Shown: positions 1 through 64,000 of the stretch, piece by piece | Layout: every line of letters starts with the position of its first letter | Numbering within the stretch: the stretch's first letter is position 1 | Assembly: GCA_947479935.1 (NCBI GenBank) | Contig: CANKBG010000002.1 | Location: 62,001 to 126,000 of the forward strand | Length of the DNA stretch: 64,000 nt | Origin: Comamonadaceae bacterium | GTDB lineage: Bacteria > Pseudomonadota > Gammaproteobacteria > Burkholderiales > Burkholderiaceae_C | Direction: 5' to 3' | Notes under the pieces: model-generated | What the model was told of the DNA's origin: nothing | The model's input: the letters and a program-made list of their open reading frames with translations, nothing else | Databases searched by the model: none | Translations under genes and position numbers: made by a program

Positions 1-336
1 CTTCAGGTCATAACGTTCAATGGGGTTGGCATAGCCCATCAACACCACGGGCGTGTGGGTGTTAAGTTCACGAAAGCTTTTGACCATGTTCAGCACATGC
101 GAGGTGCCAATGCCAAAAGACAAAGCCTTGTCGCCCGCTTTTTGAATGACGGGACCATCGGCGGAGGGGTCGCTAAAAGGCACCCCCAATTCAATGACAT
201 CAGCGCCGGCTTCCACCATGGCGTGCATGAGTTCGGGTGTGACATCGGCGAAGGGGTAGCCCGCTGTAACGTAGGGAATCAGGGCTTTGCGGCCGTTGGC
301 TTTCAGTTGTTGAAAGGTGGCATCAATGCGGCTCAT
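1..336 (-). CDS. trpA: Tryptophan synthase alpha subunit, N-terminal part; gene runs off the window start
   Basis: Reverse-strand translation from 336: [65 protein letters not shown]; directly follows trpB with ATGA overlap. Confidence 0.95.
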
Positions 337-1628
337 TTGAAAACTTTCACGGGCTGCTCACCCATTTGCAAACCCCCTTTGACGCCCTGACCTTGGCAGC
401 TGGGTCGGCAATAGAAGTCGGCTTGACTGAGGTCGGCCACAGTGCCAATGTCTTTGTCACCTCGGCCAGACATGTTGATCAAAATGGACTGATCGGGTTT
501 CATGGTGGCGGCCAGTTTTTTGGCATAGGCCACAGCGTGGCTAGATTCGAGTGCAGGAATGATGCCTTCGGTGCGGCACAAATAGTGAAAGGCATCCAAG
601 GCTTCTTGGTCGGTGATACCGACGTATTCTGCGCGGCCAATGTCTTTCAAGAAAGAGTGCTCGGGTCCAACGCCAGGGTAATCGAGGCCGGCGCTGATGC
701 TGTGCGTCTCGGTAATTTGACCATTGTCGTCTTGCAAAATGTAGGTGCGGTTGCCATGCAGTACGCCCGGGCTACCGCGTTGCAAAGAGGCCGAGTGTTT
801 GCCGCTCTCTAAGCCTTCGCCTGCTGCTTCCACGCCAATCAGGCGTGTGTTATTGTGGTTGATGTAGGGGTAGAAAATGCCCATGGCGTTAGACCCGCCG
901 CCAACACACGCTATGACTGCGTCAGGTTGTTGGCTGTGCAAACCAGTTTGTGCCAACAGCTTGGGCATTTGCTCGATACATTCCGTGCCAATGACACTTT
1001 GGAAATCACGAACCATCATGGGGTAAGGGTGCGGGCCCGCAACCGTGCCAATGATGTAGAAAGTGTTGTCGACGTTGGCCACCCAATCGCGCATGGCTTC
1101 GTTCAAAGCATCTTTCAGCGTGCGGCTGCCAGACGTCACAGGCACCACGGTAGCGCCTAGCAGTTTCATTCGATAGACATTGGGGCTCTGACGTTTTACG
1201 TCTTCTGAACCCATGTAAACCACGCATTCCAAACCATACCGCGCACAGATGGTGGCGGTGGCCACGCCGTGCTGGCCGGCGCCTGTTTCGGCAATGATGC
1301 GGGGCTTGCCCATGCGCTTGGCCAGCATGGCCTGCCCAATGGTGTTGTTGATTTTGTGAGCGCCGGTATGGTTGAGGTCTTCGCGCTTCAAATAAATTTG
1401 TGCGCCGCCCATTTCGCGGCTCATGCGGGCTGCGTGATAGATGGGGGAGGGGCGTCCCACAAAGTGCGCCAGTTCGTAGTTGAACTCGGCTAAAAATGCA
1501 GGATCGTTTTGGTATTTGGCGTAGGCTGCGCGCAATTCCAAAATGGCGTGTGTCAGGGTTTCGCTGACAAAACTGCCGCCATAAATGCCGAAGTGGCCAG
1601 AGGCATCGGGTTGTTGATAATCGTTCAT
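333..1628 (-). CDS. trpB: Tryptophan synthase beta subunit
   Basis: ORF 333..1691; canonical start [25 protein letters not shown] at 1628; PLP-site region [16 protein letters not shown]. Confidence 0.96.
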
Positions 1629-1632
1629 GTTT

Positions 1633-2316
1633 TTACTCAATGGCATCAGCTGCTTTGACAGCAGCCACAAATTCTTGGATTTTCCGGGCATCTTTGAGGC
1701 CTTTTTGGCCGTCTAGCTCTACGCCCGAACTGACATCAACGGCCAAAGACAGAGCTTTGGACCGAAGCGTGAGGATGCCATCGGTCACATTTGCAGGCGT
1801 CAATCCACCAGACAAAACGAGGTGAGCGTTGACGTTTGGAGGAAGCTGTGACCAATTGAATGTTTTCCCGCCACCGCCGTATCCGTCAACATGAGCGTCG
1901 AGCAGAATGGCCTGGGCATTTGAATAATGTTGTGTGAATTTTACCAAGTCAAATGAAGCGGTGTTTTCTGTGGGAATTCGGGCTGCTCGCCAGTAGGGGC
2001 GATTCACAGCTTGGGCCAAACGGTCGCATTCGGCGGGGGATTCATCGCCATGAAATTGAAGCAGGGCATTGGGCACTGCAAGGCAGGCCATTTGTACCTC
2101 TTGCAGGCTGGCATTCACGAAAAGTAAGACGGGCGTGACGTTAGCGGGAATCAATGGCGCCAACACGCGGGCTTTTTCGGGCGAAACGTATCGTGCGCTC
2201 TTGGCATACATCACAAATCCGATGGCGCTAGCGCCCGCGCTGACCGCATCCAACACGTCGGCCTCTCGCGTGAGGCCGCAAATTTTGATGAAAGTGTTTG
2301 GACGGGGCTGGGGCAT
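1633..2316 (-). CDS. trpF: Phosphoribosylanthranilate isomerase
   Basis: [27 protein letters not shown]; start chosen at MPQPRPNTF (2316) because the longer ORF overlaps truA. Confidence 0.93.
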
Positions 2317-2330
2317 GGAGTTCAGGGCAG

Positions 2331-3113
2331 TCAAGGCAACCAGTGAAAAGGGGGCGTCGTTGTGGGAAGTCCCCATTTTGCGTCGTAAACAGGGCCTTGG
2401 AAATACAAACCATCGGGAGAAAACGTCGGTGCTGCGGCGTCTCTGTTTCGAAGATCAATGACTTCTTTCATCCAATCGGGTGATTGAGAGCCTTGGCCAA
2501 TGGAGACCATGCAGCCCATGATGTTGCGAATCATGTGATGCAAAAATGCATTCCCTTCAAATTCAAAACGCCAGTAAGGGCCGTGTTTGTGTATGTCGGC
2601 GCGCAAGAGGGTTTTGATGGGAGACAAGGCCTGGCAGCTACTGGCTCTGAAGGAAGAAAAATCGTGTTCACCCAGTAAGTGCTGGGCAGCTGTGCGCATG
2701 GCGGTCTCGTCTAGCAGTCGATAGACCCAGCCAGCGCGTCCAAATTCCAAGCTGGGGCGTACTGGCGACTCCAACACAATATAGGCATAGCGACGAGATA
2801 AGGCGCTGCCTCGCGCGTGAAATTCTGCAGGCACTTCTTGCGCCCACTGCACAGAAATGTCTTCTGGCAAATATCGATTGGTGCCACGTACCCAAGAAGC
2901 CATGTCGCGCTCTAAAGGGGTGTCAAAGTGGACCACCTGCATCAGACCATGAACACCCGCATCGGTTCGGCCTGCGCACAGTGTGGTGACTTTTTGGGTT
3001 GTGAATTCTTTGAGGGCTTTTTCCAATTTGTCTTGGATGGTGAGACCCGTACTTTGGCTTTGCCAGCCTTGGTAGGGCTGCCCGTTGTAGGTAATGCCCA
3101 GCGCCACTCTCAC
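2331..3113 (-). CDS. truA: tRNA pseudouridine(38-40) synthase TruA
   Basis: MRVALGITYNGQPYQGWQSQ, catalytic CAGRTDAGVHG motif. Confidence 0.95.
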   Translation of the reverse strand: MRVALGITYNGQPYQGWQSQSTGLTIQDKLEKALKEFTTQKVTTLCAGRTDAGVHGLMQVVHFDTPLERDMASWVRGTNRYLPEDISVQWAQEVPAEFHARGSALSRRYAYIVLESPVRPSLEFGRAGWVYRLLDETAMRTAAQHLLGEHDFSSFRASSCQALSPIKTLLRADIHKHGPYWRFEFEGNAFLHHMIRNIMGCMVSIGQGSQSPDWMKEVIDLRNRDAAAPTFSPDGLYFQGPVYDAKWGLPTTTPPFHWLP

Positions 3114-3556
3114 TGCAATGTCTCGGTGGTGGATAGCGATCGGAAGCTGGCTGAAGTTTTTGCTGCTTGCGGATTTAAGTCTAAATTTAAATCAAGTGCG
3201 ACAATGTACGCTGGAAGCTTCATCGAATTATTTTGGTTGAACGCAAGTTCTGAAGTGTCAGAATTTGCTGCAGGCGCCAAGGTGCTTAGGGCCTTCAAAC
3301 TTTTTCTACTTTGAATTTGCAGACCAGCCCAAACAGCCAACACACCCAAAAGAGTGAATGCAGCCCATAAATATGAAGTTTGATCAGAGGTATCGAGAAG
3401 GCGATTTAAATTTAACCAACCCGTCCCCGCATCTGCTTGCAGAGACGCACCTTTGTTGGATTGCACTTCGATACCTGCCAAGGTCAGAGCTTGCGCACTG
3501 ATATTCAAGCTAACAAAGCTTAACAGGCAGACAAAGAAGTGAAACGGACGAACCAT
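3110..3556 (-). CDS. Short FimV-like exported/membrane protein (148 aa)
   Basis: Signal peptide MVRPFHFFVCLLSFVSLNISAQA followed by FimV-like ALTLAGIEVQSNKGASLQAD; one TM segment YLWAAFTLLGVLAVWAGLQI; located between asd and truA, the usual fimV locus in Burkholderiales. Confidence 0.6.
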   Translation of the reverse strand: MVRPFHFFVCLLSFVSLNISAQALTLAGIEVQSNKGASLQADAGTGWLNLNRLLDTSDQTSYLWAAFTLLGVLAVWAGLQIQSRKSLKALSTLAPAANSDTSELAFNQNNSMKLPAYIVALDLNLDLNPQAAKTSASFRSLSTTETLQ

Positions 3557-3571
3557 GCGATGTATGGGAAG

Positions 3572-4699
3572 TTAAGCTGCTAGCAATATGCGCAACATCC
3601 GGCGCAAAGGTTCTGCAGCGCCCCACAACAATTGGTCGCCAATGGTAAAGGCGCCCACATACTCAGGACCCATTGCCAATTTGCGAATGCGACCCACAGG
3701 AATGGTCATGGTGCCGGTTACAGCCACGGGTGTGAGGTCTTTCAGTGTGGCTTCACGGGTGTTGGGAACCACTTTGACCCACTGATTGTCTGCAGCGATC
3801 ATGGCTTCAATGTCGGCCACGAGCATGTCTTTTTTCAGTTTGAAGGTGAGGGCTTGGCTGTGGCAACGCATGGCACCCACGCGAACGCAGAAACCATCAA
3901 CAGGAATGGCTGGCTTGTTGAAACCTTCGCCTAGGCCCAAAATTTTGTTGGATTCGGCCATGCCTTTCCATTCTTCCTTGGACATGCCGTTGCCTAAGTC
4001 TTTGTCGATCCATGGAATCAGTGAGCCACCGAGTGGAACACCAAAGTTGGTCGTCTCAGCGCCTGTGAGTGAGCGCTGCTTGTCGATGACTTTGCGATCA
4101 ATTTCTAAAATGGCGCTCTTTGGATCGTCTAGTAAAGCTTTGACTTCAGCGTTCAATGTGCCGTATTGCGTTAGCAACTCGCGCATGTGCTGTGCGCCGC
4201 CGCCTGAGGCCGCTTGGTAAGTTTGGGTGCTCATCCATTCAACCAAACCAGCTTTGTACAAAGCGCCCACGCCCATCAACATGCAGCTAACTGTGCAGTT
4301 GCCGCCAATCCAATTTTTGCCACCATTTTTCAACGCCGTTTGAATCACGGGCATGTTGACCGGATCCAAAATGATGATGGCGTCTTTGTCCATTCGCAAT
4401 GTGGAGGCGGCGTCAATCCAATGACCGTTCCAGCCTGCTGCACGCAGCTTTGGAAAAACTTCGGTGGTGTAGTCACCGCCTTGCGCGGTGATGATGATGT
4501 CGCAACGTTTGAGTGCATCAATGTTGAATGCATCTTGCAACGTCGTTTCGTTTTTGGCCATGGCGGGCGCTTTCCCGCCAGCGTTGGACGTGGAGAAGAA
4601 CAAAGGTTCAATCAAACCAAAGTCACCCTCGGCTTGCATGCGGTCCATCAAAACGGAGCCAACCATGCCGCGCCATCCTACAAGTCCCACCAATTTCAT
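3572..4699 (-). CDS. asd: Aspartate-semialdehyde dehydrogenase
   Basis: [21 protein letters not shown]; active-site [11 protein letters not shown]; 375 aa. Confidence 0.96.
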
Positions 4700-4770
4700 G
4701 TCATCACCCTTTCAATTTAATTTTGAGTTTCCGACTCGTCGAGCCGGTAGGGCGTGACGAGTATGAGCGC

Positions 4771-5856
4771 TTAGCCCTTGGTCGTTTTCGTGATGGCTTT
4801 CACAACGGCTTCACCCATTTCGCGGGTGCTGACTTTTTGTGTTCCTTCAGACCAGATGTCGACCGTGCGCAAACCAGAAGCCAATACAGACTTCACCGCC
4901 GTTTCAATGCGATCGGCGGATGGGGCTTGGTTCAGTGAAAAACGGAGCATCATGGCAGCAGACAGTATTGTAGCCAATGGGTTTGCAATACCCTTACCGG
5001 CAATATCGGGGGCACTGCCATGACTTGGCTCGTACAAACCTTGATTTTTACTGTTCAAACTGGCCGATGGCAGCATGCCAATGGAGCCTGTCAGCATGGA
5101 GGCTTCGTCGGACAGAATGTCACCAAACATGTTGCCAGTGACCACCACATCGAATTTCTTGGGCTCTTTGACCAATTGCATTGCAGCGTTGTCGACATAC
5201 ATGTGATCGAGCGCAACGTCAGGGTACTCCTTGTGAACGTCAGTGACCACGTCTTTCCAGAACTGAAAAGTTTCCAACACATTGGACTTGTCGACACTGG
5301 TCACTTTTTTACTGCGCTTGCGGGCGGCTTGGAAGGCTACATGGGCTATGCGTTCAATTTCGGGCCGTGAGTAACGCATGGTGTCAAAGGCTTCTTCGGC
5401 GCCAGGGAAGTGACCATCGGTGGCCACACGGCGGCCGCGGGGTTGGCCGAAATAAATGTCACCCGTGAGTTCGCGAATGATGAGGATGTCTAGGCCAGAG
5501 ATGAGTTCAGGCTTGAGGCTTGAGGCACCGACCAATTGCTCGTAACAAATGGCGGGGCGGAAGTTGGCAAACAGACCTAAGTTTTTGCGCAAACCCAAAA
5601 TAGCTTGTTCTGGGCGCAAGGGGCGGTCGAGTTTGTCGTATTTCCAATCGCCTACAGCACCAAAAAGAATAGCGTCTGATTCTTTGGCCAGCTTCAAAGT
5701 AGATTCTGGCAAGGGGTGGCCGTGGACTTCATAAGCGGCCCCGCCCACCAGAGCTTCTTCCATTTCAAATTTCAAGTCGAGCGCATGCAAGACCTTGACG
5801 GCTTCTGCAACGATTTCGGTACCAATGCCGTCACCCGGCAGAACTGCAATTTTCAT
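4771..5856 (-). CDS. leuB: 3-isopropylmalate dehydrogenase
   Basis: [52 protein letters not shown]. Confidence 0.96.
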
Positions 5857-5931
5857 GATGTGTTGACTTTAAAGAATGGATGCGAATGGCGTTGGTAGCT
5901 GAAAGCAAAAACTGTTGCCTACCAGGCCCTT

Positions 5932-6576
5932 TTAAGCAACGTGTGCCAACCATGGCTTGGTGGCCAATCGTTCAGCTTCGAAGGTTTTGATTTTTTCCGC
6001 ATGGCGAAGGGTTAAACCGATGTCATCAAAGCCGTTGATCAAACAGTATTTGCGAAAGGCTTGAACTTCGAATGGTGTTTCTTCACCATGTGCACGTACC
6101 ACCACTTGGCGTTCAAGATCAATGGTGAGTTGGTAGCCTGGAAAGGCTGCTACTTCGTCAAATAATTTTGTCACGACGTTTTCAGGCAAAACGATGGGCA
6201 ACAAACCATTTTTGAAACAGTTGTTGAAAAAGATGTCGGCATAGCTTGGTGCAATCACGGCACGGAATCCATATTGGTCGATGGCCCAGGGCGCGTGCTC
6301 GCGGGAAGAGCCGCAGCCAAAGTTTTTGCGCGCGAGCAAAATGGAGGCACCTTGATAGCGTGCTTGATTCAGTACGAAATCTGGGTTGGGTTTGCGGCTG
6401 GCGGGATCTTGGCCGGGAAAGCCCGCATCGAGATAGCGCCACGCGTCAAACAAATTCTGACCAAAACCTGTCTTGCGGATGGACTTTAAAAATTGCTTTG
6501 GAATGATGGCGTCAGTGTCAACATTCTCTCGGTCCATGGGAGCCACTAGGCCTTTGTGCACATTGAATTTTTGCAT
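5932..6576 (-). CDS. leuD: 3-isopropylmalate dehydratase small subunit
   Basis: [45 protein letters not shown]. Confidence 0.96.
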
Positions 6577-6622
6577 ATGTATTCCTTGATCTTATGTTTG
6601 AACTTTTCTGTCTCAGTGCGCT

Positions 6623-8044
6623 CTAAGCAAATTGACGAATGTCCACAAAGTGACCATGTATGGCGGCAGCAGCGGCCATGGCGGGGCTGACCAAGTGTGT
6701 GCGCCCACCGGCCCCTTGGCGGCCCTCGAAATTACGATTGCTGGTGCTAGCGCATCTCTCGCCAGGTTCAAGGCGGTCGGCGTTCATGGCCAAGCACATC
6801 GAACAACCTGGCTCGCGCCATTCAAAACCAGCGGCCTTGAAGATTTCGTGCAATCCTTCGCGTTCGGCTTGTTCTTTGACCAAGCCAGAGCCTGGCACCA
6901 CCATGGCCAGCTTGACAGTTTTTGAAACTTTTTTACCCAGCTTTTTAACCAAAGCGGCCGCTTCACGCATGTCCTCAATGCGGCTGTTGGTGCATGAGCC
7001 AATGAAAACTTTGTCGACAAAAATATCGTTCAGTGCTTTGCCAGGTTGAAGTCCCATGTAGGTCAGGGCGCGCTCAATGGCATCGCGCTTGTTGGCATCT
7101 TTTTCTTTGTCAGGATCGGGCACGATGCCGTTGATGCCAAGCACCATTTCGGGTGATGTGCCCCAGGTGACTTGCGGCACGATATCGACTGCATGGATTT
7201 CGACAATGGCATCAAAATGAGCCCCTGCATCGGATTGCAAAGTTTTCCAATAGCCAACGGCATGATCCCATTCCACCCCAGTGGGGGACAACAAGCGACC
7301 TTTGACGTATTCAATCGTTTTCTCGTCCACTGCGACGAGGCCTGCGCGCGCGCCAGCTTCTATGGCCATGTTGCAGACGGTCATGCGACCTTCCATCGAC
7401 AAGGCGCGAATGGCTGAGCCGCCAAATTCAATGGTGTAGCCCGTGCCGCCTGCCGTGCCAATTTTACCAATGATGGCCAGCACGATGTCTTTACCAGTGA
7501 TGCCTTTGGCGACAGTGCCTTCTACTTTGACCAACATGTTCTTGGCTTTTTTGGCCAACAAAGTTTGAGTGGCCATGACGTGCTCGACTTCGCTGGTGCC
7601 AATGCCGTGCGCCAGGGCACCAAATGCGCCGTGCGTAGATGTGTGTGAGTCGCCGCAGACGACGGTCATGCCAGGCAGAGTGGCACCATTTTCAGGGCCA
7701 ATGACGTGGACAATGCCCTGACGCTTCGACATGAAGGGAAAGAAAGCTGCCGAGCCAAATTCGGCAATATTGCTGTCTAAGGTTGTAATTTGTTCTTTGC
7801 TGATGGGGTCGGTGATGCCGTCATAGCCCAACTCCCAACCTGTGGTGGGGGTATTGTGGTCTGCAGTGGCCACAATGGAGCTGACACGCCAGACTTTGCG
7901 GCCGGCTTGGCGCAAGCCTTCAAAAGCCTGTGGACTGGTGACTTCGTGCACCAAATGACGGTCGATGTACAAGACGGAAGTGCCGTCTTCTTCGGTGTGG
8001 ACAACATGTTCGTCCCAAATTTTGTCGTAGAGCGTACGTGCCAT
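6623..8044 (-). CDS. leuC: 3-isopropylmalate dehydratase large subunit
   Basis: [15 protein letters not shown] start at 8044; [17 protein letters not shown] and GCSMCLAMN cluster-ligand motifs. Confidence 0.96.
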
Positions 8045-8214
8045 GGTGCTTCCTAAGGTCAAGCTAAGAATTTTAGCTGATTAACAATATTGCCCGTGCT
8101 GTATTTGCAGGGTAGGATCAACAGAATTGCGCCTTGAAAAGCTATAGTGTCGATTGGCCGATCTTAGAAATTCAAGCCTGATCAATCAGTTAACTTTTTA
8201 TTGAGACTTTTTTC

Positions 8215-9846
8215 ATGACCCCTGTCCACCCTAGTGACAATGTTTTAGACAGCAAAATTGCCCCAAACCCACAACGAATTGGTGTTCCCAAAGAGATTTT
8301 TCCTGGTGAAAAGCGAGTTGCCACCGTGCCCGATGTGGTGACGAAGCTGACCAAACTTGGCTTTGCGGTGGTGGTCGAACAAGGGGCGGGAGATCTGGCC
8401 GACCTGTCTGATCAAGCTTACGTTCAAGCCGGAGCAAGTATTGCGCCTAGCGCAGCTGCGCTTTGGAGCGGCAGCGACATCGTCTTCAAGGTCCGTGCGC
8501 CTACGGCCGAGGAAGTCAACCTCATGCACGAGGGTCAGACCCTCATCGGCTTCTTGTGGCCCGCCCAAAACCCCGAGTTGATGCAGCAACTGGCTGCCAA
8601 AAAAGTCACCGCGCTGTCCATAGACGCTTTGCCGCGTACGCTTAGCCGCGCCCAAAAAATGGACGCACTCACCTCCATGGCAGGTGTGACCGGTTACCGC
8701 GCTGTGGTCGAAGCGGCAGGTGCTTTTGGCCGATTCTTTAACGGTCAAATTACGGCTGCAGGCAAAGTGCCTCCCGCCAAGGTGTTCATTGCCGGTGCCG
8801 GTGTGGCAGGCTTGGCCGCCATTGGTGCAGCTGCCAGTTTGGGCGCCATTGTTCGCGCCAACGACACTCGTGCCGAAGTGGCCGATCAAGTGGTGTCGCT
8901 CGGTGGCGAGTTTGTCAAGGTGAACTTTGAGGAAGAAGGCTCGGGCAGCGGCGGTTATGCCAAAGTGATGAGCGAGGGCTTTTTGGCGGCGCAGCGCGAG
9001 ATGTATGCCCAACAAGCTAAAGAGTGCGACATCATCATCACCACCGCGCTCATTCCTGGCAAACCAGCCCCCAAACTGATCACTGCCGAAATGGTGCGCA
9101 ATATGAAGCCCGGCAGTGTCATTGTTGACATGGCCGCTGAGCAAGGCGGCAACTGCGAGTTGACCGAGCCTGGCAAGGCGGTGGTCAAGCACGGTGTCAC
9201 TATCGTTGGCTACACCGACTTGGCTTCTCGCATGGCCCGCCAGTCGTCTACGCTTTATGGCACCAACCTGTTCCGCCTAACCGAAGAGCTTTGCAAGACA
9301 AAGGATGGCGTGATCAACGTCAACATGGAAGACGATGCCATCCGCGGACTGACTGTCATCAAAGACGGCGCCATCACATGGCCAGCACCTCCCTTGGTTG
9401 TTGCGCCCAAACCTGCGCCCAAGCCATCTGCTGCGTCAGTGGCCAAAAAAGGCCATGGCCATGGTGAGCCTTCTGGCCCCATGCCAGCCGGCCAGCTGGC
9501 CATCGTGGCTGGCGTTGCTGCTGTTTTGTTTGTCTTGGTGGGTGCTTATGCGCCGGCTGCGTTTCTTTCTCACTTCACGGTGTTTGTACTGGCCTGCTTT
9601 GTGGGTTACATGGTGGTTTGGAACGTCAAGCCTGCCTTGCACACCCCTCTCATGAGTGTGACCAATGCCATCAGCTCCATCATTGCGATTGGCGCGTTGG
9701 TCCAAATCTCGCCCATTGCCAATGCGGCTGCTCGCCCCAACACGCTCATCATTGTGTTGGCCTCTATTGCCTTGGTGCTGACTGCTATCAACATGTTTGG
9801 CGGCTTTGCGGTCACTCAGCGCATGCTGGCTATGTTCAGAAAATAA
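8215..9846 (+). CDS. pntA: NAD(P) transhydrogenase subunit alpha (alpha1 and TM part in one polypeptide)
   Basis: [25 protein letters not shown]-terminal TM region after a Pro/His/Gly-rich linker. Confidence 0.94.
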
Positions 9847-9862
9847 TTAGGAAGAAGCATTC

Positions 9863-11284
9863 ATGAGCTCTAATTTGTCGACGGTTGCGTACATTGGTGC
9901 AACCATTCTCTTCATCCTCAGCCTAGGCGGTTTGTCCAATCAGGAAACCGCACGCCGTGGCAACCTCTACGGCATGATCGGCATGACTTTGGCCGTCTTG
10001 GCCACCGTTTTGGGCCCTCAAGTCACTGGCGCAGGTACGCCTTGGATTGTGGGCAGTTTGGTCGTTGGCGGTACCATTGGCTTGTATGCTGCGCGCTCGG
10101 TACAAATGACCCAAATGCCCGAGCTGGTCGCGCTCATGCACAGCATGGTCGGTATGGCCGCGGTGCTGGTGGGTTACGCCACCTTCGTCGACCCCGAGGC
10201 CACCAAAGGTTTTGAAGGCGCAGCGCACGCCATTCACGCCATGGAAATCTACATTGGCATCTTCATCGGTGCGGTCACCTTCTCTGGTTCGGTGGCAGCG
10301 TTTGGCAAGTTGTCGGGCCGCATCGGAGGCAGTCCCTTGTTGCTGCCTGCGCGCCACTGGATCAACCTCGCCGGTTTGCTGGCTGTGGTTTATTTTGGTC
10401 GCATGTTCTTGCAAGCCGAAACCATCGAGCAAGGCATGTTCCCGCTGTTTGTCATGAGCGCCATTGCGCTCTTGTTTGGTATCCACATGGTGATGGCCAT
10501 TGGCGGCGCCGATATGCCAGTGGTGGTGTCTATGCTTAACAGTTACTCGGGCTGGGCAGCAGCGGCTACGGGCTTTATGTTGAGCAACGATTTGTTGATC
10601 GTTGTTGGCGCGTTGGTGGGCTCCAGCGGCGCCATTCTTTCCTACATCATGTGCAACGCGATGAACCGCAGTTTCATCAGTGTGATCGCCGGCGGCTTTG
10701 GTACCACTGCAGCTGCGCCTAAACCTTCTGGCGATGCGAGTGCCGAGCCGGTTGGTGAGGTGAGCCCTATCTTGGCTGCAGAGACTGCTGAATTATTGCG
10801 AGATGCCAAGAACGTGATCATCGTGCCTGGCTATGGGATGGCCGTGGCGCAAGCCCAGCACACCGTGTTTGAAATCACCCGCAGCTTGCGTGAAAAAGGC
10901 GTGAACGTGCGCTTTGGTATCCACCCTGTGGCGGGCCGCATGCCGGGCCACATGAACGTGTTGTTGGCTGAGGCCAAGGTGCCTTACGACATCGTGATGG
11001 AAATGGATGAGTTGAACGAAGACTTTCCAGGCACCGACGTGGCCATCGTGATTGGTGCTAACGACATCGTGAACCCTGCGGCCCAAGACGATCCTACAAG
11101 CCCTATTGCAGGAATGCCAGTGCTTGAAGTTTGGAAGGCTCGCACCAGCATCGTCATGAAACGATCTATGGCCAGTGGTTACGCAGGTGTTGACAACCCA
11201 CTTTTCTACAAAGACAACAACCGCATGTTGTTTGGCGACGCCAAGAAAATGTTGGATGAAGTTCTGGTGGCACTGAAAACTTAG
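9863..11284 (+). CDS. pntB: NAD(P) transhydrogenase subunit beta
   Basis: Multi-TM N-terminus; [22 protein letters not shown] and [29 protein letters not shown]. Confidence 0.95.
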
Positions 11285-11315
11285 AAATTCAACAACTCAA
11301 CAAAGAAAATGGATG

Positions 11316-11345
11316 AAAAAAAGCCCGCGGATCACGCGGGCTTTT
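11316..11345. terminator. Intrinsic, bidirectional terminator between convergent pntB and gltA
   Basis: aaaaaagcccgcg-gatca-cgcgggctttt stem with A/T tracts on both sides. Confidence 0.9.
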
Positions 11346-11361
11346 AGACAAGGGGCAAAGC

Positions 11362-12666
11362 TTAATTTGCGCCTGGCACGTTACGGCGGGGTGAGCCCGT
11401 AAACAGCTGACGGGGACGACCGATTTTGTATTCAGGGTCTCCAATCATTTCGTTCAATTGGGCAATCCAGCCCACGGTGCGGGCCTGTGCGAAAACGCCG
11501 GTGAACAAGTTCACTGGAATGCCAATGGCGCGCTGAACGATGCCAGAGTAGAAGTCGACATTGGGGTACAGCTTACGTGACACAAAGTAGTCGTCTTCCA
11601 AAGCGATTTTTTCAACTTGCTTGGCCAATTTGAACAAGGGGTCGTTTTCCAAGCCCAGTTCAGCCAAAACTTCGTTGCAAGTCTCTTGCATGAGTTTGGC
11701 GCGAGGGTCGTAGTTTTTGTAAACACGGTGACCGAAGCCCATGAGCTTGACGCCAGAGTTTTTGTCTTTGACTTGTTCCATGAACTCGCCCACTTTGGCG
11801 ATGCCACCCATTTTTTGAATATCGTCCAACATGTTCAAGCACGCTTCGTTGGCGCCGCCGTGGGCTGGTCCCCACAAGCAAGCCACGCCAGCTGCAATGG
11901 CAGCAAAAGGATTGGTGCCTGACGAGCCGCACAAACGCACAGTCGATGTGGAAGCGTTTTGCTCGTGGTCTGCATGCAAGATAAAAATGCGGTCCAAGGC
12001 ACGCTCGAGTACAGGGTTGACCACGTAGTCCTCGCAAGGAACGCCAAACATCATCCGCAAAAAGTTGCCAGAATAAGACAAACTGTTTTGGGGGTACATG
12101 AAAGGCTGGCCGATGCCGTACTTGTATGCCATGGCCACTAAGGTGGGCATTTTGGCAATCAGTCGGATGGCTGAAATTTCGCGGTGCTCAGGATTGGTGA
12201 TGTCGGTGCTGTCGTGATAGAAAGCAGACAAAGCGCCCACCAAGCCGGTTAAGACGGCCATCGGGTGCGCATCACGACGAAAACCGCGCAAGAAAAACTG
12301 CATCTGCTCGTTCACCATGGTGTGGTTGTTCACCAACTTGTGAAAATCTGTGCTTTGCTTGGCGTCGGGTAAATCGCCCTTTAAAAGCAAATAGCAAGTG
12401 TCCAAAAAGTCGCCATGGTTGGCCAATTGCTCGATGGGATAACCGCGGTAAAGCAACTCACCTTTGTCACCGTCAATAAAGGTGATGCCTGATTGGCAAG
12501 AGGCGGTTGACAGGAAACCAGGGTCATAAGTGAACATGCCGCTTTGTCCGTACAACTTGCGAATATCGATCACATCGGGGCCGATATTGCCGCTGTAAAC
12601 GGGCATTTCAATGCTGGGGGTGCCGTTACTGAACGACAGGGTTGCTTTGTTGTCAGCAAGTTTCAT
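11362..12666 (-). CDS. gltA: Citrate synthase
   Basis: [52 protein letters not shown]. Confidence 0.97.
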
Positions 12667-12746
12667 GATTCAATTTCCTCTGGTAATCAGTCTATTCAAA
12701 TGGTTTTATTTGCAAAAAATAACTTGCAAATGTCCGTCGTTTCAAT

Positions 12747-13037
12747 TCATGCCATCAGCATGGTCAGCACTTCGCTGGCTTCTTCAGATTCAATCTCTGA
12801 ACTGAGGGGCTTGCGTTTCATCAGCAAGTCCATCAGATCATTGTCTGACAAATCCATCAACACATACATCCCTCGCGCTTGGCCCACTGTCATTTCACGC
12901 GCATGTCGGTTAAAGAATCGCTCAATGAAAAGATCATTCTCAAGCAAGCCACGGCGACACCGCCAGCGCAATTTGCTCAGAGCGCGCTCGCTCAGAAGGT
13001 CTTGGCGGTCTAATCCTTCTAACAGTTCATCTCCCAT
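12747..13037 (-). CDS. sdhE: Succinate dehydrogenase assembly factor SdhE family (flavinylation)
   Basis: 96 aa between sdhB and gltA; SKLRWRCRRGLLENDLFIERFF contains the RGxxE-type motif region. Confidence 0.88.
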   Translation of the reverse strand: MGDELLEGLDRQDLLSERALSKLRWRCRRGLLENDLFIERFFNRHAREMTVGQARGMYVLMDLSDNDLMDLLMKRKPLSSEIESEEASEVLTMLMA

Positions 13038-13065
13038 TTCGCAGCTCTTTTCATTAGATCTTCGA

Positions 13066-13770
13066 TTAAATGGCGCGTCGCACCATCATCTCTTTGATCT
13101 TGCCAATCGCTTTGGTGGGGTTCAGGTTCTTTGGGCACACATCGACGCAGTTCATGATGGTGTGGCATCGGAACAGGCGGTAGGGGTCTTCCAAGTTGTC
13201 CAAACGCTCAGCCGTGCCGTGGTCGCGGCTGTCAGCCAAAAATCGATAAGCTTGCAGCAAGCCGGCAGGCCCGACAAACTTGTCTGGGTTCCACCAGAAG
13301 CTGGGGCAACTGGTGGAGCAACTGGCGCACAAAATGCACTCATACAAGCCATCCAGTTCTTCGCGCTCTTCGGGGCTTTGCAAACGCTCTTTTTCAGGCG
13401 GAATGGTGTCGTTGATCAAGTAAGGCTTGATCGAGTTGTATTGCTTGAAAAACTGCGTCATGTCCACAATCAAATCACGCACCACAGGCAAGCCAGGCAA
13501 TGGTTTTAAGACAATTTTGCCAGGCAAGGTAAGCATGTTGGTCAAACAGGCCAGGCCATTTTTACCATTGATGTTCATGGCATCAGAGCCGCACACGCCT
13601 TCGCGACATGAGCGGCGGAAAGACAAAGTGGGATCGACTTTTTTCAGCTTCATCAAGGCGTCTAAAAGCATGCGCTCGTGCCCATCCAATTCCACCTCAA
13701 TGCTTTGCATGTAAGGCTTGGCATCTTTGTCTGGATCGTAGCGATAGATTTCAAAAGTACGTAGAGTCAT
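13066..13770 (-). CDS. sdhB: Succinate dehydrogenase iron-sulfur subunit
   Basis: [58 protein letters not shown]. Confidence 0.96.
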
Positions 13771-13788
13771 GATTCAACCTTAAGGGAT

Positions 13789-15594
13789 TTAGAAAGTCCG
13801 AACTTTGGGTGGCACGGAGTCCACTGTCAGGGGTTTCAAGTTAACGGGCTTGTAGGTCAGGCTGTTGGTGTCGCTGTGCCACAAAGAGTGTTTCATCCAG
13901 TTGGCATCGTCTCGACCCAAAGGCGCGATCGGGTCATCTGCTGGACGCTCATAGTCGCTCACAGTGTGTGCGCCACGGCACTCTTTGCGAGCGGCAGCCG
14001 ACACCATGGTGGCCTGTGCGCATTCGATCAAATTTTCAACTTCAAGCGCTTCAATACGTGCCGTGTTGAATACTTTGGAAGTGTCGATCAAGGCAATGGC
14101 ATTGACACGTTCGCGAATCTCTGCAATTTTCACAGCACCTTCGTCCATGGTGGCCTGCGTGCGGAACACCGCAGCATGTTTTTGCATGGTGGCGCGCATG
14201 TCATTGGCCACATCTTGCGAGTACTCACCCTTGCGACCTTCTAAGCGGTTCAGGCGAGCCAAAGTCAAGTCGGCTGCATCTTTTGGCATGTCCTTGTGGG
14301 CCTTGGTGTTGCTGGCGAAATCGACAATGTGATTGCCAGCCGCACGGCCAAACACCAAGAGGTCAAGCAATGAGTTGGTGCCCAAACGATTTGCACCGTG
14401 CACACTCACGCAAGAGCATTCGCCAACAGCGTACAAGCCGTTGACCACTGCGTTGTGACTGCTGGCAGTTTGGATGACCACTTGTCCGTGAATATTGGTT
14501 GGGATGCCGCCCATTTGATAGTGAATGGTTGGCACAACTGGAATAGGCTCTTTGGTGATGTCAACGTTGGCAAAATTCACACCAATTTCATACACAGACG
14601 GCAAGCGTTTGTGGATGGTTTCTGCACCCAAGTGATCTAGTTTTAACAGCACATAGTCTTTGTTAGGGCCGCAGCCACGACCTTCTTTAATTTCTTGGTC
14701 CATGGCGCGCGACACGAAATCTCGGGGTGCCAAGTCTTTCAGTGTGGGCGCGTAGCGTTCCATGAACCTTTCACCGTTGCTGTTCATCAAAATAGCGCCT
14801 TCACCGCGGCAACCTTCTGTGAGTAACACACCGGCACCGGCAACCCCCGTGGGGTGGAATTGCCAAAATTCCATGTCTTCCAATGGAATGCCAGCGCGTG
14901 CAGCCATGCCCAATCCGTCGCCAGTGTTAATGAAGGCATTGGTGGACGCTGCAAAGATACGGCCTGCGCCGCCAGTGGCCAGCAAGACAGTTTTGGCGTG
15001 CAAGATGTGCAGGTCGCCAGTTTCCATTTCGAGTGCTGTGACGCCCACCACATCGCCTTCGGCGTCGCGAATCAGGTCAAGCGCCATCCACTCCACAAAG
15101 AAACTGGTGTTGGCCTTGATGTTTTGTTGGTAAAGCGTGTGCAGCATCGCATGGCCTGTACGGTCAGCGGAAGCACAAGCGCGTTGGACTGATTTTTCTC
15201 CGTAATTTGAGGTGTGGCCGCCAAAGGGACGTTGGTAAATGGTGCCATCGGGGTTACGGTCAAAAGGCATGCCCATGTGCTCTAAGTCATACACAACTTT
15301 AGGCGCTTCACGGCACATGTATTCAATGGCGTCTTGGTCTCCAAGCCAATCAGAACCTTTGATGGTGTCGTAGAAGTGATAGTGCCAGTTGTCATCTGAC
15401 ATATTGCCCAATGACGCGCCAATACCGCCCTGCGCTGCCACTGTGTGTGAGCGAGTGGGAAACACTTTGGAGAGCACGGCCACATTCAAGCCGGCCCGTG
15501 CCAGTTGCAATGAGGCACGCATGCCGGAGCCACCGGCGCCGACAATCACGACGTCAAATTTACGCGTGGCGATCTTGTCTTTGGTGTAAGTCAT
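13789..15594 (-). CDS. sdhA: Succinate dehydrogenase flavoprotein subunit
   Basis: VDVVIVGAGGSGMRASLQLA-type FAD motif; SHTVAAQGGIGASLGN flavinylation His region. Confidence 0.96.
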   Translation of the reverse strand: MTYTKDKIATRKFDVVIVGAGGSGMRASLQLARAGLNVAVLSKVFPTRSHTVAAQGGIGASLGNMSDDNWHYHFYDTIKGSDWLGDQDAIEYMCREAPKVVYDLEHMGMPFDRNPDGTIYQRPFGGHTSNYGEKSVQRACASADRTGHAMLHTLYQQNIKANTSFFVEWMALDLIRDAEGDVVGVTALEMETGDLHILHAKTVLLATGGAGRIFAASTNAFINTGDGLGMAARAGIPLEDMEFWQFHPTGVAGAGVLLTEGCRGEGAILMNSNGERFMERYAPTLKDLAPRDFVSRAMDQEIKEGRGCGPNKDYVLLKLDHLGAETIHKRLPSVYEIGVNFANVDITKEPIPVVPTIHYQMGGIPTNIHGQVVIQTASSHNAVVNGLYAVGECSCVSVHGANRLGTNSLLDLLVFGRAAGNHIVDFASNTKAHKDMPKDAADLTLARLNRLEGRKGEYSQDVANDMRATMQKHAAVFRTQATMDEGAVKIAEIRERVNAIALIDTSKVFNTARIEALEVENLIECAQATMVSAAARKECRGAHTVSDYERPADDPIAPLGRDDANWMKHSLWHSDTNSLTYKPVNLKPLTVDSVPPKVRTF

Positions 15595-15662
15595 TTTGTG
15601 TGAGATCTTATTGAATGGGAGTAGGGTTCAGAGTCTGCAAAAGCGTGTGTTTCTGAACAGAA

Positions 15663-16028
15663 TCAAAGACGCCACAGGGCTTGCACCGCCCAACCGGCGC
15701 AGCCGACCAGCCAGACTAAGGAGGCGACGTGTAAGAAAAGACGCAAACCCAAGGGTTTGATGTAGTCCATCCAAATGTCACGAATGCCAATCCATGCGTG
15801 ATAGAGCAAGGCGAGAATGGTGACGAACGTGAGAACTTTCATCCACTGAGCGGCAAAAATACCAGCCCACTCTTCGTAGCCGATGGGGCCACTTGTGAAA
15901 ATCACTTGTGCCATCACCACCAAAGTAAAAATGGCCATCAGTGCTGCTGTAACGCGTTGTACCAACCAGTCGCGAATGCCGTAGTGAGCGCCAACCGTGA
16001 CGCGTTTAGAACCGTAATTAACTGACAT
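15663..16028 (-). CDS. sdhD: Succinate dehydrogenase membrane anchor subunit
   Basis: MSVNYGSKRVTVGAHYGIRDWLVQRVTAALMAIF; three hydrophobic segments; gene order. Confidence 0.92.
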   Translation of the reverse strand: MSVNYGSKRVTVGAHYGIRDWLVQRVTAALMAIFTLVVMAQVIFTSGPIGYEEWAGIFAAQWMKVLTFVTILALLYHAWIGIRDIWMDYIKPLGLRLFLHVASLVWLVGCAGWAVQALWRL

Positions 16029-16044
16029 ATTGATTCGTTCCTGA

Positions 16045-16476
16045 TTAGTAGAGGCCAAATAATTTGGCGGCCAGCACAGCCGTTAAGCCCAAGCTCAAAA
16101 CCAAGGTGGCCATGGCAGAGGAGGCCCCAAATTCTTTGGTCACTGCATGGTAAACATCCATGTACAAGTGACGAACGCCAGCAATGAAGTGATGCAAGAA
16201 GGCCCAAATGATGGCCAGTGCGACCAACTTCATGAACCAACCGGGAATGAAGCCAATACCCACATTGAATGCGGCCGCAAAAGTGGCAAATGAAATTTCC
16301 GATGTGATGGAGGTGTCAAACATCCAAATAATGAACGGCATGAGCAAAAACATCAGGGCGCCGCTGACACGGTGCAAGATTGAAACCCAGCCCGCGGCGG
16401 GCAAACGATAAGTTGGCAAATCGCTGAAAGCGTTGATGTTGCGAAATTCAGGCCTCTGACGGGCGTTTTCGGTCAT
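16045..16476 (-). CDS. sdhC: Succinate dehydrogenase cytochrome b556 subunit
   Basis: RPEFRNINAFSDLPTYRLPAAGWVSILHRVSGALMFL; HHFIAGVRHLYMD heme-ligand region. Confidence 0.93.
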   Translation of the reverse strand: MTENARQRPEFRNINAFSDLPTYRLPAAGWVSILHRVSGALMFLLMPFIIWMFDTSITSEISFATFAAAFNVGIGFIPGWFMKLVALAIIWAFLHHFIAGVRHLYMDVYHAVTKEFGASSAMATLVLSLGLTAVLAAKLFGLY

Positions 16477-16619
16477 TTTTAATTCCTCTTAGGTAACTTC
16501 ACGGTCATTTCTGACAGTCGTATTTTCTAATTCTATTGCAACGCAGCAAACTGACATGAGAATTTCATTAACAAATCAAAAAAACAATCCGAAGAAAGTT
16601 TTTAAAAGTCGTTTGAACC

Positions 16620-17402
16620 TCAATTGAGTGCGTTGAGATAGTGATGCGAGTTTGTGACGTAAAAGCCGCGGCGCAGTTCCATCGGGGTGTCATTGTAGGT
16701 ATAGGCCACCCGTTCCACGCTGAGAAGAGGGGTGTGAGATTTAATCTCAAGCAGCTTGCATTGAGCCTCGTCCGGCACCACTGCCTTGATCCTTTCGTCA
16801 GCGCGAACCATTCGAACGCCAAACTCAGTTTCGAAGAGAGCATACATGGGGCCATCATAGTCACTTAAGCGTTCTGCAGTGAGGCCTTTAAAGGGTGCCC
16901 CTGGCAGCCATAAATCTTCCAAGATGGTGGGGGCGCCGGCAAATGAGAGAACCCGGCGGACCTGAAGGACGGCATCGCCAGTGCGCAAGGCAAGGGCGCG
17001 GCCAATGTCAGCGTTGGCTCTGAGTTTCTTGCAATCGATGATTTTTCTCTGGGCAGGCCCTTCGCTCTTGGGGTCGCCCAAGTCGGGCATGAGTTTTAAA
17101 AAGCGATATTGCACCTGCTGTTCGGCGTGAGTGGCCACAAACGTACCTTTGCCCTGCCTTCGAATCAGCAGGTTGTCGCCGGCCAGTTCGTCGATGGCTT
17201 TTCGAACCGTGCCCTGGCTGACTCGGTACCGCGCTGCCAATTCCATTTCGCTGGGGATGCCTTCGCCCGGTTTCCACTCGCCCGATTGCAAGCCTTGCAG
17301 GATGAGGCCCTTAATTTGTTGGTACAGGGGGCTGAACGCTGGCGCTGCGCTCAAGGCATCGTTCAAACCAGCAGAATCTTCAGGAAAAACTTGGGATGTC
17401 AT
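16620..17402 (-). CDS. GntR-family transcriptional regulator with UTRA (HutC-type) effector domain
   Basis: N-terminal wHTH LYQQIKGLILQGLQSGEWKPGEGIPSEMELAARYRVSQGTVRKAIDELAGDNLLIRRQGKGTFVA; UTRA-like C-terminus. Confidence 0.92.
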   Translation of the reverse strand: MTSQVFPEDSAGLNDALSAAPAFSPLYQQIKGLILQGLQSGEWKPGEGIPSEMELAARYRVSQGTVRKAIDELAGDNLLIRRQGKGTFVATHAEQQVQYRFLKLMPDLGDPKSEGPAQRKIIDCKKLRANADIGRALALRTGDAVLQVRRVLSFAGAPTILEDLWLPGAPFKGLTAERLSDYDGPMYALFETEFGVRMVRADERIKAVVPDEAQCKLLEIKSHTPLLSVERVAYTYNDTPMELRRGFYVTNSHHYLNALN

Positions 17403-17448
17403 GAGGATGGCCCTTGAACAGGACAGACATAAAAGTGAGGCAATGATA

Positions 17449-17460
17449 TCTTATATAAGA
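17449..17460. promoter_or_regulatory. Perfect palindrome TCTTATATAAGA, candidate operator in the gntR/mdh divergent intergenic region
   Basis: Exact 12-bp self-complementary sequence; 15 bp around it recurs inverted at the 26370..26381 site; followed 11 nt later by TTGACT (17472). Confidence 0.6.
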
Positions 17461-17539
17461 CATAAGACAAATTGACTTTGGAGGGTTTTCGCGAGTAAAC
17501 TCGAAAGCTGTTTGCCTGTATGCATTTTCTGTGTGTACC

Positions 17540-17557
17540 CATCTGGAACGCCAGATG
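17540..17557 (+). other. Perfect hairpin in the mdh 5' leader
   Basis: CATCTGG-AACG-CCAGATG, 7-bp stem. Confidence 0.5.
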
Positions 17558-17629
17558 ACCCGGCCGGCAGTGAATGTCGGGATGTGGTTGGCGAGGTCCG
17601 TTTTCTTATCACTATCTGGAGTTCACACC

Positions 17630-18616
17630 ATGAGCAAAAAGCCCGTTCGCGTCGCCGTTACAGGTGCCGCAGGTCAAATTGGATACGCATTGCTGTTCCG
17701 CATCGCCTCTGGCGAAATGTTGGGCAAAGACCAGCCTGTTATTTTGCAGTTGCTAGAAATTCCTGACGAAAAAGCCCAAAAAGCTTTGAAGGGCGTGATG
17801 ATGGAGTTGGACGACTGCGCCTTTCCATTGCTTGCGGGCATGGAGGCTCACTCAGACCCTATGACTGCTTTCAAAGACACCGACTACGCTTTGTTGGTGG
17901 GTTCACGTCCGCGCGGTCCTGGCATGGAGCGTGCTGAATTGCTCGCCATCAACGGTGCCATCTTCACAGCGCAAGGCAAGGCCTTGAATGCCGTGGCTTC
18001 GCGCAATGTGAAAGTTTTGGTGGTCGGCAACCCCGCCAACACCAACGCCTACATCGCCATGAAGAGCGCCCCTGATCTCAAACCAGCCAATTTCACAGCC
18101 ATGCTGCGTTTGGATCACAACCGAGCAGCCTCACAAATTGCGGCTAAAACCGGTAAAGCTGTGGCGGATATTCAAAAGTTGTGCGTTTGGGGCAACCACT
18201 CTCCCACAATGTACGCCGATTACCGTTTTGCCACCATCAAAGGCGAATCAGTGAAGACCATGATCAACGACCAGGAATGGAATGCCAACGTGTTCTTGCC
18301 GACAGTGGGCAAGCGCGGCGCAGCCATCATTGAAGCGCGTGGCTTGTCTTCAGCCGCCTCGGCTGCCAACGCTGCCATCGACCACATGCGCGACTGGGCC
18401 TTGGGCACCGAAGGCCATTGGGTCACCATGGGCATTCCTTCTCAAGGCTGGTACGGTATTCCCAAAGATGTCATGTTCGGTTTCCCCGTCACATGCACCA
18501 ATGGCGAATACAAAGTGGTCGAAGGTTTGGAAATTGATGCCTTCAGCCAAGCTTGCATCGATAAAACTTTGAAAGAGTTGACAGACGAGCAAGCCGGCGT
18601 GGCTCACTTGATCTAA
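17630..18616 (+). CDS. mdh: Malate dehydrogenase
   Basis: [40 protein letters not shown] at 17630; [18 protein letters not shown]. Confidence 0.97.
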
Positions 18617-18631
18617 TCAGCAAACACTCTC

Positions 18632-19627
18632 GTGAAGCATCCGCGCGACATTCTGTTGGGGTCTCAGGCCGCTGCCATGCGCTTGCCTGTCTGTGATCAC
18701 TACAGTGGTGTTGAAGTGCGGATGCGCAAAAGCTTGCAGCTGCAAGCTGAGATGACCCAAGAGTTTGGTGCCTGCGTTTTTGATGTTTCTTTGGACTGCG
18801 AAGATGGTGCCCCTGTTGGCGGCGAAACAGAGCATGCCCATTTGGTCAAAGAAATTGCGCTAAGCGCAGCAGCGGTTGCCAGAGTGGCTGCTCGGGTTCA
18901 TCCTGTAGACCATGCTTCATTTGCCAGCGACATTGCCATTATTGTGGGCGCATGCCATTCCAAATTGACCCATGTGATGGTGCCTAAAGTGGAAAGCGTT
19001 GCGGATGTAGAGACGGCCGTCAAGGCTTTCAATGAAGCCGGCGCAGATCATTTGCCGCTCCATGTCTTACTTGAATCTCCTGCAGCTGTGCACAACGCAT
19101 TTGAAATTGCAGCGCATCCGCGTGTTCAATCGATTGCATTTGGTTTGATGGATTTTGTGTCTGCCCACGGCGGCGCTATTCCGTCTAGCGGTATGGGACT
19201 GCAAGGTCAATTTACGCATCCACTGGTCATGCGCGCTAAGTTGGAAATTGCCAGCGCATGTCATGCGCATGGCAAAGTACCGTCGCACTGCGTGGTTACG
19301 GAGTTCAGTGATTTGCAAGCCATTAAATTGGCTGCCACCAAAGCCTCCAGAGAATTGGGTTACACGCGAATGTGGAGTATTCATCCCAGCCAAATTCGCC
19401 CCATTGTTGAGGCGCTCGCACCTTCAGAACATGAAATACAACAAGCGGCCCATTTGATTGAGGCCGCACGTCAAGCCGATTGGGCGCCTGTCAGTTTTCA
19501 GGGCCAACTGCATGACCGAGCCAGTTACCGATTTTTCTGGCAAGTTCTTGAACGTGCTTACCAAACAGGCCGCCCTCTGCCTAATTCTGTGCAGATCTAC
19601 TTTGCGGAGCCACAATGCGCAGCTTGA
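18632..19627 (+). CDS. HpcH/HpaI aldolase / citrate-lyase beta-like (CitE-like) CoA-ester lyase
   Basis: Begins MKHPRDILLGSQ; FDVSLDCEDGAPVGGETEHAHLVKEI; HVMVPKVESVADVETAV; FGLMDFVSAHGG; YTRMWSIHPSQIRPI. Confidence 0.88.
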   Translation: MKHPRDILLGSQAAAMRLPVCDHYSGVEVRMRKSLQLQAEMTQEFGACVFDVSLDCEDGAPVGGETEHAHLVKEIALSAAAVARVAARVHPVDHASFASDIAIIVGACHSKLTHVMVPKVESVADVETAVKAFNEAGADHLPLHVLLESPAAVHNAFEIAAHPRVQSIAFGLMDFVSAHGGAIPSSGMGLQGQFTHPLVMRAKLEIASACHAHGKVPSHCVVTEFSDLQAIKLAATKASRELGYTRMWSIHPSQIRPIVEALAPSEHEIQQAAHLIEAARQADWAPVSFQGQLHDRASYRFFWQVLERAYQTGRPLPNSVQIYFAEPQCAA

Positions 19628-20184
19628 ATGGTGTTCAGAGCATTTTTTTGCTGAGTTGTGGCATTTTTTGGCTGCCCTTCGGTCAGGCTCAACAAACCAA
19701 AGTGGACAACCACAAAACGAGCGCAGATGGCAAATCAAAACCTGCTGCCAAACCCACTCATCAAAGTGAGTTAAGAAAGTCCCATGTGGTCAAGCTGGCC
19801 ATTGAAACACCGCTCGAAGCGCATGAATTGAGCATTGCTGAACGTGTCCACGTGGGTCAATTGCCTTGTGAGATGGGCGCCTTTGTTCAGATGACCAGTG
19901 ATGCAAATTCGCCGGGGTACTTTAATGTGCAAGGTAAGGGCTACAAATATCGAATGAAACCTGTTGCGACCAGCACAGGTGCCATTCGTTTAGAAGATGA
20001 AAAAGCGGGCGCCGTGTGGCTGCAATTGGCCAATAAATCCATGTTGATGGATCAGAAAAATGGCCGTCGCTTGGCAGACGAATGTGCTCACCCAGATCAG
20101 GTGGCCGTCGCCAACGACATGAAGATCAACCCACCCCCAGCTTTGATTGATGTGAGCAATATGGCCACACCAGTCAAACGTTGA
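19615..20184 (+). CDS. Exported protein of unknown function (189 aa)
   Basis: Signal-peptide-like IFLLSCGIFWLPFGQAQ; start overlaps the CitE-like stop; lies between the lyase gene and acnB. Confidence 0.75.
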   Translation: MRSLNGVQSIFLLSCGIFWLPFGQAQQTKVDNHKTSADGKSKPAAKPTHQSELRKSHVVKLAIETPLEAHELSIAERVHVGQLPCEMGAFVQMTSDANSPGYFNVQGKGYKYRMKPVATSTGAIRLEDEKAGAVWLQLANKSMLMDQKNGRRLADECAHPDQVAVANDMKINPPPALIDVSNMATPVKR

Positions 20185-20241
20185 GATGTGTCGTTTGAAA
20201 ATTTTGATTTGTAAATTTATTTAGTTAGACAGGAGAAAACC

Positions 20242-22833
20242 ATGTTGAAAGCCTACCGTGAACACGCTGCCGAACGCGCTGCGCTGGGAATCCCCCCGTT
20301 GCCTTTGGATGCCAAACAAACGGCTGAGTTGATTGAACTCATCAAGAACCCACCCAAAGGCGAGGAAGCCTTTTTGATGGACATGCTCACACACCGTGTG
20401 CCACCTGGTGTGGACGATGCCGCCAAAGTCAAAGCCTCATTCTTGTCGGCAGTCGCCCATGGCGACTTGTCTGTCTCATTGGTCAGCAAATCCAAAGCCA
20501 CAGAATTGCTGGGAACCATGGTGGGTGGTTACAACGTCAAACCCTTGATTGATTTGCTGGACCACAAGGAAGTGGCCGCTGTGGCTGCTCAAGGCTTGAA
20601 GAAAACATTGCTGATGTTTGACTTCTTCCATGACGTTGCTGAAAAATCAAAAGCTGGCAATGCCGCTGCCACAGAAGTGATTCAAAGCTGGGCAGATGCT
20701 GAATGGTTCACCTCACGTCCTGAAGTGGCGAAAAAAATCACTGTCTCTGTGTTCAAGGTGCCTGGTGAAACCAACACCGACGATTTGTCGCCCGCACCCG
20801 ATGCTTGGAGTCGCCCCGATATTCCATTGCATTACTTGGCCATGTTGAAAAACACACGCCCTGATGCAGCCTTCAAACCGGAGGAGGACGGTAAGCGCGG
20901 CCCAATGGCTTTCATTCAAGAGATGAAGAAAAAAGGTCACTTGGTGGCTTATGTAGGTGATGTGGTGGGTACCGGTTCTTCACGCAAGTCTGCGACCAAC
21001 AGCATCATCTGGGGCTTTGGTGAAGACATTCCTTTTGTCCCCAACAAGCGCTTTGGTGGCGTGACATTGGGCGCAAAAATTGCCCCGATCTTCTTCAATA
21101 CGCAAGAAGACTCCGGCGCATTGCCAATTGAGGTGGATGTTTCTAAGTTGGAAATGGGTGATGTGATAGATGTGTTGCCTTACGAAGGCAAGATCATGAA
21201 AAATGGTGCACTGCTCACCGAATTTGAACTTCGCAGCGACATGTTGTTTGATGAAGTTCGTGCAGGCGGTCGAATCAATTTGATCATTGGCCGATCACTG
21301 ACGGTCAAGGCTCGCGAGTTTTTGCGTTTGCCTACATCAACCTTGTTCCGTTTGCCCAAAGTTCCAACTTCGACCAAAGCAGGCTTTACGGTGGCGCAAA
21401 AAATGGTGGGTCGTGCTTGCGGTTTGCCAGAAGGTCAGGGCGTTCGTCCTGGCACCTATTGCGAACCCAAAATGACAACAGTGGGTTCACAAGACACTAC
21501 AGGCACTATGACGCGTGACGAGTTGAAAGACTTGGCCTGCTTGGGTTTTAGCGCCGACATGGTGATGCAATCTTTCTGCCACACAGCGGCTTATCCCAAG
21601 TCCGTGGATGTCAAGATGCATCACGAATTGCCAGCCTTCATGAGCAACCGCGGTGGTGTGTCGTTGCGCCCTGGTGATGGCATTATTCACAGTTGGTTGA
21701 ACCGTTTGTTGTTGCCCGATACCGTGGGCACCGGTGGCGATTCGCACACACGTTTCCCCATCGGTATTTCATTTCCGGCCGGTTCTGGTTTGGTGGCTTT
21801 TGGTGCTGCCACAGGTGTGATGCCTCTGGACATGCCCGAATCCATCTTGGTTCGATTTAAAGGCAAGATGCAGCCTGGCATTACATTGCGCGATTTGGTT
21901 CATGCAATTCCTTACTACGCAATCAAAGCGGGTTTGTTGACGGTTGCCAAGTCCGGCAAGATCAATGAATTCTCCGGCCGAATTTTGGAAATTGAAGGTT
22001 TGCCAGATTTGAAAGTTGAACAAGCTTTTGAATTGTCGGATGCTTCTGCTGAGCGCTCTGCTGCGGGTTGCACAGTGAAGCTTAATCCAGAGCCCGTGAA
22101 AGAGTATTTGAACTCCAATGTTGTTCTCATGAAGAACATGATTGCGCAGGGTTACAGCGACAAGCGTGCGCTAGAGCGACGTATCAAAGCGGTTGAAGCC
22201 TGGTTGGCCAAGCCTAGCTTGTTAGAAGCCGACGCCAATGCTGAGTACGCTCACGTGCTGGAAATTGACATGGACCAACTCAAAGAACCCGTCTTGTGCT
22301 GCCCGAATGATCCTGATGATGCAAAACTTCTGTCACAAGTTGCAGGCTCCAAAATTGATGAAGTATTCATCGGCTCTTGCATGACCAACATTGGTCACTT
22401 CCGCGCAGCCTCCAAGTTGCTCGAAGGCCAACGCGATATTCCTGTCAAGTTGTGGGTTGCCCCGCCAACCAAAATGGATGCCGCGGAGTTGACCAAAGAA
22501 GGTCACTATGGCGTGTTTGGCGCTGCTGGTGCTCGCACTGAAATGCCAGGTTGCTCGTTGTGCATGGGGAATCAAGCACAAGTGCGCGAAGGGGCGACGG
22601 TGGTTTCTACCTCGACACGCAACTTTCCTAATCGTTTAGGTAAAAATACCAATGTGTATTTAGCCTCTGCTGAAGTGGCCGCCATCAGTTCTAAGCTGGG
22701 CCGTATTCCAACTGTAGAAGAGTATCAGTCCAGCATGACTGAAATTAGCAAAGACGGTAGCCAGATCTACAAGTACATGAACTTCGATAAGATAGAAGAG
22801 TACGCAGATGTGGCAAAAGGTGTCGCCGCTTAA
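20242..22833 (+). CDS. acnB: Aconitate hydratase B
   Basis: [67 protein letters not shown]. Confidence 0.97.
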
Positions 22834-22855
22834 TCAAGCTGCCATGCCTTCACTG

Positions 22856-22890
22856 AAAGCCCATAAGACGAAAGTCTTTTGGGCTTTTTT
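22856..22890 (+). terminator. Intrinsic terminator after acnB
   Basis: aaagcccataagac-gaaa-gtcttttgggctttttt, GAAA-capped stem with U tract. Confidence 0.9.
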
Positions 22891-22928
22891 GATGCCCCTC
22901 ATGTTTTGAGCATTCAGATCGTTGCAAA

Positions 22929-24128
22929 ATGAATGCTGTGAAAAATTCAATTTTGATTGTGGGCGGCGGCATTGGTGGATTGGCAGCGGCTTTGGCTTGT
23001 GCAAGCAAGGGTGCTAAGCCACGCGTGATAGAGCGCGCAGCTGTGTTTAGCGAGGTGGGTGCGGGTATTCAAATGGGGCCCAACGTTACTCGAACGCTTT
23101 ATGCTTTGGGCTTAGAAAAAAAGCTGCAAGAGGTGGTGTTCGCCCCACAGCAATTACAGGCGAGGGACACCGAATCTGGTAAATTCTTGGGCGTATTGCG
23201 GTTGGGTCAGCGAAGTCTTGAAAACTACGGAGCGCCCTATTTCTCAGTGCACCGAGCAGATTTGCATCAGGTCTTGCTGCAGAAATTGGTCAGTGATGGT
23301 GATGTTGATTTGAGCCTCAATTGCGAAATTGATTTAATACGCGATGACGTTGATCAAGTGACAGTCAACGGCCGAGGATTGCCCGAAGGATTTTTTGACA
23401 GTATTGATACTGAGGCCTTGGTGGGTGCAGATGGTTTATGGAGCGCCACCCGTCAATACGTAGTGGCAAAAACGTCGCCCAGAGTCACTGGCTTGGTAGC
23501 CTATCGAGCGATGCTTTCCATGCAAAACTTACCCGAAAAACTTCGTACGCAAGATGTCACGGTGTGGATGGGCCCACGCGTACATGCAGTTTTGTATCCA
23601 GTCAGACAAGGTGAATCTCTTAATTTGGTTTTTGTGGTTAAAGGTCAACCGCCAGAATCTTTGGAAGCTTGGGACCATCAAGCACATCAAAAAGATCTTG
23701 AGTTGGCCATGGGGCCTGTCCATTCAGACTTGAAAGAAATCTTGGCGGCGGTGCCAGAGTGGCGTTTATGGCCTCTGTGCGATCGTCCTCCCGTTCAGGG
23801 GCCTTTTGAAATGGCCAAGGGACGGATTGCTTTATTGGGCGATGCGGCTCACCCCATGCGTCCTTTTTTGGCGCAAGGTGCTGGCATGGCCATTGAAGAC
23901 GCCGCTGAATTGGCAACCAGTTGGGCTCGAACTGACTTAGAGGTGGCCAAGCGTTGGCACCTGTATGCCAACGCTCGTTGGGCTCGAAACGCCAAAGTGC
24001 AAGCGCGGTCTATTCGCAATGGTCAAATTTTCCACATGCAAGGGCCTCTGCGTTGGGGCAGAGACCTTGCCCTGAAATTGCTGGGAGAGTCCTTGATGGA
24101 TGTGCCTTGGCTTTACGCGGAGCCTTAA
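22929..24128 (+). CDS. FAD-dependent monooxygenase (salicylate/3-hydroxybenzoate hydroxylase-like)
   Basis: ILIVGGGIGGLAAALACASKG; ALVGADGLWSATR; GRIALLGDAAHPMRPFLAQGAGMAIEDA. Confidence 0.88.
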   Translation: MNAVKNSILIVGGGIGGLAAALACASKGAKPRVIERAAVFSEVGAGIQMGPNVTRTLYALGLEKKLQEVVFAPQQLQARDTESGKFLGVLRLGQRSLENYGAPYFSVHRADLHQVLLQKLVSDGDVDLSLNCEIDLIRDDVDQVTVNGRGLPEGFFDSIDTEALVGADGLWSATRQYVVAKTSPRVTGLVAYRAMLSMQNLPEKLRTQDVTVWMGPRVHAVLYPVRQGESLNLVFVVKGQPPESLEAWDHQAHQKDLELAMGPVHSDLKEILAAVPEWRLWPLCDRPPVQGPFEMAKGRIALLGDAAHPMRPFLAQGAGMAIEDAAELATSWARTDLEVAKRWHLYANARWARNAKVQARSIRNGQIFHMQGPLRWGRDLALKLLGESLMDVPWLYAEP

Positions 24129-24143
24129 AGCTTGTTTGATTGC

Positions 24144-25085
24144 TTAACTTGAGACCTTGCCCAATAGCAAAAACTCCATCAGTGCTTTTTGTGCGTGCAT
24201 GCGATTTTCCGCTTCGTCCCACACCACAGACTGAGGCCCATCAATGACTTCTGCGCTAACTTCTTCGCCTCGGTGTGCAGGCAGGCAATGCATGAAAAGT
24301 GCATCTGCTTTGGCAACTTTCATCATCTCTTCATCGACGCACCAATCTGCAAACGCTTTTTTACGCGCTTCATTTTCTGCTTCATAGCCCATGCTGGTCC
24401 AGACGTCGGTGGTGACCAAGTCGGCGCCTTCACAGGCTTGCATGGGGTCTTTGAAAAATTGTGTGCTGGCCGCGCTTCGAACACCTACCACTGTGGGGTC
24501 AACTTCATATCCGCTGGGGGTGCTGAGATTGACTTTGAAGCCAAGCACATCAGCCGCTTGGAGCCATGTGTTGGCCATGTTGTTGCCGTCTCCCACCCAA
24601 GCCACCGTTTTGCCTTGAATGGAACCGCGGTGTTCTATGTAGGTAAAGATATCCGCCAAAATTTGGCAAGGGTGAAACTCGTTGGTTAAACCGTTGATGA
24701 CGGGAACGCGCGAGTGCTCGGCAAACTTTTCAATTTTGTCTTGCCCATAAGTTCGGATCATGACCAGGTCAACCATGCGACTGATCACGCGCGCACTGTC
24801 TTCTATGGGTTCGGCACGTCCAAGTTGACTGTCGCCCGTGGTGAGGTGCACCACAGATCCACCGAGTTGATACATGCCTGCTTCGAAGCTCACACGAGTG
24901 CGCGTCGAGGCTTTTTCAAAAATCATGGCCAAGGTTCGATCTGTGAGTGGCTGAAATTTTTCGTAGGCTTTGAACTTGGCTTTGATGAAGGCAGCACGTT
25001 TGAAAATGTGTGCGTATTCATCGGCTGTTAAGTCAGTGAACTGCAAATAATGCCGAGGTGGCTTGGCCAGTAAATGGGATGACAT
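24144..25085 (-). CDS. argF: Ornithine carbamoyltransferase
   Basis: IFEKASTRTRVSFEAGMYQLGG; FMHCLPAHRGEEV. Confidence 0.96.
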   Translation of the reverse strand: MSSHLLAKPPRHYLQFTDLTADEYAHIFKRAAFIKAKFKAYEKFQPLTDRTLAMIFEKASTRTRVSFEAGMYQLGGSVVHLTTGDSQLGRAEPIEDSARVISRMVDLVMIRTYGQDKIEKFAEHSRVPVINGLTNEFHPCQILADIFTYIEHRGSIQGKTVAWVGDGNNMANTWLQAADVLGFKVNLSTPSGYEVDPTVVGVRSAASTQFFKDPMQACEGADLVTTDVWTSMGYEAENEARKKAFADWCVDEEMMKVAKADALFMHCLPAHRGEEVSAEVIDGPQSVVWDEAENRMHAQKALMEFLLLGKVSS

Positions 25086-25090
25086 CGAAA

Positions 25091-26287
25091 TTACTCCGAT
25101 AGAAATTGATGAATCAGGGGCAGCAAAATGTCTGTCACTTCATCGGCCTCGGCTTGCGTCATGATCAGCGGAGGCACGATGCGGATCACGCTGTCGGCCG
25201 TGACGCTGATCAATAAACCCGCTTCGGCTGCGCGAAGTGTGAGAGCACCACAAGGCTTGTCAAGTTCAATGCCCAACATGAGGCCTTGACCGCGAATTTC
25301 TTTGACGCCCTTTGCACCTGCCAGTCCTTTTTCCAGTCGAGTCTTGAGATGCGTGCCAACGCGCGCCGCGTTTTCGAGCAGGCCATCTTTTTCCATGATT
25401 CGAATGGTTTCTAAACCCGCGCGCATGGCCAAGGGATTGCCGCCGAAGGTGGTGCCGTGATTGCCGGGTTGAAAGATATGGGCCGCTTTAGGCCCAGCCA
25501 CCACCGCAGCAATCGGAACCCCCGACCCTAGGCCTTTGGCCAGGGGCATGACGTCGGCTTGAATGCCTGCCCATTGGTGTGCAAACCACTTGCCTGTTCT
25601 GCCCATGCCGCATTGAACTTCGTCAATCATCATGAGCCAATCTTTTTCATTGCACAACGCACGTACATCGCGCAAATAGTCCATGTGCATGGGGTTCACG
25701 CCACCTTCACCTTGAATGGTTTCGAAAAACACAGCCACCACGTTCGGATTGTTTTCGGTGGCCTTTTTCAAGGCGTCAATGTTATTGACGGCGACGCGCA
25801 AAAAGCCTTCAACCAAGGGGCCAAAGCCTTCTTGAATTTTGGTGTTACCCGTGGCGCTCAAAGTGGCAATACTGCGACCGTGAAAGGCCTTTTCATAAAC
25901 CACAATGACGGGTGACTTGATGCCTTTGTCATGGCCAAACTTGCGCGCCAATTTAATGGCCGCTTCGTTGGCTTCTAGGCCCGTAGAGCAAAAAAACACG
26001 TTGGTCATGCCTGACAACTCAACCAACTTTGCGGCTAATTTTTCTTGATTGGGGACGTGGTAGTAGTTACAACTGTGAATAATTTTGCTCAGTTGATCTT
26101 GCAGGGCGGGAACCAATTCTGGGTGGTTATGGCCCAAAGTGTTCACTGCAATACCACCCAATGCATCTAAGTAAACCTTGCCATTCACATCCCACAGTCG
26201 GCAACCTTGACCATGGCTGATTGCGATGGGCAATCGGCCATAGGTGTTCATGGTGTGCGGCGAAGTGGCTTCAATGAAAGCAGGCAT
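25091..26287 (-). CDS. argD: Acetylornithine transaminase
   Basis: VYLDALGGIAVNTLGHNHPELVPALQ; PLP site GCGMGRTGKWFAHQ...MPLAKGLGSGVPIAA; adjacent to argF. Confidence 0.92.
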   Translation of the reverse strand: MPAFIEATSPHTMNTYGRLPIAISHGQGCRLWDVNGKVYLDALGGIAVNTLGHNHPELVPALQDQLSKIIHSCNYYHVPNQEKLAAKLVELSGMTNVFFCSTGLEANEAAIKLARKFGHDKGIKSPVIVVYEKAFHGRSIATLSATGNTKIQEGFGPLVEGFLRVAVNNIDALKKATENNPNVVAVFFETIQGEGGVNPMHMDYLRDVRALCNEKDWLMMIDEVQCGMGRTGKWFAHQWAGIQADVMPLAKGLGSGVPIAAVVAGPKAAHIFQPGNHGTTFGGNPLAMRAGLETIRIMEKDGLLENAARVGTHLKTRLEKGLAGAKGVKEIRGQGLMLGIELDKPCGALTLRAAEAGLLISVTADSVIRIVPPLIMTQAEADEVTDILLPLIHQFLSE

Positions 26288-26369
26288 GCTGAGAACTCCT
26301 CTAAAAGAAATCGGCCCAACGAAGAGGGCCGCTGAGATGAGATTTTAGGGCCAGAAATTAAGTGTCAAG

Positions 26370-26381
26370 TCTTATATAAGA
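26370..26381. promoter_or_regulatory. Second perfect TCTTATATAAGA palindrome, argD/DUF3579 divergent intergenic region
   Basis: GTCTTATATAAGAT is the exact reverse complement of the 14-mer at the gntR/mdh site; on the minus strand TTGACA begins 1 nt past it. Confidence 0.6.
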
Positions 26382-26453
26382 TACAATACTTGTGCAATGC
26401 AGCATCTAGGCGATCCCTGTTGCCTGCCCATCCATTTTCCTAACCTCTGATCG

Positions 26454-26768
26454 ATGGTTTCAAATAACGCCAAAGAAGTATTGATCCAAGGCATCACCTT
26501 GGATGGACGAACTTTCAGGCCCAGTGACTGGGCTGAACGATTGGCTGGCGTGATGGGTCAGTTCCGACCGGGGGGTGCCACTCCAGGCAGCCATCTTAGC
26601 TACTCACCTTGGTGTATTCCTCAAACCATTGGGGGTGTCAGGTGTGTGGTGGTTCACACCGATCTGCGCGGTTATGAACCCATGGCCTGGGACTTTTTGA
26701 TGAACTTCGCCAAAGACAACAATTTGCAAGTGTCAGAAGCTTGTATCTTGGCCGAACCTCCAAAGTAA
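26454..26768 (+). CDS. DUF3579-type small protein (104 aa)
   Basis: EVLIQGITLDGRTFRPSDWAERLAGVMGQFRPGG; length and motif match that family from memory. Confidence 0.75.
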   Translation: MVSNNAKEVLIQGITLDGRTFRPSDWAERLAGVMGQFRPGGATPGSHLSYSPWCIPQTIGGVRCVVVHTDLRGYEPMAWDFLMNFAKDNNLQVSEACILAEPPK

Positions 26769-26780
26769 GCGCCCACAAAA

Positions 26781-26810
26781 AAGCCGTCCTAAGACGGCTT
26801 CTTGCTTTTC
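26781..26810 (+). terminator. Intrinsic terminator after the DUF3579 gene
   Basis: aagccgtc-ctaa-gacggctt followed by cttgctttt. Confidence 0.8.
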
Positions 26811-26877
26811 TTTGCTAACAGCGCACCCGTTTCAAACGGCGGCAACCCCTGAGGGTGCCGGGCTGGTGATCAATTGA

Positions 26878-27174
26878 TCAGGCGAGGGCCAAGGTTTTCA
26901 CCTTGGTTGACAAGCGGCTCTTATCGCGAGCTGCTTTGTTCTTGTGAAAGATGCCTTTGTCGGCAACGGTGTCCACAACCGCTTGCATTTTGGCAAACAG
27001 TTCGGTTGCTTTGGTTTTGTCACCGGCCAGAACTGCTTTTTCAACGTTCTTGACAGCGGTGCGGTATTTGGAGCGCAGTGAGGTGTTCGCTGCGTTCAAT
27101 TTCACGTCTTGACGTGCGCGTTTGCGGCCTGATGCCAGGCGGGGGTTTTTTTTCTTGGGTTTTCCAGAAGCCAT
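26878..27174 (-). CDS. rpsT: 30S ribosomal protein S20
   Basis: [48 protein letters not shown]. Confidence 0.96.
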
Positions 27175-27289
27175 TATGTTTATCCTAGTTGTCTGAGGAT
27201 GTTGTTAGCAAAGCCGACTATTGTATCAGCCATAAAGTGGCTTCGCCTAGCCCCTGACAGTCCACTCAATCAGTCGCTACACTCTCTTT

Positions 27290-28864
27290 GTGAGCCTTTT
27301 TAAATCTGCATCCACTGTTTCTCTTTGGACCTTGGCCTCCCGCATCACGGGCTTGGGCCGGGAGTTGCTCATTGCGTCTGCATTTGGGGCAAGCGCGCTG
27401 ACAGATGCCTTTAATGTGGCCTTTCGTATTCCTAATTTGTTTCGAAGGCTCTTTGCTGAGGGAGCCTTTAGCCAAGCCTTTGTACCGGTATTGGCGGCCA
27501 GCAAAGCGCAACACGGCGAGGAGGCGACCAAACTGGCCATCGATCAAGTGGCGACGCTTTTGGCTTGGTCCCTTTTATTCTTGAGTTTGGTGGGGGTGAT
27601 GGCTGCGCCATTTTTGGTATGGGCCATGGCCAGCGGTTTGCAGCAACAGCCGGCGTCATTTCAGGTCGCCGTGAACATGACGCGCTGGATGTTTCCCTAC
27701 ATCGGCTTCATGTCATTGGTGGCACTTTCGGCAGGCATTTTGAATACTTGGAAACGTTTTGCCATTCCAGCTGCAACCCCTGTTCTCTTGAATTTGGCGA
27801 TGATCGCTGCCGCCTGGCTCCTGGCACCTTGGTTTAAAGCTCAGGGCATACAGGCAATTTACGCACTGCCGGTGGGAGTAATGGCAGGGGGTGCGTTGCA
27901 ACTGGCCCTTCAAATTCCAGTGCTGTCTCGGATGGGTCTTTTGCCTCGAATTGGCTTGACCGTGTCAGCCATCCGAAAAGCTGCAGCAGACCCGGCGTCT
28001 CGTCAAATTGCCAGCCTGATGTTGCCAGCCTTATTGGGCGTTGGCGTGGCTCAAATTTCTTTGTTGATCAATACCCAAATTGCATCCCATTTGACGCCAG
28101 GCAGTGTGAGTTGGTTGACCTATGCCGATCGCTTGATGGAGTTTCCAACGGCCATTTTGGGTGTGGCGTTGGGGGCTGTTCTGATGCCGCAATTGGCAGC
28201 GGCCAAAGCCAAAGGGGACCATGCTGAATATGCCGCCATGTTGGATTGGGGTCTGCGTTTGGTAGTGCTGTTGGCTTTGCCATGTGCTGCTGCTTTGCTC
28301 ACCTTTTCTCAGCCTTTGGTCTCTGTTCTTTACCATTACGGCGCATTCACTGACAAAGATGTTCAGCAAACGACGTTAGCACTGATTGGTTATGGTGTGG
28401 GGTTGCTAGGCTTGGTGGCAATCAAGGTATTGGCCCCCGGGTATTACGCCAGCCAAGACATCAAGACGCCGGTGAAGATTGCAGTCATTGTTTTGTGTTT
28501 CACGCAATTGATGAATGTTTTGCTAGTGCCTTATTTGGCGCACGCAGGCTTGGCTTTGTCCATTGGCTTGGGCGCCTTACTCAATGCGGGCTGGTTGTTT
28601 GTCGGGCTACTTCGCAAGGGCAGTTACAAGCCGCAACCTGGTTGGCTTGGTTTTGGCGCTCGCGTCCTTTTTGCAACTTTGCTATTGGCTGGCTTTCTCA
28701 TCTTTGCCGCTCAATATTTTGATTGGTTGGCTTTGCGTCAGCAAATGCTTTGGCGCTTGCTTGTGATGGCCATGGTGTTGGCTTTATCTGCTTTGATTTA
28801 TTTTGGAAGTTTGCGAATCATTGGTTTGCGCTGGCAATCTTTAGTGCGTCGAACATCAAATTGA
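27290..28864 (+). CDS. murJ: Lipid II flippase MurJ
   Basis: MSLFKSASTVSLWTLASRITGLGRELLIASAFGASALTDAFNVAFRIPNLFRRLFAEGAFSQAFVPV. Confidence 0.95.
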   Translation: MSLFKSASTVSLWTLASRITGLGRELLIASAFGASALTDAFNVAFRIPNLFRRLFAEGAFSQAFVPVLAASKAQHGEEATKLAIDQVATLLAWSLLFLSLVGVMAAPFLVWAMASGLQQQPASFQVAVNMTRWMFPYIGFMSLVALSAGILNTWKRFAIPAATPVLLNLAMIAAAWLLAPWFKAQGIQAIYALPVGVMAGGALQLALQIPVLSRMGLLPRIGLTVSAIRKAAADPASRQIASLMLPALLGVGVAQISLLINTQIASHLTPGSVSWLTYADRLMEFPTAILGVALGAVLMPQLAAAKAKGDHAEYAAMLDWGLRLVVLLALPCAAALLTFSQPLVSVLYHYGAFTDKDVQQTTLALIGYGVGLLGLVAIKVLAPGYYASQDIKTPVKIAVIVLCFTQLMNVLLVPYLAHAGLALSIGLGALLNAGWLFVGLLRKGSYKPQPGWLGFGARVLFATLLLAGFLIFAAQYFDWLALRQQMLWRLLVMAMVLALSALIYFGSLRIIGLRWQSLVRRTSN

Positions 28865-28871
28865 GTGAAGT

Positions 28872-29714
28872 ATGAATCTTGAATTTGAAGCGGTAACACC
28901 GTTAAGCTATTTCAAAAGCTTGGTTGAAACAGACCATGAATTTCCCTTGCTGGAGGCGGCAGCTTGCCTCGCTCAAGATGAAGAACCTGCGTTGGACATT
29001 CAAGAAATTTTGGCCACATGCGATGCCTTGCTGGTTCGTTTGAAGCGACGCTTGAAAGTTGAATCTGAGCCAATTCAGAAGTTGTCAGTGTTAAATCAGT
29101 TCTTCTACACCGAGCTGGGCTTTTGTGGCAACGCCAACAACTTCTACGCCCCTGAAAATAGCTATCTCAATGAGGTGTTCAGGTCTCGCCGCGGCATTCC
29201 CATATCGATTGCTGTTATCTGGTTGGAACTGGCGCAGGCGCTGGGGCTTCATGCTGAAGGTGTTTCATTTCCAGGTCACTTCTTGGTGAAAGTCACCTTG
29301 CCAGATGGCTTGGTGGTCATGGACCCCTTAACGGGTGACTCTTTGGGACTGGACAACTTGGCCGAACGATTGGCACCCTTTAGGCCTCACATGGGCGCTT
29401 CGGGTGACATGGACACGCCGCTCGGTCTTTTTTTACAGCCTTCACCGCCTCGAGACATTCTGACCAGAATGCTGAGAAATCTGAAAGAAATTTTCAGCAG
29501 TCAGGAAGATTGGCCCAGATTGCTGAATGTTCTGGACAGGCTCATTGTGTTGAACCACGATTCATATTTTGAATGGCGCGATCGCGGCTTGGCGTTGATG
29601 GAGTTGGGTCAAAACGACCGCGCCCGCCAAGATCTCATGTACTACCTGAATCAAATGCCCAATGCCGCAGATGCAGTAGACATCAAAAAGCGATTGGCTT
29701 TGCTTGAGCAATAA
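28872..29714 (+). CDS. SirB1-family protein (transglutaminase-like plus TPR)
   Basis: NQFFYTELGFCGNANNFYAPENSYLNEVFRSRRGIPISIAVIWLELAQALGL. Confidence 0.88.
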   Translation: MNLEFEAVTPLSYFKSLVETDHEFPLLEAAACLAQDEEPALDIQEILATCDALLVRLKRRLKVESEPIQKLSVLNQFFYTELGFCGNANNFYAPENSYLNEVFRSRRGIPISIAVIWLELAQALGLHAEGVSFPGHFLVKVTLPDGLVVMDPLTGDSLGLDNLAERLAPFRPHMGASGDMDTPLGLFLQPSPPRDILTRMLRNLKEIFSSQEDWPRLLNVLDRLIVLNHDSYFEWRDRGLALMELGQNDRARQDLMYYLNQMPNAADAVDIKKRLALLEQ

Positions 29715-29726
29715 ATAGATCTTGAT

Positions 29727-30758
29727 TTATTTCACAACCACTTGTGCGCCATTGCCTTGTGCGGCAATGAAGCCAATCTCATAAACCTTCTCGCCAGCAT
29801 TGCGCAGTGTTTCTGCACATGCCGCGGCATGAATGGGGTCAATGACAACCACCATGCCAATGCCATTGTTGAATGTGCGATTCATTTCAATGTCATCAAT
29901 GCTGGCCGTTTTTTGCAACCAAGCAAACAACTCTGACTGGGGCCAGCTGCCTTTGACCAAATGCGCAGCGGTTCCCTCAGGCAGGACGCGTGGAATATTC
30001 TCGAGCAAGCCGCCGCCCGTAATGTGTGCCAAGGCTTTGATGGGGTGTTGAGCCAAGGCGTTGAGGACGGACTTTACATACAAACGAGTGGGCGCCATGA
30101 TGGCTTGTTTGAAACTTTGACCATCCAAGTTTTCGGGCAATTGACCTGCAGCTCTTTCAATGCACTTGCGAACCAAGCTGAAGCCATTGGAGTGGACGCC
30201 ATTGGAGCCAAGACCTAAGACCATGTCGCCAGCTTTGACATCGCGCCCTGTCAGGATTTTTGATTTTTCCACTGCGCCCACTGCAAAGCCGGCCAAGTCG
30301 TATTCGCCGTCGGGGTACATACCCGGCATTTCGGCAGTTTCCCCGCCAATGAGGGCGCAACCCGACATCTCGCAACCATTGGCGATGCCGCCCACCACTG
30401 CGGCAGCCGTGTCGACATCGAGCTTGCCGCAAGCGAAGTAGTCCAAAAAGAACAAAGGTTCGGCGCCTTGCACCAGAACATCGTTGACACTCATGGCCAC
30501 CAAATCGATGCCCACGGTGTCGTGCATTTGCCACTCAAAAGCCAATTTGAGCTTGGTGCCTACCCCGTCTGTGCCTGAAACCAACACAGGCTCTTTGTAG
30601 CGCTTTGGCACTTCAAAGAGGGCGCCAAATCCACCAATGCCTGCCAAAACGCCCTCACGCATGGTCTTTTTGGCCAAGGGTTTGATGCGTTCGACCAAAG
30701 CATCACCTGCGACGATGTCGACGCCAGCGTCTTTGTAGGAAAGGGGGGTTGAGCTCAT
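29727..30758 (-). CDS. purM: Phosphoribosylformylglycinamidine cyclo-ligase
   Basis: [59 protein letters not shown]. Confidence 0.95.
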
Positions 30759-30827
30759 GAGAAAAATGGGGGAAATGGTGGAGAAGGATGTCGGGGGGAC
30801 TAAAATCAAAGCTTATTTTAAGGTCCT

Positions 30828-30866
30828 GCATCCATTGCTGTACCGCTGGATGCGGCTTCTTTTCAT
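30828..30866 (+). other. Hairpin plus U-rich tract in the leader of the AI-2E-type transporter gene
   Basis: GCATCCA-N12-TGGATGC followed by ggcttcttttcatttt. Confidence 0.35.
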
Positions 30867-30890
30867 TTTCTTTAACGCTGAATTGCACTC

Positions 30891-31967
30891 ATGCCCTTGA
30901 ATCCACCCTCCAAACGTCTGACGATATGGTTAGGTGTCGCAATTTTGGTAGCCTTCATTCTTTGGATTTTGGGGCCGGTGTTAGTGCCTTTTGCGGTGGC
31001 TGCAGTGTTGGCCTACGCGTTGCATCCCGCTGTTTTACGTCTAAATCAAACGGTCACTTTTTTACCTCGCGTCGTGTGTGTCGTTGTGGTTGAGTGCTTG
31101 GCACTGCTCATGGTGCTGGGCATTGTCTTGTTGTTGGTGCCGATATTGACAAAAGAAATACCGCTGCTTCAGCAGCAATTGCCCTCGCTACTTGACAAAA
31201 TGGCAGCCAATTTAAATCCATGGCTGGACAAGTTTGGATGGGGGCTGACGGTGGATGTGGGGACTCTTAAATCACAGGTTGTGAAATATCTCAGTGCGAA
31301 TCGTGAAGACTGGATGGACCCCCTGATTGCCTCTTTGAAATTAGGAGGTAGTTTTGCGCTCGCTGCGGTGGGCAACTTGGTCCTGATACCTGTGGTGCTG
31401 TTTTATTTGCTCAACGAATGGGATCGATGGGTGGCGCATGTGGTGCAGTGGGTGCCACTTCAGTGGCGGCCCGCATACGACAATTTCGTGAAGGAATGCG
31501 ATGCTGTTTTAGGTCAGTATTTGCGAGGTCAAATTTTGGTCATGCTGGCCTTGTCTGTTTTTTATTCTTTAGGGTTGATGGCTTTTGGACTCGATCTGGC
31601 CCTGCCCATTGGTGTTTTTACCGGCTTGGCTGTTTGTGTGCCTTACTTGGGTTTTGGTTTGGGCTTGATGCTCGCCCTCTTGGCCGGGCTCCTTCAGTTT
31701 GCTTTTATGAAAGCCCTGGTCATGGTTGCATTGGTTTTTGGCGCAGGCCAACTTATTGAGGGCTTTTGGCTAACCCCTAAATGGGTTGGTGAAAGAATAG
31801 GATTGCATCCCTTGGCTGTGATTTTTGCTTTGTTAGCGCTCGGTCAAATTTTTGGTTTTGTAGGGGTGTTGGTTGCTTTGCCAGCCAGTGCCGTTATTTT
31901 GGTCGCCCTGCGCAGGGTCAAAGATCAGTACTTCGAAAGCAGACTTTATCAAGGCCCTGACGCATGA
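30891..31967 (+). CDS. AI-2E family (PerM-like) transporter
   Basis: Multi-TM protein, FVLWILGPVLVPFAVAAVLAYALHPAV-type N-terminus; GAGQLIEGFWLTPKWVGERIGLHPLAVIFALLALG. Confidence 0.9.
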   Translation: MPLNPPSKRLTIWLGVAILVAFILWILGPVLVPFAVAAVLAYALHPAVLRLNQTVTFLPRVVCVVVVECLALLMVLGIVLLLVPILTKEIPLLQQQLPSLLDKMAANLNPWLDKFGWGLTVDVGTLKSQVVKYLSANREDWMDPLIASLKLGGSFALAAVGNLVLIPVVLFYLLNEWDRWVAHVVQWVPLQWRPAYDNFVKECDAVLGQYLRGQILVMLALSVFYSLGLMAFGLDLALPIGVFTGLAVCVPYLGFGLGLMLALLAGLLQFAFMKALVMVALVFGAGQLIEGFWLTPKWVGERIGLHPLAVIFALLALGQIFGFVGVLVALPASAVILVALRRVKDQYFESRLYQGPDA

Positions 31968-32650
31968 AGCAGTTGGCCTTAGACATCGGCTTGCAGACGC
32001 TGCCGAGTTTGGACAGTTTCTTTGCCGGACCCAACATCGCCGCAGTTCAGCATTTGAAATTGTGGACTGCCAGGGCCCAGCCCAGCCCAGTGCCAACCTA
32101 CCTTTGGGGTGAAAGTGGCGCTGGCAAAACGCATCTTCTACGCGCTGTTTATGCCGCTTTGAAAGAGCAAGGTTTGTCTATCGGCTGGATAGATGCCAAC
32201 AAACAAGAACAATTGAATTTTGACGAGACGTGGACAACTGTTCTCATGGACGATGTGCATCTCTACAACTTGGAGCAGCAGCAAGCGGCGTTTAATTGGT
32301 TTGTGAATGCATTGACGCCTAAGACTGGGCTTCCACGTTGGGTCTTGGCGGCGGGCGCACTGCCACCTGCAGATTTGAAGTTGCGGGATGATTTGCGTTC
32401 CCGCTTAGGATGGGGACATGTTTACGCACTCCAAGTCTTGAATGAATCTGAGCGTCGTGCGGTATTAAGGCAAGAGGCCGACTCCCGCGGTTTATTTCTC
32501 AGTGACGATGTGATGGCCTACATGCTTAATCGATTTTCTCGCGATTTAAGCAGTTTGATGTTGTTGCTAGACCACCTGGATCAATACGCTTTGCAAACGC
32601 AAAGAGCGATCACCATTCCATTGATCAAGTCCATGTTGGAGAGCACATGA
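31964..32650 (+). CDS. hda: DnaA regulatory inactivator Hda
   Basis: MKQLALDIGLQTLPSLDSFFAGPNIAAVQHL; YLWGESGAGKTHLLRAVYAAL. Confidence 0.9.
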   Translation: MKQLALDIGLQTLPSLDSFFAGPNIAAVQHLKLWTARAQPSPVPTYLWGESGAGKTHLLRAVYAALKEQGLSIGWIDANKQEQLNFDETWTTVLMDDVHLYNLEQQQAAFNWFVNALTPKTGLPRWVLAAGALPPADLKLRDDLRSRLGWGHVYALQVLNESERRAVLRQEADSRGLFLSDDVMAYMLNRFSRDLSSLMLLLDHLDQYALQTQRAITIPLIKSMLEST

Positions 32651-33312
32651 ATTTGACCCTGTTCGACTTAGACAATACGCTGCTACCGATTGATTCAGAT
32701 TATTCGTGGGGTGAATTTACAAACCGAATTGGATGGACCGATCCTGTTGCATTCAAGGCGCGTAACGATCAGTTTTACGCAGACTATCAAGGGGGCTCCC
32801 TGGATATTCACGACTATGTTCGATTTGCAACTGAGGCTGTTCGTTTGCGAGGTGCACAACAAGCCGAAAAGGCGCATGATCAGTTCATGCAAGAAGTGGT
32901 CTTACCACAGGTCAAGCCCCAAGCCCTTGATTTGGTCAAGCGTCACCAAGATGCCGGTGACCATGTCATGATTGTGACTGCCACCAATGAATTCATCACG
33001 AGACCCATTGCCCAAGCCTTTGGCGTCACTGAGCTCATTGCTGTCAATTTGGCGCGTGATACAGAGGGCTGGATCACGGGTGAAATTGCAGGGACCCCCT
33101 CATTCAGGGACGGCAAAGTAGAACGGGTGGCGCAGTGGCTGGAGCTGCAACACAAAACTTGGCAAGAGGTTCAGATTACTTTTTATTCGGATTCGATGAA
33201 CGATTTACCCTTGCTTGAAAAAGCACAAGTCCCTGTGGCAACGAATCCAGATGCGCGTTTGCGTCAACTTGCGACCGATCGAGGCTGGCGCATACTTCAA
33301 CTCTTCTCATGA
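32647..33312 (+). CDS. HAD-IB (SerB-like) phosphatase
   Basis: LTLFDLDNTLLPIDSDYSWGEF; VMIVTATNEFITRPIAQAFGV; YSDSMNDLPLLEKA. Confidence 0.9.
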   Translation: MNLTLFDLDNTLLPIDSDYSWGEFTNRIGWTDPVAFKARNDQFYADYQGGSLDIHDYVRFATEAVRLRGAQQAEKAHDQFMQEVVLPQVKPQALDLVKRHQDAGDHVMIVTATNEFITRPIAQAFGVTELIAVNLARDTEGWITGEIAGTPSFRDGKVERVAQWLELQHKTWQEVQITFYSDSMNDLPLLEKAQVPVATNPDARLRQLATDRGWRILQLFS

Positions 33313-34808
33313 TTAAAAAATTCATCCAAAAAATCTTAGGCAAGCCCCAGGCAAGCGTTGGGGCCATCGATTTTGGCAAGCGAGTGGAGATTCCTGCATC
33401 AGTTCATGGCATCAATGTGGCATTGGTCGACGAGCGTGCATTGAATGTGGTGAGAACTTTGCAAGATGCAGGCTATGAGGCGTATGTGGTGGGTGGTGCG
33501 GTTCGCGATTTGCTTTTAGGTTTGCGCCCCAAAGATTTTGATGTGGCGACTGACGCTACGCCCGAGGAAGTTAAAAGTCTTTTCAGACGCGCCTTTATCA
33601 TTGGCCGCCGCTTTCGAATTGTTCACGTGGTTTATGGACGTGGGCGAGAGCATGAGGTGATTGAGGTTTCAACTTTCAGAGCTCATTTGGACAACCGGGC
33701 AGCTGAGCAAGTCAAAGGCAACGAGCGAACCAGCAAATCAGAACTGGCTGGCATGAAGCATGCAGTCGATTCCAGTGGCCGTGTGTTGCGAGACAATGTT
33801 TGGGGACCCCAAGACGAAGACGCAACTCGCCGTGACTTTACAGTCAATGCCATGTATTACGACCCTGAATCTGAGTACCTTGTTGACTATCACGGCGGCA
33901 TGCAAGATGCCAAGAAAAAAGTTTTGCGCATGATTGGTGATCCCGTTGATCGCTACCGTGAAGATCCTGTTCGCATTATTCGAGCGGTTCGTTTTGCTGC
34001 CAAGCTCAGTCAATTGGGTTTCAAGTTGGAAAGTAAAACAGCGAAGCCCCTTGCAAGCATGCTCCGGTTGCTTGCGGATGTGCCTCAAAGTCGTTTGTTC
34101 GATGAGATGTTGAAATTGTTGCAAACAGGCCACGCATTGGCGTCCATTGCGCAGTTGCAACAACTTGGACTTCACAAAGGCATTTATCCATTGCTCGATG
34201 TGGTGGTCGAGCGGGTAGACACCCCTTTTGTGAAAGCTGCCTTGACTGACACAGACCGACGTGTGGGTGAGGAAAAGCCAGTGGCCCCGAGCTTCTTGTT
34301 GGCTTGCGTGCTTTGGGCAGATGTCAAGCTGGGTTGGGACGAGCGCCAGGCAAAACGTGTTCCGCCGTTCCCAGCTTTGCAAGAGGCCATTGATGAGGTT
34401 TTTGACGCCCGCATTGGCGATGTGTCTGGCAGGGGTAAGTTGGCGGCCGACATGCGCGAAATTTGGATGATGCAGCCGCGATTTGAAAAACGAATTGGAA
34501 GCACACCCTTTACTTTGATAGAACAGCCTCGCTTCAGAGCGGGCTTTGACTTTTTAAGACTCCGCGCTGAAGTGGCTGAAGTTGATCTTGCGCTGGCAGA
34601 TTGGTGGCAAGAGTTCAGCATAGCAGATGACTCAGCGCGAGAAGATTTAATTCAACAAGCCAAATCGGAAAAGTCGCCTTCGGCATCGTCCTCGGCTGCT
34701 AAGACAAGGCGCGCGCCTAGAAGGCGCAAACCTGCTGACAAATCTACGGACACCACAGCACCTGACGCAACTGCTACAACACACCCCAAAACGGGTGATC
34801 AGAATTGA
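33309..34808 (+). CDS. pcnB: Poly(A) polymerase I
   Basis: YEAYVVGGAVRDLLLGLRPKDFDVATDATPEEVK; RRFRIVHVVYGR; basic C-terminal tail. Confidence 0.95.
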   Translation: MIKKFIQKILGKPQASVGAIDFGKRVEIPASVHGINVALVDERALNVVRTLQDAGYEAYVVGGAVRDLLLGLRPKDFDVATDATPEEVKSLFRRAFIIGRRFRIVHVVYGRGREHEVIEVSTFRAHLDNRAAEQVKGNERTSKSELAGMKHAVDSSGRVLRDNVWGPQDEDATRRDFTVNAMYYDPESEYLVDYHGGMQDAKKKVLRMIGDPVDRYREDPVRIIRAVRFAAKLSQLGFKLESKTAKPLASMLRLLADVPQSRLFDEMLKLLQTGHALASIAQLQQLGLHKGIYPLLDVVVERVDTPFVKAALTDTDRRVGEEKPVAPSFLLACVLWADVKLGWDERQAKRVPPFPALQEAIDEVFDARIGDVSGRGKLAADMREIWMMQPRFEKRIGSTPFTLIEQPRFRAGFDFLRLRAEVAEVDLALADWWQEFSIADDSAREDLIQQAKSEKSPSASSSAAKTRRAPRRRKPADKSTDTTAPDATATTHPKTGDQN

Positions 34809-34827
34809 AGTGACTTGAGGGAACTGC

Positions 34828-35310
34828 ATGACCCAGCGAGAGTTTGTGTCTGCATACATCGGATTGGGTGCCAATTTGGGGGATGCACGACAAGCCATCT
34901 TCGATGCGGTCAATGCACTCAAGCAGTTGCCACTTACACAAGTGCGAGATTGCTCATCTCTGTACCGCAGCGAACCGGTGGCGGCAAAAGGGCCGGACTT
35001 TTTCAATGCCGTTGTGCACCTGCAAACTCAACTCAATCCCATCGATTTGTTAAGGGCGTGTCAACAGATTGAAAATCGGGCAGGCCGAGAACGTCCGTAT
35101 CCCAACGCACCTCGAACATTGGACTTGGATGTCCTTTTGTTCGGCACGGCATCTGTGCAAAGTTCTGAGTTGTGCGTTCCGCATCCAAGAATGCGAGAGC
35201 GTGCATTTGTTTTGCTTCCTTTGCATGAGTTGGCGCCTCATCTGGTGCAGGAGGCTGACCTGCTGAAAGTGAAAGGACAGGCAATTCAAAACAGCAGTGA
35301 CAAAAATTGA
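34828..35310 (+). CDS. folK: 2-amino-4-hydroxy-6-hydroxymethyldihydropteridine diphosphokinase
   Basis: AYIGLGANLGDARQAIFDAVNALKQL; RTLDLDVLLFG; VPHPRMRERAFVLLPLHELAP. Confidence 0.95.
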   Translation: MTQREFVSAYIGLGANLGDARQAIFDAVNALKQLPLTQVRDCSSLYRSEPVAAKGPDFFNAVVHLQTQLNPIDLLRACQQIENRAGRERPYPNAPRTLDLDVLLFGTASVQSSELCVPHPRMRERAFVLLPLHELAPHLVQEADLLKVKGQAIQNSSDKN

Positions 35311-35335
35311 CATAAAAAATTCATTAATTTGTAAT
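35307..35335 (+). promoter_or_regulatory. Candidate sigma70 promoter for DUF47-pit
   Basis: TTGACA (35307-35312), 17-nt spacer, TGTAAT (35330-35335); -35 overlaps the folK stop. Confidence 0.55.
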
Positions 35336-35410
35336 ATTTTCGTCATTAAGGTTAAAATCCCGCAAGCCAGATGAAGAGAATTTTCTCGCGCTCTGTTCTC
35401 GGAGAAGCCT

Positions 35411-36058
35411 ATGTTTTTTGGCAAACTTTTGCCCAAAGAGGGCAACTTTTTTGAGTTGTTCAATCAACACGCAGATCGCATTGTTGAAGCCGCACGAGCT
35501 TTTTCAAATTTGGTATTGAACTACAACGACAGCCATCTGCGCGAAAAATATACGGAAGATGTCAACAACGCAGAACGTTCAGCGGACCGCATCACACACG
35601 AGGTGAACCGCCTTATCCACACCACGTTTATTACACCCATTGACCGCGAGCAAATTCACACACTCATTAACTTGATGGACGATGTGGCGGATTTGATTCA
35701 AGATTCTGCGGAAACCATGTCGCTTTATGACGTCAGGGCCATGACAGATGAAATTTCACGGCTCACAGATTTGTCTGTGAAATGTTGTGAACGTGTCCGT
35801 GATGCGGTGAACATGTTGAAGAATATTGCAGACCCTGCGACGGCTGAGGCCGCCCTGAAGACATGCCAAGAAATTGACCAATTGGAATCCGATGCTGACC
35901 GCGTCATGCGAAGCGCTATGAGCAAGCTTTTCAGAGAAGAGCCTGATGTTCGCGAGGTGATCAAGTTGAAAGCAATTTACGAATTATTGGAAACGATCAC
36001 GGACAAGTGCGAAGACGTCGCCAATCAAATCGAGGGCATCGTCCTCGAAAACTCCTGA
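35411..36058 (+). CDS. DUF47 / PhoU-like phosphate transport regulator
   Basis: EGNFFELFNQHADRIVEAARAFSNLVLNYND; immediately upstream of a Pit transporter. Confidence 0.92.
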   Translation: MFFGKLLPKEGNFFELFNQHADRIVEAARAFSNLVLNYNDSHLREKYTEDVNNAERSADRITHEVNRLIHTTFITPIDREQIHTLINLMDDVADLIQDSAETMSLYDVRAMTDEISRLTDLSVKCCERVRDAVNMLKNIADPATAEAALKTCQEIDQLESDADRVMRSAMSKLFREEPDVREVIKLKAIYELLETITDKCEDVANQIEGIVLENS

Positions 36059-36075
36059 CAGTCGGATCTATCAGC

Positions 36076-37083
36076 ATGGACTCTCAAGCCGCTTTGTGGG
36101 TGGTGATCTTGTTGGTTGCTTTGGCACTGGCTTTTGACTTCATGAATGGTTTTCATGATGCAGCCAACTCTATTGCAACCGTGGTGTCGACGGGCGTTTT
36201 AAAACCCACGCAAGCGGTTTTGTTTGCCGCATTTTTTAATTTCGTTGCAATTTTTGTGTTTCATCTGAGCGTGGCGGCGACGGTTGGCAAAGGCATCGTT
36301 CAACCGGGAATTGTTGACACCCATGTGGTCTTTGGCGCTCTTGTAGGCGCCATCAGTTGGAACTTCATTACTTGGTACTACGGCATTCCCAGCAGTTCAT
36401 CGCACGCCTTGATCGGCGGTATTGTGGGTGCCGTGATTGCAAAATCGGGTGCAGGTTCACTGGTCTCAGCAGGTATCCTCAAAACCTTTACGTTTATTTT
36501 TCTCTCTCCGTTTTTGGGCTTCCTGTTGGGATCCCTCATGATGGTTTTGGTGGCCAATTTATTCAAAAGAAGCCGGCCCTCCAAAGTTGACAAATGGTTT
36601 CGTCGCTTTCAGTTGGTTTCTGCGGGGGCCTACAGTTTGGGACATGGTGGCAATGACGCGCAAAAAACCATCGGCATTATTTGGATGCTGTTGGTTGCAA
36701 CAGGTTATTTGTCCGCTGCTGAAACAACGCCCCCCACTTGGACCATCGTTTGTTGTTACGTGGCCATTGGATTGGGCACCCTGTTTGGCGGTTGGCGCAT
36801 TGTCAAAACCATGGGACAAAAAATTACCAAATTGAAACCAGTGGGTGGTTTTTGTGCCGAAACGGGCGGTGCCATAACCTTGTTCTTGGCAACATCATTG
36901 GGCATTCCTGTTTCGACAACCCACACCATCACGGGCGCCATTGTGGGCGTGGGCTCAACTCAGCGCGCCAGTGCAGTCCGTTGGGGCGTGGCAGGAAACA
37001 TTGTGTGGGCGTGGATATTGACCATTCCAGCCAGTGGATTTGTAGCCGCCATTGCTTATTGGCTCAGCATGCAAATTTTTTAA
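36076..37083 (+). CDS. pit: Inorganic phosphate transporter, PiT family
   Basis: FDFMNGFHDAANSIATVVSTGVLKPTQAVL; GGNDAQKTIGIIWMLL; start set at MDSQAALWVV. Confidence 0.93.
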   Translation: MDSQAALWVVILLVALALAFDFMNGFHDAANSIATVVSTGVLKPTQAVLFAAFFNFVAIFVFHLSVAATVGKGIVQPGIVDTHVVFGALVGAISWNFITWYYGIPSSSSHALIGGIVGAVIAKSGAGSLVSAGILKTFTFIFLSPFLGFLLGSLMMVLVANLFKRSRPSKVDKWFRRFQLVSAGAYSLGHGGNDAQKTIGIIWMLLVATGYLSAAETTPPTWTIVCCYVAIGLGTLFGGWRIVKTMGQKITKLKPVGGFCAETGGAITLFLATSLGIPVSTTHTITGAIVGVGSTQRASAVRWGVAGNIVWAWILTIPASGFVAAIAYWLSMQIF

Positions 37084-37090
37084 AACGTGC

Positions 37091-37567
37091 TCAAGGTTTC
37101 ATTTTTTCGACGCCTTGGCTAATCACGCGAGCCTCTTCTATTTGATGCTCAAAGTACCTCTGAAAACTAAATACGATACTTGCCATGAGCACCGTGGTCC
37201 CCAAGAGTAAGGATGTTGCAATGCCGAAAACAGTCAGCCAATTGGTTTGGCCTGATGGCATTTCAAGTTCCATGTCAGGGTTGAATTGTGAATTCCATTT
37301 TTCGATCGGTTTGAGTCCATACACGATGGCATTTAATGCACAAGCTGCAATCACAAAACCAAGCAAAGGGATTAGAAGCCAACTGGTTTGGTCGTCCTGT
37401 CCCAATTCAAGAGCTCTTTGAACTCCATACCAACCTACCGCTGTAGGGATGGGGAGAACCCAACCCAGTGGGTCAGAAAAGCCATACAAGTAAAAACGGT
37501 GAAGACCCAAAGGGCCCGCCAAGAAAGTAAGCCAAACGGCCATTGTTTTGTTTTTCATGATTTGCAT
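37091..37567 (-). CDS. TM2-domain-like membrane protein
   Basis: KTMAVWLTFLAGPLGLHRFYLYGFSDPLGW resembles the TM2 motif; additional TMs. Confidence 0.7.
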   Translation of the reverse strand: MQIMKNKTMAVWLTFLAGPLGLHRFYLYGFSDPLGWVLPIPTAVGWYGVQRALELGQDDQTSWLLIPLLGFVIAACALNAIVYGLKPIEKWNSQFNPDMELEMPSGQTNWLTVFGIATSLLLGTTVLMASIVFSFQRYFEHQIEEARVISQGVEKMKP

Positions 37568-38094
37568 TATTGAGGCGAACGGTTCTGACCGTGCCCCAAA
37601 GCTTTTTCCATCATCACTATGTCAAGCCAGCGCTCGAATTTCCAACCACAGCCAGAGACAATGCCAACATGTTGAAATCCGAGGGATTTGTGAACGCCAA
37701 TGGAGCCCGCGTTACCTGAATCGCCAATCACAGCGATGAGCTTTCGGATGCCTACTTTTTCAGCAGCTTGGCACAATTCAGTCAAAAGCATTCGGCCCCA
37801 GCCTTTTCCGGTGTTATTGGCCGCCAAGTAGACGGAATCTTCTGCCGAAAAACGATAGGCTGGCCGCGGTTTAAACCAGTTGCAATAGGCAAAACCTAAA
37901 ATTTGGCCTTTATCTTCTAGGACCAAGTAGGGCAATCCTTTTCCAAGGACATCCTCGCGCCGGGCTTTCATGTCCTCCAACGAGGGGGGGTCAATCTCAA
38001 ATGTGCCAGTGCCGTGCAGCACATGATGTTGGTAAATGGCTGTGACTGCGGGCATATCTGCAGTCTGACTGGGTCGAATTAGTGGCATTCTCAA
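37567..38094 (-). CDS. GNAT-family N-acetyltransferase
   Basis: IRPSQTADMPAVTAIYQHHVLHGTGTFEIDPPS; NNTGKGWGRMLLTELCQAAEKVGIRKLIAVIGDSGNAGSIGVHKSLGF. Confidence 0.9.
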   Translation of the reverse strand: MRMPLIRPSQTADMPAVTAIYQHHVLHGTGTFEIDPPSLEDMKARREDVLGKGLPYLVLEDKGQILGFAYCNWFKPRPAYRFSAEDSVYLAANNTGKGWGRMLLTELCQAAEKVGIRKLIAVIGDSGNAGSIGVHKSLGFQHVGIVSGCGWKFERWLDIVMMEKALGHGQNRSPQ

Positions 38095-38103
38095 ACTCCG
38101 GGT

Positions 38104-38207
38104 TATAATCGACGGCTGTTCAGTGTGTCACTGGCCGGGTGGCCAGTTGCGTGTCTCAAACGCTGAATGAACATGTGCAATTCCATGATTGGCAAATTTT
38201 TGCCAAT
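38104..38207 (+). promoter_or_regulatory. rpsP promoter -10 and structured 5' leader with two perfect hairpins
   Basis: TATAAT at 38104-38109; ACTGGCC-GGGT-GGCCAGT (38130-38147); ATTGGCAA-ATTT-TTGCCAAT (38188-38207) then TTTTG. Confidence 0.55.
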
Positions 38208-38239
38208 TTTGTAAGTGCGACACCACCCTAGGATAAATC

Positions 38240-38491
38240 ATGGTTGTCATTCGTCTTTCTCGTGGCGGTTCTAAAGCCCGTCCATTTTTCAACATTGTTG
38301 TGGCTGACAAGCGCGTTCGCCGCGATGGTCGATTCATCGAGCGCATTGGCTTTTATAACCCAATCGCTAAAGATACAGAAGAAGGCCTGCGCGTCGTACA
38401 AGACCGTTTGACATATTGGACCAGCGTGGGCGCACAAGTCTCACCAACCGTCCAACGCTTGGTCAAACAAGCTGTTGCCAAAGCGGCCTGA
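38240..38491 (+). CDS. rpsP: 30S ribosomal protein S16
   Basis: [41 protein letters not shown]. Confidence 0.97.
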
Positions 38492-38532
38492 TCGCAACGA
38501 ATTGCGGTTTTGGCTTCGCCAAAGGCTCTGAC

Positions 38533-39144
38533 GTGCTACCCCACTTAGAGTTTGCCGAAATGCCGGCAGACGCCATCGAGGTGGGACGCATTGCAGATGC
38601 TTGGGGCATCAAAGGCTGGTTCAAAGTCTTGCCCCACAGCGCCTCTCCTGAGGCGCTTTTTTCTTCCAAACGTTGGTATTTGTTGCCATCCGATCGAAAT
38701 GTCGGCGGATCTTTATCACCCAGTCAAAAGTTGGCTGCCGCTGGCAAAATGGCGCAGCCTGTGCTTCTAAAAATAAAAGAAGCCAAAGATCATGCAGATA
38801 CCGTGGTTGCCTGTTCATTGGAGGTTGCGGACAGAAATCAAGCAGAAGCTCTCAAAGGTGCGCGCATTTTTGTGCCGCGCTCCAGCTTTCCCACCGCTGG
38901 CATCGACGAATACTATTGGGTTGATTTGCTTGGGTTGGATGTGTTTAATCGCCAGGGCGTCGCCTTGGGCCAAGTTAAAGACCTGATGTCCACAGGACCG
39001 CAAACGGTGTTGGTCTTGTCGCTGCCTTCGGCAGAGCCTGGTCAGCCACCTGCTGAACGCATGATTCCTTTTGTTTCAGCATTTGTAGACAATGTGGACT
39101 TACCTGGCCGCAAGATCACGGTTGATTGGCAACTTGACTACTGA
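38533..39144 (+). CDS. rimM: Ribosome maturation factor RimM; start uncertain, GTG at 38533 or ATG at 38560
   Basis: ADAIEVGRIADAWGIKGWFKVLP; DEYYWVDLLGLDVFN; between rpsP and trmD. Confidence 0.92.
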   Translation: MLPHLEFAEMPADAIEVGRIADAWGIKGWFKVLPHSASPEALFSSKRWYLLPSDRNVGGSLSPSQKLAAAGKMAQPVLLKIKEAKDHADTVVACSLEVADRNQAEALKGARIFVPRSSFPTAGIDEYYWVDLLGLDVFNRQGVALGQVKDLMSTGPQTVLVLSLPSAEPGQPPAERMIPFVSAFVDNVDLPGRKITVDWQLDY

Positions 39145-39161
39145 CAAGGTGAGGACCAGCC

Positions 39162-39935
39162 ATGCGCTTTGACGTCATTACCCTGTTTCCTGAATTGTTT
39201 GCCCCGTTTTTAACCTCGGGCATTAATCGACGTGCGTTTGAATCGGGCGCGATTGATTTAAAGCTCTGGCAACTTCGTGATTTCGCAGTTGGCACTTATC
39301 GCCGCATTGATGATCGCCCGTTTGGCGGCGGGCCAGGCATGGTCATGATGGCGGAACCTCTGGAGAAATGTTTATCGGCCATTCGTGATGACAGGGCACT
39401 TCAAAATCCAGAAGAAAAACAAACGCCAGTCGTCCTTTTCTCGCCTATTGGTCAGTTGCTAAATCATGGCGGTGTGGAGGCTTGGTCGAGCAGTGAAGGT
39501 GCTATTTTGATTTGCGGCCGCTATGAAGGCTTGGATCAACGATTCATTGATGCCCATGTAGATGTTCAAATCAGTCTGGGTGACTTCGTGATGTCTGGTG
39601 GGGAAATAGCGGCCCTAGCGCTGCTAGATGCTGTGGCTCGCTTGCAACCTGGTGTTTTGAATGATGAAGGCAGCCATCAAATGGACAGCTTTAATCCAGC
39701 CCTAGATGGTTTACTCGATTGCAGGCATTTCACTCGCCCCGAAGTATGGAATCAAGAAGGGGTGCCTGCTGTGTTGATGTCGGGGCACCATGCCGACATT
39801 GCCCAATGGCGACGCGAGCAAAGCTTAGGTTTAACTTTGAAAGTACGCCCTGAATTGATAGAAGCCGCCCGACGTGCAGGTAAGCTCAGCCCTAAAGACG
39901 AACACTTTTTGACTCACTTTAAGGGCAATCCTTAA
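39162..39935 (+). CDS. trmD: tRNA (guanine-N1)-methyltransferase TrmD
   Basis: MRFDVITLFPELFAPFLTSGINRRAFESG; ICGRYEGLDQRFIDAHVDVQISLGDFVMSGGE. Confidence 0.97.
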   Translation: MRFDVITLFPELFAPFLTSGINRRAFESGAIDLKLWQLRDFAVGTYRRIDDRPFGGGPGMVMMAEPLEKCLSAIRDDRALQNPEEKQTPVVLFSPIGQLLNHGGVEAWSSSEGAILICGRYEGLDQRFIDAHVDVQISLGDFVMSGGEIAALALLDAVARLQPGVLNDEGSHQMDSFNPALDGLLDCRHFTRPEVWNQEGVPAVLMSGHHADIAQWRREQSLGLTLKVRPELIEAARRAGKLSPKDEHFLTHFKGNP

Positions 39936-39993
39936 AATGTACCGCATTGGTGGATGGTGACAAAGCTGGCTTTAGTGACTCTTTAAACAAAGC

Positions 39994-40104
39994 TATAATT
40001 AAAGGCTTTTCGATCCTCTGCCCGCCGCGGCTGTTGCTGATTTAATGTATTTTTGAGTCAAGCATAGAAGCCGCCTTTAGTGCAGCGTTGAGTAAGATCG
40101 ACAG
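39994..40104 (+). promoter_or_regulatory. Candidate rplS promoter (-10 TATAAT) and about 100-nt leader
   Basis: TATAAT at 39994-39999; GCGGCT (40027-40032) pairs with AGCCGC (40069-40074). Confidence 0.45.
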
Positions 40105-40119
40105 ATGAAAGAGCTCAAT

Positions 40120-40509
40120 ATGAATTTGATTCAAACTCTCGAGCAGGAAGAAATTGCCCGTTTGGGTAAAGTAATTCCTGACTTCATGCCAGGTGACACC
40201 GTGATCGTTAGCGTGAACGTGGTTGAAGGTACACGCAAGCGTGTGCAGGCTTATGAAGGTGTTGTCATTGCCAAGCGCAATCGCGGCTTGAACAGTGGTT
40301 TCACTGTTCGCAAAATTTCAAGTGGAGAGGGTGTGGAGCGTACGTTTCAAACTTACAGCCCCTTGATTGCCAGCATTGAAGTTAAACGTCGCGGTGATGT
40401 TCGCCGTGCTAAGTTGTACTATTTGCGTGATCGTAGCGGCAAGTCTGCACGCATCAAGGAAAAGTTGCCACAACGCGCTGTGAAAGCAGCAGCAGTCGCA
40501 GCTGCGTAA
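40120..40509 (+). CDS. rplS: 50S ribosomal protein L19; in-frame alternative ATG at 40105
   Basis: [67 protein letters not shown]. Confidence 0.95.
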
Positions 40510-40541
40510 AGCAAGCCCTGAGGTCCTTCGGGACTCTCATG

Positions 40542-40578
40542 AAAAAACCGCCAAGGCTTTAACCAGGGCGGTTTTTTT
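40542..40578. terminator. Bidirectional intrinsic terminator between rplS and the DEAD-box gene
   Basis: aaaaaaccgcc-N14-ggcggttttttt. Confidence 0.88.
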
Positions 40579-40612
40579 ACGGCCCTGATGAACAGGAGCG
40601 TGGGTACTCGCT

Positions 40613-42604
40613 TTAACCGCGTGTGACTTTCAATACTTTAGCGCCAGTGCGCTTGGGTGCGGCATGTCCGCCAGCATTGTGAGGTTTGAAGTTGCCAGCG
40701 CCAATGACCTTAGGGCCACGTGCGAAGCGATCGCCTGCACCGCCTCGAGCACTGTCACGGGCAGGCGCGCGTGGGGCGCGGCTGTCGCGTGAGTCGAAGC
40801 GGTCACCACGTGAATCACCGCGATTGTCAGGACGTGCATCTTGTCGTTGATCGCCACGGGGTTCGAAGCGGCCTTCGCCTCCGCGGGGTGCAAAACTACG
40901 GGGTTGTTCTCCGCGGAATTCGCCACGGGGTTCAAAGCGACCTTCGGGACGGCCTTCACCGCGGCCTTCAAAGCGCGGCGCGGGTGCCCGGCCTTCGAAG
41001 CGATCACCGCCACGATTGCCTTCAAAGCGAGGGGCGCCACGTGATTCAAAACGATCACCACCTCGGTTACCACCAAAGCCACCGCCGCCGCCGAACGGGC
41101 GGCCACGGCCACTACGATCGCCCCGGTCATTGCCACCCCGACCGCCTGGACGGCTTTCAGGGAAGTTTTGTTTGGGCTCCATGCCAGGGATGACTTCGGC
41201 TTTGAACGGTTGGCGGCTGTAAGCCTCAATGTCCAAAATTTTCCGACGGTCGCGAATTTCAGCGAAGGTGATGGCCAAGCCATCACGTCCAGCACGGCCA
41301 GTACGTCCAATGCGGTGCGTGTAGTCTTCAGCTTTCATGGGTAAGCCAAAGTTGAACACGTGAGTGATGGTGGGCACGTCAATGCCGCGAGCCGCCACAT
41401 CAGTGGCTACCAAAATTTGAACTTGGCCATTGCGCAAAGCCATCAAACGGCGATTGCGCAAACCTTGACTCAGAGCGCCGTGCAATGCAACGGCATCAAA
41501 GCCATCTTGTTGCAGGTCGGCTGCCAGACCATCACACTCAATTTGGGTACTGGCAAACACAATGGCTTGATTGATTGAAGCATCACGCAACCAGTGATCA
41601 AGCAACTTGCGTTTGTGTTGTGAATTGTCAGCCCAGAACAAAACCTGCTTGATATTGCTGTGTTTTTCTTGGGGTGAATCAATTTGGATTTTCTGAACAG
41701 AAGAGCCGCCATCGTGCATCACGCGCATGGCCAATTGTTGAATGCGCGGCGCAAAGGTGGCGCTGAACATCATGGTTTGTTGGCGTTGGCTGGTGAGTTG
41801 GTTGATGTCGGCCAAGTCGTCAGAGAAGCCCAGATCCAACATGCGGTCGGCTTCGTCGACCACCAAAAACTTAACTTTGTCTAGCTTGATTTGCATCGAG
41901 CGCTGCAAGTCGAGCAAACGTCCCGGTGTGGCCACCACCAAATTTGCATTCTGTAACTTGGCAATTTGCAATTGGTAAGGCATGCCGCCCACAATGTTGG
42001 CCACGCGCAAGCCACGGCAATGTTTGACCAAATCGATGGCATCGTGCGCCACTTGTTGGGCCAATTCACGGGTTGGGCAAACAATCAGGGCGCCTGGTGT
42101 GGGGGCTTTGAAATTGCGAGCGTTGGTTGGGTCTTTGCGCTTGGGGCGCTTGGGCGCGGGCTCGCCATTGGCAACTGCGTCTGCACATGCTTGTGCAAAA
42201 GCTACGCGTTCTGCTTCTTCTTCTGCGGCCATTTCTTGAAGCAATGTGTGCAATACAGGTAACAAGAATGCGGCAGTTTTGCCACTGCCTGTTTGGCTTG
42301 AAACCATCAAGTCAATGTAGCGATGAGCTTCACCCAAGGTTTCTTTGGGCAGTGCCAAAGGAATGGCTTTCAGTTGGACAGGTGTGGGTTGTGTGTAACC
42401 CAGGTCGGCCACAGCTTGTACCAATTCAGGGGCCAAGCCCATCAAGACAAAACCGTTAGGTTGTTCTGGGGTGACTTCCATCTCTGCGGCTTCGTTTTCG
42501 CTCATTTCAGCAGCGTCCAGGGCCAATGTTTCAGTCACGAATGTTTCGTTCGTAGAGGATTGTGCAGGCGACAAGTCGGCCTGCACTTCAAAAGAGTCAG
42601 TCAT
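40613..42604 (-). CDS. DEAD-box RNA helicase (RhlE-like) with long RGG/RFE-rich C-terminus
   Basis: SSQTGSGKTAAFLLPVLHTL, VDEADRMLDLGF, HRIGRTGRAGRDG; low-complexity GGDRFEGR/RFEPRG tail. Confidence 0.93.
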   Translation of the reverse strand: MTDSFEVQADLSPAQSSTNETFVTETLALDAAEMSENEAAEMEVTPEQPNGFVLMGLAPELVQAVADLGYTQPTPVQLKAIPLALPKETLGEAHRYIDLMVSSQTGSGKTAAFLLPVLHTLLQEMAAEEEAERVAFAQACADAVANGEPAPKRPKRKDPTNARNFKAPTPGALIVCPTRELAQQVAHDAIDLVKHCRGLRVANIVGGMPYQLQIAKLQNANLVVATPGRLLDLQRSMQIKLDKVKFLVVDEADRMLDLGFSDDLADINQLTSQRQQTMMFSATFAPRIQQLAMRVMHDGGSSVQKIQIDSPQEKHSNIKQVLFWADNSQHKRKLLDHWLRDASINQAIVFASTQIECDGLAADLQQDGFDAVALHGALSQGLRNRRLMALRNGQVQILVATDVAARGIDVPTITHVFNFGLPMKAEDYTHRIGRTGRAGRDGLAITFAEIRDRRKILDIEAYSRQPFKAEVIPGMEPKQNFPESRPGGRGGNDRGDRSGRGRPFGGGGGFGGNRGGDRFESRGAPRFEGNRGGDRFEGRAPAPRFEGRGEGRPEGRFEPRGEFRGEQPRSFAPRGGEGRFEPRGDQRQDARPDNRGDSRGDRFDSRDSRAPRAPARDSARGGAGDRFARGPKVIGAGNFKPHNAGGHAAPKRTGAKVLKVTRG

Positions 42605-42884
42605 ATTTTTTCTCGCATGGACGTCCGCAAGATTTGCGGTGGCGCCGTTCATGGTTAAAAAACATCAACCATCAAACGGAGCTCGGTGCTGTTTGAAGAG
42701 AGTGGTTCTGACGTGTTGTCAGAGGCCATCTTTTCCAGTCGAGTGACTCTTATCAGTGAGTCAAAGGCGTGAAGGGTGATGCACAAGGGCTGCGGCACAA
42801 GGCCTTTATTTGCAGCTTAGCCGCCGATTATGGCACATATTTTTGAAGTGCGCGGGTTTTCCCTGAAATCGGTTTTTATCAGCC

Positions 42885-43481
42885 CTACAGCTTGATGAAA
42901 TGATCACGGTAGTAAGCAAGTTCTTCGATGGACTCGTGAACGTCAGCCAATGCAGTGTGTTTTTGCTGCTTTTTAAAACCATTGAAAACCTCTGGTTTCC
43001 ATCTTCTAGAAAGTTCTTTGAGTGTGCTCACATCCAAGTTGCGGTAGTGGAGATAGGCCTCCAGCTTGGGCATAAATTTAACTAAAAAACGCCGATCCTG
43101 GCTGATGGTGTTACCGCAGAGCGGGGAGGCATTTTTAGAGACATATTTTTTGATGAATCCCAAAATAGCTTCTTCTGCCTGCTGTTCAGAAAGGGTTGAG
43201 GCTTTGACCTTGTCGATGAGTCCGCTCTTGCCATGGGTCCCTTTGTTCCAGGCGTCCATTTTGTTCAGTAAGTCGTCACTCTGGTGAATGACGCAAACAG
43301 GACCTTCTATCCGAGGCGTGAGGTGAGGCCCAGTGATGACCACAGCGATTTCGAGCAAGCGCTCTTTTTCTGGGTCTAGCCCTGTCATTTCGCAGTCAAT
43401 CCAAACCAGATTGTCATCTGATTTGGCGAGGTTTTCAGGTGGTGCACTGGCTGTCGTTGAGGAATGAGAGTTCACGGTCAT
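42885..43481 (-). CDS. orn: Oligoribonuclease
   Basis: [57 protein letters not shown]. Confidence 0.96.
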
Positions 43482-43550
43482 TTATAAAATAAGCTTTTTT
43501 TGTGGATAAGGATCATTGTCGCTGATGTCGGCTGATCTACACTCCCGTTC

Positions 43551-44816
43551 ATGGATGCTACTTTGACTTTGACTTATTTATTGGTGGGCGCTTTGCTGAC
43601 CAATGTATTGCTGAAACTCTGGCTAAATGCCCGCCAGGTGAGGCATGTAGCGCAACACAGGGGTTCTGTGCCCAGTGCCTTTGCGCAACAAATCTCACTT
43701 GAAGATCATCAGAAAGCCGCTGACTACACCCTGGCCAAGTCGAAAGTTTCACAAATTGATATCTTGATTGATGCTGCAGTTTTGCTGGGCTGGACTTTAA
43801 TGGGTGGTTTGAGTGCTCTGAACGCCCTTATTTTGGAATTCATGGTGCCTGGAATTTGGCAGCAGGTTGTATTGGTATTGGCCTTTAGCTTGGTTGGCGG
43901 CCTGATTGAATTGCCTTTGTCTCTTTATCAAACATTTATTTTGGAGCAGAAATTTGGTTTCAACAAAATGACATGGAAACTTTGGTTTAGCGATTCCATC
44001 AAGGGTTTGGTGTTGGGCTTGATGTTGGGCGTTCCACTGATTGCATTGGTCTTGTGGCTCATGCAAGTGGGCGGCGTTTATTGGTGGTTCTGGGCGTGGT
44101 GTGTGCTGTTGTTTTGGCAGCTTTTTTTAATGGCCATTGCGCCCAATGTCATCATGCCCTTGTTTAACAAATTCACGCCTTTAGAAGATGAAACTCTGAA
44201 GCAACGGGTCAATGCGCTCATGCAGCGTGCAGGCTTTACCGCCAAGGGATTTTTTGTGATGGATGGCAGTAAACGCTCCGCACACTCAAATGCTTTTTTC
44301 ACAGGCTTTGGCGCTAGCAAGCGAGTCGTATTTTTTGATACGTTGTTAAAGCAACTCACGCCAGCCGAAATGGAAGCTGTCTTGGCTCACGAGTTAGGTC
44401 ATTTCAAGCATCGCCATATTTTCAAAATGATGGCCACCAGTTTCATCTTGAGTTTGGTCGGCTTGGCATTGTTGGGTTATGCCTCTCAGCAAATTTGGTT
44501 TTATACAGGCCTTGGCGATGTGCCCAGTTTGAGCAGTGGCAACGAAGCGGTGGCTTTGCTGCTGTTTATGTTGGTGGTGCCCGTGTTTACATTTTTGCTG
44601 GGCCCCATTTCGTCTTGGCGTTCAAGGGTGCAAGAATATGAGGCCGATGCCTATGCGGTCTCACAAACACCCGCTGCTGATTTGTCCTCTGCGCTTCTTA
44701 AGCTATACCAAGACAATGCCTCGACCTTGACGCCTGACCCTCTGTATGTGAATTTTTATTATTCGCATCCACCAGCAAGTTTGCGTTTGGCCAGAATGCA
44801 GCATGCGCAAACTTAA
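43551..44816 (+). CDS. M48-family (CAAX protease 1-like) membrane metalloprotease
   Basis: Zn-binding AHELGHFKHRH; multi-TM; VQEYEADAYAV. Confidence 0.93.
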   Translation: MDATLTLTYLLVGALLTNVLLKLWLNARQVRHVAQHRGSVPSAFAQQISLEDHQKAADYTLAKSKVSQIDILIDAAVLLGWTLMGGLSALNALILEFMVPGIWQQVVLVLAFSLVGGLIELPLSLYQTFILEQKFGFNKMTWKLWFSDSIKGLVLGLMLGVPLIALVLWLMQVGGVYWWFWAWCVLLFWQLFLMAIAPNVIMPLFNKFTPLEDETLKQRVNALMQRAGFTAKGFFVMDGSKRSAHSNAFFTGFGASKRVVFFDTLLKQLTPAEMEAVLAHELGHFKHRHIFKMMATSFILSLVGLALLGYASQQIWFYTGLGDVPSLSSGNEAVALLLFMLVVPVFTFLLGPISSWRSRVQEYEADAYAVSQTPAADLSSALLKLYQDNASTLTPDPLYVNFYYSHPPASLRLARMQHAQT

Positions 44817-45822
44817 TCAACGCACGCACACTAAAACCAAGGCGGCACAAGCCTTGGCAAACTCTTCGCAAGAGGCCTTGAACACTGGTTTGGTGGTGGC
44901 AACACACGGACGACATTGTGTCGTAGAGTTAGATGACGGGTCGCGGCTCATTTGTCACCCGCGCGGCAAGAAAAGTCAATCGGTGGTGGGTGATCGTGTT
45001 CGATGGCAGGCAGCGTCTGACGAGGGGACCATTGAGAGTGTGAACGAGCGCACCAATTTGTTTTACAGACGAGATGAAGTTCGCACAAAATCTTTTGCGT
45101 CAAATTTGGACCAAGTCTTGATCTTGCTGGCCGCAGAACCAGAATTCTCAGAGACTCAGTTATCGCGCGCTTTGATTGCCGCAGAGGCGCAACATATCAA
45201 GCCCATCATTGTGTTGAACAAAAGCGATTTAGGGGCTGCTTTTTTGCAGGCTTGGGATCGTTTGGCAGCTTACCAACACATGGGCTACTCTTTGTTACCT
45301 CTAGAGCTGAAAAGCGCTTCTGAAACCAATCTCAGCTTGCAAGCGCTGCTGGCTCAAATGCAGGGAAAAACGAGCCTGATTTTGGGCCCCTCTGGTGCTG
45401 GTAAAAGTACCTTGGTCAACGCCTTGGTGCCCCATGCTCGCGCTCTGACAGGTGAAATCTCACAGGCACTCAACTCGGGCAAACACACCACCACCAGCAC
45501 CTCGCTGTATTGGGTGGGGAATAGGCCCGACAGCATCGCTGTTGGCGGCCATGGCACGGCCATCATCGATTCACCAGGTTTTCAAGAATTCGGTTTACAA
45601 CATATTCCGCAGAATCAGTTGGCATCTTGCATGCCTGATATCAAAGGCCACGTGCAAGATTGCAAGTTCTACAACTGCACACATTTACATGAGCCAGGCT
45701 GCGGTGTTTTGGCTTCTTTGCAGGCAGATGAATTGACTGCACTTCAACCCTCTGAAGTAAGTCAAAGACGTCACAGAATCTATGCGCAACTCTTTGAGGA
45801 ATTGGGCCAAGAGCGTTGGTAA
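44803..45822 (+). CDS. rsgA: Ribosome small-subunit-dependent GTPase A
   Basis: LILGPSGAGKSTLVNALVP; IIDSPGFQEFGL; Cys/His zinc region CKFYNCTHLHEPGCGV. Confidence 0.95.
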   Translation: MRKLNQRTHTKTKAAQALANSSQEALNTGLVVATHGRHCVVELDDGSRLICHPRGKKSQSVVGDRVRWQAASDEGTIESVNERTNLFYRRDEVRTKSFASNLDQVLILLAAEPEFSETQLSRALIAAEAQHIKPIIVLNKSDLGAAFLQAWDRLAAYQHMGYSLLPLELKSASETNLSLQALLAQMQGKTSLILGPSGAGKSTLVNALVPHARALTGEISQALNSGKHTTTSTSLYWVGNRPDSIAVGGHGTAIIDSPGFQEFGLQHIPQNQLASCMPDIKGHVQDCKFYNCTHLHEPGCGVLASLQADELTALQPSEVSQRRHRIYAQLFEELGQERW

Positions 45823-45876
45823 AACTGAGCCCGATTGATGGGCGAGACCCATAGTCTGAACAACAAGCCTTAACAT

Positions 45877-46854
45877 TTAGCCTAATAAATTGGCCAAAGA
45901 AAGCAAGGCCACCAATACCAACCACATCACAACCGTGCGCCACACCAGTCCGACCACTTGCGCAAAGTGAGCAAGTTCGGGAGCGCGGCCTGGCGTGCTG
46001 CTGCTGCCAGGTAAGTCGGGCTGTAGCGCTGCACCACCGAGCTGAACATTGATGGCGCCAGAAGTAGCGGCCAAAATAACCCCATCGTTGTCATTGGGAA
46101 ATTTTTCTGAATGGTGTCGCCATCCATCCATGGCATCTTCAAAACTTCCCATGATGGCAAATCCCATGGCAGTCGCCCTGGAGGGCAACCAATCAATGCT
46201 GTGCCAAGACTCTCTGGCAACGGTTTTTAAAGACTCACTGATCATGTCGAGTTGTTGTTCGTCAGCACCTGTGGCTGCAGGTTGAGGCAAAGTGGGTGCA
46301 GTGACCCAATATCGCTTCGCAAATTCTGCAATTCTATAAACCACGGCACCCACAGGGCCCAGTCCAATGACAGACAGCAAGGCGTAGCTGAAAAATACGC
46401 CAAACACATGTCGATGTGCAGACAAAATAGAGTGCTCAATCACATGTCGAACAATTTCATTTCGAGGTAAATCTGTGACTTCCACTTGTTGCCAATCTGC
46501 CAACAACTTTCGCGCTAAGGGTTCGTCGCCGTCGTTTAAGGCATCTCTGATACCCGTGAAGTGGTGACTAAATTGTCTGAAACCTAAGGTCACGTAAAGT
46601 AGCGCAACGTTCCAGGCGACTGCAAAAAACCAACCCAGAAAAAACGCCAAACACCAATGAATAAGAACAGCAAGACCCGCCGGTACCCCAATGAGGATAC
46701 CCCAAGCAAGCCAAGCCTGTGAGCGAGAGCCACCATCCACGTGAGAGGCGACCCAGTCAGCCCATTTGCGCAGCCAATGATGCAAAAAATGCGATGGGCT
46801 CATGGGGCGCGCTTGCTCAATGACCAACGCAAGGAAGATGGAAAAAAAGCTCAT
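45877..46854 (-). CDS. CobD/CbiB-like membrane protein
   Basis: MSFFSIFLALVIEQARPMSP; multi-TM; resembles the CbiB-like family annotated in betaproteobacteria. Confidence 0.75.
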   Translation of the reverse strand: MSFFSIFLALVIEQARPMSPSHFLHHWLRKWADWVASHVDGGSRSQAWLAWGILIGVPAGLAVLIHWCLAFFLGWFFAVAWNVALLYVTLGFRQFSHHFTGIRDALNDGDEPLARKLLADWQQVEVTDLPRNEIVRHVIEHSILSAHRHVFGVFFSYALLSVIGLGPVGAVVYRIAEFAKRYWVTAPTLPQPAATGADEQQLDMISESLKTVARESWHSIDWLPSRATAMGFAIMGSFEDAMDGWRHHSEKFPNDNDGVILAATSGAINVQLGGAALQPDLPGSSSTPGRAPELAHFAQVVGLVWRTVVMWLVLVALLSLANLLG

Positions 46855-46861
46855 GCCAACA

Positions 46862-47584
46862 TCATAAAGAATTAGCGGCCAATAAGAAACGATAGAAGTT
46901 TCGGATCATGCCCGCTGTGGCGCCCCAAATGAAGCGCTCAGTGGGTGGAGAAGAGGGCAGCCTTGGTGTTTCAAGGTAAGGCATGGAATACCAATTCCTC
47001 AAAACACCCTCTCTTTCCCATGCATGAAACCGATGATTTTGAGGGTCCATTAAAAAAGACAAAGGCACCTCAAAGGCATCTGCCACTTCATAGGGATTAG
47101 GGGTAATGGTGTGAAGCGGTGAGACCAGTCCGACGACGGGCGTGATGTGAAATGCTGTGCCCGTGACATAGCTGGGCAGCGTGCCGAGCACTTCGATAAA
47201 TTCTGACGACAATCCGACTTCCTCTTGAGCCTCGCGCAGTGCGGCCTCTTCAACAGACAAATCTGTGTCATCCACCTTTCCCCCAGGGAACGCAATTTGG
47301 CCAGCATGTGTTGATAAATGCTGCGTTCTTTGTGTGAGCAATATAGAAGGTTCTTGACCCTGATCGCCTCTGAGGATGATGGGAATTAAAACGGCCGCTG
47401 CTTGGGAGGGCCGTTGCCCGATGTTGGGTTCTCTTTTGAGCTCTGGCGTCCATTCAGGGGGGTTTTGAAAAACCCATTTGAGTCGATCCGCCACAAGCAA
47501 ATGCTGTGGCAAGGCTGGCCAATGGCCCTCTTGCAACGTCCATGGAATTTCGCGCGGGTCAAAACCCAATGAGCTTTTGATCAT
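46862..47584 (-). CDS. NUDIX hydrolase (CoA pyrophosphatase-like)
   Basis: LSTHAGQIAFPGGKVDDTDLSVEEAALREAQEEVGL Nudix box. Confidence 0.92.
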   Translation of the reverse strand: MIKSSLGFDPREIPWTLQEGHWPALPQHLLVADRLKWVFQNPPEWTPELKREPNIGQRPSQAAAVLIPIILRGDQGQEPSILLTQRTQHLSTHAGQIAFPGGKVDDTDLSVEEAALREAQEEVGLSSEFIEVLGTLPSYVTGTAFHITPVVGLVSPLHTITPNPYEVADAFEVPLSFLMDPQNHRFHAWEREGVLRNWYSMPYLETPRLPSSPPTERFIWGATAGMIRNFYRFLLAANSL

Positions 47585-47615
47585 GATTCGAATCGGTGCC
47601 GAACTGCTGGAATTT

Positions 47616-48446
47616 TCAAAAAGGACTTTGATAAGCGGGGCATTTAATTTCGATGTGTTTCGGCATATCGGAAATATGATCCCTCTGAACTGCTGTTAAA
47701 CATCCGCCCCATACGCAACCGGTGTCCAGTGCCCAGATATCCTTGCGGTGGACTGCGCCTAATGTGGACCAATGACCAAAGGCGATGGTGGTACTGGCAG
47801 TTTGACGTTCAGGTATTTCAAACCATGGCAAATAGCCAGTCGGAGCTTTGGCGCTGCTTTCCTTGGTTTTAAATTCCATGTAGCCGGTCTCTGTGCAAAA
47901 TCGCAAACGTGTAAAAGCATTCAGGGCGCAGCGCCACCGATCCATGCCTTGGAGTTGAGGATGCCACTGCGCTGGTTCATTGCCGTACATGGTCATAAAG
48001 AAGTCTTGGGATTGGGGGCCTTGGAGAATACTTTCTAGTTCTTGAGCAAGTTGCAAGACATCTGAGAGTGACCATTGAGGCAAGACGCCAGCATGGACCA
48101 TCAGCACCTCTTCTTCAAAAAGTGCAATGGCTTGGTGCTGGAGCCAACCCAATAAAACGTCCTTGTCGGGCGCATTCAAGATTGGATCAAGTGTGTCCGT
48201 GCGGCTGGGTTGACGCGCGCCCGCATTGAGAGCCAATAAGTGCAGATCGTGATTGCCTAAAACGCATTTGACGCTACCAGACAGTTTGTGCAAACGCCTT
48301 AAGACTTCCAAAGAAGATGGGCCGCGGTTGACCAAGTCGCCTAAGACATACAAGCGGTCACGACTTGCAGAAAAGCCCACTTGGTCCAAGAAAAGACCTA
48401 GGGGTTCATCGCAACCTTGAATATCTCCGACCCAATAAACAGACAT
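47616..48446 (-). CDS. apaH: Symmetrical bis(5'-nucleosyl)-tetraphosphatase
   Basis: VYWVGDIQGCDEPLGLFLDQVGF; YVLGDLVNRGPSSLEVLRRL; CVLGNHDLHLLAL. Confidence 0.95.
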   Translation of the reverse strand: MSVYWVGDIQGCDEPLGLFLDQVGFSASRDRLYVLGDLVNRGPSSLEVLRRLHKLSGSVKCVLGNHDLHLLALNAGARQPSRTDTLDPILNAPDKDVLLGWLQHQAIALFEEEVLMVHAGVLPQWSLSDVLQLAQELESILQGPQSQDFFMTMYGNEPAQWHPQLQGMDRWRCALNAFTRLRFCTETGYMEFKTKESSAKAPTGYLPWFEIPERQTASTTIAFGHWSTLGAVHRKDIWALDTGCVWGGCLTAVQRDHISDMPKHIEIKCPAYQSPF

Positions 48447-48557
48447 TTCTCTCCAAAAGCAATCTCAAAACCACATTGTCGATGTATTTGGGCAAGATTT
48501 CACGTCGCCTGCGTGGGGACTATTTCAATAGGCTCTTTGCCTTGGCACAATGAGGGC

Positions 48558-49847
48558 ATGGATTTTTTACTGATTGCGCTTCTTACCCTCATCAATGGCG
48601 TGTTTGCCATGTCGGAACTCGCCTTGGCTTCTAGCCGAAAAGCCAGGCTGGCTGCCATGGAGGAGGCCGGCGATAAAGGCGCTGCCACTGCACTGAAATT
48701 GTTGGAGAACCCCACCCAATTTTTATCGACGGTCCAAGTGGGCATTACTTCCATTGGTGTTTTAAATGGCATTGTGGGAGAAGCCGCCTTCAGTGGAGAT
48801 GTAGCGCTCTGGTTGATCACCCTGGGCATGTCCGAGGCTGCAGCGGCCATCACGGCCACTGCCTTGGTTGTGACTGCAATTACCTTCACCACCATTATCT
48901 TCGGGGAATTGGTTCCAAAAAGAATTGGCCAGTTGTATCCTGAGCCCGTAGCGAGAGTGGTCTCTAGGCCGATGGCTTGGTTGGCAGGCATTGCGAAACC
49001 TTTTGTGAGCCTGTTGTCACTTACCACCCATGCTGTTTTGAAGTTACTCAGGATTGATACGCGCGGAAACAGGGCCGTGACAGAAGAGGAAATCACGGCG
49101 AGCTTGGAGGAAGGGGTTGATGCAGGCTTGATTGAAGCCCACGAACATCAAATGGTTCGCAACGTTTTTCATCTGGATGACCGGCCCTTGACCTCATTGA
49201 TGGTGCCGCGTGTTGATATCCAATGGTTTGAAGGCAGCATGACACCAGGTGCTTGCTTGGCTCAAGCCGGTGCACTTGAAGGTTCCCAAGGTCATTCTTG
49301 GTATCCCGTTTGCCGAGGCGACTTAGACGATGTGATTGGCGTTGTCAGCGTGTCCCGCTTGGTGTCATTGCCTTCATCAGATCAATCTCCGATTGAAAAA
49401 TATGCCTTACCGGCGACTTTTGTGCCCGAAACTCTCAGTGGGATGACCTTGCTTGAGCAGCTTCGGGATAAGTCCGGGCGAATGGTTTTTGTGGTGGATG
49501 AATATGGCGTTGTTCAGGGACTTTTAACGCCCAGGGATTTACTCGAGGCCATTACGGGTGAATTACAGCCTCCCAAGGTGGCAGATGCCTGGGCCACTGA
49601 GCGGCCCGATGGGACATGGTTGTTGGATGGATTGATGCCGATTAATGAGCTTAAGGCGCGACTTGAAATAAAGCTTTTAAATGGCGAAGATAAAGGCTTA
49701 TTTAATACCCTTGGCGGATATATTCTGGCTGAATTGGGTTATTTGCCAGCGGTGGGGGATATTCTGGTGAGTGATAAATGGCATTTTGAGGTTTTTAGTC
49801 TAGAAGGTCGAAGAATAGATAAAGTAATTGCCAAAATTGTTAATTAA
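48558..49847 (+). CDS. CNNM/CBS-domain hemolysin-family (CorC/YfjD-like) protein
   Basis: MDFLLIALLTLINGVFAMSELALASSRKARLAAMEEAGDKGA; DLLEAITGEL; transporter-associated C-terminal domain. Confidence 0.92.
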   Translation: MDFLLIALLTLINGVFAMSELALASSRKARLAAMEEAGDKGAATALKLLENPTQFLSTVQVGITSIGVLNGIVGEAAFSGDVALWLITLGMSEAAAAITATALVVTAITFTTIIFGELVPKRIGQLYPEPVARVVSRPMAWLAGIAKPFVSLLSLTTHAVLKLLRIDTRGNRAVTEEEITASLEEGVDAGLIEAHEHQMVRNVFHLDDRPLTSLMVPRVDIQWFEGSMTPGACLAQAGALEGSQGHSWYPVCRGDLDDVIGVVSVSRLVSLPSSDQSPIEKYALPATFVPETLSGMTLLEQLRDKSGRMVFVVDEYGVVQGLLTPRDLLEAITGELQPPKVADAWATERPDGTWLLDGLMPINELKARLEIKLLNGEDKGLFNTLGGYILAELGYLPAVGDILVSDKWHFEVFSLEGRRIDKVIAKIVN

Positions 49848-49970
49848 TTCAATTTTTATAGATTTTATAAATACATTTAGATATAAATCTGTATTAGAAT
49901 TCAGATATTCTTCGGAATCTTGTAATATCTACAAGCTTATTATCCCTTTATCTTTTTAAATAGAAATATC

Positions 49971-50279
49971 ATGACCAACTCATACAAAGAATTATTGAAA
50001 CAACGCGAAGCTTTAGAGCACGCAATTGCAACCGCTCGTGAACAAGAACTTTCAGACGCCATTCGCAAAGCCAAAGAATTGGTCGCAGAGTTTGGTTTAA
50101 CAGTCCAAGATTTATTCCCAGCTGGGCGCGGCGGTTCTAAATCTGCTGGTAAATCTTCGGGGGGTGGCAAGGTAGCCCCTAAATATCGCGATTCAGCCAC
50201 AGGCCAAACATGGACGGGCCGTGGTAAAGCACCTAAATGGATTGATGGGCAAGATCGCGCTAAATATTTAATCGCTTAA
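49971..50279 (+). CDS. H-NS family nucleoid-associated protein
   Basis: C-terminal KYRDSATGQTWTGRGKAPKWIDG is the H-NS/BpH3-type DNA-binding motif; 102 aa. Confidence 0.94.
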   Translation: MTNSYKELLKQREALEHAIATAREQELSDAIRKAKELVAEFGLTVQDLFPAGRGGSKSAGKSSGGGKVAPKYRDSATGQTWTGRGKAPKWIDGQDRAKYLIA

Positions 50280-50301
50280 TTAAGCAGATTTTCATTGATC
50301 C

Positions 50302-50327
50302 AAAGGCCGCTTTTCAGCGGCCTTTTC
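50302..50327 (+). terminator. Intrinsic terminator after the H-NS gene
   Basis: aaaggccgc-ttttca-gcggcctttt. Confidence 0.9.
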
Positions 50328-50376
50328 CATGGGGCAAGGCTGTAGAATCGGGTTGTCTTTTTATAAGTGATTTTGA

Positions 50377-51087
50377 TTGACTAACAATTCCATACCCAAG
50401 CACGTTGGCATCATCATGGACGGCAACCGTCGCTGGGCTAAAAAACGTTTACTGCCTGCGGCCTTAGGACATGCATCGGGCGCAAAACGCGTGCGAGCCA
50501 TTGTTGAAACTTGTATTCGATTGAATATTCCCCATTTGAGCCTGTTTGCGTTCAGTACTGAAAATTGGCGCCGCCCGCCAGATGAGGTGTCGGTCTTGAT
50601 GAACTTGTTCGCAAGTTACTTGCAAAAAGAAGTGGACGAAATGGCCGCCAATGGTATTTGCTTGAAGGTGGTGGGTGATAAATCCAAGTTCAGTATTGAA
50701 TTGCAAGAGTTGATCGCCAAGGCCGAAACCCAAACCCAACACAATTCCAAAATAACACTGCGCGTGGCTGCCAACTACGGTGGCCGCTGGGACATGGTGC
50801 AAGCGACAAAGGCTTGGCAGCGTGCCAACCCCGATTCAAGCATTGAGTCCCTCACCGAAGCCAGCTTGGCCCCCTTCTTGAGCACTAAAGACGCCCCTGA
50901 GATGGATTTGCTCATACGCACAGGCGGCGAGTCACGCGTGAGCAATTTCATGCTTTGGCAAGCGGCCTATGCTGAACTATTTTTCATTGACACGCTCTGG
51001 CCAGATTTCACAGTGAAACAATTCAATGAAGCGGTTGAATGGTTCTCTCAACGTGACCGCAGATTTGGATCGGCTGCGCCATTCTGA
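50377..51087 (+). CDS. uppS: Isoprenyl (undecaprenyl) diphosphate synthase; probable TTG start
   Basis: KHVGIIMDGNRRWAKKRLLPAALGHASGAKRVR; LFAFSTENWRRP; DLLIRTGGESRVSNFMLWQAAYAELFF. Confidence 0.93.
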   Translation: MTNNSIPKHVGIIMDGNRRWAKKRLLPAALGHASGAKRVRAIVETCIRLNIPHLSLFAFSTENWRRPPDEVSVLMNLFASYLQKEVDEMAANGICLKVVGDKSKFSIELQELIAKAETQTQHNSKITLRVAANYGGRWDMVQATKAWQRANPDSSIESLTEASLAPFLSTKDAPEMDLLIRTGGESRVSNFMLWQAAYAELFFIDTLWPDFTVKQFNEAVEWFSQRDRRFGSAAPF

Positions 51088-51126
51088 ATTTTCAGCTTAG
51101 TTCAAAGTCATCTTCACGCTATTGTT

Positions 51127-52401
51127 CTAGCCATTATTCTTTGCGGCCAATTGGCGCAACTTGTCTTTTTTGCTGAGGCGTCTGCCCTTTACGCCCCCAC
51201 TGCCTTTGTCGACCTCGGGCACTGGGCCCGTGGCCTCAAAGCCCTCAATGGTTTCTCGGTCTAACTTCACGGCATGTCGTTTCTCGATCAGTTCCCAATG
51301 GTGCAGTGATTCGGGACAAACGAAACTGATCGCCAAGCCAGGCTCTCCGGCACGCCCTGTGCGACCAATCCGATGTGTGTAATCGATTGCCGATCTTGGT
51401 AAGTCATAATTAATCACGGCGGGTAATTTTTCAATGTCGAGTCCACGCGAAGCCAGGTCTGTAGCCAACACAACTTTAACCCGATGCAACTTAAAGTCAG
51501 CCAGTACTTGTTGACGTTTGCCTTGACTCAATTGCCCATGAAAGGGCTCTGCAGAAATGCCTGACACACGGAGCTTGGCTGCCACTATTTCACTGCTGTG
51601 CTGCGTGGCTACAAAAACCAAAATTTGCTTCAAATGTTGCGCTTTGATCAGATGCTTCAAAAGCTGAGTTCTTAGGGCAGCATCTGTGTAGATGGCACGT
51701 TGAACAATCTCGGCCGGTTGTGGTGTTTCACCAAGAATTTGAATCTCGTAGGGATTGTGCAAGAGGCTTTTGGCCAAACCTTCCATGCTTTCGGGGCGGG
51801 TGGCAGACAAACACAAATTTTGTCGCTGCACTGGCAGCGCTGTCAAAATTCTTTGAAGTTCTTCTTGGAAACCAAACTCCATCAGCTTGTCGGCTTCATC
51901 TAGAACCAAGGTATTGATCTGTGAAAGTTGGAGGGCGTTGTGGTCAAGTAAATCAATCAATCTTCCGGGGGTGGCAATGAGAATGTCAGTGCCGCCTCTC
52001 AGGCCCATCATCTGAGGATTGATGGACACGCCGCCAAAGACCACCGTGATTTTGCAAAGTTTGCCCAAATGTGCAGACAGAGCCATGAAGGTCTGGCTGA
52101 CCTGAATGGCCAATTCGCGCGTTGGAACCAGCACCAAGGACTGAACAGGCTTGGTGTTGCGCACATACCCCATGGCGGCGGTTTGTGGTTTGGCACTTGA
52201 AAATGATTGTGTCAGCCGCTCAATGAGGGGGAGCGCATAGGCAACGGTTTTCCCTGAACCTGTGGGCGCAGTGACCCAAATATCACGTCCTGTTAGGGCA
52301 ACAGGAATAAATTCACGTTGAACAGGGGTGGGTGCAGGGTAGGTTTTAGGTTTGAGTGCGAAAAGCAGCTCGGGCGACAAGCCCAGGTCTTGGAAAGGCA
52401 T
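51127..52401 (-). CDS. DEAD-box RNA helicase (second copy in window)
   Basis: MPFQDLGLSPELLFALKPKTYPAPTPVQREFIPVAL; APTGSGKTVAYALPL; LDEADKLMEFGF; HRIGRTGRAGEPG. Confidence 0.92.
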   Translation of the reverse strand: MPFQDLGLSPELLFALKPKTYPAPTPVQREFIPVALTGRDIWVTAPTGSGKTVAYALPLIERLTQSFSSAKPQTAAMGYVRNTKPVQSLVLVPTRELAIQVSQTFMALSAHLGKLCKITVVFGGVSINPQMMGLRGGTDILIATPGRLIDLLDHNALQLSQINTLVLDEADKLMEFGFQEELQRILTALPVQRQNLCLSATRPESMEGLAKSLLHNPYEIQILGETPQPAEIVQRAIYTDAALRTQLLKHLIKAQHLKQILVFVATQHSSEIVAAKLRVSGISAEPFHGQLSQGKRQQVLADFKLHRVKVVLATDLASRGLDIEKLPAVINYDLPRSAIDYTHRIGRTGRAGEPGLAISFVCPESLHHWELIEKRHAVKLDRETIEGFEATGPVPEVDKGSGGVKGRRLSKKDKLRQLAAKNNG

Positions 52402-52462
52402 AGGACTCAAGCATAAGTGCATATGGCTTGCTCTGACGGCCGGCCGTGGCAAAATCTAGCTT

Positions 52463-53341
52463 ATGAATACACGCAAAGGCATCATTTTGGCGGGCGGGTC
52501 GGGTACGCGGCTGTACCCCGTGACACAAGCGGTTTCAAAACAATTGATGCCGGTGTACGACAAGCCTATGGTTTATTACCCCTTGACCACACTCATGCTG
52601 GCTGGGATTAAGGATGTGCTTTTAATTAGTACGCCGCAAGACACCCCAAGATTCACGGAGTTGTTGGGCGATGGCAGTCAGTGGGGTATGAACATTCAAT
52701 ATGCCGTGCAACCTAGCCCAGACGGTTTAGCTCAGGCTTTCATTATTGGCAAAGAGTTTGTCGGACAGCATCCAAGTGCCTTGGTGCTGGGTGACAATAT
52801 TTTTTATGGGCACGATCTTGTTAAACTCATGCAACGCGCTGATGCACAAACTTCAGGCGCCAGTGTGTTTGCGTATCACGTTCATGATCCTGAGCGATAT
52901 GGTGTAGTAGCTTTTGATGATCAGCAGCGCGCATTGAGCATTGAAGAAAAACCCAAACAGCCCAAGAGTAATTTTGCAGTGACGGGCCTCTATTTTTACG
53001 ACCAACAAGTTTGTGACATCGCTGCCAACATCAAACCCTCTCCTCGTGGCGAGTTGGAAATTACCGATGTCAATCGTTGCTATCTTGAACAACAGCAACT
53101 CAATGTCGCGATCATGGGTCGGGGCTATGCGTGGCTAGACACGGGTACGCACGATAGTTTGTTAGAAGCTGCGGGCTTCATAGCCACATTGCAAAAACGT
53201 CAAGGCTTGATGGTGGCGTGCCCAGAGGAAATTGCATTTGCGCAAAAATGGATTGATGCCTCGCAATTGCAAAAATTGGCCACGCCTTTGGCTAAGAACA
53301 GTTACGGCCAATACCTTTTGAATTTATTAAAGCCCCATTGA
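52463..53341 (+). CDS. rfbA: Glucose-1-phosphate thymidylyltransferase
   Basis: [51 protein letters not shown]. Confidence 0.96.
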
Positions 53342-53898
53342 TGCCCTATACCGTCACGCCTACCCATTTGCCTGAAGTCTTAATTCTTCAGCCCAAAGTT
53401 TTTGGAGATGCGCGGGGCTTTTTTTACGAAAGCTTCAATGCTCGAGATTTTGCACAGGCCACTGGCTTGAATGTTGAGTTTGTACAAGACAACCACAGCA
53501 TATCTTCGCAAGGTGTTTTGAGAGGTTTGCATTATCAAATTCAACATGCACAAGGCAAGTTAGTGCGCGTCGTACGCGGTGAGGTGTACGACATTGCCGT
53601 CGATCTTCGAAAAAACTCAAAGACCTTTGGTCAATGGGCGGGGTGCAATCTGAATGCTGAAAGCGCCAATCAACTTTGGGTGCCGCCAGGCTTTGCGCAT
53701 GGTTTTTTGGTGTTGAGCGAATCGGCAGAATTTTTGTACAAAACCACCGATTATTGGTATCCCGAATTTGAGCGCAGCCTGCTTTGGAATGATCCCGCGC
53801 TGGGCATTGACTGGCCACTGCCAGCAGGGTTCAATGCACCGTTGCTTGCCGCCAAAGACGCAGCAGCATTGCCCTTGTCTCAGGTAGAGACCTTTTAA
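53338..53898 (+). CDS. rfbC: dTDP-4-dehydrorhamnose 3,5-epimerase
   Basis: [59 protein letters not shown]. Confidence 0.96.
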
Positions 53899-54903
53899 TC
53901 ATTTCAAGTTTGGCAGCACATAGGCTTTGATGGTGCTGAGTTGACCCAAGGTCAATCGATTGCCGTGCTGGCTGACCACTGCCGCCGCAGCATGATTGCC
54001 CAAGGCTGCAGATTGTTCAGGCGAATAGCCGCGAGAGATGGCGTACAAGAAAGATCCTGCAAACATATCGCCTGCGCCGTTGGTATCAATGGCGCGAACT
54101 TTTTCGGCGGGCACATGCCACCTTTGATTTGCGGTAATGATTTCTGAACCTTCTGGGCCGCGTGTGAGGCACACCGTCCTTGCAAGTTTTTGGAGAGTTT
54201 GGCGCACTAAGTTCAAATCTTGCGTGCCGCACCATACTTGCGCTTCTTCTTGGTTGCAAAACAAGTAATCGACGCCATCGCCCAACAGGGCATCTAGACC
54301 CGCCTTGCAAAATTGAATCATGCTCACATCACTGAGGGTGAGTGCCAGCGCAACCCCGGCGTCCTTTGCAATTTGGCGACCCTTGAGAGCGGCATTCAAG
54401 CCAGTGGGTGATGCGGCTAAGTAGCCTTCCATGTAATAAATTTTAGATTTAACGATGTCTTGAGGATGCAGGGCTGCATCGTCTAGCTCCGCTGAGACGC
54501 CCAAAAACGTACACATGCTCCGCTCGGCGTCGGGGGTGACCAGCACCATGCAACTGCCTGTTTGCCCCTCTTGGGCGCGGGTGTGATTGAGGTTGGTGTC
54601 AACACCACGTGCCGCCAGGTCTTTGACGTAAAAGTCGCCCAAATCGTCGTGAGCTACCTTGCATGAATAAAACGCTTTACCGCCCAATTGAGACAGTGCC
54701 ACAACGGTATTTCCCGCGGAGCCGCCCCCCGTTTGTCTGGGAGAAATATTTTGAACGTGGTTGAGGAGTTCGGCTCTTCGAGGGGTGTCGATCAAGGTCA
54801 TGTGGCGCTTGTCAACGCCCATCGTTTTGAGAAGAGCGTCGCTCACTTCGTATTCGGAGTCAACGAGGGCATTGCCAATGGCGTAAAGATCGTAGTGAGA
54901 CAT
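53899..54903 (-). CDS. PfkB-family carbohydrate/adenosine kinase
   Basis: YDLYAIGNALVDSEYEV; GGSAGNTVVALSQLGG; AIDTNGAGDMFAGSFLYAI. Confidence 0.92.
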   Translation of the reverse strand: MSHYDLYAIGNALVDSEYEVSDALLKTMGVDKRHMTLIDTPRRAELLNHVQNISPRQTGGGSAGNTVVALSQLGGKAFYSCKVAHDDLGDFYVKDLAARGVDTNLNHTRAQEGQTGSCMVLVTPDAERSMCTFLGVSAELDDAALHPQDIVKSKIYYMEGYLAASPTGLNAALKGRQIAKDAGVALALTLSDVSMIQFCKAGLDALLGDGVDYLFCNQEEAQVWCGTQDLNLVRQTLQKLARTVCLTRGPEGSEIITANQRWHVPAEKVRAIDTNGAGDMFAGSFLYAISRGYSPEQSAALGNHAAAAVVSQHGNRLTLGQLSTIKAYVLPNLK

Positions 54904-54983
54904 TTGAGGTGTGAAGAATAAAAATCAAGAATTCGTTAAGTTTAAAGCCTTTGTAGGGGCGCTGAATGGCTAAAATACAGACT

Positions 54984-55040
54984 GGGTTCGCAGACCCGCT
55001 ACGTCCAAGGCCGCTCATTGAGGGTGGCTTTCTTACTTTT
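54984..55040 (+). other. Two-hairpin element with U-rich tail upstream of the NYN gene (leader/attenuator or small RNA candidate)
   Basis: GGGTT-CGCA-GACCC (54984-54997) and AAGGCCGCTC-ATTGA-GGGTGGCTTT (55007-55031) followed by cttacttttat. Confidence 0.4.
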
Positions 55041-55062
55041 ATCTTAAATATCAAAGGCTGCG

Positions 55063-55977
55063 ATGAAACGCGATTATTTTTCTCATTCGTCAAAAGATGC
55101 GCCACGCAAACATCTTGAAAACCAAGGGGGTCAATGCATTGCATTGGTCGATGCGAGGTTTCTAGTCTGGTTGGCACAGCATTCTCAAACGGGCACCAAG
55201 CAAGAGGCTTTGAATCGTTTTGGCTTGGCACATTTTTTAACAGAAGCTTTAGGACAAACGGGCCTGGAAGTGGACGTGAAACGAATTTATTGGTATTCAG
55301 AAGAAAACGAAAGTTTGGATGTAGACGGTCAAATTGTGCGCAAAGTTTTGTCACACGATTTGGATGGTGGCATTTCGTTGCTGAAAAGCTTAGGCCAAGA
55401 TCTGCGCCGGTTGGCAGACAGCAAAGCTTGCGATCATGTGCTGTTGGCCACTGACGATGAGCGATTTTTGTCGATCATTGACGATGCGCAACTCACCGGC
55501 ATGTCTGTGCACATCTTGGCCGACGAAGCTGCTCGCAGCATGGCCAAACTGCATCAAACCGACCCAGGTTGGGGCCGCCTTTTGTCGCAAGCCGACAGGC
55601 GCGTGGTGGTTCAGCCCAAGGCATTGGCAGAAATTTTACAAGGCGCTTCAGACAAGGAAACCAACTCGGTTCAAGAAGATCCTGAAGTGGTTCGTGAGTC
55701 CATCACAGAAGTGATTGTTTCTTGGTGGGATGATGAACCAGAAGACAAACGAGAAGAATTGCGGGATGCACTGCACATCAGTCGAGGTATTCCTCAGGAA
55801 GTGGACAGACAGTTATTGCTGCGTATGCGTCACCGCTTAACGCGTGCGCTGTCTTTGCAAGAGAAGAAAATGTTGCGTGAAATTTTCCGCGCCGTGGCTT
55901 TGGGGACACATGCTTCAGAGGGGCAGCAAAACAGCGACCCCTTGACTTCTAAGCCTTTGATGGAAGAGCCTATTTGA
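55063..55977 (+). CDS. NYN-domain (PIN-like) putative RNase
   Basis: CIALVDARFLVWLAQ; VKRIYWYSEENE; CDHVLLATDDERFLSIIDDAQLTGMSVHIL acidic-residue pattern. Confidence 0.8.
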   Translation: MKRDYFSHSSKDAPRKHLENQGGQCIALVDARFLVWLAQHSQTGTKQEALNRFGLAHFLTEALGQTGLEVDVKRIYWYSEENESLDVDGQIVRKVLSHDLDGGISLLKSLGQDLRRLADSKACDHVLLATDDERFLSIIDDAQLTGMSVHILADEAARSMAKLHQTDPGWGRLLSQADRRVVVQPKALAEILQGASDKETNSVQEDPEVVRESITEVIVSWWDDEPEDKREELRDALHISRGIPQEVDRQLLLRMRHRLTRALSLQEKKMLREIFRAVALGTHASEGQQNSDPLTSKPLMEEPI

Positions 55978-55990
55978 TCAACAGATCCGT

Positions 55991-56362
55991 TTACTTTTTA
56001 GGCACTGTGCCGCCACTTTTCACGCATTCATCCACTGACTTGAAGGGTGTGAATTTTTGAGTTTTTTCGTAGCTCGGACTGCTTTTGTCATGGCAAATGC
56101 CGCTGTCTGACTTTTTAACCACTTCCGCGGTTGCTGCTGCTGCGTTTGCTGGCGCGCGACCCCCACTTTTCAAGCAGGCATCCATATTGGCAAAGGCTTC
56201 AAATTTCTTTGTGGTGCCATAGCTGGAGCTTGTTTTGTCGTGACAAATACCCGATTCGGATTTCTTTACAGCGGGGTCTGCCGTCTGGGCATTGACTGTG
56301 CTGCTCACGCATAACATGAGGGCTGAAGAGGCAATGAGGGCTGAGAGGATGAGAGGCTGCAT
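55991..56362 (-). CDS. Small exported protein with two copies of an SGICHDK...SGG Cys-containing motif
   Basis: Signal peptide MQPLILSALIASSALMLCVSSTVNA; repeats VKKSESGICHDKTSSSYGTTKKFEAFANMDACLKSGGRAP and VKKSDSGICHDKSSPSYEKTQKFTPFKSVDECVKSGGTVP. Confidence 0.8.
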   Translation of the reverse strand: MQPLILSALIASSALMLCVSSTVNAQTADPAVKKSESGICHDKTSSSYGTTKKFEAFANMDACLKSGGRAPANAAAATAEVVKKSDSGICHDKSSPSYEKTQKFTPFKSVDECVKSGGTVPKK

Positions 56363-56465
56363 GTGAATCTCCAAGAAAGTTTGAACAAATGTCGCGAGTT
56401 TCATTTTGTCAATCCATGAAGGCAATTGGCGACAGAAAGATGCTATCTCAACTCAGGCAAATTGC

Positions 56466-57026
56466 TCAATTTTGAGGTGTTTTTTCTAATTGACCGATGT
56501 CAAAACCCATCACTGTTAAACGCTTGAGCAAGGCTTCGTATTGGGCGGTAGAAACTTGGGGTGTTCTGGACAGTATCCATAGATAGGTTCTGGAAGGGTC
56601 ACCCACAGCTGCCAGTTGGTAGTCGGGGTCTAAATCTAGAACCCAGTACGCTCCCCAAACCAGGGGCAGCCAAGCCGTCCAAGCGGGCGCAAATCGAACT
56701 TCCAGTTGCGCTGGGAGACCACTGCCATTGGGCCGTGCAAGGCCTATTGCTTGGATGACCTCGCCCGTTTGCGTGGTGCATTTGTTAAAGACCTCAATTT
56801 GTTTTGGGCCTAAAACCTTGTAAGTGGCTTGTGTTCCCTTCACGCACTTGCGTTGAAACCAATTGGGAAGTTTGGCAATTTCGTACCAGCTCCCCATGTA
56901 TCTGGGCAATTCAAATTCTGAAATGGACTTGACGGGAGTTTCAGCTCTGGCAAAACCAGTGTGAATGAGAGACAACAAGAGGAGAGTGATCCATCTAAGC
57001 CATTGAAAATAACTGTTGCGTTTCAT
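56466..57026 (-). CDS. Blc-type bacterial lipocalin
   Basis: [61 protein letters not shown]. Confidence 0.93.
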
Positions 57027-58030
57027 TTTTCTAGGTGATAACGAGTGACACGCGCTACTTCGTTTTTAGATCCCAGCACCACACTCACGCGTTCGTGCAA
57101 TTGAAGGGGTTGTAGATCCAAGATTCTTTCCCGTCCATTTGTCGATGCGCCACCTGCTTGCTCAATGAGCCAGCTCATGGGGTTCGCTTCGTACATCAAG
57201 CGCAGCTTTCCAGCTTTGTTCGGTTCGCGCTTGTCCCATGGGTACATGAAGATGCCGCCACGTGTGAGAATTCGGTGCACATCGGCCACCATGCTGGCAA
57301 TCCAGCGCATGTTGAAATCTTTGCCACGAACACCTTCTTTGCCTTGTAAACATTCATCCACATAACGTTTCACGGGGGCATCCCAGTGGCGCATGTTGCT
57401 CATGTTGATGGCAAATTCTTGGGTGTCTTCAGGGACTTTGACATTCTCTTCCGTCAGGACGAAAGAGCCTTGTTCGCGGTCAAGTGTGAACATGGCAACG
57501 CCATCGCCGACCGTTAAGACCAAAGTGGTTTGGGGGCCATAGACGCAATACCCCGCCGCCACTTGTTGCTTGCCGGGTTGCAAGAAATCTTTTTCGCTGA
57601 TGGCTTGTTTTTCATCTGTCTTTTTCAAAACGCTGAAGATGGTGCCAATGCTGACGTTGACATCAATGTTGCTGGAGCCATCAAGGGGATCAAACAGCAA
57701 TAAATACTCACCTTGAGGATATCGATTGGGAACCAAATGAATGGTCTCCATTTCCTCCGAGGCCATGGCGGCCAAGTGCCCACCCCACTCATTGGCTTCA
57801 ATCAAAACTTCATTGGCAATGATGTCTAACTTCTTTTGAATCTCACCTTGAACATTCTCAATATCGGCGCTGCCAAGAACACCTCCCAACGAGCCTTTGT
57901 TGACGGCGTGGCTGATGCTCTTGCAAGCACGGGCGACCACTTCAAGCAACAAGCGCAGCTGAGAGGGAATGTGCCCTTTGCTGCGTTGTTGTTCAACCAA
58001 ATAACGAGACAGCGAAATTTTCTGGGACAT
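57023..58030 (-). CDS. fbp: Fructose-1,6-bisphosphatase class 1
   Basis: [47 protein letters not shown]. Confidence 0.96.
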
Positions 58031-58046
58031 GTTAATTCCTCCAGGT

Positions 58047-60758
58047 TTATTCAGCCAAGGCGCGAGAGACAACTTCACGCACGTCATTGCTTAAGTCAGA
58101 CTTGGCCGCAACACGCTGAATGGCAGCCTTCGCAGCTTGGCGGTAAGGCTCCGCCAATTTTTTCCACCGATCTAGTGCGCGGGCTAAACGAGCTGCCACT
58201 TGAGGGTTGATGGCATCCAAAGCCATCACGCATTCGCTCCAATACACATAACCTGCGGCATCTTGTCTATGGAAGGCGCCAGAGTTGGCGCTGCAGTAAC
58301 TGAAGATCAAACTTCGAGCCCGATTGGGATTGCGCAAGTTGAAGTCTGGGTGCTGCATCAGTTGACGGACAATCGGCAGAATATGACCCCCTTTGTCGGG
58401 CGTACTGGCTTGGAGTGCAAACCACTTGTCGATGACCAAGGCTTCGTTTTTAAACATGGCATGAAACTGAGACAAAGCGACTGAGGCCAATTCGTGACCA
58501 CTCACTACCAACGCAACCAGAGCGCTGAAACGGTCAGTCATGTTGTGAGCTTCTTTGAAGGCTTGCATCGCTTTGCCAGGCCAAATGCTGGTGTGCTGAA
58601 GCGTTGCATCCAAACACAACATGCTCAGTGCCATGCCGGCCAAGGCGCGTTTGCCGCTTGAAATGGCATCAGGAGAATAGGCCCCTTGCACACGATTTTG
58701 TTCAAAGCAAACCTGCCAATCTTCTCTCAGTGATTGGGCCAATTGCAATCGCATGGCTTCTCGAACGGCGTGAACCTGTTGCGGGTCAACCGAATCCAAT
58801 TGCTCAGAAATATAAGTCTCTGAAGGCAACATGAGCACCAGCTCTTTAAATGCGGCATCTAAATCAGGATGCTGAAGAACATCGCGCATGGCTTCGATGT
58901 AGTCGCTGTTTAAAACATTTTCTGTGGCTGGATTGCCGCCGCTTCGAATGAAACGCAAAGCGGCTTGAACGGCCAATCGATGACCCGCTTCCCAGCGGTT
59001 GAAGGCGTCTTTGTCGTGAGCCAGCAAAGTGAGCCATTGTTGATCAGAAAGATCGCAGTCTAAATTGACGGGGGCGCTGAAGTTACGCAAAAGAGAGGGC
59101 GTTGGCTCGGAATCAATATTTTCAAAGACGAAGGTTTGGCTCGGTTCGCTCAACACCAAAGTTTTGCTACCGCCCGCTGCATGGGAATCACCTCGAAGTT
59201 GCACATTAAATGCATGGCCATCTTGGCTGATTAAACCCACAGTCACAGGAATGACAAAAGACTCTTTAGCAGCTTGGTCGGGTGTACTTGCGCAGGATTG
59301 TGCCAAGGTGAGTGTGAAGGTTTTTTCTTCAGCGTTGTAATGGCCGGTGGCATGGAGCCGCGGTGTTCCAGCTTGGCTGTACCAACGCTTAAACTGAGGC
59401 AACAGTTGATGGAGCGGGGAATGGGGATTGGCATCGGCAATGGCTTGAGCAAAATCATCGCATGTCACAGCGTTTCCATCGTGACGTTCAAAATACAACT
59501 TCATGCCCTTGGCAAAGCCGAGACGCCCTTCTTCATCGCCGGGTGCGCTGACCAAGGTTTGCATCATGCGAACCACTTCTGCACCTTTCTCATAAATGGT
59601 GACGGTGTAGAAGTTGTTAATTTCTACGTAGCTGTCTGGCCTCACGGGATGTGCCATGGGGCCGGCATCTTCTGGAAATTGAACCGTACGTAACACGCGA
59701 ACATCTTCAATTCGTTTGACCGCGCGAGCACTGGCGACCCCAGCCATGTCTTGGCTAAACTCTTGATCTCGGAATACGGTAAGACCCTCTTTGAGTGAAA
59801 GTTGGAACCAGTCTTGGCAGGTAATGCGATTGCCAGTCCAGTTGTGGAAGTATTCGTGGCCGACCACGCTTTCGATGTTTTCAAAGTCAATGTCAGTGGC
59901 CGTTGCAGGATTGGCCAGTACATATTTCGTGTTGAAAATGTTCAGGCCTTTGTTCTCCATGGCACCCATGTTGAAGTCGCTGGTGGCCACGATCATGAAG
60001 CGCTCTAGATCAAGAGGCAGGCCAAAACGTGCTTCGTCCCAAGCCACGCTGGCCATGAGGGAATTCATGGCATGTTCGGTTTTGTCTAAGTCGCCCGGGC
60101 GCACAAAGACTTGCAGTAAATGTTCTTTGCCTGAGCGAGACACAATGCGTTGTTCGCGTGCGACCAATTGACCCGCAACCAACGCAAACAAATAACAAGG
60201 TTTTTTATGGGGGTCGACCCATTTTGCAAAGTGACGGCCGTCATCTAAGGGGCCCTGCTCAACCAAGTTGCCGTTCGACAACAGAACAGGGTATTGTTTT
60301 GGGTCTGCGCGCAAGGTAACGGTGTAACTGGCCATCACGTCGGGGCGGTCTAGGAAATAAGTGATGCGCCTGAATCCTTCGGCTTCGCATTGAGTGAAGA
60401 AAGAATCGTTGCTCAGGTACAAGCCCATGAGTTGCGTGTTCTTGGCTGGATTGCAGGTGGTGAAAATTTCCAAATCAAAAGCTTCGTTTCCTTCAGGCAA
60501 ATTTTCGAGCACCAATTGCTCGTCATCCATTTTGAAAGAAGTGCCGTTCCCATTCACCATCACGCGTGCCAAATTCAAATCTTCACCATCTAAGCGCAAA
60601 GCCTGTGCACTCACATCAGGATTGCGACGCATTCGCATTTTGTTCAACACGCGGGTTTTAGCGGGATCTAAATCAAAGGTGAGATCGACGGTATCGATCC
60701 AGTAGGCGGGCGCTGTGTAATCAACACGGCGTATTGCCTTTTTTTGTTCTTCAAGCAT
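58047..60758 (-). CDS. pepN: Aminopeptidase N
   Basis: [49 protein letters not shown]. Confidence 0.96.
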
Positions 60759-60809
60759 TACAAAAATTCTCCATGGGTTGGGTTGAAGCGATGGCCGAGC
60801 CAAGCGCTG

Positions 60810-61914
60810 TCAAACACCTTGTTTGAGCGAAGCTTCAATAAATGCATCCAAATCACCATCAAGCACTTTTTGAGTATTTGACGTTTCAACATTGGTGCGT
60901 AAATCTTTGATGCGACTTTGATCAAGCACATAACTGCGAATTTGGTGGCCCCAACCGACATCGGTTTTGGTGTCTTCCAGTTTCTGTTGAGCTTCCATGC
61001 GCTTGCGCATTTCAAAGTCGTACAAACGCGAACGAAGGCGTTTCCATGCCACGTCGCGGTTGCTGTGTTGGCTGCGGCCGTCTTGGCACTGAACCACAAT
61101 GCCTGTGGGAATGTGCGTCAAGCGAACCGCAGAGTCGGTTTTGTTAATGTGCTGACCGCCTGCACCACTGGCGCGGAAGGTATCGGTACGGACATCAGCA
61201 GGGTTAATGTCGATTTGGATGGAGTCATCTACTTCGGGGTAGACAAAAATACTGGCAAAGCTGGTGTGTCGGCCCCCCGATGAATCAAAGGGCGACTTTC
61301 GCACCAAGCGGTGCACGCCAGTTTCGGTGCGCATCAAACCAAAAGCGTACTCGCCTTCAAACTTAAGGGTGGCGCCTTTGATGCCCGCCACGTCGCCTGC
61401 AGACTCATCTTCGACGGTCACTTTGAAACCTTTGCGCTCGGCGTACTTCAAATACTGGCGCATCAGCATGCTGGCCCAGTCGCAGGCTTCCGTACCGCCT
61501 GCACCTGCTTGAATGTCAACAAAAGCATTGCAGGCGTCGGCTTCGTTGTTGAACATGCGACGGAACTCGAGCTGCTCCACAATGGCAGACAACTTGTTGC
61601 CTTCAATTTCGATGGTGAGCAGTCCGGCGTCGTCGCCTTCTTCCTTGCTCATATCAAACAGCTCACTGTTGTCAGAAAGTTCATTGGTGAGTGTATTCAG
61701 CGTGACGACCACGCCATCCAATGCTTTTTTCTCTTTGCCCAATTCTTGGGCTTTTTGAGGGTTGTTCCAGACTGTAGGATCTTCGAGCGATGCGTTAACG
61801 GTTCTTAGACGTTCTGATTTGGCATCGTAGTCAAAGATACCTCCGTAAATCTTCGGTGCGGGTGGCCAAGTCGGCTAATTTCGCGCCAATTTGATTGATT
61901 TGTTCTGCGTCCAT
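60810..61914 (-). CDS. prfB: Peptide chain release factor 2, expressed by +1 programmed frameshift
   Basis: ORF1 [27 protein letters not shown] ends at in-frame TGA (61833-61831); +1 frame continues [63 protein letters not shown]. Confidence 0.96.
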
Positions 61915-61981
61915 GAGATGAGGTATCCGAATCGGTGAAAGAAGGGATTTTCTCATGCCTTAGGGCTAACTTGCCCAAAGA

Positions 61982-62896
61982 CTATGCCAAAAAACCCTCT
62001 AAGAGCTTTGCAAGTTCTTCCGCTTGATCGTGATGCAGCATATGCCCAGCGTCTTGCAGTGTGGCCATTTTGAGATCTGCCACCGATTTAAGGCGTTCGT
62101 GGAACTCTTCCAGCGTGAATTTGCCCTTCCACCATTGGGTCAGGGAGTCGTCTGATGCTTGTACCACCAGCGTAGGCGCCTTGATCCGTTTGTAAATTTC
62201 CGATACCTCATCCACTCGGTACAGGTAGGGGTTGACCACTTTGTGGGCCGCATCGCCCAGAATTCGCCATTCGCCTTGGGCGTTGGGCCGAGCCCAATGA
62301 GTTGCCAGCCAGTCTGCCTTGTCTTGAGACAGCCTTTGGTTGGTTTTCATGAGGCGCTTGGCAACGCTGGCCGCATCAGGGTAAGGTCTTAAGTCCAGCT
62401 CACCCTTCTCAAAGGCTTTCAACTCGTCCAACCATTGACCCAGGCGGCCTGGAGCTTGAGAGGGGCGGGTGGCGGCCATGCCAAAACCCTCCAAATTCAC
62501 CAGCCTGCGTATGCGATCTGGTCTGGCGCCTGCATACATCATGACCACATTACCCCCCATGCTGTGACCCACTAAGTCAATGGCGTGATGGGGCGAAAGA
62601 TGAGATAACAGTGCGTCTAAGTCCCCCAAATAGTCGGGCAACCAGTAACTGTCTGTTCGGGGGCCTTCGGTCAGGCCGTAGCCTCGCCAATCAGCCGCCA
62701 AAATACGACGGTTATTGAAAAACTCAAGGGAGAAAGATTCGACCATGAACTGCCAAGAGGCTGCAACGTCCATCCAGCCGTGGGCCAGTACCAGGGGCGG
62801 CAGGTCTGACTGAGGGTTGCCCCATTCGCGGACATGGTATTTGTGCCCTCGCAAAGGGATGAAATGGCTAGTAGAGTGGCGTTTAACTTGGTACAT
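61982..62896 (-). CDS. Alpha/beta hydrolase
   Basis: PLVLAHGWMDVAASWQFMVE; HAIDLVGHSMGGNVVMMYAGARPDRIRRLVNLEG nucleophile elbow GHSMGG. Confidence 0.92.
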   Translation of the reverse strand: MYQVKRHSTSHFIPLRGHKYHVREWGNPQSDLPPLVLAHGWMDVAASWQFMVESFSLEFFNNRRILAADWRGYGLTEGPRTDSYWLPDYLGDLDALLSHLSPHHAIDLVGHSMGGNVVMMYAGARPDRIRRLVNLEGFGMAATRPSQAPGRLGQWLDELKAFEKGELDLRPYPDAASVAKRLMKTNQRLSQDKADWLATHWARPNAQGEWRILGDAAHKVVNPYLYRVDEVSEIYKRIKAPTLVVQASDDSLTQWWKGKFTLEEFHERLKSVADLKMATLQDAGHMLHHDQAEELAKLLEGFLA

Positions 62897-62922
62897 ACTG
62901 CCACATCATAAGGAGACAGAGA

Positions 62923-64000
62923 ATGCGTGTCAGTCGCCCGAAGGACGCCTACGAAAGCGTGCACCGTCAATTTGGATGGCAGGTGCCTGTTTTATTCAAT
63001 ATTGCAGAGGTTTGCTGTGGCCGATGGGCCAAGTCTCAGTCGCATCAAAATTCAATCGCCATCATTGAACATCATTTGGCGCCTGAAAGCTCAGTCTCTT
63101 GGTCATTTCTTGAATTGCAAAATGCAGCCAATCGACTCAGTGGGGCCCTTCAAAAACAGGGTGTGAAAAAAGGCGATCGTGTTGCCATTGTGATGCCGCA
63201 GCGTTTTGAAACAGCCGTAGCCTACATCGCAGTCTTGCAAATCGGTGCTGTGGCCATGCCACTTTCTATGTTGTTTGGCCCTGAAGCTTTGGCCTTCAGG
63301 GTGGAAGACAGCGGTACGGCTGTGGCACTGTGCGATGAAGTTTCTTCGCAAGTTTTGACGGCATTGCAAAAAGACTGCAAAGGACTGAAGACTGTTTTGA
63401 ATGTGACTCAAGTGAAGGACGGACCCCACACGATCAAGTTGAATTTGGACGGCAGGGTGAATGCCTTCAAAGCTGTGGTGACAAAGGCAGATGACCCAGC
63501 GGTTTTGATCTACACCAGTGGCACCACAGGCAATCCAAAGGGTGCGCTCATACCGCACCGCGCCATGATTGGCAACTTGACCGGATTTGTGTGCAGCCAA
63601 AATTGGTTTGGATTCAACCCCCTGAAAATCGATGCAGGATTGAACTCAAATTTGAGTGAATTGCCTTCGGGATCAAAGGCTGTATTTTGGTCGCCAGCCG
63701 ATTGGGCTTGGACCGGAGGGCTGATGGATGCGCTTTTGCCTTCCTTGTACTTTGGCCGGCCCATTGTGGCGTTTCAGGGCAGGTTCAGCCCAGAAATAGC
63801 ATTTGAAATTTTGCATCAGCATTCAATCTCTCACAGCTTTTTATTTCCTACCGCGCTCAAGGCCATGATGAAGGCAGAGCCCCATCCTCGCCAACGTTAC
63901 AAATTGGTTTTGCAAGGCCTTATGAGCGCAGGCGAGGCGGTGGGAGATGCGGTGTTCGCTTTTTGCCGTGATCAACTAGGTGTGGTGGTCAACGAAATGT
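62923..64000 (+). CDS. AMP-binding acyl-CoA synthetase, N-terminal part; runs off the window end and is absent from the ORF track
   Basis: Translation from 62923: MRVSRPKDAYESVHRQFGWQVPVLFNIAEVCCGRWAKSQ...VLIYTSGTTGNPKGALIPHRAM; no stop before 64000. Confidence 0.9.
   Translation, partial: MRVSRPKDAYESVHRQFGWQVPVLFNIAEVCCGRWAKSQSHQNSIAIIEHHLAPESSVSWSFLELQNAANRLSGALQKQGVKKGDRVAIVMPQRFETAVAYIAVLQIGAVAMPLSMLFGPEALAFRVEDSGTAVALCDEVSSQVLTALQKDCKGLKTVLNVTQVKDGPHTIKLNLDGRVNAFKAVVTKADDPAVLIYTSGTTGNPKGALIPHRAMIGNLTGFVCSQNWFGFNPLKIDAGLNSNLSELPSGSKAVFWSPADWAWTGGLMDALLPSLYFGRPIVAFQGRFSPEIAFEILHQHSISHSFLFPTALKAMMKAEPHPRQRYKLVLQGLMSAGEAVGDAVFAFCRDQLGVVVNEM

Follow-up and report, generated by a model that had tools for sequence, protein, structure and literature searches.

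The window, a stretch of 64,000 nucleotides, is part of the 2.79 Mb assembly of a Limnohabitans-like member of the Comamonadaceae. It carries a gene for a GntR/UTRA regulator (gntR) that is followed by sdhC, sdhD, sdhA, sdhB and gltA and faces away from mdh, a CitE-like lyase gene and acnB. At a second place, argD and argF diverge from the gene of a DUF3579 protein (Table 1). Both divergent spacers hold an exact copy of the 12-bp palindrome TCTTATATAAGA. A preliminary description of this DNA had reported matching 14-mers at 17448-17461 and 26369-26382, each between divergent genes (gntR(-)/mdh(+) and argD(-)/DUF3579(+)), with a GntR/UTRA regulator adjoining the first, and had proposed that this protein binds both sites and links the TCA cycle to arginine/DUF3579 expression. 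Both 14-mers, the gene orientations and the two regulator domains are as described there.

Table 1. Genes and predicted regulatory features at the two sites (positions in the window).
Feature	Position	Strand	Remark
sdhC, sdhD, sdhA, sdhB, gltA	11362..16476	-	downstream of gntR; synteny in relatives
GntR/UTRA (HutC-subfamily) regulator, SdhR-like	16620..17402	-	PF00392 E=5.6e-20, PF07702 E=5.5e-30
Predicted gntR-sdhCDAB-gltA promoter	17443..17470	-	-35 TTGTCT 17470-17465, -10 TATCAT 17448-17443
SdhR-type palindromic core TCTTATATAAGA	17449..17460	.	gntR/mdh intergenic region
Additional half-box CATAAGA	17461..17467	+	adjoins palindrome; columns near-invariant in orthologous loci
Predicted mdh promoter	17472..17501	+	-35 TTGACT, 18 nt, -10 TAAACT; downstream of operator
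mdh, malate dehydrogenase	17630..18616	+	then CitE-like lyase and acnB
argD	25091..26287	-	divergent neighbour, argF at 24144-25085; possible, weakly supported target
Second exact palindrome TCTTATATAAGA	26370..26381	.	between argD and DUF3579
Predicted DUF3579 -10, TACAAT	26382..26387	+	abuts palindrome
DUF3579 protein (PF12112)	26454..26768	+	most likely target of second site

The palindrome is rare in the genome

Allowing up to two mismatches, we found two matches in the window, both exact, compared with a mean of 0.44 for shuffled controls (4 of 100 shuffles reached two). The whole genome holds three exact copies and none of the reversed palindrome; the third, the only one outside the window, lies upstream of aceA (isocitrate lyase). 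Two further copies carry one mismatch: C26:31974 is situated 30 bp from the aceA site, and C30:5172, which falls within a coding ORF, was dropped as a regulon member. At two mismatches there was no genome-wide excess (23 copies versus 58 for the reversed control). An extension of the regulon to such sites was therefore dropped, and weight is given to exact and near-exact copies only. Two of the checks that the preliminary description had proposed came out in favour of the motif: the genome-wide search returned a rare and mostly intergenic palindrome, and the upstream comparison found it kept upstream of orthologues.

The palindrome is the core of the SdhR operator

A full-text literature search with the 12-mer matched one paper (Suvorova, Korostelev and Gelfand 2015; PMC4494728), where it lies inside the operator of SdhR, a HutC-subfamily GntR regulator. 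This operator is given there as a 'palindrome with additional symmetry', TCTTATGTCTTATATAAGACATAAGA, with Suvorova et al. 2012 (10.1128/JB.00163-12) cited as its source. The palindrome is therefore already known. At the gntR/mdh site the core is extended by the same second half-box as in the published operator, giving TCTTATATAAGACATAAGA at 17449-17467, so that 19 bases of the 26-base SdhR motif are present. The other outer half-box, TCTTATG, is absent on the gntR side of this site and in most relatives. The argD/DUF3579 copy has the same core but, unlike the SdhR operator, lacks the second half-box.

The regulator itself belongs to the same subfamily, with a GntR helix-turn-helix plus a UTRA domain, and adjoins sdh genes: the order gntR, sdhC, sdhA, gltA is found in the window and in relatives. 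No SdhR model was matched among the NCBIfam models. Scores fell below the curated cut-offs for HutC (116 versus 220 bits), PhnF (106 versus 157 bits) and TreR (75 versus 212 bits), and far below the NCBIfam cut-off for PdhR (50 versus 330 bits), and assignment to any of these four was rejected on that ground. Our literature searches retrieved no experimental study of this regulator. In Shewanellaceae, PdhR and PsrA control sdh, gltA and aceBA (PMC5343134) and are likewise local regulators of several TCA-cycle operons, but the regulators differ: PdhR, from the GntR family, serves pyruvate metabolism, and PsrA is of the TetR family.

Regulator and motif occur together across genomes

Searching GTDB with the regulator protein gave 80 related loci. 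Each has the palindrome upstream of gntR; it is exact in 65 and has one mismatch in 15. In a sample of gntR upstream regions, one per genome, it occurs within one mismatch in 43 of 50; this sample was partly picked so as to cover genomes whose orthologue is distant or that lack an exact match. At least four of the 50 regions have no recognisable palindrome, and some of these may reflect start-site errors. The 121 family genomes surveyed, sampled at about one per genus, together hold 214 exact copies versus 5 of the reversed palindrome, roughly 40 to 1.

An exact palindrome was found in 111 of the 118 family genomes with the regulator and in none of the three without (Fisher p = 4e-4). At the level of the order, 34 of 35 genomes with a strong orthologue carry the palindrome, compared with 27 of 86 without one (p = 4e-12). 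Both p values overstate significance and serve as guides only, because the genomes share ancestry. The 27 order-level genomes with the palindrome and no strong orthologue may represent chance or weaker orthologues. That a single GntR protein would bind both sites, as the preliminary description had proposed, is well supported by this co-occurrence together with the conservation of the motif.

Promoter geometry at the gntR/mdh site

In the predicted promoter of the gntR-sdhCDAB-gltA unit, the 16-nt spacer contains the palindrome and the -10 hexamer, whose columns are conserved, abuts it directly. The regulator is predicted to be autoregulated. On the other side, the TTGACT noted in the preliminary description does lie 11 nt past the palindrome toward mdh and forms the -35 element of a predicted mdh promoter, with a -10 hexamer that reads TACACT in relatives. 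Since the operator is placed upstream of this -35 element, the sign of control there is uncertain: the protein might repress or activate mdh, or the two divergent promoters might compete.

The second site most likely serves DUF3579

The argD/DUF3579 copy is exact in all seven close relatives whose locus reaches the site. We then compared the 108 family genomes (about one per genus) in which argD and DUF3579 are divergent. The spacer contains the palindrome within two mismatches in 55 of them, 41 being exact; the best match in the other 53 has four to seven mismatches and none has three, so the distribution is bimodal. The reversed palindrome was found in one of the 108 spacers, and shuffled palindromes in a mean of 0.5, the single high shuffle (16 of 108) being CTTTTATAAAAG, which itself resembles the motif. 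One could suppose that the match between the two window sites is chance or a generic feature of AT-rich promoters, given that promoters are AT-rich and that, at two mismatches, the palindrome is no more frequent in the genome than the control. The surplus of exact copies in the family and the 55 spacers against 0.5 contradict this, and we give that idea almost no credence. Its conservation marks the copy between argD and DUF3579 as a genuine site. Roughly half of the genera lack it, yet nearly all carry the regulator. Its presence is clustered on the argD/DUF3579 tree (14 changes versus 36 in shuffles), so the site was probably gained or lost several times.

Which of the two divergent genes would be controlled from this site can be read from its flanks. 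A -10-like hexamer facing DUF3579 (TAGAAT, TACAAT, TATAAT and similar) begins 0 to 4 nt past the palindrome in 49 of the 55 genomes with the site, and 0 to 2 nt past it in 48. On the argD side, CTTG is partly conserved, TTGAC occurs in two of the 55, and no column further out is strongly conserved. The distance from the palindrome to DUF3579 is also tighter (sd 23) than that to argD (sd 41). DUF3579 is therefore the better supported gene and is likely, rather than argD, to be the target of the second site. The preliminary description had pointed to a TTGACA 1 nt past the palindrome toward argD. It exists in the window but is not conserved, and the argument from a one-helical-turn difference between the two -35 spacings fails for this reason.

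The site might instead mainly control argD-argF and so link the TCA cycle to arginine synthesis. Its position in the argD/DUF3579 divergent spacer fits such a role, as do two features of its argD flank: the CTTG seen in most genomes, and a TCTAAAAT box, reading CTAAAAT in the window, that the eight closest genomes retain. A single operator could also serve both promoters. The scarcity of TTGAC, the absence of strongly conserved columns and the tighter geometry toward DUF3579 count against it, and we regard argD-argF as an unlikely main target. Control of argD in addition to DUF3579 is possible, because the CTAAAAT box is kept in the closest relatives. Of the proposed link between the TCA cycle and arginine/DUF3579, the DUF3579 part is thus favoured by promoter geometry and the arginine part is not.

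In the argD leader, a G+C-rich hairpin leads into a T-rich stretch (26312-26336, minus strand; CGGCCCTCTTCGTTGGGCCG ATTTCTTTTA), a sequence also found in seven close relatives. It is possibly an attenuator-like element; an Rfam search of the window gave no match, this hairpin included.

For the DUF3579 protein, one significant relative of solved structure was found, the uncharacterized protein 2l9d (E=1.9e-16). A PDB match to ORF56 (E = 0.26) was weak and treated as chance. Among the papers covered by our literature search, none names DUF3579.

Another factor, such as a GntR paralogue of the same specificity, could bind the palindrome at argD/DUF3579. The genome has six further GntR-related genes, and in one genome (G074) the gntR locus (L162) carries TCTTATAGAAGA while the DUF3579 locus (L133) carries the exact palindrome, so the two sites do not strictly co-vary. 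Against this, the window regulator has no other close homologue in its genome, the closest paralogue being only 31% identical, and three observations favour one protein: both sites share the 12-bp core exactly, their -10 geometry is the same, and regulator and motif co-occur. We consider a separate factor very improbable and retain the GntR/UTRA protein as the candidate for both sites.

Paired sites at aceA and sites in other genera

The two copies in the aceA promoter region are 30 bp apart, and the second is followed by CA and TAGAAT. Loci in other genera (L293-L296, L299, L300 and L304) likewise have two palindromes about 30 bp apart at aceA, one exact and the other usually with a mismatch. 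This pairing suggests that binding there might be cooperative or looped. Sites upstream of acnB in other genera have a geometry like that at aceA.

Upstream of aceA and its SdhR-type sites (L003:1380-1440) lie two repeats of 20 nt that resemble each other, AATTTCTTAATATGAAATAT and AATTTCTCAATATGAGAGAT. Their starts are 41 bp apart, and they are possibly sites of a second isocitrate lyase regulator. In another genome (G030, L298:1501), the palindrome occurs in exact form, together with a TCTTATG half-box, beside an acyl-CoA dehydrogenase-like gene, as judged by eye; this gene is a possible lineage-specific target.

A proposed SdhR-type regulon that includes DUF3579

Sequence, conservation, gene co-occurrence and predicted promoter geometry agree on one reading, which we hold with good confidence: both palindromes would be operators of the GntR/UTRA protein, an SdhR-type TCA-cycle regulator of the Comamonadaceae. 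We infer binding, repression and a ligand as follows. A dimer of the regulator would bind the 12-bp palindrome, and at the gntR/mdh site the second half-box as well. In the gntR-sdhCDAB-gltA, DUF3579 and aceA promoters, the bound protein would most likely repress by masking the spacer between -35 and -10, and sites at the -10 element or within the spacer suit a repressor that blocks RNA polymerase. A TCA-related ligand, sensed through the UTRA domain, would bring about release. At mdh, where the operator stops a short way before the -35 element, binding could either repress or activate. Counting against this reading are the gntR regions that have no recognisable palindrome, the regulator-bearing genera that lack the DUF3579 site, and the order-level genomes that carry a copy but no strong orthologue.

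The one-regulator idea of the preliminary description therefore stands, on a motif and regulator that were already known, and its arginine half is weak; a TCA-arginine link is not well supported. The present analysis ties the window regulator to the published motif and charts its sites throughout the family at the level of genera. The geometry predicts repression at sdh, aceA and DUF3579, and another outcome is possible at mdh. On balance, we favour the view that DUF3579 belongs to the SdhR regulon, as a conserved member, in roughly half of the Comamonadaceae genera. Membership in this TCA-cycle regulon would imply a role for DUF3579 in central carbon flux or in the response to it, possibly where this meets arginine synthesis, and offers a functional lead for an uncharacterised small protein.
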